From the NCBI GenBank assembly GCA_017557195.1, contig JAFZAL010000171.1, forward strand, positions 1 to 44,316: DNA of 44,316 bases. Direction: 5' to 3'. Each line of letters starts with the position of its first letter. Within the stretch, counting starts at the first letter, position 1. The stretch is from Thermoguttaceae bacterium. Its GTDB lineage: Bacteria; Planctomycetota; Planctomycetia; Pirellulales; Thermoguttaceae. The notes below the pieces were generated by a model that ran no database searches, was not told the origin of the DNA, and saw only the letters and a list, made by a program, of their open reading frames with translations. This document shows, in pieces, positions 1 to 44,316 of this stretch. The position numbers and the translations under genes are program-made.

Positions 1-358
1 AAATAAAAAATTGATTCGGTTTCTTGTAGAACATGGAGCGGACGTCAATTTAAAAAATAACACTTTGGGAAACTTTGGAAATCCTTTGACAATTGCTGTT
101 GGGTATGACAACTTAAAAATCGTTCGTTATCTTGTAGAACACGGCGCGAACGTCAATCCGTATTTTGACCAGACGTGGGTTCCCTATTGGTATGAACTAT
201 GGAAAGAGGGAACTGTCGATCCGGAAATTGTAAGATATCTCAGATGCCGCGACTATATTTTTAACGGCGGGATTGCGATTCTGCTTTTGATAATTGTCGT
301 AATACTGGCGATTGCGCTGCGGATGGGATACAGACGAAAAACGAATGAAATAAACTAA
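1..358 (+). CDS. Ankyrin-repeat protein with C-terminal membrane anchor (5' end outside window)
   Basis: The reading frame is open from base 2, so the first visible TTG is internal and the gene begins outside the window. Two ankyrin units are visible, each with the family signature (LVEHGADVN and LVEHGANVN) preceded by the helical I-x-RFL or IVRYL segment. After a short Trp/Tyr-rich linker comes one hydrophobic segment (GGIAILLLIIVVILAIAL), then a basic end (RMGYRRK). This fits a tail-anchored or type I membrane protein with its ankyrin repeats outside the bilayer. Ankyrin repeats bind other proteins; no partner can be deduced. The number of upstream repeats and any N-terminal signal are unknown. 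Confidence 0.8.
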   Translation, partial: NKKLIRFLVEHGADVNLKNNTLGNFGNPLTIAVGYDNLKIVRYLVEHGANVNPYFDQTWVPYWYELWKEGTVDPEIVRYLRCRDYIFNGGIAILLLIIVVILAIALRMGYRRKTNEIN

Positions 359-370
359 AGGCTATTGTCG

Positions 371-450
371 GGCGTTAGGTTCGCCTTGCGGCGAATGTCC
401 TCACGCCAAGTTATTTTAAAACTTTGCGGACTTTGCGAACTTTGCGTGAG
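371..450. repeat. Hairpin plus three 9-bp tandem units
   Basis: A nested hairpin lies between two convergent genes. TTCGCC (380-385) pairs with GGCGAA (390-395), and GGCGT (371-375) pairs with ACGCC (403-407). Three 9-bp units follow: ACTTTGCGG, ACTTTGCGA and ACTTTGCGT (421-447). The hairpin could end transcription from either side. The TTCGCC/GGCGAA core recurs in the element at 5459-5548. The rest of 448-512 shows nothing recognisable. Confidence 0.55.
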
Positions 451-512
451 CCTTTTCTATTTGCTTCGCTCATACCCACGTGTTTACACCCGTGGCTCGC
501 CTACAGCCTAAT

Positions 513-2405
513 CTATAGCGACAAGAGATAGTTTATCAAGTCGGCTTTTTCCTGGTCGGTAAGCCGGTTGAGCCGTTCTCCTTTCAAGTCGCCGTGAAGC
601 CCCTTGAAAAGCAGGTCTTCCAGCGTCGTGTAACGTCCGTCGTGGAGGTACGGACCGGTTCTGTGAATTTCAACCAAAGACGGCGTGTCGAACTCGGACT
701 CGCCGAAATCGTTATGGGCTTCTGTCCCAACGTCGTGCATTTTCAAATCCGTCAAGTACGGTCCGCTGTGACAGGACGCGCAGCCGGTCTTGGGGCTGTG
801 GAATAGACGCTTGCCGCGTTTTGCTGATTCTGACAATGTCCCATCTGGCTGGATTGCAGGACCGGGAACGGGAACGAGAGCCTTGAGGTACTCGTCGACG
901 TCGTTGTAGTCAGACTGCTGGCGGGGCATAAAGTGAATGTGAACGAACCCGGCGGCGACGGCGGCTTCTGCGTTGGCGCGAACGCCCAGAGCCATGCACG
1001 GCGGCGTCTTGTGCGCCAAAACCATGGACTTGGTACTTTTGTGATTCCCTGTTCCGTCGTTAAGCAAGTCCCAGTTCATGCCGTCAACGCGAGCGTCCGG
1101 GTGACACGTCGCGCAGGAATGCCACGATTCCGAAGACGCCTCGCCGTCGTGAAAGAGAATTTCGCCTCGTCGTACGGCATTAAGGACAGGCGCAGAGCCG
1201 AGCGGGACGATGCGCGGCTGAAAGCTTGTGAATTGTTTGGCGGGAAATTTGTAATCGTTCTCGTCAACAGGGTTATTAACGCGGTCAAAGACGGCAAGAT
1301 TGTCGGAAAAATACCCGGCGGCGACGGTGTATTTGTCGTTCATCGCCAGAGCGCGCGGCCCGACGAGTTCTGGAACGCGAATTCTTTTTGCTGAGTTGAA
1401 AAACGATCCGACGTCGTAATAAATCGGCAGAAGAAGCGACATGTTGCGCGTGTCGCGGTTGACCTGTTTGAACAGCGCTTCGACGGAAAAGAACTGAATC
1501 TCCCGTCCTCCAGCGACGGTAATCGCCAGCAGTTTTCCGTCGGGAGAGAACTGGACAGACCACGGATTGGGCGCGCCTAAATAGGAGTCGTCAATGAGGT
1601 AAGTCGCAGCAGCCCCGCCGGTTGTTACATTGTAAATCGTCAAGCCGTTTTGACTTGTCCAGCCGCCTGCCAGCTGAGTGGTAATCGTTCTGTGTGACGA
1701 CAGATTATGAACCGCCAGCAGCCATTGACCGTCTTGGGAAATCGCCATGCCGCGAATGACGTTGGAGCCGTCGACGAGTGGAATCTCCTTAACGCACTTG
1801 TCCTCAAGGGAAATCTGGGATATGCTGGTTGCAACGTAGACGCTGTTTGCCGGCCCGGCGGTTAAGGCGTTGCCGACGTAAAGCGTCTTTTCGTCTGGCG
1901 AGAGAACCATCGTGGTCGGCTCACGAACAACGGGTATTGTCTTTTCCTCAACATTCCCGGAATCGAGGTCAATTATCAATACGTCGTTGTGGAATCGACG
2001 ACCTACGTAAAGCTTTTGTGACGTCTTTGCCAGCGCCCAGGGGGAATGAATCCCGCCCCACGTTCGGACGATCTGCTTGGAATTCAGGTCAATCTCGTAA
2101 ACAGCTCCGCTGACCCAGCCAGCGGAAACATATGCCCTGGACGGGTTCTTTGAATCGACGAGCATAAAATGCGGCTCGTCCGGCAATGTAACAGAATCGA
2201 GAACTTTCTTTTCCGCAAGAGAAAACCAGTCCAGTCGTCGCGCGTCTTGCTGCATAATCAAGAGCGTGTCGTCGTCGAGGAAACTCATCGACATCGGACC
2301 GAGCCAAGACGGCTTTGGTTCGTTATTAACATCGTCCGCAACGGCGACACACGAAAACGCAGCCGTCAACAGGACAGCAAAGAAGCAAACAAGAGATTTT
2401 TTCAT
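513..2405 (-). CDS. Exported YVTN-type beta-propeller fused to a diheme cytochrome c (MauG/CcpA-like)
   Basis: The 630-residue protein starts with a signal peptide (MKKSLVCFFAVLLTAAFSCVAVA). Residues 30-400 form a beta-propeller with repeated LSPDEKTLYVGN / FSPDGKLLAIT strands typical of YVTN/lactonase-like propellers. The C-terminal third carries two heme c motifs, CATCH (431-435) and CASCH (542-546). The second is followed by the MauG/cytochrome c peroxidase hallmarks TDLKMHDVGT, FDTPSL and GPYLHDGRYTTLEDLL. Family knowledge points to a periplasmic diheme electron-transfer or peroxidase-like enzyme; the propeller may bind substrate or a partner. The real substrate cannot be told. The ATG at 2403-2405 is followed at once upstream by a heptad-repeat element, so no ordinary promoter is visible. 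Confidence 0.85.
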   Translation of the reverse strand: MKKSLVCFFAVLLTAAFSCVAVADDVNNEPKPSWLGPMSMSFLDDDTLLIMQQDARRLDWFSLAEKKVLDSVTLPDEPHFMLVDSKNPSRAYVSAGWVSGAVYEIDLNSKQIVRTWGGIHSPWALAKTSQKLYVGRRFHNDVLIIDLDSGNVEEKTIPVVREPTTMVLSPDEKTLYVGNALTAGPANSVYVATSISQISLEDKCVKEIPLVDGSNVIRGMAISQDGQWLLAVHNLSSHRTITTQLAGGWTSQNGLTIYNVTTGGAAATYLIDDSYLGAPNPWSVQFSPDGKLLAITVAGGREIQFFSVEALFKQVNRDTRNMSLLLPIYYDVGSFFNSAKRIRVPELVGPRALAMNDKYTVAAGYFSDNLAVFDRVNNPVDENDYKFPAKQFTSFQPRIVPLGSAPVLNAVRRGEILFHDGEASSESWHSCATCHPDARVDGMNWDLLNDGTGNHKSTKSMVLAHKTPPCMALGVRANAEAAVAAGFVHIHFMPRQQSDYNDVDEYLKALVPVPGPAIQPDGTLSESAKRGKRLFHSPKTGCASCHSGPYLTDLKMHDVGTEAHNDFGESEFDTPSLVEIHRTGPYLHDGRYTTLEDLLFKGLHGDLKGERLNRLTDQEKADLINYLLSL

Positions 2406-2558
2406 AGTGGTAAGTTGTTAGTGGTAAGTGGTTAGTAATTAGTTTTTAGAGGTTAGTGGTTAGTGGTTAGTACGCAAGCGCTCATCTAACTTACCACTAG
2501 CTACTTACCACTTATTACTTACTACTTACCACTTTCTACTTACTACTTACCACTAATA
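2405..2558. repeat. Heptad-arm inverted element 1
   Basis: Ten consecutive 7-bp units run from base 2405 (TAGTGGT, AAGTTGT, TAGTGGT, AAGTGGT, TAGTAAT, TAGTTTT, TAGAGGT, TAGTGGT twice, TAGTACG). A short core containing GCAAGCGC follows, then about ten units of the reverse complement (ACTTACC, ACTAGCT, ACTTATT and similar). The arms can pair into a long imperfect hairpin. The first unit overlaps the last base of the cytochrome start codon. Bases 2559-2593 hold nothing recognisable. Confidence 0.85.
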
Positions 2559-2593
2559 ATTAAAATCTGATATTCCTGAAACGCTCTAACTAA

Positions 2594-3643
2594 CTAGTTC
2601 AAGTCCATCGGGTCGATTCCGACGTCGTCAGCGCGGTTGCACAGACACCCAAAGACTTTCGGATTGATGGCGTATTTAATTTGCTTGACAGAGGCGTCAA
2701 CCATAACAACTTGCATGAAAGAAGCGTGCGGCGCGCCGAAATTGATAACGCTGCCTGAAAGCCCTTCGCCGCGGGTGTCCGGTCTGGGCATTCGTTCTCT
2801 GTTAGCGGATTCGTCACAAGTAGGGCTCTTTGTTTCCCAGCCGGTGTACAGTTCCGGTTTTCCGTTCTGACCGTTAAAATACGGCGCGAACCGAATGTTT
2901 TCAACGCTCCAACCGACCAGCCAGACAGATTTGTCGCCCGGGTTGTCGCCGGATTCATAATGTTCTGGCGGGAGGTATTTTTCACCGGCAAGAATCGTAT
3001 AAGAACTGCCATCGCGAATCTCTTTGTCGGAAACGCTTTTCATTGGTCGAACGACGCCGGAAAGCTGTTCGTTGGAATCAATTGTTGCCGATTCCGCGCC
3101 CTGGAAGATGTTTTTAGAGTTTCCTCCGTTGGCGGCATAGTCGGTTTTTCCGTACAATCCATCTTGCAGATTTTTGGTCATATCTGCCGGCTTAGTTCCT
3201 GTCATCGGATACCCCTGCGCCATTCGGCGAGAGGGGCAATAAAACAACGGGATCGGCGTTGCAGCAACTCGTTCACGAGCGGCATCGCTGTCTCTTGTCA
3301 TTTGATACAGGGAATTCTGCTCAATATACGGCAGAAGATTGAAAATCCAGCCGCCAACCTGTTTTTCAGTTGAACCTTTTCCTCCGTCGTCGTCCAGCTT
3401 GGCATCGCCAATGTAGTTGTACTTTCCGCCGCAAGGCAACGCGCCTTTTGTGGTGATGTGGTTTTGACAGGCTTTGCCAATCTGGTTGAGATTGTTTTGG
3501 CACTGAAGCTGACGGCCGTTTTCCCGCGCAGCATTGATTGCAGGAAGCAGCAGCGCCACCAAAATTCCGATAATAGTCATAACAACCAAAAGTTCAACCA
3601 GGGTAAAGGCGAAACGGAATTGGAATGAGTTGCGATGATTCAT
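2594..3643 (-). CDS. DUF1559 protein with type IV pilin-like N-terminus
   Basis: The 349-residue protein opens with a prepilin-type leader and N-methylation site, [20 protein letters not shown], preceded by a short charged stretch. The planctomycete DUF1559 signature follows ([31 protein letters not shown]). The C-terminal block has the family's late motif around [17 protein letters not shown]. Such proteins occur in dozens of copies in planctomycete genomes. They are thought to be exported pseudopilins or surface proteins; their individual roles are unknown. Prepilin peptidase would cut before the Phe of FTLVE. The gene stands alone between heptad elements, so an operon is unlikely. Confidence 0.92.
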
Positions 3644-3649
3644 GATAGG

Positions 3650-3762
3650 TAACGAGTTAGTTAGGAGTTAATCATAAGTTGCGAGTTGCGAGTTGCGAGT
3701 TGCGAGAGATTTATGAGCGGCGCTTTGCGTTTCTCGCTACTCGCCACTCGTTACTCGCTACT
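3650..3762. repeat. Heptad-arm inverted element 2
   Basis: The left arm is built of GCGAGTT units (four nearly perfect in 3683-3712, with more degenerate ones before them). The core contains GCGGCGCTTTGCG. The right arm consists of the complementary CTCGCTA, CTCGCCA, CTCGTTA units. The last right-arm unit supplies the TAG stop codon of the gene ending at 3758. Confidence 0.85.
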
Positions 3763-5452
3763 CTTTTTCTTTAAGTTCCTTGAAATGTAACAAATTATTA
3801 TACAAAACTTGTGATATGGGATCCAATTCAACAGCCTGAGTTTGAAATTCGACGGCTTTGTCCAAATCGCCATTAGCGGCGTAACAGTGAGCCAACGTAT
3901 CAATACAGGCGGAAGAAGTTGGATTGATCTCAACAGCTTCTTTGGAATATTTCAGAGCGTTATCCAAATGGCGATTTGTTTTAACTGACAACCACGCGTA
4001 TTTATTAAGCTGTGTATACGAATCCGTACCGCTGTTGATAATCTCTTCGTTCAGTTCTGAAAGCAGCTTCTCGATGCTTTCCTCAACCTGTTTCCGAACA
4101 TCGTCTGTAATAGCGGCAATTTTGTTTTCCTCGGCAGGAAGTTGACAAAGCTCCCATTGCATAATCAGAGAGTCTAATTCTTCTTTATTCGCTTTTAAGG
4201 ATTCCAGGAGGAATTCCCATTGCTTATCCGGCTTGTTTTCCTGCTTTGCCTGACAGGCGCGGAAATACCCAAGGCGTCCTTTGTCGTCTGTAGACAGAAT
4301 CCGAATCTGTTCATTATTTGATGAGTTGCTGTCTTTAATTGTGGATTCCAAAAAGGTTACAGCCGCTTTATTCAGACCGTATTCATGAAGCGTTTCCGCA
4401 ATCGATCTGTGCAACAAGACTGTAACGTTTCTTACATTGGAAAATTCCCAGTTCAGCCAGGCGTCCGCGTCATTTGACATTCCTCGATGGGACAGATAAA
4501 TCGGACCAAGCAACGGGATAACCGAAGCCGTTGACAAGCTTTGCGCTCCTGCCAAATTGGAATTTGACAGCGCAACGAGAACCTGACCGCGAATATAAAA
4601 CTGCTTTTGCACAACGCCATTGACAATAACAGTGGGCGATGACAATCCAAACTTGGGAGCGGGAAATTCAATTCGCTTTTTGTCTGGAAGCTCGTCGATT
4701 GGTATAAGCGATTCCGCTTCCCGGCGGGCAAATTCAGCCAAAATCGTTCCGACATATTCTGGAATCAGTTCAGCAGCTTTTGAAGGGATGCGATTCAAAT
4801 CGACAGCGCTCTGAAGCTGATTGTCAAACCAGATAGTCGCTTCCGCTCTGAGTTTTTTGTAGTTGACAAGATAATACAGATTATTAATCGCCGGACTCTT
4901 GGAACCTTTCCAGGCGTCGTTGACAAACCTGGCTATTTGATCGTATTGAGGGCTGTCAGTTTCCGGACGCCAGTACCAAAGCGCCATGGCGGCAAAAAGC
5001 GCTGTTCCGTTGTTTTGCTCTTTCTGTAAAATTCTATCCAGCGCCTTTATCTGAATTTCTATCGGCAATCGGCGCATTTCCTCCATAACAAACATTCTGG
5101 AAAGACAGCTTGCGCGGCGATACTGCTGAATAAACTTCGCCAGTTCAGGTTCGTCTCCCGGCTCGTCCCAAACAACGGGAATGGACTGAAGAATAAACTG
5201 CAAACGTTGATAAACTTCCGGATCTTGCGTTGACGTTAACGCCTTTTCCAGATCCGCCTTGACTGCGTTTCCAAAACCCGACAGGATTTCCTGAGCGTTG
5301 TTGCGAACCATGCAATCGTCGTCTCCAAGCTGAGCAATGAGCTGGGAAACAGTATTTGCATCTGGAACAGTATCCGCAAACAGACAACTGGAAAAGGTCA
5401 GCGCAGTCAGGAAAGTTATCGTCAGAACGAAGATTGTTGGTTTGAATGTCAT
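3758..5452 (-). CDS. Exported HEAT/TPR-repeat protein of unknown function
   Basis: The 564-residue protein has an N-terminal signal peptide (MTFKPTIFVLTITFLTALTFSSCLFA). Residues 30-95 look like a short HEAT-type helical pair (LGDDDCMVRNNAQEILSGFG). The middle is helical with no recognised domain. The last about 80 residues hold two clear tetratricopeptide repeats (ALKYSKEAVEINPTSSACID and AVEFQTQAVELDPISQVLYN). Planctomycetes have many such exported TPR proteins; TPRs mediate protein contacts. No enzymatic motif is seen. The stop codon lies in the heptad element downstream. Confidence 0.8.
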   Translation of the reverse strand: MTFKPTIFVLTITFLTALTFSSCLFADTVPDANTVSQLIAQLGDDDCMVRNNAQEILSGFGNAVKADLEKALTSTQDPEVYQRLQFILQSIPVVWDEPGDEPELAKFIQQYRRASCLSRMFVMEEMRRLPIEIQIKALDRILQKEQNNGTALFAAMALWYWRPETDSPQYDQIARFVNDAWKGSKSPAINNLYYLVNYKKLRAEATIWFDNQLQSAVDLNRIPSKAAELIPEYVGTILAEFARREAESLIPIDELPDKKRIEFPAPKFGLSSPTVIVNGVVQKQFYIRGQVLVALSNSNLAGAQSLSTASVIPLLGPIYLSHRGMSNDADAWLNWEFSNVRNVTVLLHRSIAETLHEYGLNKAAVTFLESTIKDSNSSNNEQIRILSTDDKGRLGYFRACQAKQENKPDKQWEFLLESLKANKEELDSLIMQWELCQLPAEENKIAAITDDVRKQVEESIEKLLSELNEEIINSGTDSYTQLNKYAWLSVKTNRHLDNALKYSKEAVEINPTSSACIDTLAHCYAANGDLDKAVEFQTQAVELDPISQVLYNNLLHFKELKEKE

Positions 5453-5458
5453 GGCATT

Positions 5459-5548
5459 TGCAGGGATTGGGGAATAGGGAATGGGGAATAGTAGTTCGCC
5501 TTCGGCGAATTAAATACTACTCCCTATTCCCTACTCCCTACTGCCTTC
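5459..5548. repeat. Heptad-arm inverted element 3
   Basis: The left arm uses GGGAATA/GGGGAATA units and the right arm the complementary TACTCCC/TATTCCC units. They are separated by the perfect palindrome TTCGCC-TTC-GGCGAA (5495-5509). It fills the gap between the TPR gene start and the hydrolase stop. Confidence 0.85.
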
Positions 5549-5550
5549 TC

Positions 5551-6477
5551 TTACTCCTTCATGCTCCATGCGGGGAAATCTTTCTTTTGCAGTTTGATTT
5601 CAATGAATTTTTTCAGATGTCGTTCAACAACGCTGTCTTCTGCAGTGATAAGTTTGAGCCCCTGAAGGCGGGTTTTGACTTTGACTTCGTAAAACAGTCT
5701 GTCAACAACTTCGTTTTTCTCGTCGCCCGGACGCTGCTGTTTGAACATTTTTGCGATTGCTTCGCCTTCTTTGGCAACGCGAAGGTCTTCTGCGCCGTAC
5801 CACATGTAGACGCACAGACTGTTGAGAGTTTTAGGCAGCGGAGAAGGCATCGACGCCAACCCGGATTTCAGACGGGGAGAAACCAGAGCCAAGGCGCGAA
5901 CGTCAGCGCCCTGCCCTTGAGAAGCCCAGGAGCAATCCAAATTGGCATAGGCGGTCGCCAGTGCGCTGCCGGACCCGCCAACGCCAACCAGACACAGTTT
6001 TTTCACATTAAGTTTACCATCGTTGTTTTGTCTGTTGAGAAACCGCTTAAACGTTTCGATGTCAATTTCGACCATTCGTCTGAGGTTGTCCTTGTTGGGA
6101 GCCACTTTTCCGAGCGGTTTTTCTACAACGTCGTTTTTCCCGGGAAGTTTTTTAATGAGTTTATTGCTGTCGCCCTGACCGCGAACGTCCAATGTTACAA
6201 CGGCGCAACCCTGTTCCTGAAGAGCAACTGCCAGGGAATGAAGCGTCTTGCGATCTTCATCGAGATCCTGAATAATCATGACAGGAACGGCTTCCTTCCC
6301 AACGGTAGAGGGATAGTACGTGCCAACAAGCTGGATTCCATCGCGGGTAATAAAATCTTCACCCTTGAGCGTTACAGGAGACAAGACGCTTTGCGCAAAA
6401 ACGGACTCTATACCAACGACGAGGGTAAAGACCGCCGTCAACAATAATAAAATGCGATTTTTCATGGTGAGGTACAA
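5551..6477 (-). CDS. Exported alpha/beta-hydrolase-fold protein with a degenerate nucleophile elbow
   Basis: The 308-residue protein has a signal peptide ending near VFAQS. Two in-frame ATGs are possible (6477 and 6465); the second puts MKNR directly before the hydrophobic core and is the more natural signal-peptide start. Strand-turn motifs typical of alpha/beta hydrolases are present: VMIIQDLDEDRKTLHSLAVALQ, then GCAVVTLDVRGQGDS, then LCLVGVGGSGSALATAYA. The elbow should read G-x-S-x-G but reads G-G-S-G-S, and the oxyanion His-Gly is replaced by Gln-Asp. It may be an unusual or inactive hydrolase. A late acidic loop (YMWYGAEDLRVA) fits the position of the catalytic Asp. Substrate unknown. 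Confidence 0.7.
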   Translation of the reverse strand: MYLTMKNRILLLLTAVFTLVVGIESVFAQSVLSPVTLKGEDFITRDGIQLVGTYYPSTVGKEAVPVMIIQDLDEDRKTLHSLAVALQEQGCAVVTLDVRGQGDSNKLIKKLPGKNDVVEKPLGKVAPNKDNLRRMVEIDIETFKRFLNRQNNDGKLNVKKLCLVGVGGSGSALATAYANLDCSWASQGQGADVRALALVSPRLKSGLASMPSPLPKTLNSLCVYMWYGAEDLRVAKEGEAIAKMFKQQRPGDEKNEVVDRLFYEVKVKTRLQGLKLITAEDSVVERHLKKFIEIKLQKKDFPAWSMKE

Positions 6478-6691
6478 ATTCTGAGTTGATGGTTGGCTTT
6501 TAGTTTAAATATCCGCATTCTGAGAAAAGCATTTCCTGATTGGGAATTCAAATCTCAGAACTATTATATTATAAATTATCTCTAAATAGATGTCAAGTAT
6601 TTAGAACAAATATTTCGGAAAATTTTTGGTTACAAATAAGACCCTAATTAAGCAGATTTCTGGTCGTTTGTATCAGAATTTCTAAAGAATT

Positions 6692-6715
6692 CCCCGGAAA
6701 CAGACGTTCCCGGGG
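6692..6715 (-). terminator. Hairpin downstream of yebC
   Basis: CCCCGGAAA (6692-6700) pairs with TTCCCGGGG (6707-6715), with one G-T pair. It lies 22 bases after the yebC stop on the minus strand. There is no long T-run, so it may be a weak terminator or an mRNA-stabilising end. Upstream bases 6478-6690 are AT-rich with no clear gene. Confidence 0.5.
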
Positions 6716-6736
6716 AGTTGTCAAAAAGTATTAAAA

Positions 6737-7525
6737 TTACTCTTCTTCCGCATCCAGCTGTTTCTGGACGTCTTCCGGAATGACGAAGTTGGCGAAGACG
6801 TTCTGAACGTCGTCGTGTTCGTCCAAACGATCAAACAGCTTGAGCGCCTTGCGGGCGTCGTCCAGCCCCAGTTCAACCGTGTTTGACGGAATTCGAACCA
6901 TCTGCGACTTCGTCGGGTGCAAGCCCTTGTCGGTAAACGCCTGCATCATGGCGCTGAAATCGTCCGTTGAGCAAAGAATGTTGTAGTATTTGACGAGATT
7001 GTCGTTGTCGTCGTAATCTTCTTCGATGGCGCAGTCTTCGCCGCCCAGGTCGAGAACGAGTTCCGTCATGGCGTCTTCGTCCGGCATCTGCTCAACCGGA
7101 ATGTGGAACTGACCTTTGCGGTCAAACATGAACGCAACGCAGCCGGGGTTGCCCATCTTGCCGCCGCAGACTTCGAAAATCTTGCGGATTTCCGGAGCGG
7201 TTCGGTTGCGGTTGTCTGTAAGGACTTCAGCGATAACGGCGCTTCCGCCAGCTCCGTAGCCCTCGTACATCAGTTCGTCAAGGTTGCCGCCTTCCAGTTC
7301 GCCGGTTCCCTTTTTGATGGCGCGCTGAATGTTTTCCTTCGGCATACTGACCGCCTTGGCTTCGTCAATGGCGTAACGAAGTTTAAGGTTGGTGTCAATG
7401 TCCCCGCCGCCGGCTTTGGCAGCGACGATAATCGCCTTGGAAAGTTTGCTCCACAGACGTCCGCGTTTGTTATCGACCAGCGCTTTCTTGTGTTTAATTC
7501 CAGCCCAATGTGAATGTCCTGACAT
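6737..7525 (-). CDS. yebC: YebC/PmpR family DNA- or ribosome-associated regulator
   Basis: The 262-residue protein begins with the family's invariant start MSGHSHWAGIKHKKA and continues with RGRLWSKLSKAIIVAAKAGGGD. It keeps MPKENIQRAIKKGTGE and YEGYGAGGSAVIAEVLTDNRNRT. These are the YebC/TACO1 hallmarks, and the length is usual. Family members act as transcriptional regulators or help ribosomes translate difficult (for example proline-rich) mRNA. The start is supported by an AGAGG ribosome site about 8-10 bases upstream, one of the few clear ones in the window. A hairpin follows the stop. Confidence 0.95.
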   Translation of the reverse strand: MSGHSHWAGIKHKKALVDNKRGRLWSKLSKAIIVAAKAGGGDIDTNLKLRYAIDEAKAVSMPKENIQRAIKKGTGELEGGNLDELMYEGYGAGGSAVIAEVLTDNRNRTAPEIRKIFEVCGGKMGNPGCVAFMFDRKGQFHIPVEQMPDEDAMTELVLDLGGEDCAIEEDYDDNDNLVKYYNILCSTDDFSAMMQAFTDKGLHPTKSQMVRIPSNTVELGLDDARKALKLFDRLDEHDDVQNVFANFVIPEDVQKQLDAEEE

Positions 7526-7588
7526 GTTATTTACCTCTTTCTGATATTTGTGGTTAAAGTGATTTGTTATAAACGTTCTTCCAATACA

Positions 7589-10303
7589 TCATTTTGAATC
7601 CGGCGTTTCTACTGATGGGGGGTGAACGCTGTTGAGTTTCTTTTCAAGGGTTGCCCGCAGATGCGGATGCGATTTTTCCACTTCGTCGTCGATCAGTTCC
7701 AACGCCTTTTCCCATGCGGACTTCGCGTTGTCCTGATCGTTTTTCGCCGCATAGACGTCGCCCAAATGATCGTAAACGAGCGGGTCTTGAAACTCTTTTA
7801 AGCTGCGCTGAATCAAATCAACGGCTTCGTCGTATTTTTGCATTCGATATTCTATCCAGCCCAGCGTATCCAGATAGGCGGCGTTTTTAGGCTCTTCTTC
7901 TATGGTGCGGCGCGACATCTTTTCAGCGCGGTGCAGATTGATATTTTGCTCCGCCTGCATGTACGCCAGAGAGTTCATGGCAATAAGAGAACCGGGGTAT
8001 TCGTCCAGAACCTGTTCCAATAATTCCACGCATTTCTCTTGATAATCCCGCTTTTTGGATTCGTCCAGATTGGGATCGGCGCAGCGAAGGTCGTAAATGC
8101 CGGAAAGCGAATGACGAGCTTCCGAAACGTTTTCCTGAACCAGTTCGTCTTCGTAATTGTCAACGTTGTCAGCAATGATCTTTTCGTAAAGAGCCTCAGA
8201 CTCGTCAATCCTGTCAGCCAAATACAACAGCCACGCTTTTCGGACGAGGAACTCGATGTCGTCCGGCGCGCTCTCGAGACAGGAGTCGATCTTCTCAATC
8301 GCTTCATCGTACTGTTTGTTGAGAATCAGCGCGCCTGAGAGATAGTAATTGCAGCCGTTGACGCCTTTTTTTGTTGGGAACCATTTTTTAACGTCGTTAA
8401 ACGCCTTGACGGCGGCTGCGTATTGGTAATCTCGCATGAGACACAGACCCCACGTCATGCCAATGTTTTGACCATTAAGCGAGCTGGGAGGAAGAACCAG
8501 GTCTTCGGAATCGTCTCCGCCGCCCGATATTAGTTGTGACGCTTTTGACAGAGCCGATTCAATGGCGTTTTTACGCTTGGGCGTCATCTGAGGAACAACG
8601 CCTTTCGACATCGCATATTCAACAAACGGGCGAATCTCCGTAATTTGAACGCTTTCCGGCTTGGCGTCGGAAGATTCGTCGTCTGGCGATGTTGCCTTAT
8701 TGGGAGCGGAAAAACGCTGATAAGCCACCATAAGCGCCATGCTGACAGCGCCGGCATGGAATACAGACCAGCCCTTTTCGATATGATATCCGTTATCGGC
8801 GGCGTCTGCGAGAATTTTATTTTGAGCGTCTGTCGCCGCAGCAGCAAACGCCTGACGGTTTTTATCGTCTTCGAGGAATTTTGACGTCGTTCCCGAAATT
8901 GAACTTATACTGCCGTTAACCTTGAACAGACGAGCAATCGTATCGAAGGCGTCTGAAAAACGCCCTGTTTCCAGCTGATACTGAATCGTCTTGTTGAGCA
9001 TATCGTTATTGGGCTTGACGTTATAGTAACGCTTGAGCAGTTTAATCGCCTCGTCTTTTTTGTCCTTTTTAGCCAACGAGTCGCAATAATACTCCCAAAC
9101 GTCGTTGTCAAAACTGGTAAGAAGCTTCTTTGACTGTGAAGGCGACGCCAATTTCTTTTGAATCGTCTGAACTTTCTGATTGATTTTATCGACAAGCGTT
9201 TCAAGCGTCTGGTCAACGAATTCCGGCTGATTCATTTTCTCAGCAAGCTCTTCCAGAAGAAACATCGGCTCTTGTCCTTCGCCGGACAAATCTCCCTTTA
9301 ACGCTTCAACGAGATATTTTTTCGCCGCGTCAAAATCTTTTTTTGCCAACGCAATTCGAGCTTTATGGTACGCCAAAACAGGCGCGTTTCTGTTGAGCTT
9401 GTCCGCCATTTCGAAGAACAGTTCCGCTCTTTCAAAACGGTTGTCCATCAAAAAAGCGTCCGCCGCCAATCGGAGCGTATCCGCCTTTTCAATTTGCAAA
9501 GCGTCAATCAGACGGGGAGGAAGCCCAAACTCTTTCGGGTCTTTGGCGGCGCGATAGACGAACTCAAAGCAATCCGACGCCTGAGCGTAATCCTCCGCCA
9601 AATAGGCGCAGCGGGCGGTTTCGTAATTGAGAACAACCGCTTGAGGATCAAATCGCGAGCCAAGTTTTTCCAGCATCGACTTGTAGAGTTTATACGCCTC
9701 TTCAACTTCTTCAATGCGAACGAGCCCGGAAGCCAGCTGACGTAACAGCATCGGGTCGATTCCTCCGACGGGCTGCTGCTGATAATACATTTCGTCTACG
9801 TATCGAGCCGCTAAATCGTACTGTTCTCGAAGACACGCCATTTCAACAATTCGAATTGACGTTGTCGTATTCGGGTCAAGACGCGCCGCGCGCTGATAAT
9901 TTTTTAATGCCTGAGCTTCCAGCAAACGTTTTTGATAGGACGAGTATTTGATTCGTTGAGATTTTTTCGATTCGTTTGGGAAATCGTCTCCGTAAAACTT
10001 TTTATGAACTTCGCTTCGCCGTTCCAGATCTCGGGCGGCAGAAAAGAGAATTCGCGCTTGCGCCTTGTCCTGTTCCTGAGGGGTAAGAGTGCGTACGCGA
10101 GACATCGGTTTTACGGGGTCGTCCCATGGGAAAACGCCGGGCAAGACTAGCGGTTCGGCGTTGTTGGACAGAGCAGGAGCGGTTTCCTGATTTGAATCCT
10201 GAGAGAAAAGAGCGCATGACGACGTTATCCAAAGGAATAATACTATTCCTGGAAACAGACGCGCTATGCGAACCAACTTTATATACAGTAAATGGAATTT
10301 CAT
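7589..10303 (-). CDS. Large exported TPR-repeat protein
   Basis: The 904-residue protein has a long N-terminal hydrophobic signal (IVLFLWITSSCALFSQ). A Cys occurs near the expected cleavage site but the lipobox is poor, so a lipoprotein is only possible. At least seven TPR-like helix pairs are spread over the rest, for example NYQRAARLDPNTTTSIRI, ERAELFFEMADKLNRNAPVL, EAIEKIDSCLESAPDDIEFL and EAVDLIQRSLKEFQDPLVYD. A Ser/Asp-rich break lies near the centre. It is probably a periplasmic or outer-membrane scaffold. It follows the endonuclease III-like gene on the same strand, separated from it by a terminator-like hairpin. No enzymatic motif is visible. Confidence 0.85.
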   Translation of the reverse strand: MKFHLLYIKLVRIARLFPGIVLFLWITSSCALFSQDSNQETAPALSNNAEPLVLPGVFPWDDPVKPMSRVRTLTPQEQDKAQARILFSAARDLERRSEVHKKFYGDDFPNESKKSQRIKYSSYQKRLLEAQALKNYQRAARLDPNTTTSIRIVEMACLREQYDLAARYVDEMYYQQQPVGGIDPMLLRQLASGLVRIEEVEEAYKLYKSMLEKLGSRFDPQAVVLNYETARCAYLAEDYAQASDCFEFVYRAAKDPKEFGLPPRLIDALQIEKADTLRLAADAFLMDNRFERAELFFEMADKLNRNAPVLAYHKARIALAKKDFDAAKKYLVEALKGDLSGEGQEPMFLLEELAEKMNQPEFVDQTLETLVDKINQKVQTIQKKLASPSQSKKLLTSFDNDVWEYYCDSLAKKDKKDEAIKLLKRYYNVKPNNDMLNKTIQYQLETGRFSDAFDTIARLFKVNGSISSISGTTSKFLEDDKNRQAFAAAATDAQNKILADAADNGYHIEKGWSVFHAGAVSMALMVAYQRFSAPNKATSPDDESSDAKPESVQITEIRPFVEYAMSKGVVPQMTPKRKNAIESALSKASQLISGGGDDSEDLVLPPSSLNGQNIGMTWGLCLMRDYQYAAAVKAFNDVKKWFPTKKGVNGCNYYLSGALILNKQYDEAIEKIDSCLESAPDDIEFLVRKAWLLYLADRIDESEALYEKIIADNVDNYEDELVQENVSEARHSLSGIYDLRCADPNLDESKKRDYQEKCVELLEQVLDEYPGSLIAMNSLAYMQAEQNINLHRAEKMSRRTIEEEPKNAAYLDTLGWIEYRMQKYDEAVDLIQRSLKEFQDPLVYDHLGDVYAAKNDQDNAKSAWEKALELIDDEVEKSHPHLRATLEKKLNSVHPPSVETPDSK

Positions 10304-10326
10304 TTATTTATCGTAAAACGCTCGAA

Positions 10327-10366
10327 AGGTTGAAATCAGCAACAACGCGTTTGCCGATTTCAACCT
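10327..10366 (-). terminator. Rho-independent-like terminator
   Basis: AGGTTGAAATC (10327-10337) and GATTTCAACCT (10356-10366) form a perfect 11-bp stem. It lies 16 bases after the stop of the endonuclease III-like gene and just before the TPR gene starts at 10303. Only a short TTTT follows. It would separate the two transcripts. Confidence 0.65.
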
Positions 10367-10381
10367 CAAGCAAAGTTTGAA

Positions 10382-11710
10382 CTATTTAGACTTTTTTGTT
10401 GTTTTGGCAGCCGGAGCCTTGGACGCTTTGGACGTTTCCGCCTTTTTAGCTGCGGGTTTCTTTGCCGGAGCGGGACTGGATTTCGCGGACTTGGCTTCGG
10501 TCTTGGGTTTCGCGCTCTTGGCAGGGGCGGACTTGGCAGAAACCGTTTTCTTCACTGTTGTTTTGGCTGGAGCGGACTTCTTTTCAGGAGTCGTCTTCTT
10601 TACAGCGGCAGGCTTCTTTTCAGCAGCCGGTTTTTTCGCAGCGACAGGTTTCTTCTCTGCGGTTGTCTTTTTAACAGCGGCGGACTTCTTCTCGACAGCG
10701 GGCTTTTTCTCAGCGGTTGTCTTTTTAGCCACTGGCTTCTTTTCAGCGACCGGTTTCTTTTCAGCGGGCTTCTTCTCGACAGCATGCTTCTTCTCAGCAG
10801 TTGTCTTTTTAGCCGCAGCAGGTTTCTTTTCCGCAACCGGTTTCTTCTCGGCAACTGTTTTTTTCTCTGCTGCCGGCTTCTTCTCGGGAGCGGCGGGCTT
10901 CGGAGCTTCCGGTTTTTCTGCAGGTTTAGCTTCGGGCTTAGCCGAGACTTCCGGTTCAGATTTAGATTCTACAGCCGGCGCCGCCGGAGTCAATTCAGGA
11001 AGAGTTGGTTGAACTTCTTCATCGCTCTTGCGGCGCTTGGGAATGTTATCCTTGCATTTTGGGTCGATAGCGACGAGAATCTCCATGACTTTGCGTCCGT
11101 AGGGGTTCTTAACGTACAACGCCGCCAACTGATGAAGCAGCGAGAAGAATTCGTTGGCCTTTTTCTTTTCAATGACGCGTTCGAGCCACGAAACGGAATT
11201 CTTTTCCCGGTCTTTTTTGTCAATCAGACCGAGAATGTCCAGGACTTCAAATTCTCCGGAGGAAACGGGAATGGCGTGCCGTCCCATGACGGTCATCATT
11301 ACGTAAGCGGAATTGAACGGCGTTACGTTTTCCATTTTGGCAACGTACTCATTGAACGCCTTAACGCTCATCTTTTTGATTTCGTCAATATCAAAAGCGT
11401 ATTTCTGATCAAAAATGTAATGCAGAATCCGCTTCAGACGAAGCCCAGTTTGAGCCGGTTCTGGCAGATTTTTCATCGTTTCCGCCAGCTCGCGAGAACT
11501 GGAAACGCGAACTTCATTCCAGTCAAAATAGTTGTGCGTCAAAGCGTTATAGACGTCGTCCGCCGCGGAAAACGAGGCGTTTTCCAGGCAAATCGAGTAG
11601 ATAAGCTGTTCAATCGGCGTACGTTCCGCTTCCAGACGCTCTACTTTGAAGTTCTTTTTTAATACGGTAACCATCCGTTTTAACACGGCGGCGCGTTCAG
11701 CGTTAGTCAT
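10382..11710 (-). CDS. Catalytically dead endonuclease III-like domain fused to a histone H1-like Lys/Ala tail
   Basis: The start is placed at the ATG of MTNAERAAV (11708-11710) because AGGAG lies 9 bases upstream; the frame is open further upstream without support. Residues 1 to about 235 follow the HhH-GPD fold of endonuclease III: TPIEQLIYSICLENASF, then DWNEVRVSSSRELAETMKN, then FNSAYVMMTVMGRHAIPV. Where Nth has the helix-hairpin-helix LPGVGxKTA with its catalytic Lys and then VDTH with the catalytic Asp, this protein has MENVTPFNSA and VSSGE. Three of four iron-sulphur Cys are missing. The last about 190 residues are almost only Lys, Ala, Pro, Glu, Thr and Ser in repeated AEKKP/AVKKTT units, like histone H1 and bacterial Hc1-type proteins. 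I infer a DNA-binding, possibly nucleoid-organising protein. Confidence 0.75.
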   Translation of the reverse strand: MTNAERAAVLKRMVTVLKKNFKVERLEAERTPIEQLIYSICLENASFSAADDVYNALTHNYFDWNEVRVSSSRELAETMKNLPEPAQTGLRLKRILHYIFDQKYAFDIDEIKKMSVKAFNEYVAKMENVTPFNSAYVMMTVMGRHAIPVSSGEFEVLDILGLIDKKDREKNSVSWLERVIEKKKANEFFSLLHQLAALYVKNPYGRKVMEILVAIDPKCKDNIPKRRKSDEEVQPTLPELTPAAPAVESKSEPEVSAKPEAKPAEKPEAPKPAAPEKKPAAEKKTVAEKKPVAEKKPAAAKKTTAEKKHAVEKKPAEKKPVAEKKPVAKKTTAEKKPAVEKKSAAVKKTTAEKKPVAAKKPAAEKKPAAVKKTTPEKKSAPAKTTVKKTVSAKSAPAKSAKPKTEAKSAKSSPAPAKKPAAKKAETSKASKAPAAKTTKKSK

Positions 11711-11767
11711 ATAGTTTCGCTCCTGAGTCCAACCCTGAAAGGGTATAATAATACATTTTGAATATAT

Positions 11768-11795
11768 ATTGTACCGCAATTAAGAATAAAGTCAA
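11768..11795 (-). promoter_or_regulatory. Sigma-70-type promoter for the endonuclease III-like/H1 gene
   Basis: On the minus strand TTGACT (11790-11795) and TACAAT (11768-11773) are 16 bases apart, about 60 bases before the chosen start codon. The fit to the housekeeping consensus is good. The resulting leader contains the AGGAG ribosome site. Confidence 0.65.
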
Positions 11796-11867
11796 GGCGT
11801 AGCGGCTCTCATTCGCCATATTTTTGTTCTTTAAAAATTTTTGCGAACCAAATTGCCTGTTGGGGGG

Positions 11868-11878
11868 TATAATATAAT
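11868..11878 (+). promoter_or_regulatory. Possible -10 region for the Bat operon
   Basis: Two overlapping TATAAT hexamers (11868-11873 and 11873-11878) lie about 65 bases before moxR. No good -35 hexamer sits at the right distance; TTGCGA at 11841 is too far. Upstream of a long operon this is the best candidate start region. Confidence 0.35.
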
Positions 11879-11941
11879 TATGACGAGTTTGACTGATTGT
11901 CAGTCGTTAAAGAATCAACGGTTAATTTACAAGTTTATATT

Positions 11942-12931
11942 ATGAGTTTCGACATTCAATCGATTAACATTCAGGTTTCTCAGCAGGCTGAGAAATTAAC
12001 CCTGCTGCGGCAGGAAATCGGCAAAGTTCTTATTGGTCAAAAGACAATGGTTGACCGCCTTTTAATCGGGCTGCTGACCGGAGGGCACATCCTTCTGGAA
12101 GGCGTTCCCGGGTTGGCGAAAACGACGGCAATCAAAGCGCTGGCGCAGGCTCTGGACTCTAAATTCCAGAGAATTCAGTTTACCCCTGACCTTCTTCCCG
12201 CCGACCTGTTGGGAACGATGATCTACGTTCCCGGAACCGGCGATTTCCAAACCCGAAAGGGTCCGATTTTCTCTAACTTTATTTTAGCGGATGAAATCAA
12301 CCGCGCGCCGTCTAAAGTCCAGTCCGCTCTGCTGGAAGCGATGCAGGAAAAGCAGGTAACCATCGGCGATTCCACCTATAAGCTGGACGATCTGTTTTTG
12401 GTCATGGCAACGCAAAACCCGATTGAGCAGGAAGGCACGTATCCGCTGCCGGAAGCCCAGCTTGACCGATTCATGCTCAAGGTGAAAATCACGTATCCCA
12501 AGCCGGACGAAGAAATGCAGGTTCTCAATCAGGCGTTGGGCGCGGTCGCCCCGAAGACGTCTCCGGTACTGTCCGAGGCGGATATTCTTTCCATGAAACA
12601 GACGGTTGAACAGCTCTATATCGACGACCAGATCAAACGATACATTCTCTCGATTGTTCAGGCGACGCGAAATCCAGAAGACTACGACCTGAAAAAACTC
12701 AAGCCGCTTATCGAATACGGCGGATCTCCGCGTGCGACAATTTACCTGGCTATTGCCGCCAGAGCGGAAGCGTTTCTTAACGGCCGCGGCTTTGTAACGC
12801 CGCAAGACGTTAAAGACATCGCTTACGACGTTCTGCGACATCGTATAATTCCAACGTACGAAGCAGAAGCGGAAGGCTTGACGTCGGAGAATATCATTGA
12901 CGCAGTTCTTCAAGCTGTACCGGTTCCGTAA
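11942..12931 (+). CDS. moxR: MoxR-family AAA+ ATPase
   Basis: The start is set at the ATG of MSFDIQS; a TTG 45 bases upstream is open but would add an unconserved stretch. The 329-residue protein has Walker A GVPGLAKT (from residue 54), Walker B with [13 protein letters not shown], and sensor 1 ([23 protein letters not shown]), all diagnostic of MoxR. The C-terminal lid has the arginine-rich [19 protein letters not shown]. MoxR ATPases act as chaperones that work with von Willebrand A (vWA) domain partners, here the DUF58, BatA and BatB proteins encoded directly downstream. It is the first gene of the operon. Confidence 0.95.
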
Positions 12932-12933
12932 TA

Positions 12934-13009
12934 TTAGGGAATAGGGAGTAGGGAATAGGGAGTAGGGAGTTGGCATATTTCTCGCAACTCGCTACTCGCA
13001 ACTCGCAAC
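12934..13009. repeat. Heptad element 4 with mismatched arms
   Basis: The left half is TAGGGAA/TAGGGAG units. The right half is ACTCGCA/ACTCGCT units ending directly before the next ATG. Unlike other elements, the two arms are not complementary. They look like halves of two different elements joined. Confidence 0.8.
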
Positions 13010-13010
13010 T

Positions 13011-13928
13011 ATGAACGATAATAATAATACAAATCCGTCCGCATTGTCCTCAATAGGCATAACCGCAGAGAAAGTCCGTCGATTGCAGATCGTTGCCAAT
13101 CGACGGGTTGACGATCTGTTGGCGGGACAGTACAAAAGCGTGTTTCGCGGCCGCGGCATGGAGTTTGACGAAGTGCGTCAGTATCAGCCCGGCGACGACA
13201 TTCGCGATATAGACTGGAATGTAACAGCGCGGTCTGGCGAGCCGTTTATTAAACGGTATTGCGAAGAACGCGAGCTGACGATTATGTTCCTCGTTGACGT
13301 TTCCGCGTCCGGGATTTTCGGGTCGGCGAACAAATCGAAGCTGGACGCCATGACGGAAATTGCAGCGGTGCTGATGTTTTCCGCGTTGAAAAACAACGAC
13401 AAAATCGGCATGATTACCTTTGCCGACGACGTTATCGAGTACATCCCGCCCAGAAAGGGGAAGTCGTATATTCTGTCGATGATTCAGAAGCTGGTAACGA
13501 TTGAGCCGGTTCGGCGTCAAACGAACCTGTCTGCCGCGCTGGAGTTCATGACCAAGGTTTTGAAACGGCGCGCTGTCGCGTTTCTCATTTCCGATCTCGA
13601 CGGCGATCTGTCCCAGCGGGCGCTCATGGGCGCTAACCGACGTCACGATTTGGTGGCGCTGCGAGTAAACGATCCCCGCGAGTACGAAATTCCCGACGTT
13701 GGGTTTATAACTCTGGAAGACGCCGAGACGGGAGAGCTGATTGAACTCGACGCCCGCTCGCCCAAGGTTCGCGCTCTGTTCGCTCAAAACGCGAAACAGC
13801 GTGACGAACAAATCAACGACCGCCTTCGCCGCTCGAAAGTCGATCAATTAAAACTCGATACGCAGTCCGACTCCGTTGACGAACTGCGAAAATTTTTCGA
13901 TATGAGGGAACGGAGGATAAGGCATTAG
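13011..13928 (+). CDS. DUF58 protein (vWA-like partner of MoxR)
   Basis: The 305-residue cytosolic protein has the DUF58 core FRGRGMEFDEVRQYQPGDDI followed by RDIDWNVTARSGEPFIKRY. A vWA-like metal site DVSAS (Asp96) follows, with later SDLDGD. No transmembrane segment is present. DUF58 genes nearly always follow moxR, and the proteins are thought to be clients or partners of the ATPase. The start ATG abuts the preceding heptad element with no Shine-Dalgarno sequence. The stop TAG is supplied by the first bases of the next element. Confidence 0.93.
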   Translation: MNDNNNTNPSALSSIGITAEKVRRLQIVANRRVDDLLAGQYKSVFRGRGMEFDEVRQYQPGDDIRDIDWNVTARSGEPFIKRYCEERELTIMFLVDVSASGIFGSANKSKLDAMTEIAAVLMFSALKNNDKIGMITFADDVIEYIPPRKGKSYILSMIQKLVTIEPVRRQTNLSAALEFMTKVLKRRAVAFLISDLDGDLSQRALMGANRRHDLVALRVNDPREYEIPDVGFITLEDAETGELIELDARSPKVRALFAQNAKQRDEQINDRLRRSKVDQLKLDTQSDSVDELRKFFDMRERRIRH

Positions 13929-14098
13929 GCAAGAGGCAGTAGGCAGTAGTTATAGAGAAGCCGCTAGCTATTAGCTGCTAGCTGTTAGCTTGTGCGCTAG
14001 CGCTTCTTAGCGTTAACAACAAAAGCAGGAAACTAAAAATACAAAGCTAGGGGCTAGTAGCTAGAAGCTAAAAGCTGTCTCGCAACTCGCATTCCCTT
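13920..14098. repeat. Heptad element 5 (composite)
   Basis: It opens with TAGGCAA/TAGGCAG-type units, then TAGCTAT, TAGCTGC, TAGCTGT, TAGCTTG units, and a core with GCGCTAGCGC near 14000. A degenerate right part with AGCTAGG, GCTAGTA, GCTAGAA units follows, ending in CTCGCAACTCGCA. Several unit types thus follow one another. It fills the gap between DUF58 and the next Bat gene and includes the DUF58 stop codon. Confidence 0.75.
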
Positions 14099-14107
14099 GA
14101 GATTATT

Positions 14108-15079
14108 ATGAAAACCAATTACATACTGTCGTTATGTCTTATACTGGCTCTGCTGGCGTTTGAGTCAGCAGGCTGGGCGCAAGACGCTTCCAAAGCCGAA
14201 AAGGACGCGGCTCCGACTGCGGTTTCGGTAGAGTCGTCGGCGTCGCCGCTGGAAAATGTAACGCTGGCTACGGATGTTAAATGGACGATTAAAGTCAACG
14301 TCCCGGAAGGGTATGCTCTGCCGTCGGCGCAGATTCCGAAAAAATGGGGCGTCTGGACGATAGCCGCATCGGAAACGCTTCAGACCAGCCCAACAACGCA
14401 CGAGATTCGCCTGACGCTGCGTCCGACGAAATTGGGCGATCAGGTCGTGCCTGCGTTTCCCGTCTATTATCAGGACAAGTCCGGCAAACCCGGCTGCGTG
14501 GAAGTCAAACCGTTTAACGTCAAGGTTGTTTCCAAGGTTGCTAAAAGCGAGGACAATCTCAAGGGAATGGGTTCTGAAAATTCTCTCCTTGACGTCAAAA
14601 AGAATCTTTTGCCGTATATAATCGCCTCTTTGGCGGCGTTAATTGTGATTGTCATGATCTGGTCGGCGTTTTTCAAACGAAAGAAATCGTCCAAAGCGGA
14701 AAAGCCGAAATCTCCGTACGAACTGGCGATGGAACGCATGAAAGCCCTGCTGGAATCCGGGCTGGCTCATCGCGACGTGAAAATGTTTTATGTGGAACTG
14801 ACAGGCATCGTCCGAGAGTTTATCGAACGCACGACGCTGATTAACGCTCCAGAACTGACGACGGAAGAATTCCTTTACAAGATCAGTCAGGGGAACGTCT
14901 TTTCCGACGTCGAACGCATTCGGCTAAAGCATTTTTTGGAGTCGGCGGACATGGTCAAGTTTGCTCAACACGATCCTGGAGAAGCGGGAATCAATACGGC
15001 AATCCATAACGCTGAGGCGTTTATATGTATAGAGATGGAAGAAGAAGGCAGTAGGCAAGAGGCAGTAGGCAGTAGTTAG
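14108..15079 (+). CDS. Membrane protein of the Bat operon, DUF4381/BatD-C-terminus-like
   Basis: The 323-residue protein has a signal peptide (to about SAGWAQ). A beta-rich extracytoplasmic domain (about 40-150) includes PTKLGDQVVPAFPVYYQDK. One transmembrane segment lies near 170-190 (YIIASLAALIVIVMIW). A helical cytoplasmic domain follows, with YVELTGIVREFIERTTLINA and ELTTEEFLYKI, as in DUF4381 and the C-terminus of BatD. In other moxR-bat operons a DUF4381 gene occupies this slot. The last about 11 residues ([12 protein letters not shown]) and the stop codon are encoded by the heptad element that starts there, so the natural C-terminus was probably shorter or different. Confidence 0.75.
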   Translation: MKTNYILSLCLILALLAFESAGWAQDASKAEKDAAPTAVSVESSASPLENVTLATDVKWTIKVNVPEGYALPSAQIPKKWGVWTIAASETLQTSPTTHEIRLTLRPTKLGDQVVPAFPVYYQDKSGKPGCVEVKPFNVKVVSKVAKSEDNLKGMGSENSLLDVKKNLLPYIIASLAALIVIVMIWSAFFKRKKSSKAEKPKSPYELAMERMKALLESGLAHRDVKMFYVELTGIVREFIERTTLINAPELTTEEFLYKISQGNVFSDVERIRLKHFLESADMVKFAQHDPGEAGINTAIHNAEAFICIEMEEEGSRQEAVGSS

Positions 15080-15235
15080 AAGGCAAGAGGCAGTAGGCAG
15101 TAGTTTAGATTTTTTTGCTTCCTATTTGCTAGCGCCTATTCCCTACTCCCTACTCCCTATTCCCTACTCCCTACTCCCTACTCCCTATTCCCCATATCCC
15201 CTACTGCCTATTGCCTACTGCCTACTGCCTAATTA
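15045..15235. repeat. Heptad element 6 (composite, overlapping a gene end)
   Basis: The left arm is GGCAGTA/GGCAAGA units and starts inside the preceding coding sequence. A core with TTTGCTAGCGCC follows. The right part has CTATTCC/CTACTCC units, then a switch to CTGCCTA/TTGCCTA units. It ends 3 bases before the batA start codon. Confidence 0.85.
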
Positions 15236-15237
15236 CC

Positions 15238-16320
15238 ATGAATTTTGAATTTCATTCGCCGCTGTGGCTTTTACTGCTTATTCCGTGGACTATCGCGGTG
15301 TTGTCGTTTGCGTTCCCGTTTGGGAAACGACAGCAAAGCAGATCGGCGATTTTGTTTCCTGACGTCAGCTCTCTGCGCGATTTGCCGGTAACGTTTGCCT
15401 TGAGAATCAAGCGTCTTTTGCCGCTGGTTCTGTTTTTGGCGGGCGTATGCGCGATTGTCGCCTTGGCGCGGCCGCGTCAGGGAGAAGAAGAATTTCGCGT
15501 TCAGACGGAAGGCATCGCTATTGAAATGGTCGTCGACAGAAGCGGGTCGATGCGCGCTCTGGACTTCAAAATCAACGGTCGTCAGGTCAATCGTCTGGAT
15601 GCGATTAAAGACGTTTTCAAACGGTTCGTCATCGGAGATGGCGTTCTGGAAGGGCGTCCCAACGACAACATCGGTTTGATTTCTTTCGGCGGCTATGCGG
15701 AAGACCGCTGTCCGCTGACGCTGGATCACGACGCGTTAATCAGCGTTTTGAACGAAGTCAACATCTCCGATCCGATTTACGACGACCGGGGGCGATTGCT
15801 CAACGAACATCTGGTTCAGGAAGAAAACAGCACAGCTATCGGCGACGCGCTGGCGGAAGGCGTGGAACGTCTGCGGAACGCGGAAGAGAAATCCAAGATC
15901 ATGATTTTCCTTTCCGACGGCGAACAGACGGCTGGCGAGCTGACCCCGGAACAGGGAACCGCTCTGGCGAAAAAGTATGGTATAAAGGTTTATACTATCG
16001 GAATCGGCTCTAATGGGATGACGGACGTTCCTGTAATGCTTTCCAACGGCCGGGTTATCATGCAAAAGGGAATTATGCGTCTGGACGAACAGACGCTTAA
16101 AAATATCGCCAAAGAGACTGGCGGCGTTTATTTCAACGCGAAGTCGACCAAGGCTCTGGAACAGGTTTATCAGGCGATTGACAAACTTGAGAAGTCCAAA
16201 ATCGAAGGGCAGATGTACACGCATTACAAGGAATGGTATCCCGTTCCTCTGTGGGCAAGCCTGATTTTGATTTTGGCGTATGTGTTACTAACAACCACGC
16301 GATTCAGATCGCTTCCGTAA
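15238..16320 (+). CDS. batA: BatA: membrane protein with vWA domain
   Basis: The start is the ATG of MNFEFHSPLWLLLL; an upstream ATG would read the heptad repeat. The 360-residue protein has two N-terminal transmembrane helices (LWLLLLIPWTIAVLSF and LLPLVLFLAGVCAIVALARP). A vWA domain follows with MIDAS motif DRSGS (Asp100), the conserved Thr region of ENSTAIGDALAEGV, and FLSDGEQ. A last helix is ASLILILAYVLLTTT. BatA proteins work with MoxR in envelope and oxidative-stress tolerance. Its stop overlaps an AAGGAG, but the distance to the next ATG is longer than usual. Confidence 0.92.
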   Translation: MNFEFHSPLWLLLLIPWTIAVLSFAFPFGKRQQSRSAILFPDVSSLRDLPVTFALRIKRLLPLVLFLAGVCAIVALARPRQGEEEFRVQTEGIAIEMVVDRSGSMRALDFKINGRQVNRLDAIKDVFKRFVIGDGVLEGRPNDNIGLISFGGYAEDRCPLTLDHDALISVLNEVNISDPIYDDRGRLLNEHLVQEENSTAIGDALAEGVERLRNAEEKSKIMIFLSDGEQTAGELTPEQGTALAKKYGIKVYTIGIGSNGMTDVPVMLSNGRVIMQKGIMRLDEQTLKNIAKETGGVYFNAKSTKALEQVYQAIDKLEKSKIEGQMYTHYKEWYPVPLWASLILILAYVLLTTTRFRSLP

Positions 16321-16338
16321 GGAGTATAATCGGAAAAA

Positions 16339-19300
16339 ATGAACTGGGAGAATCCGGGAATTCTGTCGTTAATTTGGCTTGAGCCGATCATTGTCGCTCT
16401 GGCGTATTATTCCTATCGCAGCCGCAAAAAGGCGTTGGACAGGTTTATCGATCAGGACGCTCAAAAGCGTCTGGCGCCCAAACTGTCCGGCGGTCGCGCG
16501 GCGTTCAAAACGCTGTGTCTGCTTTTGGCGATAACGTTTTTTATCGTCGCTCTGGCGCGTCCGCGCTTCGGCGTCTATTATGAACAGGTTCAGCGGCGCG
16601 GCGCCGACATGTTTATTCTTCTGGACGTCTCAAAGTCAATGGACGCTCAGGACGTCATGCCCAGCCGATTGGAAAAGGCGAAGGCGGACTGTCTCGACTT
16701 GCTCAAGGAACTCAAGGGAGAACGCGTCGGTTTGATTATCTTTGCGGGAAAGCCGCTTTTGAAAGTCCCGCTGACGACGGATCAGGGCTTCTTCAAACGA
16801 ACGCTCAAAGATATCGATACTCAGTCCGCTCCGCGAGGCGGCACGCTCATGGGCGACGCGATTCGCCTGGCGATGGAGTCCATGCCGGAACGCACCGACC
16901 GGGATCAGGCGATGCTGCTCATTACCGACGGGGAAGACCACGAGTCGCTGCCGGTTGAGGCGGCGACTGCCGCGGCGGCAAAGAAGATGCGCGTCTTTAC
17001 GATGTCGATTGGCGACGCCAAAGAGGGAGCCAGAATTCCCGTTATCGAAGGACGCAACAAGTCGTACCTAAAAGACAAAAACGGTCAGGAAGTGTTCAGC
17101 AAGGCAGACGAAGGGCTTTTGCAGCAAATCGCGCTGGCGGGGTCTGGCGTGTACATTCCAGCTGGCACAAAGAGCTACGATTTAGGACAGGTTTACAAAG
17201 ACACGCTCAGCAAACTCAAGCACGGTACAGACGGCGTCGAGGAACGAATCCGCTATCGGGAACAGTACCAGTGGTTTTTAGCGGCGGGAATGTTCTTCTT
17301 AATCGTGTATGTTTTGATAAACGAGAAACGCGTTACAAGAAACGAAAAACAAGAGACGAATAACGAGAGGCGGGAAGTGAGAAACGAAAAACAACAGTCA
17401 GCGCTGAGCGCTCCATTGACGTTAATTCTGCTGTTCGTTTTGCTTGCTTCGCCCCAGACGTTACAGGCGGAAACGGTTCCGACGATGGCGTCCGCTCAAA
17501 GCGATTACCAAGCGGGTCATTTTACTCAGGCGGCGGAGAAGTATCAGAAGATTATAGACTCGATTGCGTCACAGAAAAATCCGAACGCTCAAAAGAAGGA
17601 CTTGACAATCTGCCAGTACAATCTGGCGCGAAGTCTGGACAAAGCCGGGCAGTTCGAGAAGGCGAAAGAAGCGTACCTGGCTGTTGCCGGGTCGGCAGAC
17701 GACGCGATGGCTCTCCGGGCGAAATACGACCTGGGGTGTCTGTACGCTCAAATTGCCAATCAGGAATCCGGGTCTGATCCCAAAGCCGTAGAAGATTCCG
17801 TCCGAAAAAAGATTCGCTCTAACGTCAATCGCGCGGCAGAACAGTTTCGAGCCGTTTTGGAAGCTCAGCCGGACTATCCCGACGCGAAAGAGAAGCTGGA
17901 ACGAGTTTTGACCGTCAGCCGCGAATGGGAAGACGCCTGGAAAGACGCCGATTTGAGAAAGGATGCGGAAAAGAAAACCGCGCTGGAATACGCCGTCGAC
18001 ATGGAGGAGGAACTTCTCAAGGCGAAGGCGAAAAGCTCTCGACTCGGTTTGAAAGACGATTCCCTTGTAACGCGACAGGAATACTTCCAGACTGCTGAGC
18101 AGTTGTCGGATTCGATTAAAAAAGCAGAACTTCTTCAGGACAAAACTTTCAAGGCGTTGTCAGGTCAAGAAGCCGCCGCAGCCCAGGCGCAGCCGGGACA
18201 GCCCGCGCCGCAAGCTCCCGTTTTGACCCCGGAACAGCAGGCGCAGCTGGAACAGGTTAAACCGGTGATTGAACAGTGGGTTAAAGACTCGCAGTCGGCA
18301 ATCGAGCAATCGGCTGAAAAGCTTTACAGCAAGGATTCCAAGGGCGCGGCGGATTCCCTGGCAGCGAGCGTCCAGACGCTTGACAACCTCTATCTGGTCA
18401 TGTCGCCTTTGCAGGAGATGATTACCAGAGCCATCAAAGAGCAAAAAGAGCTTATCAAATATACCGAGAAGGAAATTAAAAAGAAAGAGAACGCATCTAA
18501 AAAAGAAGCGGATTCGGATAAGGCAGAGAATAAAAGCGATAATCAAACCAACGACAAATTGTCACAGATTGAATTAGACGAGAACGTATTCAAGCAGACG
18601 TCGCTCCTTCCGTGGACAAAAGCTATCGTTCCCAAAGCCAAGGCAAAGCTTCAGCAGCTTCCGCCGGAAAAAGCGACGAAAAAAGACGACGACGGTTCAA
18701 AGTTAAAGCTGCAGGACAACGCCGAGAACCTCCAGGACGCACTGGACGCTCTGCAGAATCCGGAAGACGAAGCCGTCGACCCGAATTCCGCCAATCCTCA
18801 GGATCAGCAAGTTCAGAAGATGCGTAACATGTGCAAAAAGGCGGTCGAACTCGGCCCGTCGATTCCTCCGCTGGTTCAGTACGCAGCAAACGACTTAAAG
18901 GCATCGAAACTGGAAGACGCTCTCGAATCGCAAAAAGAAGCTCTCCGTTTGCTGGAAGAGATTCTCAAAGACGATTCCGAGCAGAATCAGGACAAGCAAG
19001 ACCAGCAAAACCAGGATCAACAGAATCAAGATCAACAAAACAAAGATCAGCAATGCGACAAATGCAATAACAAGCAAGATCAAAATAAAGATCAGCAAAA
19101 TAAGGACAAGCAGGATCAAGATAAAAAAGATCAGCAAGACCAAGATAAGCAGGATCAAGACAAGCAAGACGAACAAGATAAACAGAATCAAGACGAACAA
19201 AAACAGGACGAGCAAAACGAGTCCGAACAGGATAAGAAGTCTGAGGAAGAAGAGCAGAAAGACGAGCAGGAGGCTCAACAGGATGAGCAGGAAGGTCAGC

Positions 19301-19485
19301 AGGATGAACAGGAGGCTCAGCAGCAAGAGGCGCAGCAAGCTCAGCAAAATGACGAGGAATTGACCGACGCACAAGCGCGAGGTCTGATGCGCCGCGTCCA
19401 GGCTCGTCAGGATGAAAGGAAGAAACTGGAAGCCCAGCTTCGAAAATTGCTCAACCCCCCTGACAAAGTTGAAAAAGATTGGTAA
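16339..19485 (+). CDS. BatB-BatC fusion: vWA membrane protein joined to a TPR protein with Gln/Asp-rich tail
   Basis: The frame is continuous for 1048 residues. Residues 1-326 are a complete BatB: two N-terminal helices, vWA domain with DVSKS (Asp96) and LLITDGEDHE, and a C-terminal helix (WFLAAGMFFLIVYVLI). Residues 328-353 are encoded by a heptad repeat (NEKRVTRNEKQETNNERR...). Next comes LTLILLFVLLASPQTLQA, which looks exactly like a signal peptide with an Ala-x-Ala-type cleavage site, as expected at the start of a separate BatC. Then TPRs (YQAGHFTQAAEKYQKIID, GQFEKAKEAYLAVAG), long coiled-coil segments, and a tail of about 130 residues dominated by Gln, Asp, Lys and Glu. The former signal peptide would now be an internal membrane segment. 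BatB and BatC are usually separate, adjacent genes. Confidence 0.88.
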   Translation: MNWENPGILSLIWLEPIIVALAYYSYRSRKKALDRFIDQDAQKRLAPKLSGGRAAFKTLCLLLAITFFIVALARPRFGVYYEQVQRRGADMFILLDVSKSMDAQDVMPSRLEKAKADCLDLLKELKGERVGLIIFAGKPLLKVPLTTDQGFFKRTLKDIDTQSAPRGGTLMGDAIRLAMESMPERTDRDQAMLLITDGEDHESLPVEAATAAAAKKMRVFTMSIGDAKEGARIPVIEGRNKSYLKDKNGQEVFSKADEGLLQQIALAGSGVYIPAGTKSYDLGQVYKDTLSKLKHGTDGVEERIRYREQYQWFLAAGMFFLIVYVLINEKRVTRNEKQETNNERREVRNEKQQSALSAPLTLILLFVLLASPQTLQAETVPTMASAQSDYQAGHFTQAAEKYQKIIDSIASQKNPNAQKKDLTICQYNLARSLDKAGQFEKAKEAYLAVAGSADDAMALRAKYDLGCLYAQIANQESGSDPKAVEDSVRKKIRSNVNRAAEQFRAVLEAQPDYPDAKEKLERVLTVSREWEDAWKDADLRKDAEKKTALEYAVDMEEELLKAKAKSSRLGLKDDSLVTRQEYFQTAEQLSDSIKKAELLQDKTFKALSGQEAAAAQAQPGQPAPQAPVLTPEQQAQLEQVKPVIEQWVKDSQSAIEQSAEKLYSKDSKGAADSLAASVQTLDNLYLVMSPLQEMITRAIKEQKELIKYTEKEIKKKENASKKEADSDKAENKSDNQTNDKLSQIELDENVFKQTSLLPWTKAIVPKAKAKLQQLPPEKATKKDDDGSKLKLQDNAENLQDALDALQNPEDEAVDPNSANPQDQQVQKMRNMCKKAVELGPSIPPLVQYAANDLKASKLEDALESQKEALRLLEEILKDDSEQNQDKQDQQNQDQQNQDQQNKDQQCDKCNNKQDQNKDQQNKDKQDQDKKDQQDQDKQDQDKQDEQDKQNQDEQKQDEQNESEQDKKSEEEEQKDEQEAQQDEQEGQQDEQEAQQQEAQQAQQNDEELTDAQARGLMRRVQARQDERKKLEAQLRKLLNPPDKVEKDW
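17323..17412 (+). repeat. Heptad element 7, inside the batBC coding sequence
   Basis: Eleven consecutive 7-bp units (GAGAAAC, GCGTTAC, AAGAAAC, GAAAAAC, AAGAGAC, GAATAAC, GAGAGGC, GGGAAGT, GAGAAAC, GAAAAAC, AACAGTC) occupy 17323-17399. They abut the palindrome AGCGCT-G-AGCGCT (17400-17412). No right arm is present. Unlike other copies it has no TAG, so the frame stays open. Confidence 0.85.
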
Positions 19486-19486
19486 A

Positions 19487-19673
19487 ATAGAAGGCAGTAG
19501 GCAATAGGCAGTAGGCAATAGATGGGGATAATCTTTACTAATGCCTATTGCCTGGCGACTAACGTCTTCTATGAGTTTAGGTAAAAAGGTTTAGGCATTA
19601 GGCAATAGTAAAACTTACTACTGCCTACTGCCTACTGCCTATTGCCTTTTCCCACTCCCTATTCCCTATAAAT
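19487..19673. repeat. Heptad element 8
   Basis: The left arm has GGCAGTA/GGCAATA units. The centre has TGCCTATTGCCTGGCGAC and a TTAGGCATTAGGCAATAG block. The right arm is CTGCCTA/TTGCCTA units, then CCCTATT. It fills the gap between the two fusion genes and ends 3 bases before the next ATG. Confidence 0.8.
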
Positions 19674-19676
19674 ATC

Positions 19677-22427
19677 ATGAAATTCATACATACGTTTTTA
19701 TCGTTGACAATACTGACGTTATTATTTCCGACGCTGGCGCTGGCGGGCGAGCCGTCGACGCAGTCTGTTATGTCTATTGACGGACAGCAGATTGGGAATT
19801 CCGTCTACGAAGGGCAGACGATTGACTGGGTTGTAACGCTCATTGAAGCCGATCCGGTTAAGCCGAAGGTGGAAATGAACGACGATTTTCAGCTGGTCGA
19901 ACTCGGCGACCGTCCTCAAAATTCTACCAGCATAATTATTGTTAACGGCAGACGTATTGACAACAGCCAACGAAAGCACATCTATATGTATCAGCTCGTT
20001 CCCAATAAAACGGGCGATCTTCAACTGCCGAAACTTGTATTTGAAACCGAGGGGCGACAGCTAACTGCTGGCGGGGGAACGTTAACGGTGAAATCGGCAG
20101 ACGCACAGGATTTTATTATCATGAAAATCCTGGCGAGAGCGAACGGGAAAGACGTTTCGGAAGCTCCGGTGTATCCGATGCAGAATTTCGAAGTTGTTCT
20201 CCGAATTTGGGTCAAGGCGATTCCGGAGCCAAATTCCAACAGCAACCCGCTATCCATTCAGCAGAATCCTGTGCGTCTGAAAATCCCATGGGCGATGGAA
20301 AGTCTTTCCGATGGATTGTCGACGCCGTCGGACGTTAGCGTTTGGCTGGGAGAGTATCAAAGCTCTTCAGGCGGATTTTCTATTAACGACTACAAAAAGG
20401 CGATGTCCGCTTTTGATCTGATAGACGATTTCGATTTTGGATTTGGGTTCGGCTCCGCTTCTCGAAAGCCGTCGTTTTTAACATTCATGCCGAAACCGCA
20501 GGTTGTTACGCTTCCAGACGCCAACGGGACGGAAACGAAATATTGGCAGTTCGATTTTGTCAGACGTTTTACCGCTAAAAAAACCGGGACGTATCAGTTT
20601 GGTCCCGTCAACTTTCAGGGCGATTTGGCAGTTGGTTTTGAAAACGGACGTCTTCAGGGCGAAACGTTTTTCGCCAACGCCAAAGCGTTAACCGTCAAAG
20701 TCGTTCCGCCGCCGGAAAAAGGACGTCCAGACGATTACATCAACGCGGTTGGTCTGTTTGACATGACAGCGTCTGTAACGCCGGATAAAGTCAAGGTCGG
20801 CGATCCGATTACGCTCACAATTCGCGTTCGAGGCTCCGGCTCTTTTGAGGACATGACCGCGCCGAAACTGGAATCCATTCCCGCTTTTGCCGACAATTTC
20901 AAGATTTACGAAGCAACAGACAAGCTCACCGACGGGCAGATGGAGTTCAGTTGGTCAATGCGTCCTCTAAACGACAATATCAAGCAGATTCCTGCAATCA
21001 CTGCGTCATTTTTCAACGTAGAAACCGGAGAATATTTCCAGATGAAAACGCCCCCCCTTCCTCTGACGGTGGAAAAGGGAACGACGCTGCTGATGTCTGC
21101 GCCGACTGTTCCCAACGCTGGAAACGGTTCGTCTGACCAGAACTGGAAAACAAGCCTTGGAGGCATTCACGCAAACGTTACAGACATCAATCTGCTTCGC
21201 GAATCCCGGTTCAATTTGATGAAATCGCCTTCGGCGTTTCTTTGGATCAATGGGATTATTTATACTGCGTTTATCGCATTGCTGGTTGTCCTGCTGTTTG
21301 TCAGAATGATGAAGTCAAGTCCGGTTCAGGTCAGACGCCGTCACGCCGCCGCTAACGCGCTGTCAGCGATTCGTCAGGCAAAATCTCTGAACAACCCCGC
21401 CGACCGGTTGGACGCTGTCGTCAAGGCGATTACCGTTTATGCCGCTGACAGGCAAAACGTTCCCTCTGCCGGTTTGACGACTGACGACGTGATTCGTCTT
21501 TTGCGTCAGGACGGCTGCAATGACGACAACGTTCTCAACGAGACGCGTTCGATTCTCCAAATGGCAGACGCCGCCCGATTTGGCGGCGTGGACGTCAGCG
21601 TAAATGTTACAGAAAAAGCGGAAAAGGTTATTATGAAACTGCGTGAGTTCAAATCGTCGTCTAAAATTATGGGCTTTCAGACTAACGTTCTGCTGCTTTT
21701 AGCCGTTGCCCTGACGATCTCCGGCTGTTCGCAGCCGATGTCGTCTGACGAGGTCAAACAGTTCCAAAAAGGACTGGACGAATTCTCGCAGGCGCAAAAG
21801 CCGGACGACTATTTGAATTCGGCTCAAACGTATTTGAATCTGATCAATCAGGGCGTCAAATCAGGGGCGGTTTACTACAATCTTGGCAATGCCTACGCAA
21901 TGGCGGGCGACAAACCCCGCGCGCTGGCGGCGTATCGACAGGCGGTTCCGTACATGCCGTCCAACCCGCATTTGCTTGACAACATCCAGTCCGTTGGCGG
22001 AAAAGAACAGTCCGTTCCTCTGTTTGAAAATCTGTTTTTCTGGCAGAACTGGATTTCTTTTCCCAACAAAGCGCTTCTCGCTACGATTTTGTCTGTCTTG
22101 ACGACGCTGACCTTGCTGGCGTTTTTCGTTTTTGGCAAACGTCCGATTTTATACGTCGGGATTGTTTTCGTCCTTCTGACTGCTTGCGTGTTCGTTTCCG
22201 CGCATTACGATTATCATCGATTTGTTCAGACGCAGCATGGCGTTGTAACAGCGCAAAAGGTGGTTGCCCGCAAAGGCGACGCCGACACATACGCACCCGC
22301 TTTAACCAAGCCGCTTACCGCCGGCGTAGAGTTTACCGTAGCGCAGAAACGCGGCGACTGGATTCTGATTAATCTGGACGATTCTCATGAAGGCTGGATT
22401 CCAGCGTCATCTGCGATTGTGTATTAG
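19677..22427 (+). CDS. BatD-BatE fusion: oxygen-tolerance beta protein joined to a TPR/SH3 lipoprotein-like module
   Basis: The protein has 916 residues. It opens with a signal peptide, followed by the beta-rich BatD region (30-510; SVTPDKVKVGDPITLTIRVR is typical). A transmembrane helix lies near 518-545, with a helical cytoplasmic domain to about 650. Then MGFQTNVLLLLAVALTISGC appears: a lipoprotein signal with a perfect lipobox ISGC (Cys684), as at the start of BatE. TPRs follow (AVYYNLGNAYAMAGDKPRALAAY), then two transmembrane helices, and a C-terminal SH3-like domain (WILINLDDSHEGWIPASSAIVY). BatD and BatE are usually separate. An internal ATG at 21633 has AAAAGG just upstream, so BatE could also be made alone. 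The 3' end overlaps the opposing gene by 59 bases. Confidence 0.88.
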   Translation: MKFIHTFLSLTILTLLFPTLALAGEPSTQSVMSIDGQQIGNSVYEGQTIDWVVTLIEADPVKPKVEMNDDFQLVELGDRPQNSTSIIIVNGRRIDNSQRKHIYMYQLVPNKTGDLQLPKLVFETEGRQLTAGGGTLTVKSADAQDFIIMKILARANGKDVSEAPVYPMQNFEVVLRIWVKAIPEPNSNSNPLSIQQNPVRLKIPWAMESLSDGLSTPSDVSVWLGEYQSSSGGFSINDYKKAMSAFDLIDDFDFGFGFGSASRKPSFLTFMPKPQVVTLPDANGTETKYWQFDFVRRFTAKKTGTYQFGPVNFQGDLAVGFENGRLQGETFFANAKALTVKVVPPPEKGRPDDYINAVGLFDMTASVTPDKVKVGDPITLTIRVRGSGSFEDMTAPKLESIPAFADNFKIYEATDKLTDGQMEFSWSMRPLNDNIKQIPAITASFFNVETGEYFQMKTPPLPLTVEKGTTLLMSAPTVPNAGNGSSDQNWKTSLGGIHANVTDINLLRESRFNLMKSPSAFLWINGIIYTAFIALLVVLLFVRMMKSSPVQVRRRHAAANALSAIRQAKSLNNPADRLDAVVKAITVYAADRQNVPSAGLTTDDVIRLLRQDGCNDDNVLNETRSILQMADAARFGGVDVSVNVTEKAEKVIMKLREFKSSSKIMGFQTNVLLLLAVALTISGCSQPMSSDEVKQFQKGLDEFSQAQKPDDYLNSAQTYLNLINQGVKSGAVYYNLGNAYAMAGDKPRALAAYRQAVPYMPSNPHLLDNIQSVGGKEQSVPLFENLFFWQNWISFPNKALLATILSVLTTLTLLAFFVFGKRPILYVGIVFVLLTACVFVSAHYDYHRFVQTQHGVVTAQKVVARKGDADTYAPALTKPLTAGVEFTVAQKRGDWILINLDDSHEGWIPASSAIVY

Positions 22428-23274
22428 ACTCGAGGGTTTGAGGAGCGCTTTGCTCCTCGCTGTTCGCTCCGTGGGTTTGGACGTCCATCGTTGTCAAAAA
22501 GAGGATCAAAAAGAAAACCAGTATAGCGATCAGCTTTTTAATCCATCCCGTTAAGGACAGCCATTTGACCGGGACAAAATCCTCTTTTTTCGCGAACGAC
22601 AAGTCCAGAAGTTTTTTCTGCCGCCAGTTGTTGATTATTTTGTTGATTATTCCGACAAGCCAAACGCCGGCGCCAACCAGGGTTATCTGAATCAGCTGCC
22701 AGTTAACCTGTTTATGAGTCAGCTGCGCTGTCGTTGCAGCGGCAAAAACGAACGCTGCAACTGCCCCAACGTAAATCCAAACGCTCGTTATCGCTTGACG
22801 CCCGCGGCGGGAAATCAGAAACAGGTATTGAAATTGTAACAAATAGACCCAGAAAAGAATTGCAATTGTGGCGCAATAAACAGATTTTTGATACAGCCAG
22901 CTGTTGGCGGAGTTGAACAGTTCTCTTGCTGAAATGGCAGAGATAAAAATACAAGCGGCGATAAACGTCAGCGCCGTCAACCAGGTAATAAGATACGACA
23001 GACGAACAAAAAAAGGCGGTTTCGGTTCGTTGTTTTTCGGTTTAGCTTTCCTCTCCGGCTTCTTTTTAGGTTCCTGCTTTGTGACGGTTTTCTTCGTCTG
23101 TTCAGATTCCTTTGAAGAAGCAGAGTTTTCCTGCTCTTTTCGCTGTTTGGCCAACGCGGCAACGCGGGACTGCAAAGGCGAAGTTTTCTGCGGAACGCTG
23201 ACGCTTTCCGGCGTCAAGTCGTCGTCCTCGTCTTCCCAGTCGTAGCGGTCGGAATGTCGTTTTTTTCGTCCCAT
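22369..23274 (-). CDS. Polytopic membrane protein with a charged N-terminal tail, unknown function
   Basis: The 301-residue protein has about 85 N-terminal cytosolic residues that are highly charged and Lys/Glu/Pro-rich (KKPERKAKPKNNEPKPP). About five transmembrane segments follow: YLITWLTALTFIAACIFI, SVYCATIAILFWVYLL, SVWIYVGAVAAFVFAAA, ITLVGAGVWLVGIINK and LIAILVFFLILFLTTM. A Ser/Gln-rich tail ends it. No family is recognised. It converges on batDE, and the coding regions overlap tail to tail by 59 bases, so the last 19 residues are antisense to the BatE SH3 region. The true stop could be confirmed only by homologues. Confidence 0.7.
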   Translation of the reverse strand: MGRKKRHSDRYDWEDEDDDLTPESVSVPQKTSPLQSRVAALAKQRKEQENSASSKESEQTKKTVTKQEPKKKPERKAKPKNNEPKPPFFVRLSYLITWLTALTFIAACIFISAISARELFNSANSWLYQKSVYCATIAILFWVYLLQFQYLFLISRRGRQAITSVWIYVGAVAAFVFAAATTAQLTHKQVNWQLIQITLVGAGVWLVGIINKIINNWRQKKLLDLSFAKKEDFVPVKWLSLTGWIKKLIAILVFFLILFLTTMDVQTHGANSEEQSAPQTLESNTQSQMTLESSLHENRPD

Positions 23275-23290
23275 GGTTTTTATTTATAAT

Positions 23291-24349
23291 TTATCGCAAA
23301 GGCGTCATTTGTTCCGGGGTGAGGAAATAGCCGAATTCCAAAAAACGGTTGACCATTTCCGCCGTTTCCGGCTGATACAAAAGCGCGTTGTGTTTGTGAA
23401 ACAGAACTTTGTAATCGTCTGCGCCGGACAGCCGCGTACTGGACAGCTCAACAACGCCGTCATCGTCCCCGCGCAGTCCGCTGCAATGTCCTTTGCCGCT
23501 TGGCGTTCCGCCTGCAATAACGCCGTAAGGACATGGCGGAACGATAAGTCCTTTGGAAAACTCTTTCCAGCCCTCGCCCATTTGATACAGCGACGCGCCG
23601 GCAATGTCTTTGGCAAGCGGATTGGTTTGGTAATGATACTGAGCGGTGTACGTTCCATAATTGGGCGTTGCGATAAAAACAACGCGCCCAAATCGTCGTG
23701 GATCAGGACGGATTCCCAATCGATTTCCTTTCCCGGACATGTACGACCGAACGACCAGCCCGCCCATGCTGTGAGCGACAAAGTCGATGGTAGTAACCCC
23801 GTCCAGAGAGGAAACCAGCCGTTCCATCCAGGCAGCGTGCGCTTCCAGCGATCCTTGCGTTGACGGATAGGCGGCTTGGATAACCTGATCGTATCGCCCG
23901 GACTGACGCAGTCGATTGGCAACTTTATCAAGCAGTTTGTAATTCCCAAAAAATCCGTGAACGAGTATAACCGCTCTCCCGTTCATTGGCGGCATACGCC
24001 GCGCCTGTTTAATCTTTTCCAGCCGTTCTTTACAATGGTCAAACGAGCCGAAGGCGTATTGTTTTGCATCCGGATCAATGAGTCGACATTGCTTGAAAAT
24101 GCAGTTATACTGAATTCTCCAACCCTGAAACCAGATTTCGTCTGACCAGTACTGAATTCCCCCCATCGTTGGAAGGGGGATGGCAAACGGTTCTGACGCT
24201 TCGGACTGAACTGGCAGCGCTGGCTGAACTCCAGACGGCGCCATCGAAAGCGGGACTCCCCCTTGACCGAAAGCCGCAGTTGTGGATATTATTAAATATA
24301 TAAATACAGAACAAAGAAATTTATTCTTTGCTCCTTGGATATCAAGCAT
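23291..24349 (-). CDS. Exported triacylglycerol lipase/esterase-like alpha/beta hydrolase
   Basis: The start is placed at the ATG of MLDIQGAKNKF (24347-24349), which has AGGT 6-7 bases upstream; an ATG at 24391 is also in frame. A signal peptide is present (FLCSVFIYLIISTTAAFGQ). The lipase oxyanion motif is VILVHGFFGN. The nucleophile elbow is VAHSMGGL (Ser194 from this start), inside DFVAHSMGGLVVRSYM. Candidate Asp (GDDDGVVEL) and His (FHKHNALL) residues follow in the expected order. This matches PGAP1/lipase class 2-like enzymes cutting ester bonds outside the cytoplasm. The gene is 16 bases from the membrane protein gene downstream on the same strand. Confidence 0.85.
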   Translation of the reverse strand: MLDIQGAKNKFLCSVFIYLIISTTAAFGQGGVPLSMAPSGVQPALPVQSEASEPFAIPLPTMGGIQYWSDEIWFQGWRIQYNCIFKQCRLIDPDAKQYAFGSFDHCKERLEKIKQARRMPPMNGRAVILVHGFFGNYKLLDKVANRLRQSGRYDQVIQAAYPSTQGSLEAHAAWMERLVSSLDGVTTIDFVAHSMGGLVVRSYMSGKGNRLGIRPDPRRFGRVVFIATPNYGTYTAQYHYQTNPLAKDIAGASLYQMGEGWKEFSKGLIVPPCPYGVIAGGTPSGKGHCSGLRGDDDGVVELSSTRLSGADDYKVLFHKHNALLYQPETAEMVNRFLEFGYFLTPEQMTPLR

Positions 24350-24380
24350 GTTTTTACCTATATTGTTTAGCATGCGTTTT

Positions 24381-24410
24381 TTAACGAACAAAGACTGTTC
24401 TTGTTCGTAA
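24381..24410. promoter_or_regulatory. Inverted repeat between the divergent lipase and ruvX genes
   Basis: CGAACAA (24385-24391) and TTGTTCG (24401-24407) form a 7-bp inverted repeat with a 9-base spacer, widened by TTA/TAA on the outside. It lies between divergent genes and may be an operator or a leader hairpin of the lipase mRNA. A TATAAT at 24460-24465 could serve ruvX, but no matching -35 is seen. Confidence 0.4.
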
Positions 24411-24487
24411 TCCTATTGAGCGTTAAACAATCCGCCATCATAAAAGATGGGCGTTTTATTATAATCCCTTAACGCATTTTTGGCAAG

Positions 24488-24967
24488 ATGAATATATCAG
24501 ATCCTTTGCCGCCCGGCAAGATAGCGGCGGTTGACTTCGGAACGGTTCGACTTGGCGTGGCAATAACCGACGTTGACAGAAAGATAGCGTCTCCGTACGA
24601 AAACCTGACTCGGAAGTCGGAACGTCTTGACGGTCAGTGGTTTATGGATTTTGTTCGGGAGGAAAAGATCGTTCGTTTTGTGGTTGGATTGCCGTTGTAT
24701 CCCAGCGGAGACGAAAGCCCGAAATCCGCTCAGGCGAGAGAATTTGGCGCGTGGCTGGAAAATCTGACGAAAGTTCCCGTTGTTTTTTACGACGAGCGGT
24801 ACAGTTCCAAATTCGCGGACGAATTGATGAGAGAAGCCGGGTTCTCCCAAAAGAAAAAGCAGGCGCGCCGGGATATGCTGGCGGCGTACGTTCTGTTGTC
24901 GGCATATTTGGAAGCGCTCAATAAACCGTCCGGAGACGTTTATTTGGCAAATCAAAGTCTGGAATAG
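24488..24967 (+). CDS. ruvX: RuvX/YqgF family putative pre-16S rRNA nuclease (Holliday junction resolvase fold)
   Basis: The 159-residue protein has the RNase H-like core: AAVDFGTVRLGVAITD with catalytic Asp16, VVGLPLYPSGDESPKSAQA, the VVFYDERYSS motif, and the final acidic residue in ARRDMLAAYVLLSAYLE. All three family acidic positions are kept and the length is usual (130-160). In E. coli the homologue matures the 5' end of 16S rRNA. No Shine-Dalgarno sequence is seen. The gene stands alone. Confidence 0.9.
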   Translation: MNISDPLPPGKIAAVDFGTVRLGVAITDVDRKIASPYENLTRKSERLDGQWFMDFVREEKIVRFVVGLPLYPSGDESPKSAQAREFGAWLENLTKVPVVFYDERYSSKFADELMREAGFSQKKKQARRDMLAAYVLLSAYLEALNKPSGDVYLANQSLE

Positions 24968-25000
24968 GCTATAGATAAATCTCATTTGCTTTTAAATTTT

Positions 25001-25027
25001 AACACAAAGAACACAAAGAACACAAAG
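25001..25027 (+). repeat. Left 9-bp tandem array of the GxxExxY cassette
   Basis: Three perfect AACACAAAG units (25001-25009, 25010-25018, 25019-25027) lie upstream of the GxxExxY gene. They are the reverse complement of the units downstream of the same gene. Confidence 0.9.
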
Positions 25028-25134
25028 AAATAATGGTGATTCATTGTTTAACCTTTATCAATAATGCGTATAGTAGAAGCAATAACTGAAAAGGATAGCG
25101 ATACTATGCGTTTGTTTTTCAGCTTTTTACAATT

Positions 25135-25512
25135 ATGACTAACGACGAAGCAATTCAAATATGTGATAAAATTAGACAAATTGCATACAATTTACATGAA
25201 TATCTTGGCGCAGGTTTCTTAGAAAAAGTTTATGAAAATGGACTTGCCCATCGATTGAAAAATGCAGGTATGAACGTTCAGACTCAAATTCCTGTTCATG
25301 TATTCGATGAAGATGGGTTTGTTATTGGCGAATATGTTGTTGATCTGCTTGTAGATGGAATATTGATTGAACTTAAAACTGTCAGTACGCTTCTCCCTAT
25401 TCATACTGCTCAGGTTATCAACTATTTAAAAGCAACTCGAATAGAACATGCTCTATTGATTAATTATGGATCATATAAATTTCAGTGTAAGAAAATTGTG
25501 ATACGCAATTGA
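25135..25512 (+). CDS. GxxExxY protein (PD-(D/E)XK nuclease-like family)
   Basis: The 125-residue protein carries the name-giving motif GAGFLEKVYENGL. It also has EYVVDLLVDGILIELKTV, a PD-(D/E)XK-like D...ExK arrangement, and HTAQVINYLKAT. These are the conserved blocks of the GxxExxY family, whose function is not settled. The gene is AT-rich like the island downstream. It is bracketed by inverted 9-bp tandem arrays (25001-25027 and 25515-25586); its TGA stop is only two bases from the right array. This layout is that of a small cassette. Confidence 0.9.
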   Translation: MTNDEAIQICDKIRQIAYNLHEYLGAGFLEKVYENGLAHRLKNAGMNVQTQIPVHVFDEDGFVIGEYVVDLLVDGILIELKTVSTLLPIHTAQVINYLKATRIEHALLINYGSYKFQCKKIVIRN

Positions 25513-25514
25513 TT

Positions 25515-25586
25515 CTTTGTGTTCTTTGTGTTCTTTGTGTTCTTTGTGTTCTTTGTGTTCTTTGTGTTCTTTGTGTTCTTTGTGGT
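25515..25586 (+). repeat. Right 9-bp tandem array of the GxxExxY cassette
   Basis: Seven perfect CTTTGTGTT units (25515-25577) and one CTTTGTGGT unit (25578-25586). It is inverted relative to the left array. Any translation of it (CSLCSLC...) is an artefact. Confidence 0.95.
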
Positions 25587-25721
25587 TTAAAATCTTTATA
25601 GAGAAAGGGCAGAGCAACCAACGGGAGCGAATCGTCGGGCTATTTTATCGATTTTACCATCTGAAAAATAACAGAAAACCTGGTCATAAACCCGTTTTTC
25701 TGATAAAAATTCAGTGGGGAC

Positions 25722-25765
25722 TTGACAAGGGAGTTTTTAATTGTTACAATGCGGATAATAAGGAG
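25722..25765 (+). promoter_or_regulatory. Strong sigma-70-type promoter and ribosome site of the methyltransferase-nuclease pair
   Basis: TTGACA (25722-25727) and TACAAT (25745-25750) are 17 bases apart. AAGGAG (25760-25765) stands 8 bases before the ATG. This implies a very short leader. Upstream, an imperfect hairpin of CAGAAAAC and GTTTTTCTG (25671-25701) may insulate the gene pair. Confidence 0.75.
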
Positions 25766-25773
25766 ATATAAAT

Positions 25774-26880
25774 ATGGCTAAAAGTTCAAATAACGCTAAT
25801 TTACATTCCGCTCAAAAAGCCAAACAGGATGAGTTTTATACGCAGCTTGTAGATATCGAGAACGAATTACGCCATTATAAAAAATATTTTAAGGGTAAAA
25901 CCGTTCTTTGTAATTGCGACGATCCACGCGTCAGTAATTTTTTCCATTACTTTTCATACGGTTTTGAGCATTTAGGTTTAAAGCGGCTCATTACGACTTG
26001 CTATAAAAGCCAGGAAATGGACTTGTTCAGTCAAAATAACACCGAAAGAGCTCTTTGGTTAGAATATACAGGCGATAAAAACGGCAACCGCGTGCCTGAT
26101 GTTGAGGAAATAGGAATCAATTATTTCAAAGGGGACGGCGATTTTCGCAGCGAAGAATGTATTGAACTTTTGAAACAGGCGGATATTGTTGTTACCAATC
26201 CGCCTTTTAGCCTGTTTCGAGAATACGTAGCTCAACTTATAGAGTACGATAAGAAATTTATTATTATCGGAAATATGAATGCATCTACATATAAAGAGAT
26301 ATTTCCTCTTTTTAGAGATAATAAAATCTGGTACGGTCCTAGTATTTCTAGTGGAGATCGTGAGTTTGGCGTTCCTGATTATTACCCTCTTAAGGCAGCT
26401 GGATATAGGGTTGACGAACAAGGGAAAAAATATATTCGTGTAAAAGGCGTTCGATGGTTTACCAATCTTGAGCATAGCAAACGTAAAGAAGAACTACCGT
26501 TATTCAAGCATTATACACCTGAAGAATATCCGAAGTATGATAATTACGACGCTATCGAAGTTAGTAAAACCGCTGATATTCCCTGCGATTACGATGGTGT
26601 TATGGGAGTCCCCATTACGTTTTTAGATAAATACAATCCGGAACAGTTTGAGATTATTGATATAACTAAAGCGGGGGCGGGAAATCCTGCAACAAAAACA
26701 AAGCAATATCCCAAACAAATCCAAATAAATAAAGACGGGACAAAATCGACTGTAACTAAAATGAACGACGGAGCTGTTCTTGTTGTTAATACGCCTCCGT
26801 CTAATGCTACGTACTATATGATTGATAATACTATGTATATTCAAACATATCCTCGTATTTTAATCCGTAGAAAGAAATAA
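25774..26880 (+). CDS. EcoRI-family adenine-specific DNA methyltransferase
   Basis: The 368-residue protein has the characteristic opening of the EcoRI-methylase family: KQDEFYTQLVDIENELRHY, then CNCDDPRVSNFFHYFSYGF and LKRLITTCYKSQ. The catalytic motif IV is NPPF (residues 142-145, in VVTNPPFSLFREY). The family transfers a methyl group from SAM to N6 of adenine in a DNA recognition site. The sequence recognised here cannot be told. The gene is AT-rich, has its own strong promoter and Shine-Dalgarno site, and is followed 2 bases later by a nuclease gene, so it probably protects host DNA from that enzyme. Confidence 0.92.
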   Translation: MAKSSNNANLHSAQKAKQDEFYTQLVDIENELRHYKKYFKGKTVLCNCDDPRVSNFFHYFSYGFEHLGLKRLITTCYKSQEMDLFSQNNTERALWLEYTGDKNGNRVPDVEEIGINYFKGDGDFRSEECIELLKQADIVVTNPPFSLFREYVAQLIEYDKKFIIIGNMNASTYKEIFPLFRDNKIWYGPSISSGDREFGVPDYYPLKAAGYRVDEQGKKYIRVKGVRWFTNLEHSKRKEELPLFKHYTPEEYPKYDNYDAIEVSKTADIPCDYDGVMGVPITFLDKYNPEQFEIIDITKAGAGNPATKTKQYPKQIQINKDGTKSTVTKMNDGAVLVVNTPPSNATYYMIDNTMYIQTYPRILIRRKK

Positions 26881-26882
26881 CC

Positions 26883-27965
26883 ATGGAAATCAAACTGCAC
26901 GAAATAACGATTAAAGAATTAGTCGAGGGTTATGAGGATAACGGAGAGCAAGGCGTTGTAGCCTACTCTGGAAATTTAGACGTCCGACCGCCATATCAAC
27001 GGGAATTCGTTTACAACAACGAGCAGAGAAACGCCGTAATTGACACAATTGAACGTAATTTTCCGCTCAATACAATGTATTGGGTAGTGAATGACGATGG
27101 ACATTTTGAGGTTCTTGACGGTCAGCAGAGAACGCTGTCAATATGTCAATACGTCAACGGTGATTTCTCGCATAAAAACCTTTCGTTTTATAATCTTCCT
27201 CCCGATAAACAGGACGTAATCCTGAACTATAAACTGATGATTTATTTCTGTTCCGGCGCTCCTTCCGAACGCCTTGACTGGTTCAGAGTTATCAATATCG
27301 CCGGGGAAAAACTGACAGATCAGGAACTTCGAAACGCCACTTATCACGGTCCATGGTTAAGCTACGCTAAAAAGTGGTTTAGTAAAAGCGGTTGCGCTGC
27401 TCATAGTATAGCTGAAAAGTATATGACCCGCTCCGCTATTCGACAGGAATATCTGGAAACCGCTATTAAATGGATTTCCGATAATCATATTGAAGCGTAT
27501 ATGGATCAGCACAGGAACGACCCCAACGCAAAAGAACTCTGGGAATATTTTGAAAGTGTAATCGAATGGATTAAAAATACTTTTCCAAAGTATTACAAAG
27601 AAATGAAGTCTGTTGATTGGCATCCGCTTTATCTTCAATTTCACGACAAGGATTTAGACATTCCAGCGCTCCAAACTGAAATCGCCGCTCTTATGAAGGA
27701 TATTGAAATTAAGAGCAAATCGGGCATTTTTGCATACGTTCTTACCAGAGACGAAAAATATCTTAATCTTCGGCAATTCGACGACATTACCAAACGGGCT
27801 AAATACGAACAACAGGGCGGAATTTGTCCGCATTGCCATAAACATTTTGAAATTGATGAAATGGACGGCGATCATATTAAACCGTGGTCAAAAGGCGGTC
27901 AAACAGTACCAGAAAACTGTCAAATGCTCTGCAAGGAATGTAACCGCCGCAAAGGTAATCAATAA
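26883..27965 (+). CDS. DUF262-HNH nuclease, likely restriction partner of the adjacent methyltransferase
   Basis: The 360-residue protein has an N-terminal DUF262 (ParB/Srx-like) domain with PPYQREFVYNNEQRNAVIDT and the diagnostic DGQQR (79-83). A helical middle follows. The C-terminal HNH nuclease has zinc pairs CPHC (315-318) and CKEC, with DGDHIKPWSKGG between them and ENCQMLC. DUF262 domains of GmrS and SspE sense or hydrolyse nucleotides and drive an attached nuclease domain. The start is 3 bases after the methyltransferase stop, so the two are co-transcribed. It may be a restriction enzyme that spares methylated sites, or a modification-dependent one. Confidence 0.88.
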   Translation: MEIKLHEITIKELVEGYEDNGEQGVVAYSGNLDVRPPYQREFVYNNEQRNAVIDTIERNFPLNTMYWVVNDDGHFEVLDGQQRTLSICQYVNGDFSHKNLSFYNLPPDKQDVILNYKLMIYFCSGAPSERLDWFRVINIAGEKLTDQELRNATYHGPWLSYAKKWFSKSGCAAHSIAEKYMTRSAIRQEYLETAIKWISDNHIEAYMDQHRNDPNAKELWEYFESVIEWIKNTFPKYYKEMKSVDWHPLYLQFHDKDLDIPALQTEIAALMKDIEIKSKSGIFAYVLTRDEKYLNLRQFDDITKRAKYEQQGGICPHCHKHFEIDEMDGDHIKPWSKGGQTVPENCQMLCKECNRRKGNQ

Positions 27966-28195
27966 ACATTTTCGACTCTTCCGGTAACTGCATACCTGGC
28001 TTTTGATCAGGACAGTTCGTTCATGGATTTGACTGATTAAACGTATTTGCGTCGATTGATTCTTTGTGTTTATGGTATAATTCGTCATCGGACGTATGTT
28101 GGTCGGAGTGAGCGCCTCGTTCTCAAGGTTTTCATCGTCTTTCACGACAAAGCGATAAGCGAGATGGATTGCGTCCTCTGAAAGGAGTATTCACG

Positions 28196-28232
28196 TCAAT
28201 TGATTCTTTGTGTTCTTTGTGTTCTTTGTGGT
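28196..28232 (+). repeat. Third copy of the 9-bp array, downstream of the nuclease gene
   Basis: AATTGATT followed by CTTTGTGTT twice and CTTTGTGGT matches both ends of the array at 25507-25586 in the same orientation. A degenerate start of another copy (GATTGATTCTTTGTGTT) lies at about 28055-28075. The two good copies bracket the methyltransferase-nuclease pair as direct repeats. The rest of 27966-28195 holds nothing else I recognise. Confidence 0.8.
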
Positions 28233-28245
28233 AAAAATTCTTTTA

Positions 28246-28433
28246 CGGACTTACGTCCGCGATCCAGTATGGTTATCGGCTACGTCGCAGATTGTCAGCG
28301 GGTCATTGGACAAGGCGGCGCCTATGGGCGCCGCACTCCCAGACGCAAGCGACCAACGGAAGCGGTTATAATACGTCTCGCGCGGCAGCGCGGATTGGCT
28401 CCCCCGCCATCGGGGGCGCCTCGCTGCTTGCGT
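28246..28433. other. GC-rich structured segment, possible RNA or repeat element
   Basis: In an otherwise AT-rich neighbourhood there are four perfect hairpins: CGGAC-TTAC-GTCCG (28246-28259), GCGGCGCC-TATG-GGCGCCGC (28315-28334), CGCGC-GGCA-GCGCG (28379-28392) and CCCCCG-CCAT-CGGGGG (28401-28416). An outer stem ACGCAAGC (28343-28350) with GCTTGCGT (28426-28433) encloses the last two and is followed by AAAAA. The segment lies in the 648-base gap before araA. Open frames across it look like chance. Confidence 0.55.
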
Positions 28434-28464
28434 AAAAAGATAACGACTTTTGCGCAATATTGAA

Positions 28465-28492
28465 TTGACATCTCAACTATTGCGAGTATAAT
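28465..28492 (+). promoter_or_regulatory. Sigma-70-type promoter for araA
   Basis: TTGACA (28465-28470) and TATAAT (28487-28492) are 16 bases apart, about 120 bases before the araA start. The heptad element at 28504-28602 would then be transcribed as most of the araA leader. Confidence 0.7.
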
Positions 28493-28503
28493 GAGAAAGT
28501 AAT

Positions 28504-28602
28504 TAGTGGTAAGTATTAAGCGCTTAGGACGCAAAGCGCCTTGTTATTCACTTACCACTTACCACTAACCACTAACCACTCATTACTAATCGTCCTTTAC
28601 CC
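28504..28602. repeat. Heptad-arm inverted element 9
   Basis: TAGTGGT and AAGTATT lead into a core AAGCGCTTAGGACG-CAAAGCGCC. The right arm has ACTTACC, ACTAACC and ACTCATT units. Part of the core resembles that of the elements at 30131 and 31369. Confidence 0.85.
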
Positions 28603-28613
28603 CTCAATTCGCC

Positions 28614-30119
28614 ATGACCATTTACGAAAACAACGAAATCTGGTTTGTAACCGGCGCGCAGCTGCTTTACGGCGGCGAGACGGTCAAAATTGTCGACTCC
28701 CATTCCCAGGCGATTGTCAACGGCTTGAACGAGTCCGGACGTCTGCCGATGAACGTCGTCTATAAAGGGACGGCAAACTCGGCGGCGGAAGTCGCGGAAG
28801 TCTTCGCCAAGGCAAACGTCGACCCGCGTTGCGTGGGAGTTATCGCCTGGATGCACACGTTTTCTCCCGCCAAGATGTGGATTCACGGCTTGAAATCCTT
28901 CCAGAAGCCGCTGCTGCACCTGCACACGCAGTTCAATCGGGAAATCCCGTGGGCTGACATCGACATGGACTACATGAACCTCAACCAGAGCGCTCATGGC
29001 GACCGCGAATTCGGACATATCGTTTCCCGGCTGAGAATCAACCGCAAAGTCGTTGTCGGGTTCTGGCAGGAGGAATCGACGGCAGCGCAGGTGGCGTCGT
29101 GGATAAGAGTCTGCGCCGCGTGGGCGGATCAGCAGAATCTTAAAGTCGTCCGATTCGGCGACAACATGAACAACGTTGCCGTTACAGACGGCGACAAAGT
29201 CGAGGCGGAAAAGGTTCTCGGATACCACGTCGATTATTATCCTATCGGCGACCTTGCCGCAGTTCAGGCAGATGTAACAGACGCTCAAATCGCCGACCTG
29301 ATCGCTCAGTACGAAGACCAGTACGATCTGGCGCCCAACGCTCAAAAAGACGGCGCGGACCGAAATCAGGTTGTCGAAGCCGCCCGGGAAGAACTCGCCA
29401 TTCGCCAGTTCCTCGCCGACAAGGGCGCGTTCGCCTTCACGACCAACTTTGACGCTCTTCACGGCATGAACCAGCTTCCGGGCTTGGCGTCACAGCGACT
29501 CATGGCGGAAGGATACGGATTCGGCGCAGAAGGCGACTGGAAAACCGCCGCTCTGGTTCGTCTGTTCAAGGTCATGACAAAGGGTCTCAAAAACGGCTCG
29601 TCGTTCCTGGAAGACTACGTTCTGGACTTCCCCGGCGATGGCGCGATTCTGCAGGCGCACATGCTGGAAGTCTGCCCGACCATCGCGTCGAAAAAGCCCC
29701 GACTGGAAGTTCACCCGCTGGGAATCGGCGGAAAAGCCGACCCAGCCCGACTCGTCTTTACCGCTCATCCCGGAACGGGCGTTGCAGCGACGATTATCGA
29801 CCTGGGGGCTCGTTTCCGCATGATCGTCAATAAAGTTCAGGTCTTGGAACCGAAAGCCCCGCTGCCGAAACTGCCCGTCGCCAGCGCGTTCTGGAAACCG
29901 GAGCCAAACCTGTCCGTCGGAGCCGCCAGCTGGATTCTCGCCGGAGGCACGCACCACACCGCGTTCTCCTACGACATCTCCGTTGACCAGATTGCCGACT
30001 ACGCCGACATTGCCGACATTGAGCTGGTCGTCATCGACGAATCGACCACAACCCGGCAAATCAAGCGCGACCTGACTCTCAACGACGTCGCTTATATGCT
30101 CAAGGGAGCGCTGAAGTAG
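28614..30119 (+). CDS. araA: L-arabinose isomerase
   Basis: The 501-residue protein matches AraA along its whole length. It interconverts L-arabinose and L-ribulose, the first step of bacterial arabinose use, with Mn2+. The metal and catalytic residues are in place: Glu306 (GFGAEGDWKTAAL), Glu333 (SFLEDYVLDF), His349 (QAHMLEV) and a His at 447/448 (AGGTHHTAFS). The opening EIWFVTGAQLLYG and WMHTFSPAKMWI are signatures. araB and araD are not adjacent, so the pathway is not clustered here. No Shine-Dalgarno site is visible. A good promoter and a heptad element precede it. Confidence 0.97.
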   Translation: MTIYENNEIWFVTGAQLLYGGETVKIVDSHSQAIVNGLNESGRLPMNVVYKGTANSAAEVAEVFAKANVDPRCVGVIAWMHTFSPAKMWIHGLKSFQKPLLHLHTQFNREIPWADIDMDYMNLNQSAHGDREFGHIVSRLRINRKVVVGFWQEESTAAQVASWIRVCAAWADQQNLKVVRFGDNMNNVAVTDGDKVEAEKVLGYHVDYYPIGDLAAVQADVTDAQIADLIAQYEDQYDLAPNAQKDGADRNQVVEAAREELAIRQFLADKGAFAFTTNFDALHGMNQLPGLASQRLMAEGYGFGAEGDWKTAALVRLFKVMTKGLKNGSSFLEDYVLDFPGDGAILQAHMLEVCPTIASKKPRLEVHPLGIGGKADPARLVFTAHPGTGVAATIIDLGARFRMIVNKVQVLEPKAPLPKLPVASAFWKPEPNLSVGAASWILAGGTHHTAFSYDISVDQIADYADIADIELVVIDESTTTRQIKRDLTLNDVAYMLKGALK

Positions 30120-30130
30120 TAAAGAGACAG

Positions 30131-30328
30131 TAGGCGGCGAGCGAGTGCATAGCGCTTAGTACTTAGCGCTTAGGAATAAAGGCGCAAAGCGCCTCACTAC
30201 GCACTATGCACTACGCACTATGCACTATGCACTACGCACTATGCACTATGCACTACGCACTATGCACTATGCACTACGCACTATGCACTATGCACTAAGT
30301 ACTACTGCCTATTGCCTACTGCCTTATA
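30131..30328. repeat. Heptad-arm element 10, with a 21-bp higher-order repeat
   Basis: The left arm has TAGCGCT, TAGTACT, TAGCGCT, TAGGAAT (30150-30177), then AAA and the core palindrome GGCGCAAAGCGCC (30181-30193). The right arm is about 15 units ACTACGC/ACTATGC arranged mostly in a repeating three-unit pattern (21 bp), ending in CTGCCTA-type units. Translation gives an artefactual MHYALRT repeat upstream of the real gene at 30337. Confidence 0.9.
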
Positions 30329-30336
30329 ATTCTACT

Positions 30337-30627
30337 ATGAAACCGTCCACTTTATTCTTCTGGGGCTATTTGTTAATTCTGTTTGGATTAGAACTGCATT
30401 GCGTTGACGCGGTCTACTTAACGCCAGCGATTTCGTCTGCGATTACCCAATCGGGCGCCAGCGTTACAGATAAAATAGAACTGGCAGTTTCCCGGTCGTG
30501 GGACGCCATATTCAGAGAAAAAAGTTATTCCGCCAAAGAATATCGCCTTCACCCGCCGCGCTGGCTCGGCTGGCCGTTTTTATGCGTCGGCATTGCCATG
30601 ATCGTTCAGGGCAAAGCGAAGAGTTGA
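30337..30627 (+). CDS. Small membrane protein, unknown function
   Basis: The start is the ATG of MKPSTLFFWGYLLI; longer frames read the repeat. The 96-residue protein has two hydrophobic segments, FFWGYLLILFGLELHCVDAV near the N-terminus and WLGWPFLCVGIAMIVQG near the C-terminus. They are separated by a polar loop with PPRWLGW at its end. No family function is known to me. It converges on the HTH-EIIA gene across a shared hairpin. Confidence 0.7.
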   Translation: MKPSTLFFWGYLLILFGLELHCVDAVYLTPAISSAITQSGASVTDKIELAVSRSWDAIFREKSYSAKEYRLHPPRWLGWPFLCVGIAMIVQGKAKS

Positions 30628-30638
30628 GGCGGTTCTAC

Positions 30639-30658
30639 CCGGGAACTGACGTTCCCGG
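30639..30658. terminator. Bidirectional hairpin between convergent genes
   Basis: CCGGGAAC (30639-30646) and GTTCCCGG (30651-30658) form a perfect 8-bp stem with loop TGAC. It lies 11 bases after one stop and 9 bases from the opposing stop. It could end transcription from both sides, although T-runs are short. Confidence 0.6.
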
Positions 30659-30667
30659 TTCGCCAAC

Positions 30668-31360
30668 CTATTGCTTGATCTTTTCTTCCGCCTCGCGAAT
30701 GACGTCCAGAACTTCGGCTGGCGTCTGCGACTGACGAAGATTGTTCAAGAAGTCCGGCTGACGAATCAGACGACCCAGTCGGGCAAGTGTTCTCAAATGG
30801 TCTGTATCGTCCATTGAACAGAGCAGGAAAAAGACGTCGACCATACAAGAATCGTTTTCTTCTCCCGCCAGGCTCATCGGAAGCGGTTTAGACGTGATTC
30901 CCAGGGCGATAAACGGTTCCGCCAGATAGTTGGTCAGAGGGCGGCGCGGGTGCATCAGACTGACGCCGCATTCCAAAGCGGTTGACGCGATTTCCTCGCG
31001 CTGACGGACGGCTTTTGCCATCTCGTCTGCGTCCCACAGCAAACCCGTGCTGGCGGCGACTTTCGACAATTCGTCAATTACAGACGAAACCGTTCGAGCG
31101 TTAAGCTGAAGATCAATCGCCTCAATCGGGAGTTGTTCTGCAACGGAAACCAGATGATGTTTGACAACGTCGTCCATCTGCTCCTGACCTTCCAGGTCGT
31201 GCAGCTTGTCCTCTATCCACTGATGAACCGCCGCGCGGGCAAATCGCCATTCCCCGTTGATCTTTTGAGCGGGAATATGTCCCCGTTCCGCCCAACGCTG
31301 AACTTGTTTGGGTAGTACATGTAACAGACTTGCAACGGCATTGACGTCCAGGTAATCCAT
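30668..31360 (-). CDS. Excisionase-type HTH protein fused to a PTS EIIA (PtsN-like) domain
   Basis: The 230-residue protein has a MerR/excisionase-type helix-turn-helix in residues 1-55 (DVNAVASLLHVLPKQVQRWAERGHI, then GEWRFARAAVHQWIED). A PTS EIIA type 2 fold follows. The phosphorylatable His is His137, in ALECGVSLMHPRRPL, where PtsN has a similar Gly-x-x-x-x-His. This fusion is common in planctomycetes and suggests control of DNA binding by the phosphorylation state of a PTS relay; the target is unknown. It lies downstream of galU, separated by a heptad element. Confidence 0.85.
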   Translation of the reverse strand: MDYLDVNAVASLLHVLPKQVQRWAERGHIPAQKINGEWRFARAAVHQWIEDKLHDLEGQEQMDDVVKHHLVSVAEQLPIEAIDLQLNARTVSSVIDELSKVAASTGLLWDADEMAKAVRQREEIASTALECGVSLMHPRRPLTNYLAEPFIALGITSKPLPMSLAGEENDSCMVDVFFLLCSMDDTDHLRTLARLGRLIRQPDFLNNLRQSQTPAEVLDVIREAEEKIKQ

Positions 31361-31368
31361 GGGAGTGT

Positions 31369-31496
31369 ATAAGGCAGTAGGCAGTAGGCAGTAGGCAATA
31401 GTACTTAGTGCATAGCGCCTAGTGCATAGTGAGGCGCTTTGCGCCTTTATTCCTAAGCACTAAGTACTAAGCACTAGGCGCTCGCTTGCAACTAGC
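31369..31496. repeat. Heptad-arm element 11 (inverted relative of element 10)
   Basis: The left arm reads TAGGCAG, TAGGCAG, TAGGCAA, TAGTACT, TAGTGCA, TAGCGCC, TAGTGCA, TAGTGAG: the unit changes but the 7-bp phase does not. The core is GGCGCTTTGCGCC (31433-31445). The next 31 bases match, with two changes, the reverse complement of 30150-30180 in element 10. The end contains CGCTCGCTTGC. Confidence 0.9.
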
Positions 31497-31497
31497 G

Positions 31498-32379
31498 CTA
31501 TTTTAACAATTTAATCAACAGTTCTTTCAGCTCGGCGCCGTAGTCGGGATCCGCCAGGGCGTATTCCGTAAACGCCTTAAAGTAGCTGTGGAAGTTCCCG
31601 ATGTCGAACCGTTTCTCGTTCTTTCGGCAGCGAACGCCCAAAACCTTGCGGCCGTCGTTAATCATGGCGCGAATCGCGTCGGTAAGCTGAATTTCGCCGT
31701 TCTTGCCGGGTTTGGTATCTTTGAGGTAATCAAACAAATCCGCTTTGAACACGTATCGAGCCGCACAAGCCAGACGGCTGGGCGCCTCTTTGACAGACGG
31801 CTTTTCAATCATGTCCGCCATCTGGAACACGTCTGACGCCTTTGTCATGGGTTTGGCAATGCCGTAATGGACGACTTCTTCTTTCGGGACTTCTTCCAGG
31901 GCGATAACCGCGTCGGCGTTCTGCTCTTCAAAAACTTGCGTCATGCGAGCGACGACCTTTGCTTTGGCGTGCATGCCGAGCATGGAGTCTCCCAGAGCGA
32001 CGACAAACGACTGCGTTCCGACAACCGGCTGAGCGCACAAAACCGCGTGTCCCAGCCCCAGCTGACGCCGCTGACGGGTGTAGAAATACTCTACGTTGGC
32101 GCGTTCAAAAGCGAGTTCCGCCAAAAGTTCTTCTTTGCCCGTTCGACGAAGATTTTCAATCAGCTCTGCATCGAGGTCAAAGTGATTTTCAATCGCGGTC
32201 TTGCCAGGTCCGGTAATGAACAGCATCCGATTGATTCCGCAGGCGTTGAGTTCTTCGACAACGTACTGAACCACCGGCTTGCGACCGACGGGAAGCATTT
32301 CCTTCGGCTGGCTTTTGGTTAACGGCAACAGGCGGGTTCCACGTCCCGCAACAGGAATAACAGCTAATTCTACGCTCAT
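31498..32379 (-). CDS. galU: UTP-glucose-1-phosphate uridylyltransferase
   Basis: The 293-residue protein has the nucleotidyltransferase signature VIPVAGRGTRLLPLTKSQPK, then KEMLPVGRKPVVQYVVEE, VVALGDSML and the late GVRCRKNEKRFDIGN. Length is usual for GalU. It makes UDP-glucose from UTP and glucose 1-phosphate for cell-surface polysaccharides and galactose metabolism. It lies 26 bases downstream of pgsA on the same strand, probably in one transcript. Confidence 0.95.
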   Translation of the reverse strand: MSVELAVIPVAGRGTRLLPLTKSQPKEMLPVGRKPVVQYVVEELNACGINRMLFITGPGKTAIENHFDLDAELIENLRRTGKEELLAELAFERANVEYFYTRQRRQLGLGHAVLCAQPVVGTQSFVVALGDSMLGMHAKAKVVARMTQVFEEQNADAVIALEEVPKEEVVHYGIAKPMTKASDVFQMADMIEKPSVKEAPSRLACAARYVFKADLFDYLKDTKPGKNGEIQLTDAIRAMINDGRKVLGVRCRKNEKRFDIGNFHSYFKAFTEYALADPDYGAELKELLIKLLK

Positions 32380-32405
32380 GACGTTAAAAAAGTTCTATTA
32401 AAAAA

Positions 32406-33059
32406 TTACTTCGATTCAGCCGCCTTTTTGACGGACTCTGTAATCGCCTTATGGACATAAACCAACGCGGACTGGACGGTCGAAATTACCGTAATCCAGA
32501 CGGAAATAATCATCGCCCATTGAACGGTTGGCAGGATATGCGGACACGGCATTTTATCGGCAAACGGAAGCAGCGTCAAATACAGCAGCGCGGTAATCGC
32601 GGCGATACACTGGAATCCCATTTTGATCTTTCCAACCCATTTGGCGGAAAAGTCAATGCCCTGCCCTTCCATGTAGGAACGCAAAATCGTGATGATCAGC
32701 TCTCTGGAAACGATTACGACCGCCACCCACGGACGCATTCCTGTCGGATAGCCGCATGGGTCGTTTGCCAGTTCCGGAATGGCGCACAGGAAAATAAACG
32801 TCCCGCAAATGAGCATTTTATCGGCAAACGGGTCGAGAATTCTTCCCAGCTTTGTTACCTGATGATAATGCCGCGCCCACCAGCCGTCGACAAAGTCCGT
32901 TATCGACGCCAAAACGAAAACGATCAGCGCTGACAGGTACAACATCGGCGCGTCAACCGACGCCAAGCCGATTAAAACAAATAAAACTATCGCCAGTACG
33001 ATTCTTAACGCGGACAGCGCGTTGGGAACGTTCTTCCAGTTTGTAGTTTGAGCTTCCAT
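32406..33059 (-). CDS. pgsA: CDP-diacylglycerol-glycerol-3-phosphate 3-phosphatidyltransferase
   Basis: The 217-residue membrane protein has the CDP-alcohol phosphotransferase motif D-x2-D-G-x2-A-R-x8-G-x3-D-x3-D, read here as DFVDGWWAR, then LGRILDPFADK. It opens with NVPNALSALRIVLAIVLFVL, the usual PgsA start. Several transmembrane segments follow. It makes phosphatidylglycerol phosphate at the inner membrane. pgsA and galU are probably co-transcribed; a heptad element separates pgsA from the zinc-ribbon gene upstream. Confidence 0.93.
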   Translation of the reverse strand: MEAQTTNWKNVPNALSALRIVLAIVLFVLIGLASVDAPMLYLSALIVFVLASITDFVDGWWARHYHQVTKLGRILDPFADKMLICGTFIFLCAIPELANDPCGYPTGMRPWVAVVIVSRELIITILRSYMEGQGIDFSAKWVGKIKMGFQCIAAITALLYLTLLPFADKMPCPHILPTVQWAMIISVWITVISTVQSALVYVHKAITESVKKAAESK

Positions 33060-33069
33060 GGGATTACCC

Positions 33070-33170
33070 TATAAAAAGTTGTTAGTTGCGAGAGGCGAGT
33101 TGCGAGTTGCGAGAAGATTTAGTGCGACGCTTGCGTTCTCGCCACTCGCTACTCGTTACTCGCTACTCTA
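33070..33170. repeat. Heptad-arm inverted element 12
   Basis: The left arm has TAGTTGC, GAGAGGC, GAGTTGC, GAGTTGC, GAGAAGA. The core contains GCGACGCTTGCG. The right arm has TTCTCGC, CACTCGC, TACTCGT, TACTCGC and overlaps the stop codon (33163) of the zinc-ribbon gene. Confidence 0.85.
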
Positions 33171-33897
33171 ATCTGCCTTCCGGCGCGAACAGGATTCGGC
33201 CGCAGGAGGAGCAGACGCAGAATTCGCCAACGTACACCTGCGAAATCGTGTTCTTAACCTGAGCGGTGTTGCATTGACCGCAGATGCCGTTTTTCAGCGG
33301 AGACAAAACGTCGAACTGACCGTCTCGAGCAAACGTGTTATGGGCCGCTCGATTGTACAAATCCTTGAATTCCTGAGGCAGTTTCTTTTCTTCTTCTTTC
33401 AGTTTCTCGATAATTTCCGCCCGACGCTGTTCCAGAGCTGGACGCTTTTCTTCCATGTCCGCTTTGAACTTCTCGAACTCCGCCTGAACTTTTGCAAGAG
33501 CTTCCTTCTCTTTCGCTTCGTTCGCTTCCAGAGTTTCGATCTTTTCGAGAACTTCGAGAATTTCGTCTGACAGAACGCTCATTGCCATTTTGCTGGCTTT
33601 GATATCCTGCTGAAGCGCCTTATATTCGTCGTTAGACTTGCATTCCATGAGCTGGGACTCGCGCTTTTTGATTTTCGATTCGCCGTCGTCGAGCTGCCCC
33701 TGTTTCGTCGCAGCAAGCTTTTTCTGCTCCAAAACCTGAGCGGCTGCGTCGTCAAGAGCCTTTTGCTGAGCGTCGACTCTTTGATGGTGCAGAGCCAGAA
33801 TTCGCGGCGCCTTGGTAAGCGCCTGATGAATTTCGTTAAACCGATTGTGTAAACTGTAAATCGCACGAAGCGTTTCAGTAACGGGATTGCTTTCCAT
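33163..33897 (-). CDS. Coiled-coil protein with C-terminal C4 zinc ribbon (DUF164/zf-RING_7-type)
   Basis: The 244-residue protein is almost wholly helical coiled coil for residues 10-185 (AEFEKFKADMEEKRPALEQRR and similar), folding back as a hairpin. The motif SQLMECKSNDEYKALQQDI is characteristic of the family. The C-terminus has two Cys pairs, CGQC and CSSC, forming a zinc ribbon. Homologues are widespread; a nucleic-acid-binding role has been suggested but not proven. No operon partner upstream is visible, and a promoter-like region precedes it. Confidence 0.9.
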   Translation of the reverse strand: MESNPVTETLRAIYSLHNRFNEIHQALTKAPRILALHHQRVDAQQKALDDAAAQVLEQKKLAATKQGQLDDGESKIKKRESQLMECKSNDEYKALQQDIKASKMAMSVLSDEILEVLEKIETLEANEAKEKEALAKVQAEFEKFKADMEEKRPALEQRRAEIIEKLKEEEKKLPQEFKDLYNRAAHNTFARDGQFDVLSPLKNGICGQCNTAQVKNTISQVYVGEFCVCSSCGRILFAPEGRLE

Positions 33898-33944
33898 GGA
33901 TATTATTCTTTCAAAAAAACGACCAAGTATTATTTTCTGTCTTT

Positions 33945-33972
33945 ATTATAGCAAATTCCAATTCTTTGAAAA
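33945..33972 (-). promoter_or_regulatory. Possible promoter for the zinc-ribbon gene
   Basis: On the minus strand TATAAT (33945-33950) is good, while the -35 TTTTCA (33967-33972, 16 bases apart) is weak. It is about 50 bases before the start codon. The rest of 33973-34134 shows nothing I recognise. Confidence 0.4.
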
Positions 33973-34134
33973 GCAACCCCCATAAAAGAGTGAGGCGTAA
34001 GGAGTCCGAAGCGTCCTGTTTGCGATGTTGCACGCCAGACAAAACCGCTCGCGGCGCTCCTGATAATCCGTTAAATCATTTTAATCGCGCTCCCCTTCCT
34101 AAAAGCTGCTCCAATGGAAAAAGGGATTGTTCGT

Positions 34135-35031
34135 TTACGGAGCCTGTTCCAGAATTTTCACGCCCAGGGCGTTGGCATTGTGACGCAGCGTATTGGCGGG
34201 GCCCAGCCCGACAGGACGATTGAGGACAATGGGTTTGCCAGACTCGTCGCGATAAACCATCGTCGTTGACCCGCCGCCGTCCAGGTTGACCGCGTCGTAT
34301 ACGCCAAGCTGACGCATTATCTCAGCGCTTTCCAGCATGCTCGTCCCGACGCTGAATTCTGGCTGACGACCGTCGATGGTTACCAGATAAACGTATTTTT
34401 TGTCTTGAGAAATGCCTGCCAGCGTCCGCGGATGTCGCTCTTTAAGATAAGGTTGCGACTCAACCAGATTTACAATAGGGCATTTTCCGTTCTTGAGAAC
34501 GGTATTGTGTCCGGAAACGGCGGTTTGAATATTGTCCAAAGAATCTCCTTCGCTAACGGAACGAATTTCGACGGTTCTGTCTTTATTCTGAATAAACGAC
34601 GCGAATCCGTCGAGTGTCGGAGAAACGAGGACGCCGTTTGAAACGACCAGCCCTTTATTGTCCGCCGGACCGCGGGAAACTCGGGTTTCGGCGTTGAATG
34701 GTCTGTAGAAATTGGCGTTGACGGCAACAACCATGTTTTCTTCAATCACGCTGTCGGGCAAGGTTCGACGATCCGTTTCGTTTTCGTCGGCAACCCAGTT
34801 CTTGCTTGGCGAAGTAGTATGAAACGTCAATCTGGGGTTGGTTGCGTCAATTCGTAAAACGTTGACGTTCAAAAGCGGTTCTTGAATGGTAAAATGAGCG
34901 TGTTCAATACCGGGGTAGAGCGTTTTCCATTCCAGGTTTGAAGGAACGTCTTGAGCCGCCCCAAAAGAACAGACCAGCATAGCGGTCAATGCAACGCACG
35001 CATTCGTCCAATAATTCATAAAATGTTTCAT
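34135..35031 (-). CDS. Exported phosphodiester glycosidase family protein (NAGPA/DUF2233)
   Basis: The 298-residue protein has a signal peptide (ACVALTAMLVCSFGAAQ). The NAGPA-domain signatures are HPRTLAGISQDKKYVYLVTI, DGRQPEFSVGTSMLESAEIM, and YDAVNLDGGGSTTMVYR; the last is the highly conserved NLDGGGST. Related enzymes cleave phosphodiester-linked N-acetylglucosamine or act on cell-surface polymers; the substrate here is unknown. A second in-frame ATG (35019) is possible. It is transcribed away from nusA. Confidence 0.9.
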   Translation of the reverse strand: MKHFMNYWTNACVALTAMLVCSFGAAQDVPSNLEWKTLYPGIEHAHFTIQEPLLNVNVLRIDATNPRLTFHTTSPSKNWVADENETDRRTLPDSVIEENMVVAVNANFYRPFNAETRVSRGPADNKGLVVSNGVLVSPTLDGFASFIQNKDRTVEIRSVSEGDSLDNIQTAVSGHNTVLKNGKCPIVNLVESQPYLKERHPRTLAGISQDKKYVYLVTIDGRQPEFSVGTSMLESAEIMRQLGVYDAVNLDGGGSTTMVYRDESGKPIVLNRPVGLGPANTLRHNANALGVKILEQAP

Positions 35032-35232
35032 ATTACTCGTTTGGCGATAAAAATGAAAGTTGCAGTTACAGGATAAAACGACTTTTCTTGAATTATAAAA
35101 TATATCTAATTATTAATCAAGCCCAGGGTCAAACGAGGGAATTTGGTATTTTAGGGGAGATAAAATCGTCTCATTCATGAGAAAAAATTGAAAATCTTTA
35201 ATAAAAAGAGGGAAAATGAGCGGGGGGTCTGC

Positions 35233-35261
35233 TTGAAAGAAAAACAAAAAATGGTTATACT
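35233..35261 (+). promoter_or_regulatory. Sigma-70-type promoter of the nusA-infB-rbfA operon
   Basis: TTGAAA (35233-35238) and TATACT (35256-35261) are 17 bases apart. Transcription would start near 35268, giving a leader of about 220 bases before nusA. The rest of 35032-35232 is AT-rich without recognisable genes. Confidence 0.7.
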
Positions 35262-35282
35262 ATGCGTTAAGGTTTATCAATT

Positions 35283-35342
35283 GGCGAAATTATATCGCCC
35301 CTTTAGTCGTTCTTTTCGGGGAACGCGCTATAGGGGTTTTTT
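35283..35342 (+). promoter_or_regulatory. Putative attenuator in the nusA leader
   Basis: CCCCT (35298-35302) and AGGGG (35332-35336) form a stem around the smaller stem CGTTC/GAACG, followed directly by six T (35337-35342): an intrinsic-terminator layout. Just upstream GGCGA (35283-35287) pairs with TCGCC (35295-35299), which uses two of the C residues needed by the terminator, so the two structures compete. This is read from sequence only. Confidence 0.5.
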
Positions 35343-35485
35343 GTAATTTTGCCGAGAGTTCCGGTTTTGAACGTTCAAGTCAGTCCTTTGCCTCCAGGCA
35401 TAAACGGCGCGTTTTATCGTCTTGACGCATTTGCCAGAACCTATTAACCACCCGATTATTAACCATTAAAAACAGGATACACACT

Positions 35486-36712
35486 ATGGACGCAGCAGAA
35501 CTGTTACGAATTGTCGACTCCATCCACCGCGAGAAGAAAATCGCCAAAGAGATTATCATCGCAGGTATAGAGTCTGGTCTGCTCACTGCAGCCAAAAAAT
35601 ACTACGGAGACGACTGCGACGTTCAAGTTCATATAGACCCGGCAACCGGACAAATCGCAGCTTCCCATAACGGCATTCCCATGCCGGCGGAAGAGATTTC
35701 TCAGCGCATTGGCGCTCAGACGGCAAAGCAGGTCATGATTCAAAAGATTCGCGAAGCGGAACGCGATACGCTTTTCGATGAATTCAAGGCACAGTTGGAC
35801 GAAATGGTAACCGGCAAGGTTCACAAGATGGAACGCGGCACGGCAATTGTTCAATTGGGCAATATAGAGGCTATTCTGCCAGCCAGCGAAATGATTCCCA
35901 AAGAATCCATCAAGGTTGGAGATCAGATTCGCGCTACGATTGCGGAAGTTCGTAAACAAGGTTCCCGCGTCAAGGTTATCCTCAGCCGAATTCGTACGCA
36001 CTTGGTCAAACATCTCTTTGAGGAAAACATTCCGGAAATTGCCGAAGGCGTTATCGAAATCAAGGGAATCAGCCGAGAACCCGGTTATCGTAGCAAGGTT
36101 GCCGTTGTCAGCGAAGATCAGCGAATTGACTGCGTTGGTTCCTGCGTTGGCGTTCGCGGCAACCGCATTAAAGACATCAAAAGCGACCTCGCGGGCGAAC
36201 AGATTGACATTGTTCCCTGGGAGTCCGACCCCATGAAGTTCATCCCCAACGCCCTCAAACCGGCAGAAGTTGAAGAAACAATCCTTTGCACCATGCTCGG
36301 TCGCGCGATTGTTCTGGTCAAGGAAGAACAGCTTTCGCTGGGCATTGGCAAGAAGGGACAAAACGTTCGACTGGCAAGCAAGCTGGTCGGCTGGGATATC
36401 GAAATCATGACGGCGGAAGAACTCCAGGAAACGCTCGACAAGGCGGTGCTTGGGTTCCGCAGCATTCCCGGCGTTTCAGACGATTTGGCGGATATGCTTG
36501 TCGGCGAAGGGTTTGTATCCTACGACGACCTGTCATTTATTGAGCCAGACGCCTTGCAGGAAATGGGCGGTTTGTCTGAAGAAGAGGCAAACGCCATTAT
36601 CGACGAAGCCGATCGCCGCGCCAATTCCAACGAGGCGATTGATCAGTCAGCAGAATCCGAATCTGCTGGCGCCGACGCAGAAACGGACGAGTCCGTTTCT
36701 GAAGAACAATAA
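35486..36712 (+). CDS. nusA: Transcription termination/antitermination factor NusA
   Basis: The 408-residue protein has, in order, the RNA-polymerase-binding N-terminal domain (1-100; starting MDAAELLRIVDSIHREK), an S1 domain (about 105-170; MVTGKVHKMERGTAIVQLG), KH1 with CVGVRGNRIKDIKSDL, KH2 with SLGIGKKGQNVRLASKLVGW, and one helix-hairpin-helix C-terminal repeat (GFRSIPGVSDDLADMLV). An acidic Ser/Glu/Asp tail follows. rimP, which usually precedes nusA, is absent here. It heads the nusA-infB-rbfA block. Confidence 0.96.
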   Translation: MDAAELLRIVDSIHREKKIAKEIIIAGIESGLLTAAKKYYGDDCDVQVHIDPATGQIAASHNGIPMPAEEISQRIGAQTAKQVMIQKIREAERDTLFDEFKAQLDEMVTGKVHKMERGTAIVQLGNIEAILPASEMIPKESIKVGDQIRATIAEVRKQGSRVKVILSRIRTHLVKHLFEENIPEIAEGVIEIKGISREPGYRSKVAVVSEDQRIDCVGSCVGVRGNRIKDIKSDLAGEQIDIVPWESDPMKFIPNALKPAEVEETILCTMLGRAIVLVKEEQLSLGIGKKGQNVRLASKLVGWDIEIMTAEELQETLDKAVLGFRSIPGVSDDLADMLVGEGFVSYDDLSFIEPDALQEMGGLSEEEANAIIDEADRRANSNEAIDQSAESESAGADAETDESVSEEQ

Positions 36713-36901
36713 ATTTTAAACGAGAACTGCAATGCTCGTTTCATATATTTGTTTTCAATTTGAGCAGGCGATGTTGTCTGCCGATTTGTTTCACTTTTTT
36801 ATTGGACGCTTCCCGATGTAACCTTACTCCATAAATTCAGATTGACGTCAATCTTTGGAAGGCCTCATCGAGGAACCGTCAAGGTACTTTAACGGATTCA
36901 C

Positions 36902-36947
36902 GGGTTAGCGCTAGCGCTTTCGCAGCCGCTAACCCTAATCCGAGGAG
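36902..36947 (+). promoter_or_regulatory. Stable hairpin and strong Shine-Dalgarno site before infB
   Basis: GGGTTAGCG (36902-36910) and CGCTAACCC (36927-36935) form a perfect 9-bp stem. GAGGAG (36942-36947) follows, 7 bases before the TTG start of infB. This fixes the unusual start codon. A smaller hairpin AAACGAG/CTCGTTT lies just after nusA (36718-36741). The hairpin beside the ribosome site could tune infB translation. Confidence 0.6.
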
Positions 36948-36954
36948 TTGTCGA

Positions 36955-39900
36955 TTGACCATTAGAATTTATGCGTTAGCGAAGGAACTTAACGTCGAAA
37001 GCAAAGTTCTGACTGAGCTTTGTCAGCAGTTGGGTATTAAAAACAAAGCTGGGGCTTTGGCAAACCTGAATGACGAAGACGTTGAAAAGATCAAAAACCA
37101 TCTCGCTCAGCAATCTCAAAAAACAGTCGTTGATTTTTCGGCTCCAGCTAACAACGCGCCCATTCCGCCATCTCATCCGATGGAGTACGGAAAGATTCGC
37201 GATTTGACTCCCAAAACCAAATCGCGTCCGAAACAGGAAGAGTCTGACAAGAACAAAGATCTCAAACCAAAGGCGGACTCTGAATCGACTGCAGAACAGC
37301 CGGTTGTTCAGGCGGAACCTATTCCAGAATCGACTCCGCAGCCTGACGTTTCGTCAGAAAAGGGAGAACCGGTTTCTTCCAGCCAGGCAGAGGTCAAGTC
37401 TGAAAAGGCCGATGCGGAACCGAAATCGGAAGCTGAAAAAGCTCCATCGGCAGACGAGTCGCAGAAACCTGCCGCTCCCGTCAAGCCGGCTGGTCCCAAA
37501 ACGCCTGTTATCAAGGTTATCAAACGCGCTGGAGAAAGCGTTTCTGACAGCTCAGAACCGAAATCTGACCTGACGTCAGAATCGAAAAGCGAAACAACGC
37601 CGGAGGCGCCGTCAACTCAAGCCGTCGAGCCTGTCGTTGCGGAAAAACCGGTTACAGAGGAAAAACCGGTTCAGGCTGAAAATGAGCCGGACTCTGGCGA
37701 CAAGCCGGGCGAATCTGATCAGCAGACGGAACCCGCTCAGCCGATTCGTAAGCGTTCAATTCCGGTGATTAACGTTATTGGTCACCGGGAAGAGCGTAAA
37801 AAGCCGGCGGATTCGGAAAAGAAGGGCAAGGAAGAACGCCGCCGCGGTCCGCTGCAGCGCTTGCTGGCGCCCATGCCGGAAGTCAAACAGCCCAGTCAGA
37901 AGAAGGAAAAAGAGCCTGCCGCTCAAAAGCCGGAAATTCGCTTGTCAACGGAAGTAATTCGCAACGTCAAGGCGGGTAAAGCTCCGTTGGAAAAGCACCT
38001 CAAACAGGCGGAAAATCAGCGTCAGGAAGAACTCAACGCCGCGGCTGAAAAGAAGAAAAACAAGCAGAAAAAGAACAATAATAAAAACGAGATTCAAGAC
38101 GAGCCTCAAATTAAAGGCAAGGAAAAGACGTCAAAGCGCGGCGGAACTCTGGTCATGATGAACCGCGACCAGCGTCAGCAAAAGCGCAAAGACCGCGGCA
38201 TGGGCAAGTCCGCTCTGCCTCCCGGAAGAAAAGGCGGGCGACAGTCCGAATACGAGGAAGCCCCCAACAGACCCAAGCATTTGGTCAGAACAGGGCAGAA
38301 TACGGCTGCGCCGCGAAAGAACAAGATTGTCATTACGCTCCCGATTACCGTTCGTTCCTTTGCGGAAGAACTGGAACTGCCTGTTACAAAAGTTATTACC
38401 AAACTCATGCAAATGGGCATGCCGTTGGCAATTAACGCGTCCATGGACGCCGACACCGCGGAACTCGTCGCGGCGGAACTCAATTTCAACGTCGAGATTC
38501 GTCAGCCCCAGTCCCTGGAAGAAAAGCTCATTACAGCCGCCGAGGAAATGGAGGACGCTCCGGAAGACCTCAAGTCGCGTCCGCCGATTATTACCTTCCT
38601 TGGGCACGTCGACCATGGCAAGACGTCTTTGCTGGACAGAATCATCGGCATCGACGTCTGCTCCGGCGAAAAGGGCGGAATTACTCAGCATATCAGAGCG
38701 TATCAGATTTCCAAAGACGGCAACAAGATTACTTTTGTCGACACGCCCGGTCACCAGGCGTTTACGGAAATGCGCGCTCGCGGCGCCAACTGCACCGACA
38801 TCGCCGTTTTGGTTGTCGCGGCAGACGACGGCGTCATGCCTCAAACCGAGGAAGCGATTAGTCACGCTCGCGCCGCCGGCGTCCCGATTGTTGTCGCTCT
38901 TAACAAGATCGACATCCCCGGCGTCAACATTCCCAAAGTGCTGCAGGAACTGGCGTCGCACGACGTTTTGCCGTCTGAATGGGGCGGCGACGTCGAAGTC
39001 GTCAAGTGCTCTGCCATGACAGGCGAAGGCGTTGACGAACTGCTCGATACGATTCTGACCGTTGCAGAACTGCACGACTACAAAGCCAACCCGAAACGCG
39101 CAGCGATGGGCATCTGCCTGGAATCCCAGCTCAATCAGGATCAGGGCGCAGTCGCCAAAATGCTCGTTCAGAAGGGTACGCTCAAGGTCGGCGACATCGT
39201 CGTTTGCGGTTCCGCCTACGGCAGAGTCAAGTCCATGACGGAAACGTTACAGACCAAGAATCGCGTCCAGAAGGCTCTCCCCAGCATGCCGGTCAACCTC
39301 TTTGGGTTGGACAAGGCTCCGGGAGCGGGCGACAAGTTTTACGTTCTCGACGACATCACCGAAGCGCGCGAGATTGCCGCTCGCAAGGCGGAATTCGAAC
39401 ATCAGCTGGACATGGCTGGTACGGCTGTCAAGCACGTTACATTGGAAGACCTGTTCGGCTCCTCTGTACAGACGCTCAATGTCATCCTTCGTACGGACGT
39501 CCGCGGGTCAATCGAAGCCATCAAGGCGGAAATTGCCAAGCTGGAGAACCCTGAAGTCCAAATCAAAATCCTTCAGGCGATGGTCGGCGGGATTACCGAA
39601 GCGGACGTTGCTCTGGCAGACGCGTCCAACGCGATTATTTTCGGGTTCAACGTCGTTCCAGACGAAAACGCTCGCGTTCTGGCGGAACAGAAGGGCGTCC
39701 AGATTCGTCGTTATGACATCATCTACAAGATGACCGACGATATCAAGGCGGCTATGGAAGGCATGCTCAAGCCGGAAGAGAAGGAAACCGAGCTGGGGCG
39801 AATTGTCGTCCAGAAACGCTTCGTTATCAGTCACGTTGGGACGATTGCCGGCTGCCGCGTTTTGACCGGCATGGTTCAGCGAGGCTGCCGCGTCCGCTTG

Positions 39901-40080
39901 ATTCGAGAGAACCGAATCATCGGCGACTACTCCATCGAAACGCTCAAACGCGAGAAGGACGACGTCAAGGAAGTTCAGCAGGGGTACGAATGCGGTATCA
40001 AGCTGCAAAACTTCAACGACATTAAAGAAGGCGACGTGTTCGAAGCCTACAAGATTGAAGAAGTATCAAGGAAACTGTAA
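36955..40080 (+). CDS. infB: Translation initiation factor IF-2
   Basis: It starts with TTG, supported by GAGGAG 7 bases upstream and by the IF2_N domain beginning at once (TIRIYALAKELNVESK). The protein has 1041 residues. A long Pro/Glu/Lys-rich linker runs from about 65 to 440. A second IF2_N-like domain (LPITVRSFAEELELPVTKVI) follows. The GTPase has G1 GHVDHGKT (from 550), GGITQHI, DTPGHQAF, NKID and SAMTGEG, and is followed by the later beta-barrel and C-terminal domains (ELGRIVVQKRFVISHVGTI). It brings initiator tRNA to the 30S subunit. It lies 3 bases before rbfA. Confidence 0.97.
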   Translation: MTIRIYALAKELNVESKVLTELCQQLGIKNKAGALANLNDEDVEKIKNHLAQQSQKTVVDFSAPANNAPIPPSHPMEYGKIRDLTPKTKSRPKQEESDKNKDLKPKADSESTAEQPVVQAEPIPESTPQPDVSSEKGEPVSSSQAEVKSEKADAEPKSEAEKAPSADESQKPAAPVKPAGPKTPVIKVIKRAGESVSDSSEPKSDLTSESKSETTPEAPSTQAVEPVVAEKPVTEEKPVQAENEPDSGDKPGESDQQTEPAQPIRKRSIPVINVIGHREERKKPADSEKKGKEERRRGPLQRLLAPMPEVKQPSQKKEKEPAAQKPEIRLSTEVIRNVKAGKAPLEKHLKQAENQRQEELNAAAEKKKNKQKKNNNKNEIQDEPQIKGKEKTSKRGGTLVMMNRDQRQQKRKDRGMGKSALPPGRKGGRQSEYEEAPNRPKHLVRTGQNTAAPRKNKIVITLPITVRSFAEELELPVTKVITKLMQMGMPLAINASMDADTAELVAAELNFNVEIRQPQSLEEKLITAAEEMEDAPEDLKSRPPIITFLGHVDHGKTSLLDRIIGIDVCSGEKGGITQHIRAYQISKDGNKITFVDTPGHQAFTEMRARGANCTDIAVLVVAADDGVMPQTEEAISHARAAGVPIVVALNKIDIPGVNIPKVLQELASHDVLPSEWGGDVEVVKCSAMTGEGVDELLDTILTVAELHDYKANPKRAAMGICLESQLNQDQGAVAKMLVQKGTLKVGDIVVCGSAYGRVKSMTETLQTKNRVQKALPSMPVNLFGLDKAPGAGDKFYVLDDITEAREIAARKAEFEHQLDMAGTAVKHVTLEDLFGSSVQTLNVILRTDVRGSIEAIKAEIAKLENPEVQIKILQAMVGGITEADVALADASNAIIFGFNVVPDENARVLAEQKGVQIRRYDIIYKMTDDIKAAMEGMLKPEEKETELGRIVVQKRFVISHVGTIAGCRVLTGMVQRGCRVRLIRENRIIGDYSIETLKREKDDVKEVQQGYECGIKLQNFNDIKEGDVFEAYKIEEVSRKL

Positions 40081-40083
40081 TTT

Positions 40084-40539
40084 ATGTCACGAAGAACGGA
40101 AAAAGTTCAGGAAGCGATTCGGGAAACCGTCGCCATGTCGATTCTGTCTGAAGTGCAGGACCCGCGCGTGAAAAACGTCACGGTTATTTCCTGCAAGGTC
40201 AGCGGAGATTTGCGCCAGGCGAAGGTTTACGTCTCCGTTATGGGCACGGAAGCTCAGCAGAACCTGTGCCTGAAAGGGCTTAAATCCTGCGCCGGTTTTC
40301 TGCAAACGAAAATCGCGCAGAGAATCAAGTCCCGATTTGTTCCTCATCTGGAATTCTACCTCGATCAGGGCGTTAAGAATTCCATTATGATTAGTCAGAT
40401 GCTCAAGGAAGTTCTTCCGCCCAAGGAAGAACCCGAGGAAGAGTATGACGAAGAATTGGATGAAGAATTCGACGAAGATTTTGACGACTCCGAAGACGTT
40501 GACGACGTCGACGACCCGGAATCTGAGAACGAACAATAA
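40084..40539 (+). CDS. rbfA: Ribosome-binding factor A with acidic tail
   Basis: The 151-residue protein has the RbfA KH-like fold: SRRTEKVQEAIRETVAM, then EVQDPRVKNVTVISCKVSGD and LRQAKVYVSVMG. The final about 40 residues are nearly all Glu and Asp (YDEELDEEFDEDFDD), an extension beyond the usual about 120 residues. It binds the 30S subunit during 16S rRNA maturation. It is the last gene of the operon; a large hairpin follows. Confidence 0.95.
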   Translation: MSRRTEKVQEAIRETVAMSILSEVQDPRVKNVTVISCKVSGDLRQAKVYVSVMGTEAQQNLCLKGLKSCAGFLQTKIAQRIKSRFVPHLEFYLDQGVKNSIMISQMLKEVLPPKEEPEEEYDEELDEEFDEDFDDSEDVDDVDDPESENEQ

Positions 40540-40562
40540 TTCCTGATTGAATCTCAAACGAG

Positions 40563-40636
40563 AGTGGTTAGCTGTCATCGACATGGGCGCTGAGAGACTT
40601 TTTCCCATTCGCCCAATATGACGACTAACCACTTTT
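40563..40636 (+). terminator. Long imperfect hairpin ending the nusA-infB-rbfA operon
   Basis: AGTGGTTAG (40563-40571) pairs with CTAACCACT (40625-40633). Inside, GTCAT (40574-40578) pairs with ATGAC (40618-40622), and TGGGCG (40584-40589) with CGCCCA (40610-40615). TTT follows the outer stem. The outer stem matches the heptad units of the element that follows at 40652. Confidence 0.6.
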
Positions 40637-40651
40637 GCATTGATGGCATAT

Positions 40652-40847
40652 TAGTGGTAAGTGGTTAGTGGTTAGTAGACAGTGGTAAGTGTTTAGTGGT
40701 TAGTGGTAAGTGTTCAGTAGTTAGTGGTTAGTAGTATTTGAAAAGCGGGTATATCGCTTGCGTCCTAACCACTTACCACTTAAAACTAACCACTTTTACT
40801 CGCGCTTGCGTCCTAACCACTTACCACTTAAAACTAACCACTTACTC
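40652..40847. repeat. Heptad-arm inverted element 13, with a duplicated right arm
   Basis: The left arm is 12 units (TAGTGGT, AAGTGGT, TAGTAGA, CAGTGGT, AAGTGTT and similar). The right arm contains a perfect 41-base direct duplication (40755-40795 and 40803-40843). Each copy starts with the core CGCTTGCGTCC, followed by complementary units. It lies in the 364-base gap between rbfA and lpd. Bases 40848-40903 hold no clear signal. Confidence 0.85.
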
Positions 40848-40903
40848 AATCACGTATATTGTACCAGATAAGCCAACTATAACCCTAACCCATTTCATAC
40901 AGC

Positions 40904-42373
40904 ATGACAAACTATGACATTCTCGTTGTCGGGGGCGGCCCCGGTGGATATATCGCCGCTGTTACAGCCGCGAAATACGGATTTTCTGTTGCCTTGATCG
41001 AAAAGGAACCGGAACAGGGCGGCGGACTGGGCGGAACGTGCCTCAATCGCGGCTGCATTCCGTCCAAGACGTGGCTCGACAACGCCGAAACAATCGAACG
41101 AGTCAAACAGGCGTCCAAACGCGGGATTGACGCTCAGGTGGTCAACATTGACATGCCCGCCATGGTCAAGTTCAAAGACCGCGTTGTCAAACGGCTGTCG
41201 ATGGGCGTCGGCGCGCTGCTCAAATCCTGGAACGTTGCTCTTTACAACGGAACGGCGGTCGTTCACGACCTTGACAACGTCGTTGTTACATCCGCCAAAG
41301 ATAAAGAGAACGAGATTGTACTGGGCTGCAAACGTCTGATTCTGGCGACCGGCTCCCGCCCGGCGACGATTCCCATTCCGGGAGCGGACCTGCCGCAGGT
41401 CCTTACCAGCGACGACATTTTCAACATTCAGACCATTCCTCCGCGTCTGACGATTGTCGGCGGCGGCGTTATCGGCGTTGAAATGGCGCGCATCTTTTCC
41501 GCCTTCGGGTCGAAAGTAACGATTGTCGAAGCCCTGCCGCGCCTCGCGCCCAATCTGGACGAGGAGATTGCAGACGCCCTGGCGAAGTCGCTCAAATCCG
41601 CTAAAATCGCGATTAAAACCGGCGTCAAGGTGGAAGCGATTGACCCGGCGGACGGCGAGGAAGTCAGCGTCGTCATTTCCAACAACGGCGCGGAAGAACG
41701 CATTCCCTCAGACGTCGTTCTCATGGCTGTTGGGCGCGCACCCAATACGGACGCGTTTTCCGAACTGAGGCTGGACATGAACCGCCGCTTTGTCAAGGTT
41801 GACCCCAACACGCTCCAGACGTCGCATCAGGACGTGTACGCCATCGGCGACATAACAGGCTTGTCGATGCTGGCTCATTCCGCGTCCATGATGGGCGAAC
41901 GCGCCGCGAAAGTCGCTGTGCAAAGCCTCAACGGCTCCGATTCCGACGAGTTCTACCCGTTCCCGATTGACTACGCCTCGATCCCGTCTGTCGTTTACGG
42001 AGAGCCGTCTGCGGCGTCGGTGGGAATGTCACAACAGGCGGCGGAGGAATACTGCGCCGGCAACTCTTTGACGCTCTCGATTGGCAGAACGATTTTCGGC
42101 GGCAACGGTCGAGCGGTCGCGTCCGGCATGGGCGAAGGATTTGTTAAAATCCTGGTCGCTTCCGGCGATTGTCAAACCCGGATTTTGGGAATACACATCT
42201 TCGGCCCCATGGCGTCCGAACTGATTAACGAAGCGTCCGTACTGGTCAACGGAACCGCCGACGTCCAGCGCGCCGCCAGCGTCGTTCACGCTCACCCGAC
42301 TTTTGGAGAAACGCTTTCCATCGCCCTCCACGACGCCCTCGGCGGCAGCAGCCACCAGCCGCCAAAGAAATAA
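40904..42373 (+). CDS. lpd: Dihydrolipoyl dehydrogenase
   Basis: The 489-residue flavoprotein has the FAD-binding GGGPGGYIAAVTAAKYG and the redox-active pair Cys46/Cys51 in GGTCLNRGCIPSK. The NAD-binding GGGVIGVEMARIFSAFG, the second FAD motif YAIGDITG, and the C-terminal His-Glu dyad in HAHPTFGETL are also present. It reoxidises dihydrolipoyl groups of 2-oxo acid dehydrogenase complexes or the glycine cleavage system with NAD+. No E1 or E2 gene is adjacent, so the complex it serves is unknown. Confidence 0.95.
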   Translation: MTNYDILVVGGGPGGYIAAVTAAKYGFSVALIEKEPEQGGGLGGTCLNRGCIPSKTWLDNAETIERVKQASKRGIDAQVVNIDMPAMVKFKDRVVKRLSMGVGALLKSWNVALYNGTAVVHDLDNVVVTSAKDKENEIVLGCKRLILATGSRPATIPIPGADLPQVLTSDDIFNIQTIPPRLTIVGGGVIGVEMARIFSAFGSKVTIVEALPRLAPNLDEEIADALAKSLKSAKIAIKTGVKVEAIDPADGEEVSVVISNNGAEERIPSDVVLMAVGRAPNTDAFSELRLDMNRRFVKVDPNTLQTSHQDVYAIGDITGLSMLAHSASMMGERAAKVAVQSLNGSDSDEFYPFPIDYASIPSVVYGEPSAASVGMSQQAAEEYCAGNSLTLSIGRTIFGGNGRAVASGMGEGFVKILVASGDCQTRILGIHIFGPMASELINEASVLVNGTADVQRAASVVHAHPTFGETLSIALHDALGGSSHQPPKK

Positions 42374-42390
42374 ATCATGGAACCTGTTGA

Positions 42391-43293
42391 ATGAAATTTG
42401 AATTCAAACATTTTGTTATGCTGACGGCGCTTCTCGGATTTGTTTTAATACAAATTACAGGACGTATTGGAATAACAACCGTTCGTGAAAACGGTCATTA
42501 TTGCGAGAAGCCGACTTTTCAATATGGCTACCCAATTCCTTTTATTGAAGCTCTCGGCGGGGATCTTATTATAGATATCTCACGTCGCTCGGAAACTGCA
42601 TTAATAGAAAGAATGCAAATAAAAGTTAAAGACGGCGATTTTGAAAAATGGTGGAATTCTAGTTATGTCAAGAAAGATAATGATATTTACAAAACCTTGG
42701 AAACGCCGTTATCCATACAGATATTTGTTCCTTTAAAACCATGGTATATGGGTTCTGGACGCGTTGACTATCCGCGATATACAGGATATTTTCTATGGGA
42801 ATGCCGTAACTATTCTCGCATTACGCATACATTTTACTATGCAATCTACTATGATTATTTTACAGATCGAATAGTTGACTTTTTATCGTACCATCTATCG
42901 CTGGCAAAAACCGTATCCAAAACATACGATTCTACGTTTAATACTTGGCGCATAGAGCTGGAGAATATTCCTTGGCGATGCGCGTTATTTAACTTTATCT
43001 ATCTTGTTGTAACAATTTTAGGATTACATTTGTTTTTCCGCGTTCCGAGTCGAATTGTCAACCGAATTGTATTTTACTCGATATTTACAATATCAGTAAT
43101 CATGGTATTGATTTCTATTCATGATATTCTTTTTTACGATTACGTTCGATATGATAGAACGTACTGGTTTTACAGTTTATTATATTCGATCAACATAGAA
43201 CTTTTTGTAGTTGCGATATTGGGATATATGATTGCTGCTGTAAAAAGTATAAAATCGGTTGCCCGTCGTTTGTCTCATGCGTCTGAAGATTAA
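42391..43293 (+). CDS. AT-rich membrane protein, unknown function
   Basis: The 300-residue protein has an N-terminal hydrophobic segment (FVMLTALLGFVLIQITG), probably a membrane anchor. A Tyr/Trp-rich extracytoplasmic domain of about 170 residues follows (YFLWECRNYSRITHTFYYAIYYDYF). Three C-terminal transmembrane helices come next (FIYLVVTILGLHLFF, IVFYSIFTISVIMVLIS, ELFVVAILGYMIAAV) and a basic tail. No family is recognised. It is clearly more AT-rich than lpd, which ends 17 bases upstream, so it may be a later acquisition. Confidence 0.7.
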   Translation: MKFEFKHFVMLTALLGFVLIQITGRIGITTVRENGHYCEKPTFQYGYPIPFIEALGGDLIIDISRRSETALIERMQIKVKDGDFEKWWNSSYVKKDNDIYKTLETPLSIQIFVPLKPWYMGSGRVDYPRYTGYFLWECRNYSRITHTFYYAIYYDYFTDRIVDFLSYHLSLAKTVSKTYDSTFNTWRIELENIPWRCALFNFIYLVVTILGLHLFFRVPSRIVNRIVFYSIFTISVIMVLISIHDILFYDYVRYDRTYWFYSLLYSINIELFVVAILGYMIAAVKSIKSVARRLSHASED

Positions 43294-43343
43294 TTGAAAA
43301 CGATTTTATTTCTTGCGAAGAAAGAAAAGATGGAATTTACATC

Positions 43344-43562
43344 GCGTCCCGAAGGGACGCCATTTCTATAACCGTCGACTTTAGTCTACGGGGTGAGGCG
43401 GTCTACACTTCTCCTATCGAACCCGCCCCTTTTCTTTCCCTCCCTCACGCCAGGCGTGAGGAAGGGAAAGAAAAGGGTATTTGTCGATTTTTTGTTTTGT
43501 TGTCGTTTCCTTCCCCGGAGGTTGAAAACCGCCGGTTATAGAAATGCAACCCCTTCGGGGTT
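43344..43562. repeat. REP-like inverted pair around a 51-base palindrome
   Basis: Two related units face each other. The left has hairpin GCGTCCC-GAA-GGGACGC (43344-43360), then ATTTCTATAACCG (43362-43374), then an imperfect hairpin ending in ACGGGG. The right is the mirror: CCCCGG hairpin, CGGTTATAGAAAT (43533-43545), then AACCCC-TTC-GGGGTT (43548-43562). Between them 43427-43451 and 43453-43477 form a 25-bp stem with one mismatch around a single central A. Confidence 0.8.
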
Positions 43563-43572
43563 AGAGTGTACT

Positions 43573-44316
43573 TCAATACTCAAACCGCTTCGGCAGGTTT
43601 CGGTCGCGGCATTCGTCCGGAGTTACGACGGGACGGTAGTTCGGCTGTCCTTCAAATTTAGAGTGAAGTCTGCCGAAGAACGACGGGTGGAACGGGCAGT
43701 TGTCGTCCAGCCAGTTGTTAAGCGTCAGCAGTTCGTCAGGGCTGAGCTTGACGGTTGGATGCCATGCCTTGAGCTGTTTGGCGTACTGCTTGACCGCGTC
43801 GCTGTTGTACGTGCAGTCCGTATCCGTCAGCCAGGCGGAAAGCGACGACGACGGCGAGCATATCTGGTACGGCGGAATATATTCAATCCCGTTTGACGCG
43901 GCGTCTTCGTTGCGCTCTTTGCGGTTCCCCCACAGAAGCTTGCTTTCGTCGTCTGCCAGTTTCTTCATAGCGTTGTAAGAAACGCTGTACGTCCCGTCCG
44001 GCTTGCCGGTCAGGTTGAGTGCGGATTTGCCTTCTCCATCCGTCCCATCGTGACATGATACGCAATGCTTGTCGAGAATTGGCTGAATCTGGCGTTCGTA
44101 GTCGAACGTCATTTCCGATCCGTTGAGATACGCGCCGCGGAGGTATCCGCTTGTCTGGTTGGGCTGAGCGGTTAGGACGGCAATTGGTTTCGTCATGGCG
44201 ATGGGCTGCTGAATCGTCGACCGGGTGGGCGTGTTGTTGGGCGTTTCGTGACATCCAACGCAGGCGCGGGTTTCGCCCGGACGGAAATTGACGTACGTGC
44301 GTTCCGTCTGGACGGC
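43573..44316 (-). CDS. Multiheme c-type cytochrome, C-terminal part (start outside window)
   Basis: The frame stays open to the last base, so the Met at 44196 is internal. Two heme c motifs are visible: CVGCH (44248-44262), in FRPGETRACVGCHETP, and CVSCH (44050-44064), in ILDKHCVSCHDGTDGEGKSAL. The context of the first motif resembles the middle domain of hydrazine synthase alpha-like proteins found in many planctomycetes that do not perform anammox. Late residues include SPDELLTLNNWLDDNCPFHPSF. It is probably a periplasmic electron-transfer protein; specific function unknown. Confidence 0.8.
   Translation of the reverse strand, partial: AVQTERTYVNFRPGETRACVGCHETPNNTPTRSTIQQPIAMTKPIAVLTAQPNQTSGYLRGAYLNGSEMTFDYERQIQPILDKHCVSCHDGTDGEGKSALNLTGKPDGTYSVSYNAMKKLADDESKLLWGNRKERNEDAASNGIEYIPPYQICSPSSSLSAWLTDTDCTYNSDAVKQYAKQLKAWHPTVKLSPDELLTLNNWLDDNCPFHPSFFGRLHSKFEGQPNYRPVVTPDECRDRNLPKRFEY

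Follow-up and report, generated by a model that had tools for sequence, protein, structure and literature searches.

In the genome of a Thermoguttaceae bacterium (GCA_017557195.1, here G000), the genes batB and batC are joined into one open reading frame, and the joint itself is a simple repeat. A tandem array of 7-bp units lies open in frame at the position where a genome of the same genus with separate genes (G003) has the tail of batB, its stop codon and a spacer, and array and fusion are tightly linked in the 12 distinct fused sequences of the genus. On balance, sequence comparison favours a history in which a stop-free array created the fused frame by replacing the end of batB, the stop codon and the spacer, in which case the arrival of the array would itself have been the fusing event. 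Gene fusions in bacteria are usually pictured as the loss of a stop codon by deletion or point mutation. If the array joined the genes, simple repeats would be a source of new protein linkers; moreover, since the genus also has members with the two genes separate, the fusion step can be dated and tested.

Layout of the Fused Gene and Its Predicted Product

The window (the whole stretch of DNA analyzed, 44,316 nucleotides of contig JAFZAL010000171.1) carries the fused gene and its upstream neighbor as follows.

15211..16320, plus strand: batA (VWA domain), upstream neighbor of batB–batC
16339..19485, plus strand: fused batB–batC reading frame, 1048 codons, with a VWA domain (PF13519/PF00092) within residues 90–263
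16339..17319, plus strand: BatB part, residues 1–327, with two N-terminal hydrophobic segments, the VWA domain and a third hydrophobic segment at 309–327
17323..17399, plus strand: eleven 7-bp units in perfect phase, consensus GAGAAAC, in-frame peptide EKRVTRNEKQETNNERREVRNEKQQ
17400..17412, plus strand: AGCGCTGAGCGCT, a doublet of a self-complementary hexamer directly 3' of the array
17398..17469, plus strand: signal-peptide-like segment, residues 354–377, which aligns with where the separate BatC of G003 begins
17413..19485, plus strand: BatC part, with a Q/D/K-rich C-terminal third and a weak, sub-threshold TPR signal
17416..17418, plus strand: TTG codon, residue 360 (ATG in G001), a possible former or still used batC start

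As the original prediction had it, the frame of 1048 codons is open throughout, a C-terminal membrane helix of BatB (hydrophobic residues 309–327) ends just ahead of the array, and a signal-peptide-like segment of BatC, hydrophobic over residues 354–372, follows right after it. Pfam profiles (PF13519, 5.1e-20; PF00092, 8.3e-13) place the VWA domain between the N- and C-terminal membrane segments, and the BatB part is 85% identical to the separate BatB of G003. The BatB profile NF047506 gives the fused protein 107.9 bits, under its cut-off of 350, and TPR_12 in the BatC part reaches an E-value of 0.0013 and 19.3 bits against a cut-off of 30.1. The predicted product is a single membrane protein with the VWA domain outside and a charged linker (8 basic and 6 acidic among 31 residues) inside, in which the former BatC signal peptide would serve as a fourth membrane segment carrying BatC outside. 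Signal peptidase might cut this predicted protein after residue 377.

The TTG codon raises the question of whether BatC is still made alone from position 17416, beside or instead of the fusion, which is compatible with any history of the joint and which we consider rather unlikely. Where G001 has ATG, G000 and G002 have TTG; both codons are usable starts. Methionine occupies the position in 4 of the 12 fused sequences, and the signal-peptide-like segment is kept. However, leucine is found in the other 8, the match of the ATG of G001 to that of G003 hinges on a 6-nt gap and, since no stop codon ends BatB before BatC, ribosomes starting at batB are expected to read on.

Structure of the Array at the Joint

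The array is perfect in phase and worn in its units: the GAGAAAC consensus is matched at 58 of 77 positions and in full by 2 of the 11 units. Residues 328–353 had been assigned to the element; the eleven in-phase units and the palindrome are indeed there, with an extent one codon off, as the array spans codons 329–353 plus the first two bases of codon 354. It is readable in one frame, each of the other two having a stop within the array, and its peptide approximates a seven-residue cycle, which is unavoidable for any 7-bp array. Identity at lag 7 is 0.575 over codons 326–354; codon shuffles average 0.346, with 0 of 20,000 as high, and synonymous resampling of the same peptide reaches the observed value in 61 of 20,000 cases. 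Among 67,392 other 87-bp windows in the called genes of a 303.6-kb sample of the genome, 45 are as periodic as the joint, all within four loci that hold other in-gene arrays. The codon shuffles and the coding windows together rule out chance A-rich coding as the source of the periodicity.

The joint carries one arm only. An RNA hairpin at this site is ruled out by the folding of positions 17310–17430 (z +0.33), while two of the intergenic heptad elements of the genome do form such hairpins (z −5.74 and −3.52). The AGCGCTGAGCGCT doublet is possibly the center of a truncated element, to be compared with the GC-rich centers of the intergenic elements. Comparison by eye with G003, which lacks the array at this site and has a different spacer along its whole length, showed no target-site duplication.

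Within the linker (codons 328–353), base differences from G001 comprise 0 synonymous and 3 amino-acid-changing ones, and those from G002 comprise 1 and 4; in codons 1–327, the corresponding numbers are 35 and 5 for G001 and 35 and 4 for G002. Selection on the linker amino acids is not supported, as the differences there are mostly amino-acid changing. The sequence of the linker is loosely held and its length strictly held.

Fused and Separate Relatives within the Genus

A homologue search over 60 genomes, G000 included, gave matches in 45, three of which besides G000 belong to the genus (G001, G002 and G003). In G001 and G002, 93–94% identical, fusion and array are as in G000. In G003, the genes are separate: batB ends in TAA, followed by a 35-bp AT-rich spacer and the ATG of batC, with no array. 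The original prediction looked to relatives for separate genes with an ordinary element between them; G003 supplies the separate genes and lacks the element. No separate batB–batC pair with an array was seen in the genus, where the junction DNA of one separate member (G003) was examined.

Database proteins extend this picture. A search with the BatC part (7,994 candidates scored) yielded 13 proteins at E-values up to 1e-60. Nine of them have the fused length, and each of the nine carries the linker; the other four have the separate length. Together with G000–G002, the nine make 12 distinct fused sequences, and the linker is present in all 12, at one length and with nine variable positions. The four separate BatC proteins (P0010–P0013, 54–69% identity) begin with their own methionine. 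A further search gave 177 proteins, 120 of them listed, and six were examined; the separate BatB relatives P0014–P0018 (70–95% identity), five in number, end in short tails. In the separate BatB, a short ISDRK-type tail and then the stop occupy the position where the array starts in the fused form.

An assembly or sequencing artefact at the joint is most improbable. The sequences do come from metagenome assemblies or unnamed sources; nevertheless, 12 distinct fused sequences agree at one linker length, and since G001, G002 and nine database proteins share the linker, it is not a lone sequencing slip of the sort that the original prediction had named, an indel closing a real stop. In the batB tail of G003, 12 bases resemble the start of an Illumina adapter; the SDRK motif also occurs in P0014, P0015 and P0016, and the tail was taken as natural. 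P0014 is identical to the fused P0006 at 257 of 257 residues through residue 257 and then has an ending of the separate type; it may be a recombinant strain or a chimeric contig.

Direction of the Change

A BatB tree was built from 22 rows, 18 of them different, with four outgroups picked among the split rows, and a single change on it accounts for the fused state. Support for grouping the fused rows together is weak (37/87; 34% of bootstrap trees), and P0014 sits unresolved among them. Since the split P0015–P0018 and G003 lie around the fused rows, the fusion is taken as derived; separate genes are likely the older state, with tree support that is weak and not firm. A wider tree of 60 rows covers the family and the order, omitting G109 and G105, whose BatB is cut short. 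Here, G003 falls among the three fused genomes with weak support (91/28), the sister group of the genus contains 18 fused and 14 split rows, and the fused/split label changes nine times, at least seven of them by well-supported branches.

The Junction in the Family and the Order

BatB was found at E-values up to 1e-25 in 54 of 119 family genomes, and these, together with the eight order genomes with the strongest matches, gave 62 loci, 32 fused and 30 not. A locus is counted as fused where the BatB frame goes on by over 150 residues; a single match reaches the BatC part in roughly half of these 32 loci, and in the rest the identity of the tail is not established. A split locus is one where the BatB frame ends, and in several of these genomes batC does not come next. 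Arrays at the joint exceed the scan threshold in G000, G001, G032 and G067, with G002 just under it (0.54). The array calls for G116, G068, G071, G109 and G105 rest on a whole-locus scan, which at control lags returned two arrays, both in one locus (G133).

Thus, three different arrays have reached the batB–batC junction, with three outcomes. Besides the fusion described above, a GAGTTGA array in G032 lies at the junction of separate genes and supplies the stop of batB. In G067 (L102, batB end at 2081), the ATG of batC overlaps the TGA of batB, and an open CAAATCT array encodes the N-terminal residues of BatC (644 residues in all), ahead of its signal-peptide-like segment. An ordinary element between separate batB and batC, sought by the original prediction, therefore exists in G032 and G067, in other genera of the same family and with other units, and was not seen in this genus.

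Of the 32 fused loci of family and order, 29 have no array. The same fusion without a repeat, which the original prediction had named as contrary evidence, is thus common outside the genus; within it, none of the 12 fused sequences is of that kind. The 29 loci speak for an order of events in which the fusion came first by ordinary stop loss, and a heptad array later grew or inserted in a tolerant linker. We regard this order as possible, though somewhat unlikely, since the array is present in all 12 fused sequences of the genus and, by eye against G003, nothing recognizable of the former BatB tail or spacer is left beside it.

How an Array Could Join Two Genes

The favored account, in which the array itself made the fusion, would run as follows. 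From an ancestral state of separate batB and batC, a stop-free 7-bp array would have taken the place of the batB tail, stop and spacer, beginning right after the last BatB membrane helix and stopping just short of the BatC start region, and would so have bridged the two frames into one long gene. Three 7-bp units make seven codons, so a stop-free unit gives the same seven-residue cycle in all three frames, and therefore the relative frame of two genes is no obstacle to their being bridged by an array; this holds for the consensus unit, the worn copy being open in one. The linker would then probably work as a tolerated spacer, given changes that mostly alter amino acids and a frame and length that are the same in 12 sequences.

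The claim that an intergenic element turned two genes into one finds backing in the separate genes of G003 and other relatives, in the single change on the 22-row tree and in the arrays at the junction of separate genes in G032 and G067, and is weakened by the frequency of fusions without arrays. The further step, that the element became readable by losing its stops, is not required: GAGAAAC is stop-free in every rotation, and 33 of 53 well-kept arrays of the sample have a consensus that is stop-free on the plus strand. The strict form of this idea, in which point mutations removed the stops from a stop-bearing GAGTAAC-type element lying between the two separate genes, is improbable. Short GAGTAGC/GAGTAAC stretches do occur in the genome, two of them within the window, and G032 illustrates an ordinary array between separate batB and batC; against it stand these stop-free consensus sequences and the lack of any such intermediate in G003.

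A Second Fusion in the Same Operon

The operon contains another fused frame downstream.

19677..22427, plus strand: batD–batE reading frame, second fusion of the operon, with its joint near 21594–21713

The genes batD and batE form a single frame in the three genomes G000, G001 and G002; in G003 they are separate, the BatD stop overlapping the BatE start. The joint in G000 has no heptad array (lag-7 identity 0.20). Since both fusions are common to the same three genomes and just one of them has an array, an array is not needed for fusion, which is a further point for the fusion having preceded the array at batB–batC.

Heptad Arrays Elsewhere in the Genome

The 303.6-kb sample was annotated with a simple script (139 genes, 71% coding), which misses genes and shortens starts. 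It holds 60 lag-7 arrays at a lax threshold and 24 at a strict one, of which 7 and 1 lie inside called genes, and none at control lags 5, 8, 10, 11 and 13. In a further 189.0 kb, 21 lag-7 arrays were found (two at lag 11), three of them in long frames and one of these (L189) plausible. Besides batB–batC, six and perhaps a seventh of the sampled genes contain an array that is open in frame; those of the 303.6-kb sample, which have no stop by construction, lie at the following positions.

L134, 2559–2656: in-gene array
L139, 11104–11182: in-gene array
L141, 11137–11258: in-gene array
L141, 17020–17103: in-gene array
L149, 3401–3486: in-gene array
L149, 7721–7832: in-gene array

The conserved genes bearing them encode a tandem ABC ATPase, an ApbE-like protein, a CoA transferase, an FtsX/MacB-like protein, an Hsp70-like protein and an Omp85 protein, and the array peptides include GNRQEAxGNS and TAYCLLPTAS. 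In the Hsp70-like and ABC proteins, the peptides indicate that the type of unit differs between sister species at the same site. In the CoA transferase, the array lies in a linker; four relatives have no array there and still encode the protein in one frame, so a linker that already exists can receive an array. In-frame arrays in other genes are in keeping with the favored account; those in these six proteins also count for the possibility that the batB–batC array entered a gene already fused. No gene fusion was seen at the six other in-gene arrays, three of which were compared with relatives.

Raw pattern matching finds the unit type of the joint at 32 places in the genome, three of which are the joint array itself, and a reversed control pattern at 58; thus, a genome-wide family of this unit type was not found. 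The in-gene arrays also suggest that several genes of this genome contain, open in frame, tandem repeats with a unit length not divisible by three, in a place that repeat surveys would hardly search. A broader proposal, which we advance only tentatively, is that heptad arrays act as frame-blind gene welders, fusing genes in any relative frame when they land on junctions, and that the genus so makes new linkers, signal-peptide ends and fusions.

Relation to Known Systems

Each component of this case has appeared in print on its own: arrays of heptamers both within genes and between them, palindromic elements read in frame, tandem repeats in coding sequence and fusions of batB with batC (PMC4679880, PMC3488679, PMC10969869, PMC2229807, PMC9879509, PMC3557215). 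The TAACTGA arrays of Beggiatoaceae are tandem 7-bp units, mostly intergenic, with some within or at the ends of ORFs, and the authors raise the possibility that modular proteins could tolerate such repeats between their subunits, or that a repeat could split a protein (PMC4679880). In the P6b region of a Nostoc tRNA-Leu intron, heptanucleotide repeats pair into a hairpin (PMC3488679), which resembles the intergenic heptad elements of the present genome. The arrays described here share with these heptamers the tandem 7-bp unit, the many copies and a location mostly outside genes (60 arrays in 303.6 kb, 7 in called genes); however, the available text of those papers describes no gene fusion at a repeat, and here the units differ between sites and species.

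Dispersed repeats of the MITE type, Rickettsia palindromic elements among them, lie between genes and also in frame inside conserved genes, and in one Yersinia case the element forms part of a predicted signal peptide (PMC10969869, PMC2229807). The in-frame position inside an ORF is shared by the joint array, and the Yersinia case is comparable to the array at the BatC N-terminus of G067. Those elements are palindromic and about 100–200 bp long, whereas the joint array consists of one-armed 7-bp units, forms no hairpin and lies at the joint of genes that are separate in relatives. In Borg genes, tandem repeats in ORFs make new disordered protein segments, with unit lengths all divisible by three (PMC9879509), unlike the 7-bp unit of the joint. 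Finally, batB and batC are fused in Leptospira biflexa and separate in related species, and a Bat complex has been proposed (PMC3557215); the same two genes are involved, and the portion of that paper at hand mentions no repeat at the joint. In the open-licence literature, no description of a heptad array at a gene-fusion joint was found, and what appears to be new here is the placing of an in-frame repeat insertion at such a joint.

Heptad Elements in the Operon Gaps and Other Repeats

The gaps of the operon carry heptad elements of their own.

13929..14107: heptad-bearing gap further upstream in the operon, which differs between species
15046..15231: heptad element with two arms, ahead of batA
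19486..19660: heptad element with two arms in the batC–batD gap, with other units in a sister species

In these gaps, heptad elements are swapped for other units between genomes while the gene ends are kept, which is the mode of replacement proposed above for the batB–batC junction. The comparison covers four genomes for one gap and three for each of the other two. In the batC–batD gap, both arms of the element differ together between sister species. Further downstream, 9-bp repeats TTCTTTGTG or their complement at 25001–25029, 25513–25584 and 28204–28230 bracket a block with two ORFs (25774–26880 and 26883–27965), whose products seem similar to a DNA modification enzyme and to an HNH protein, and the bracketed block is a possible insertion.
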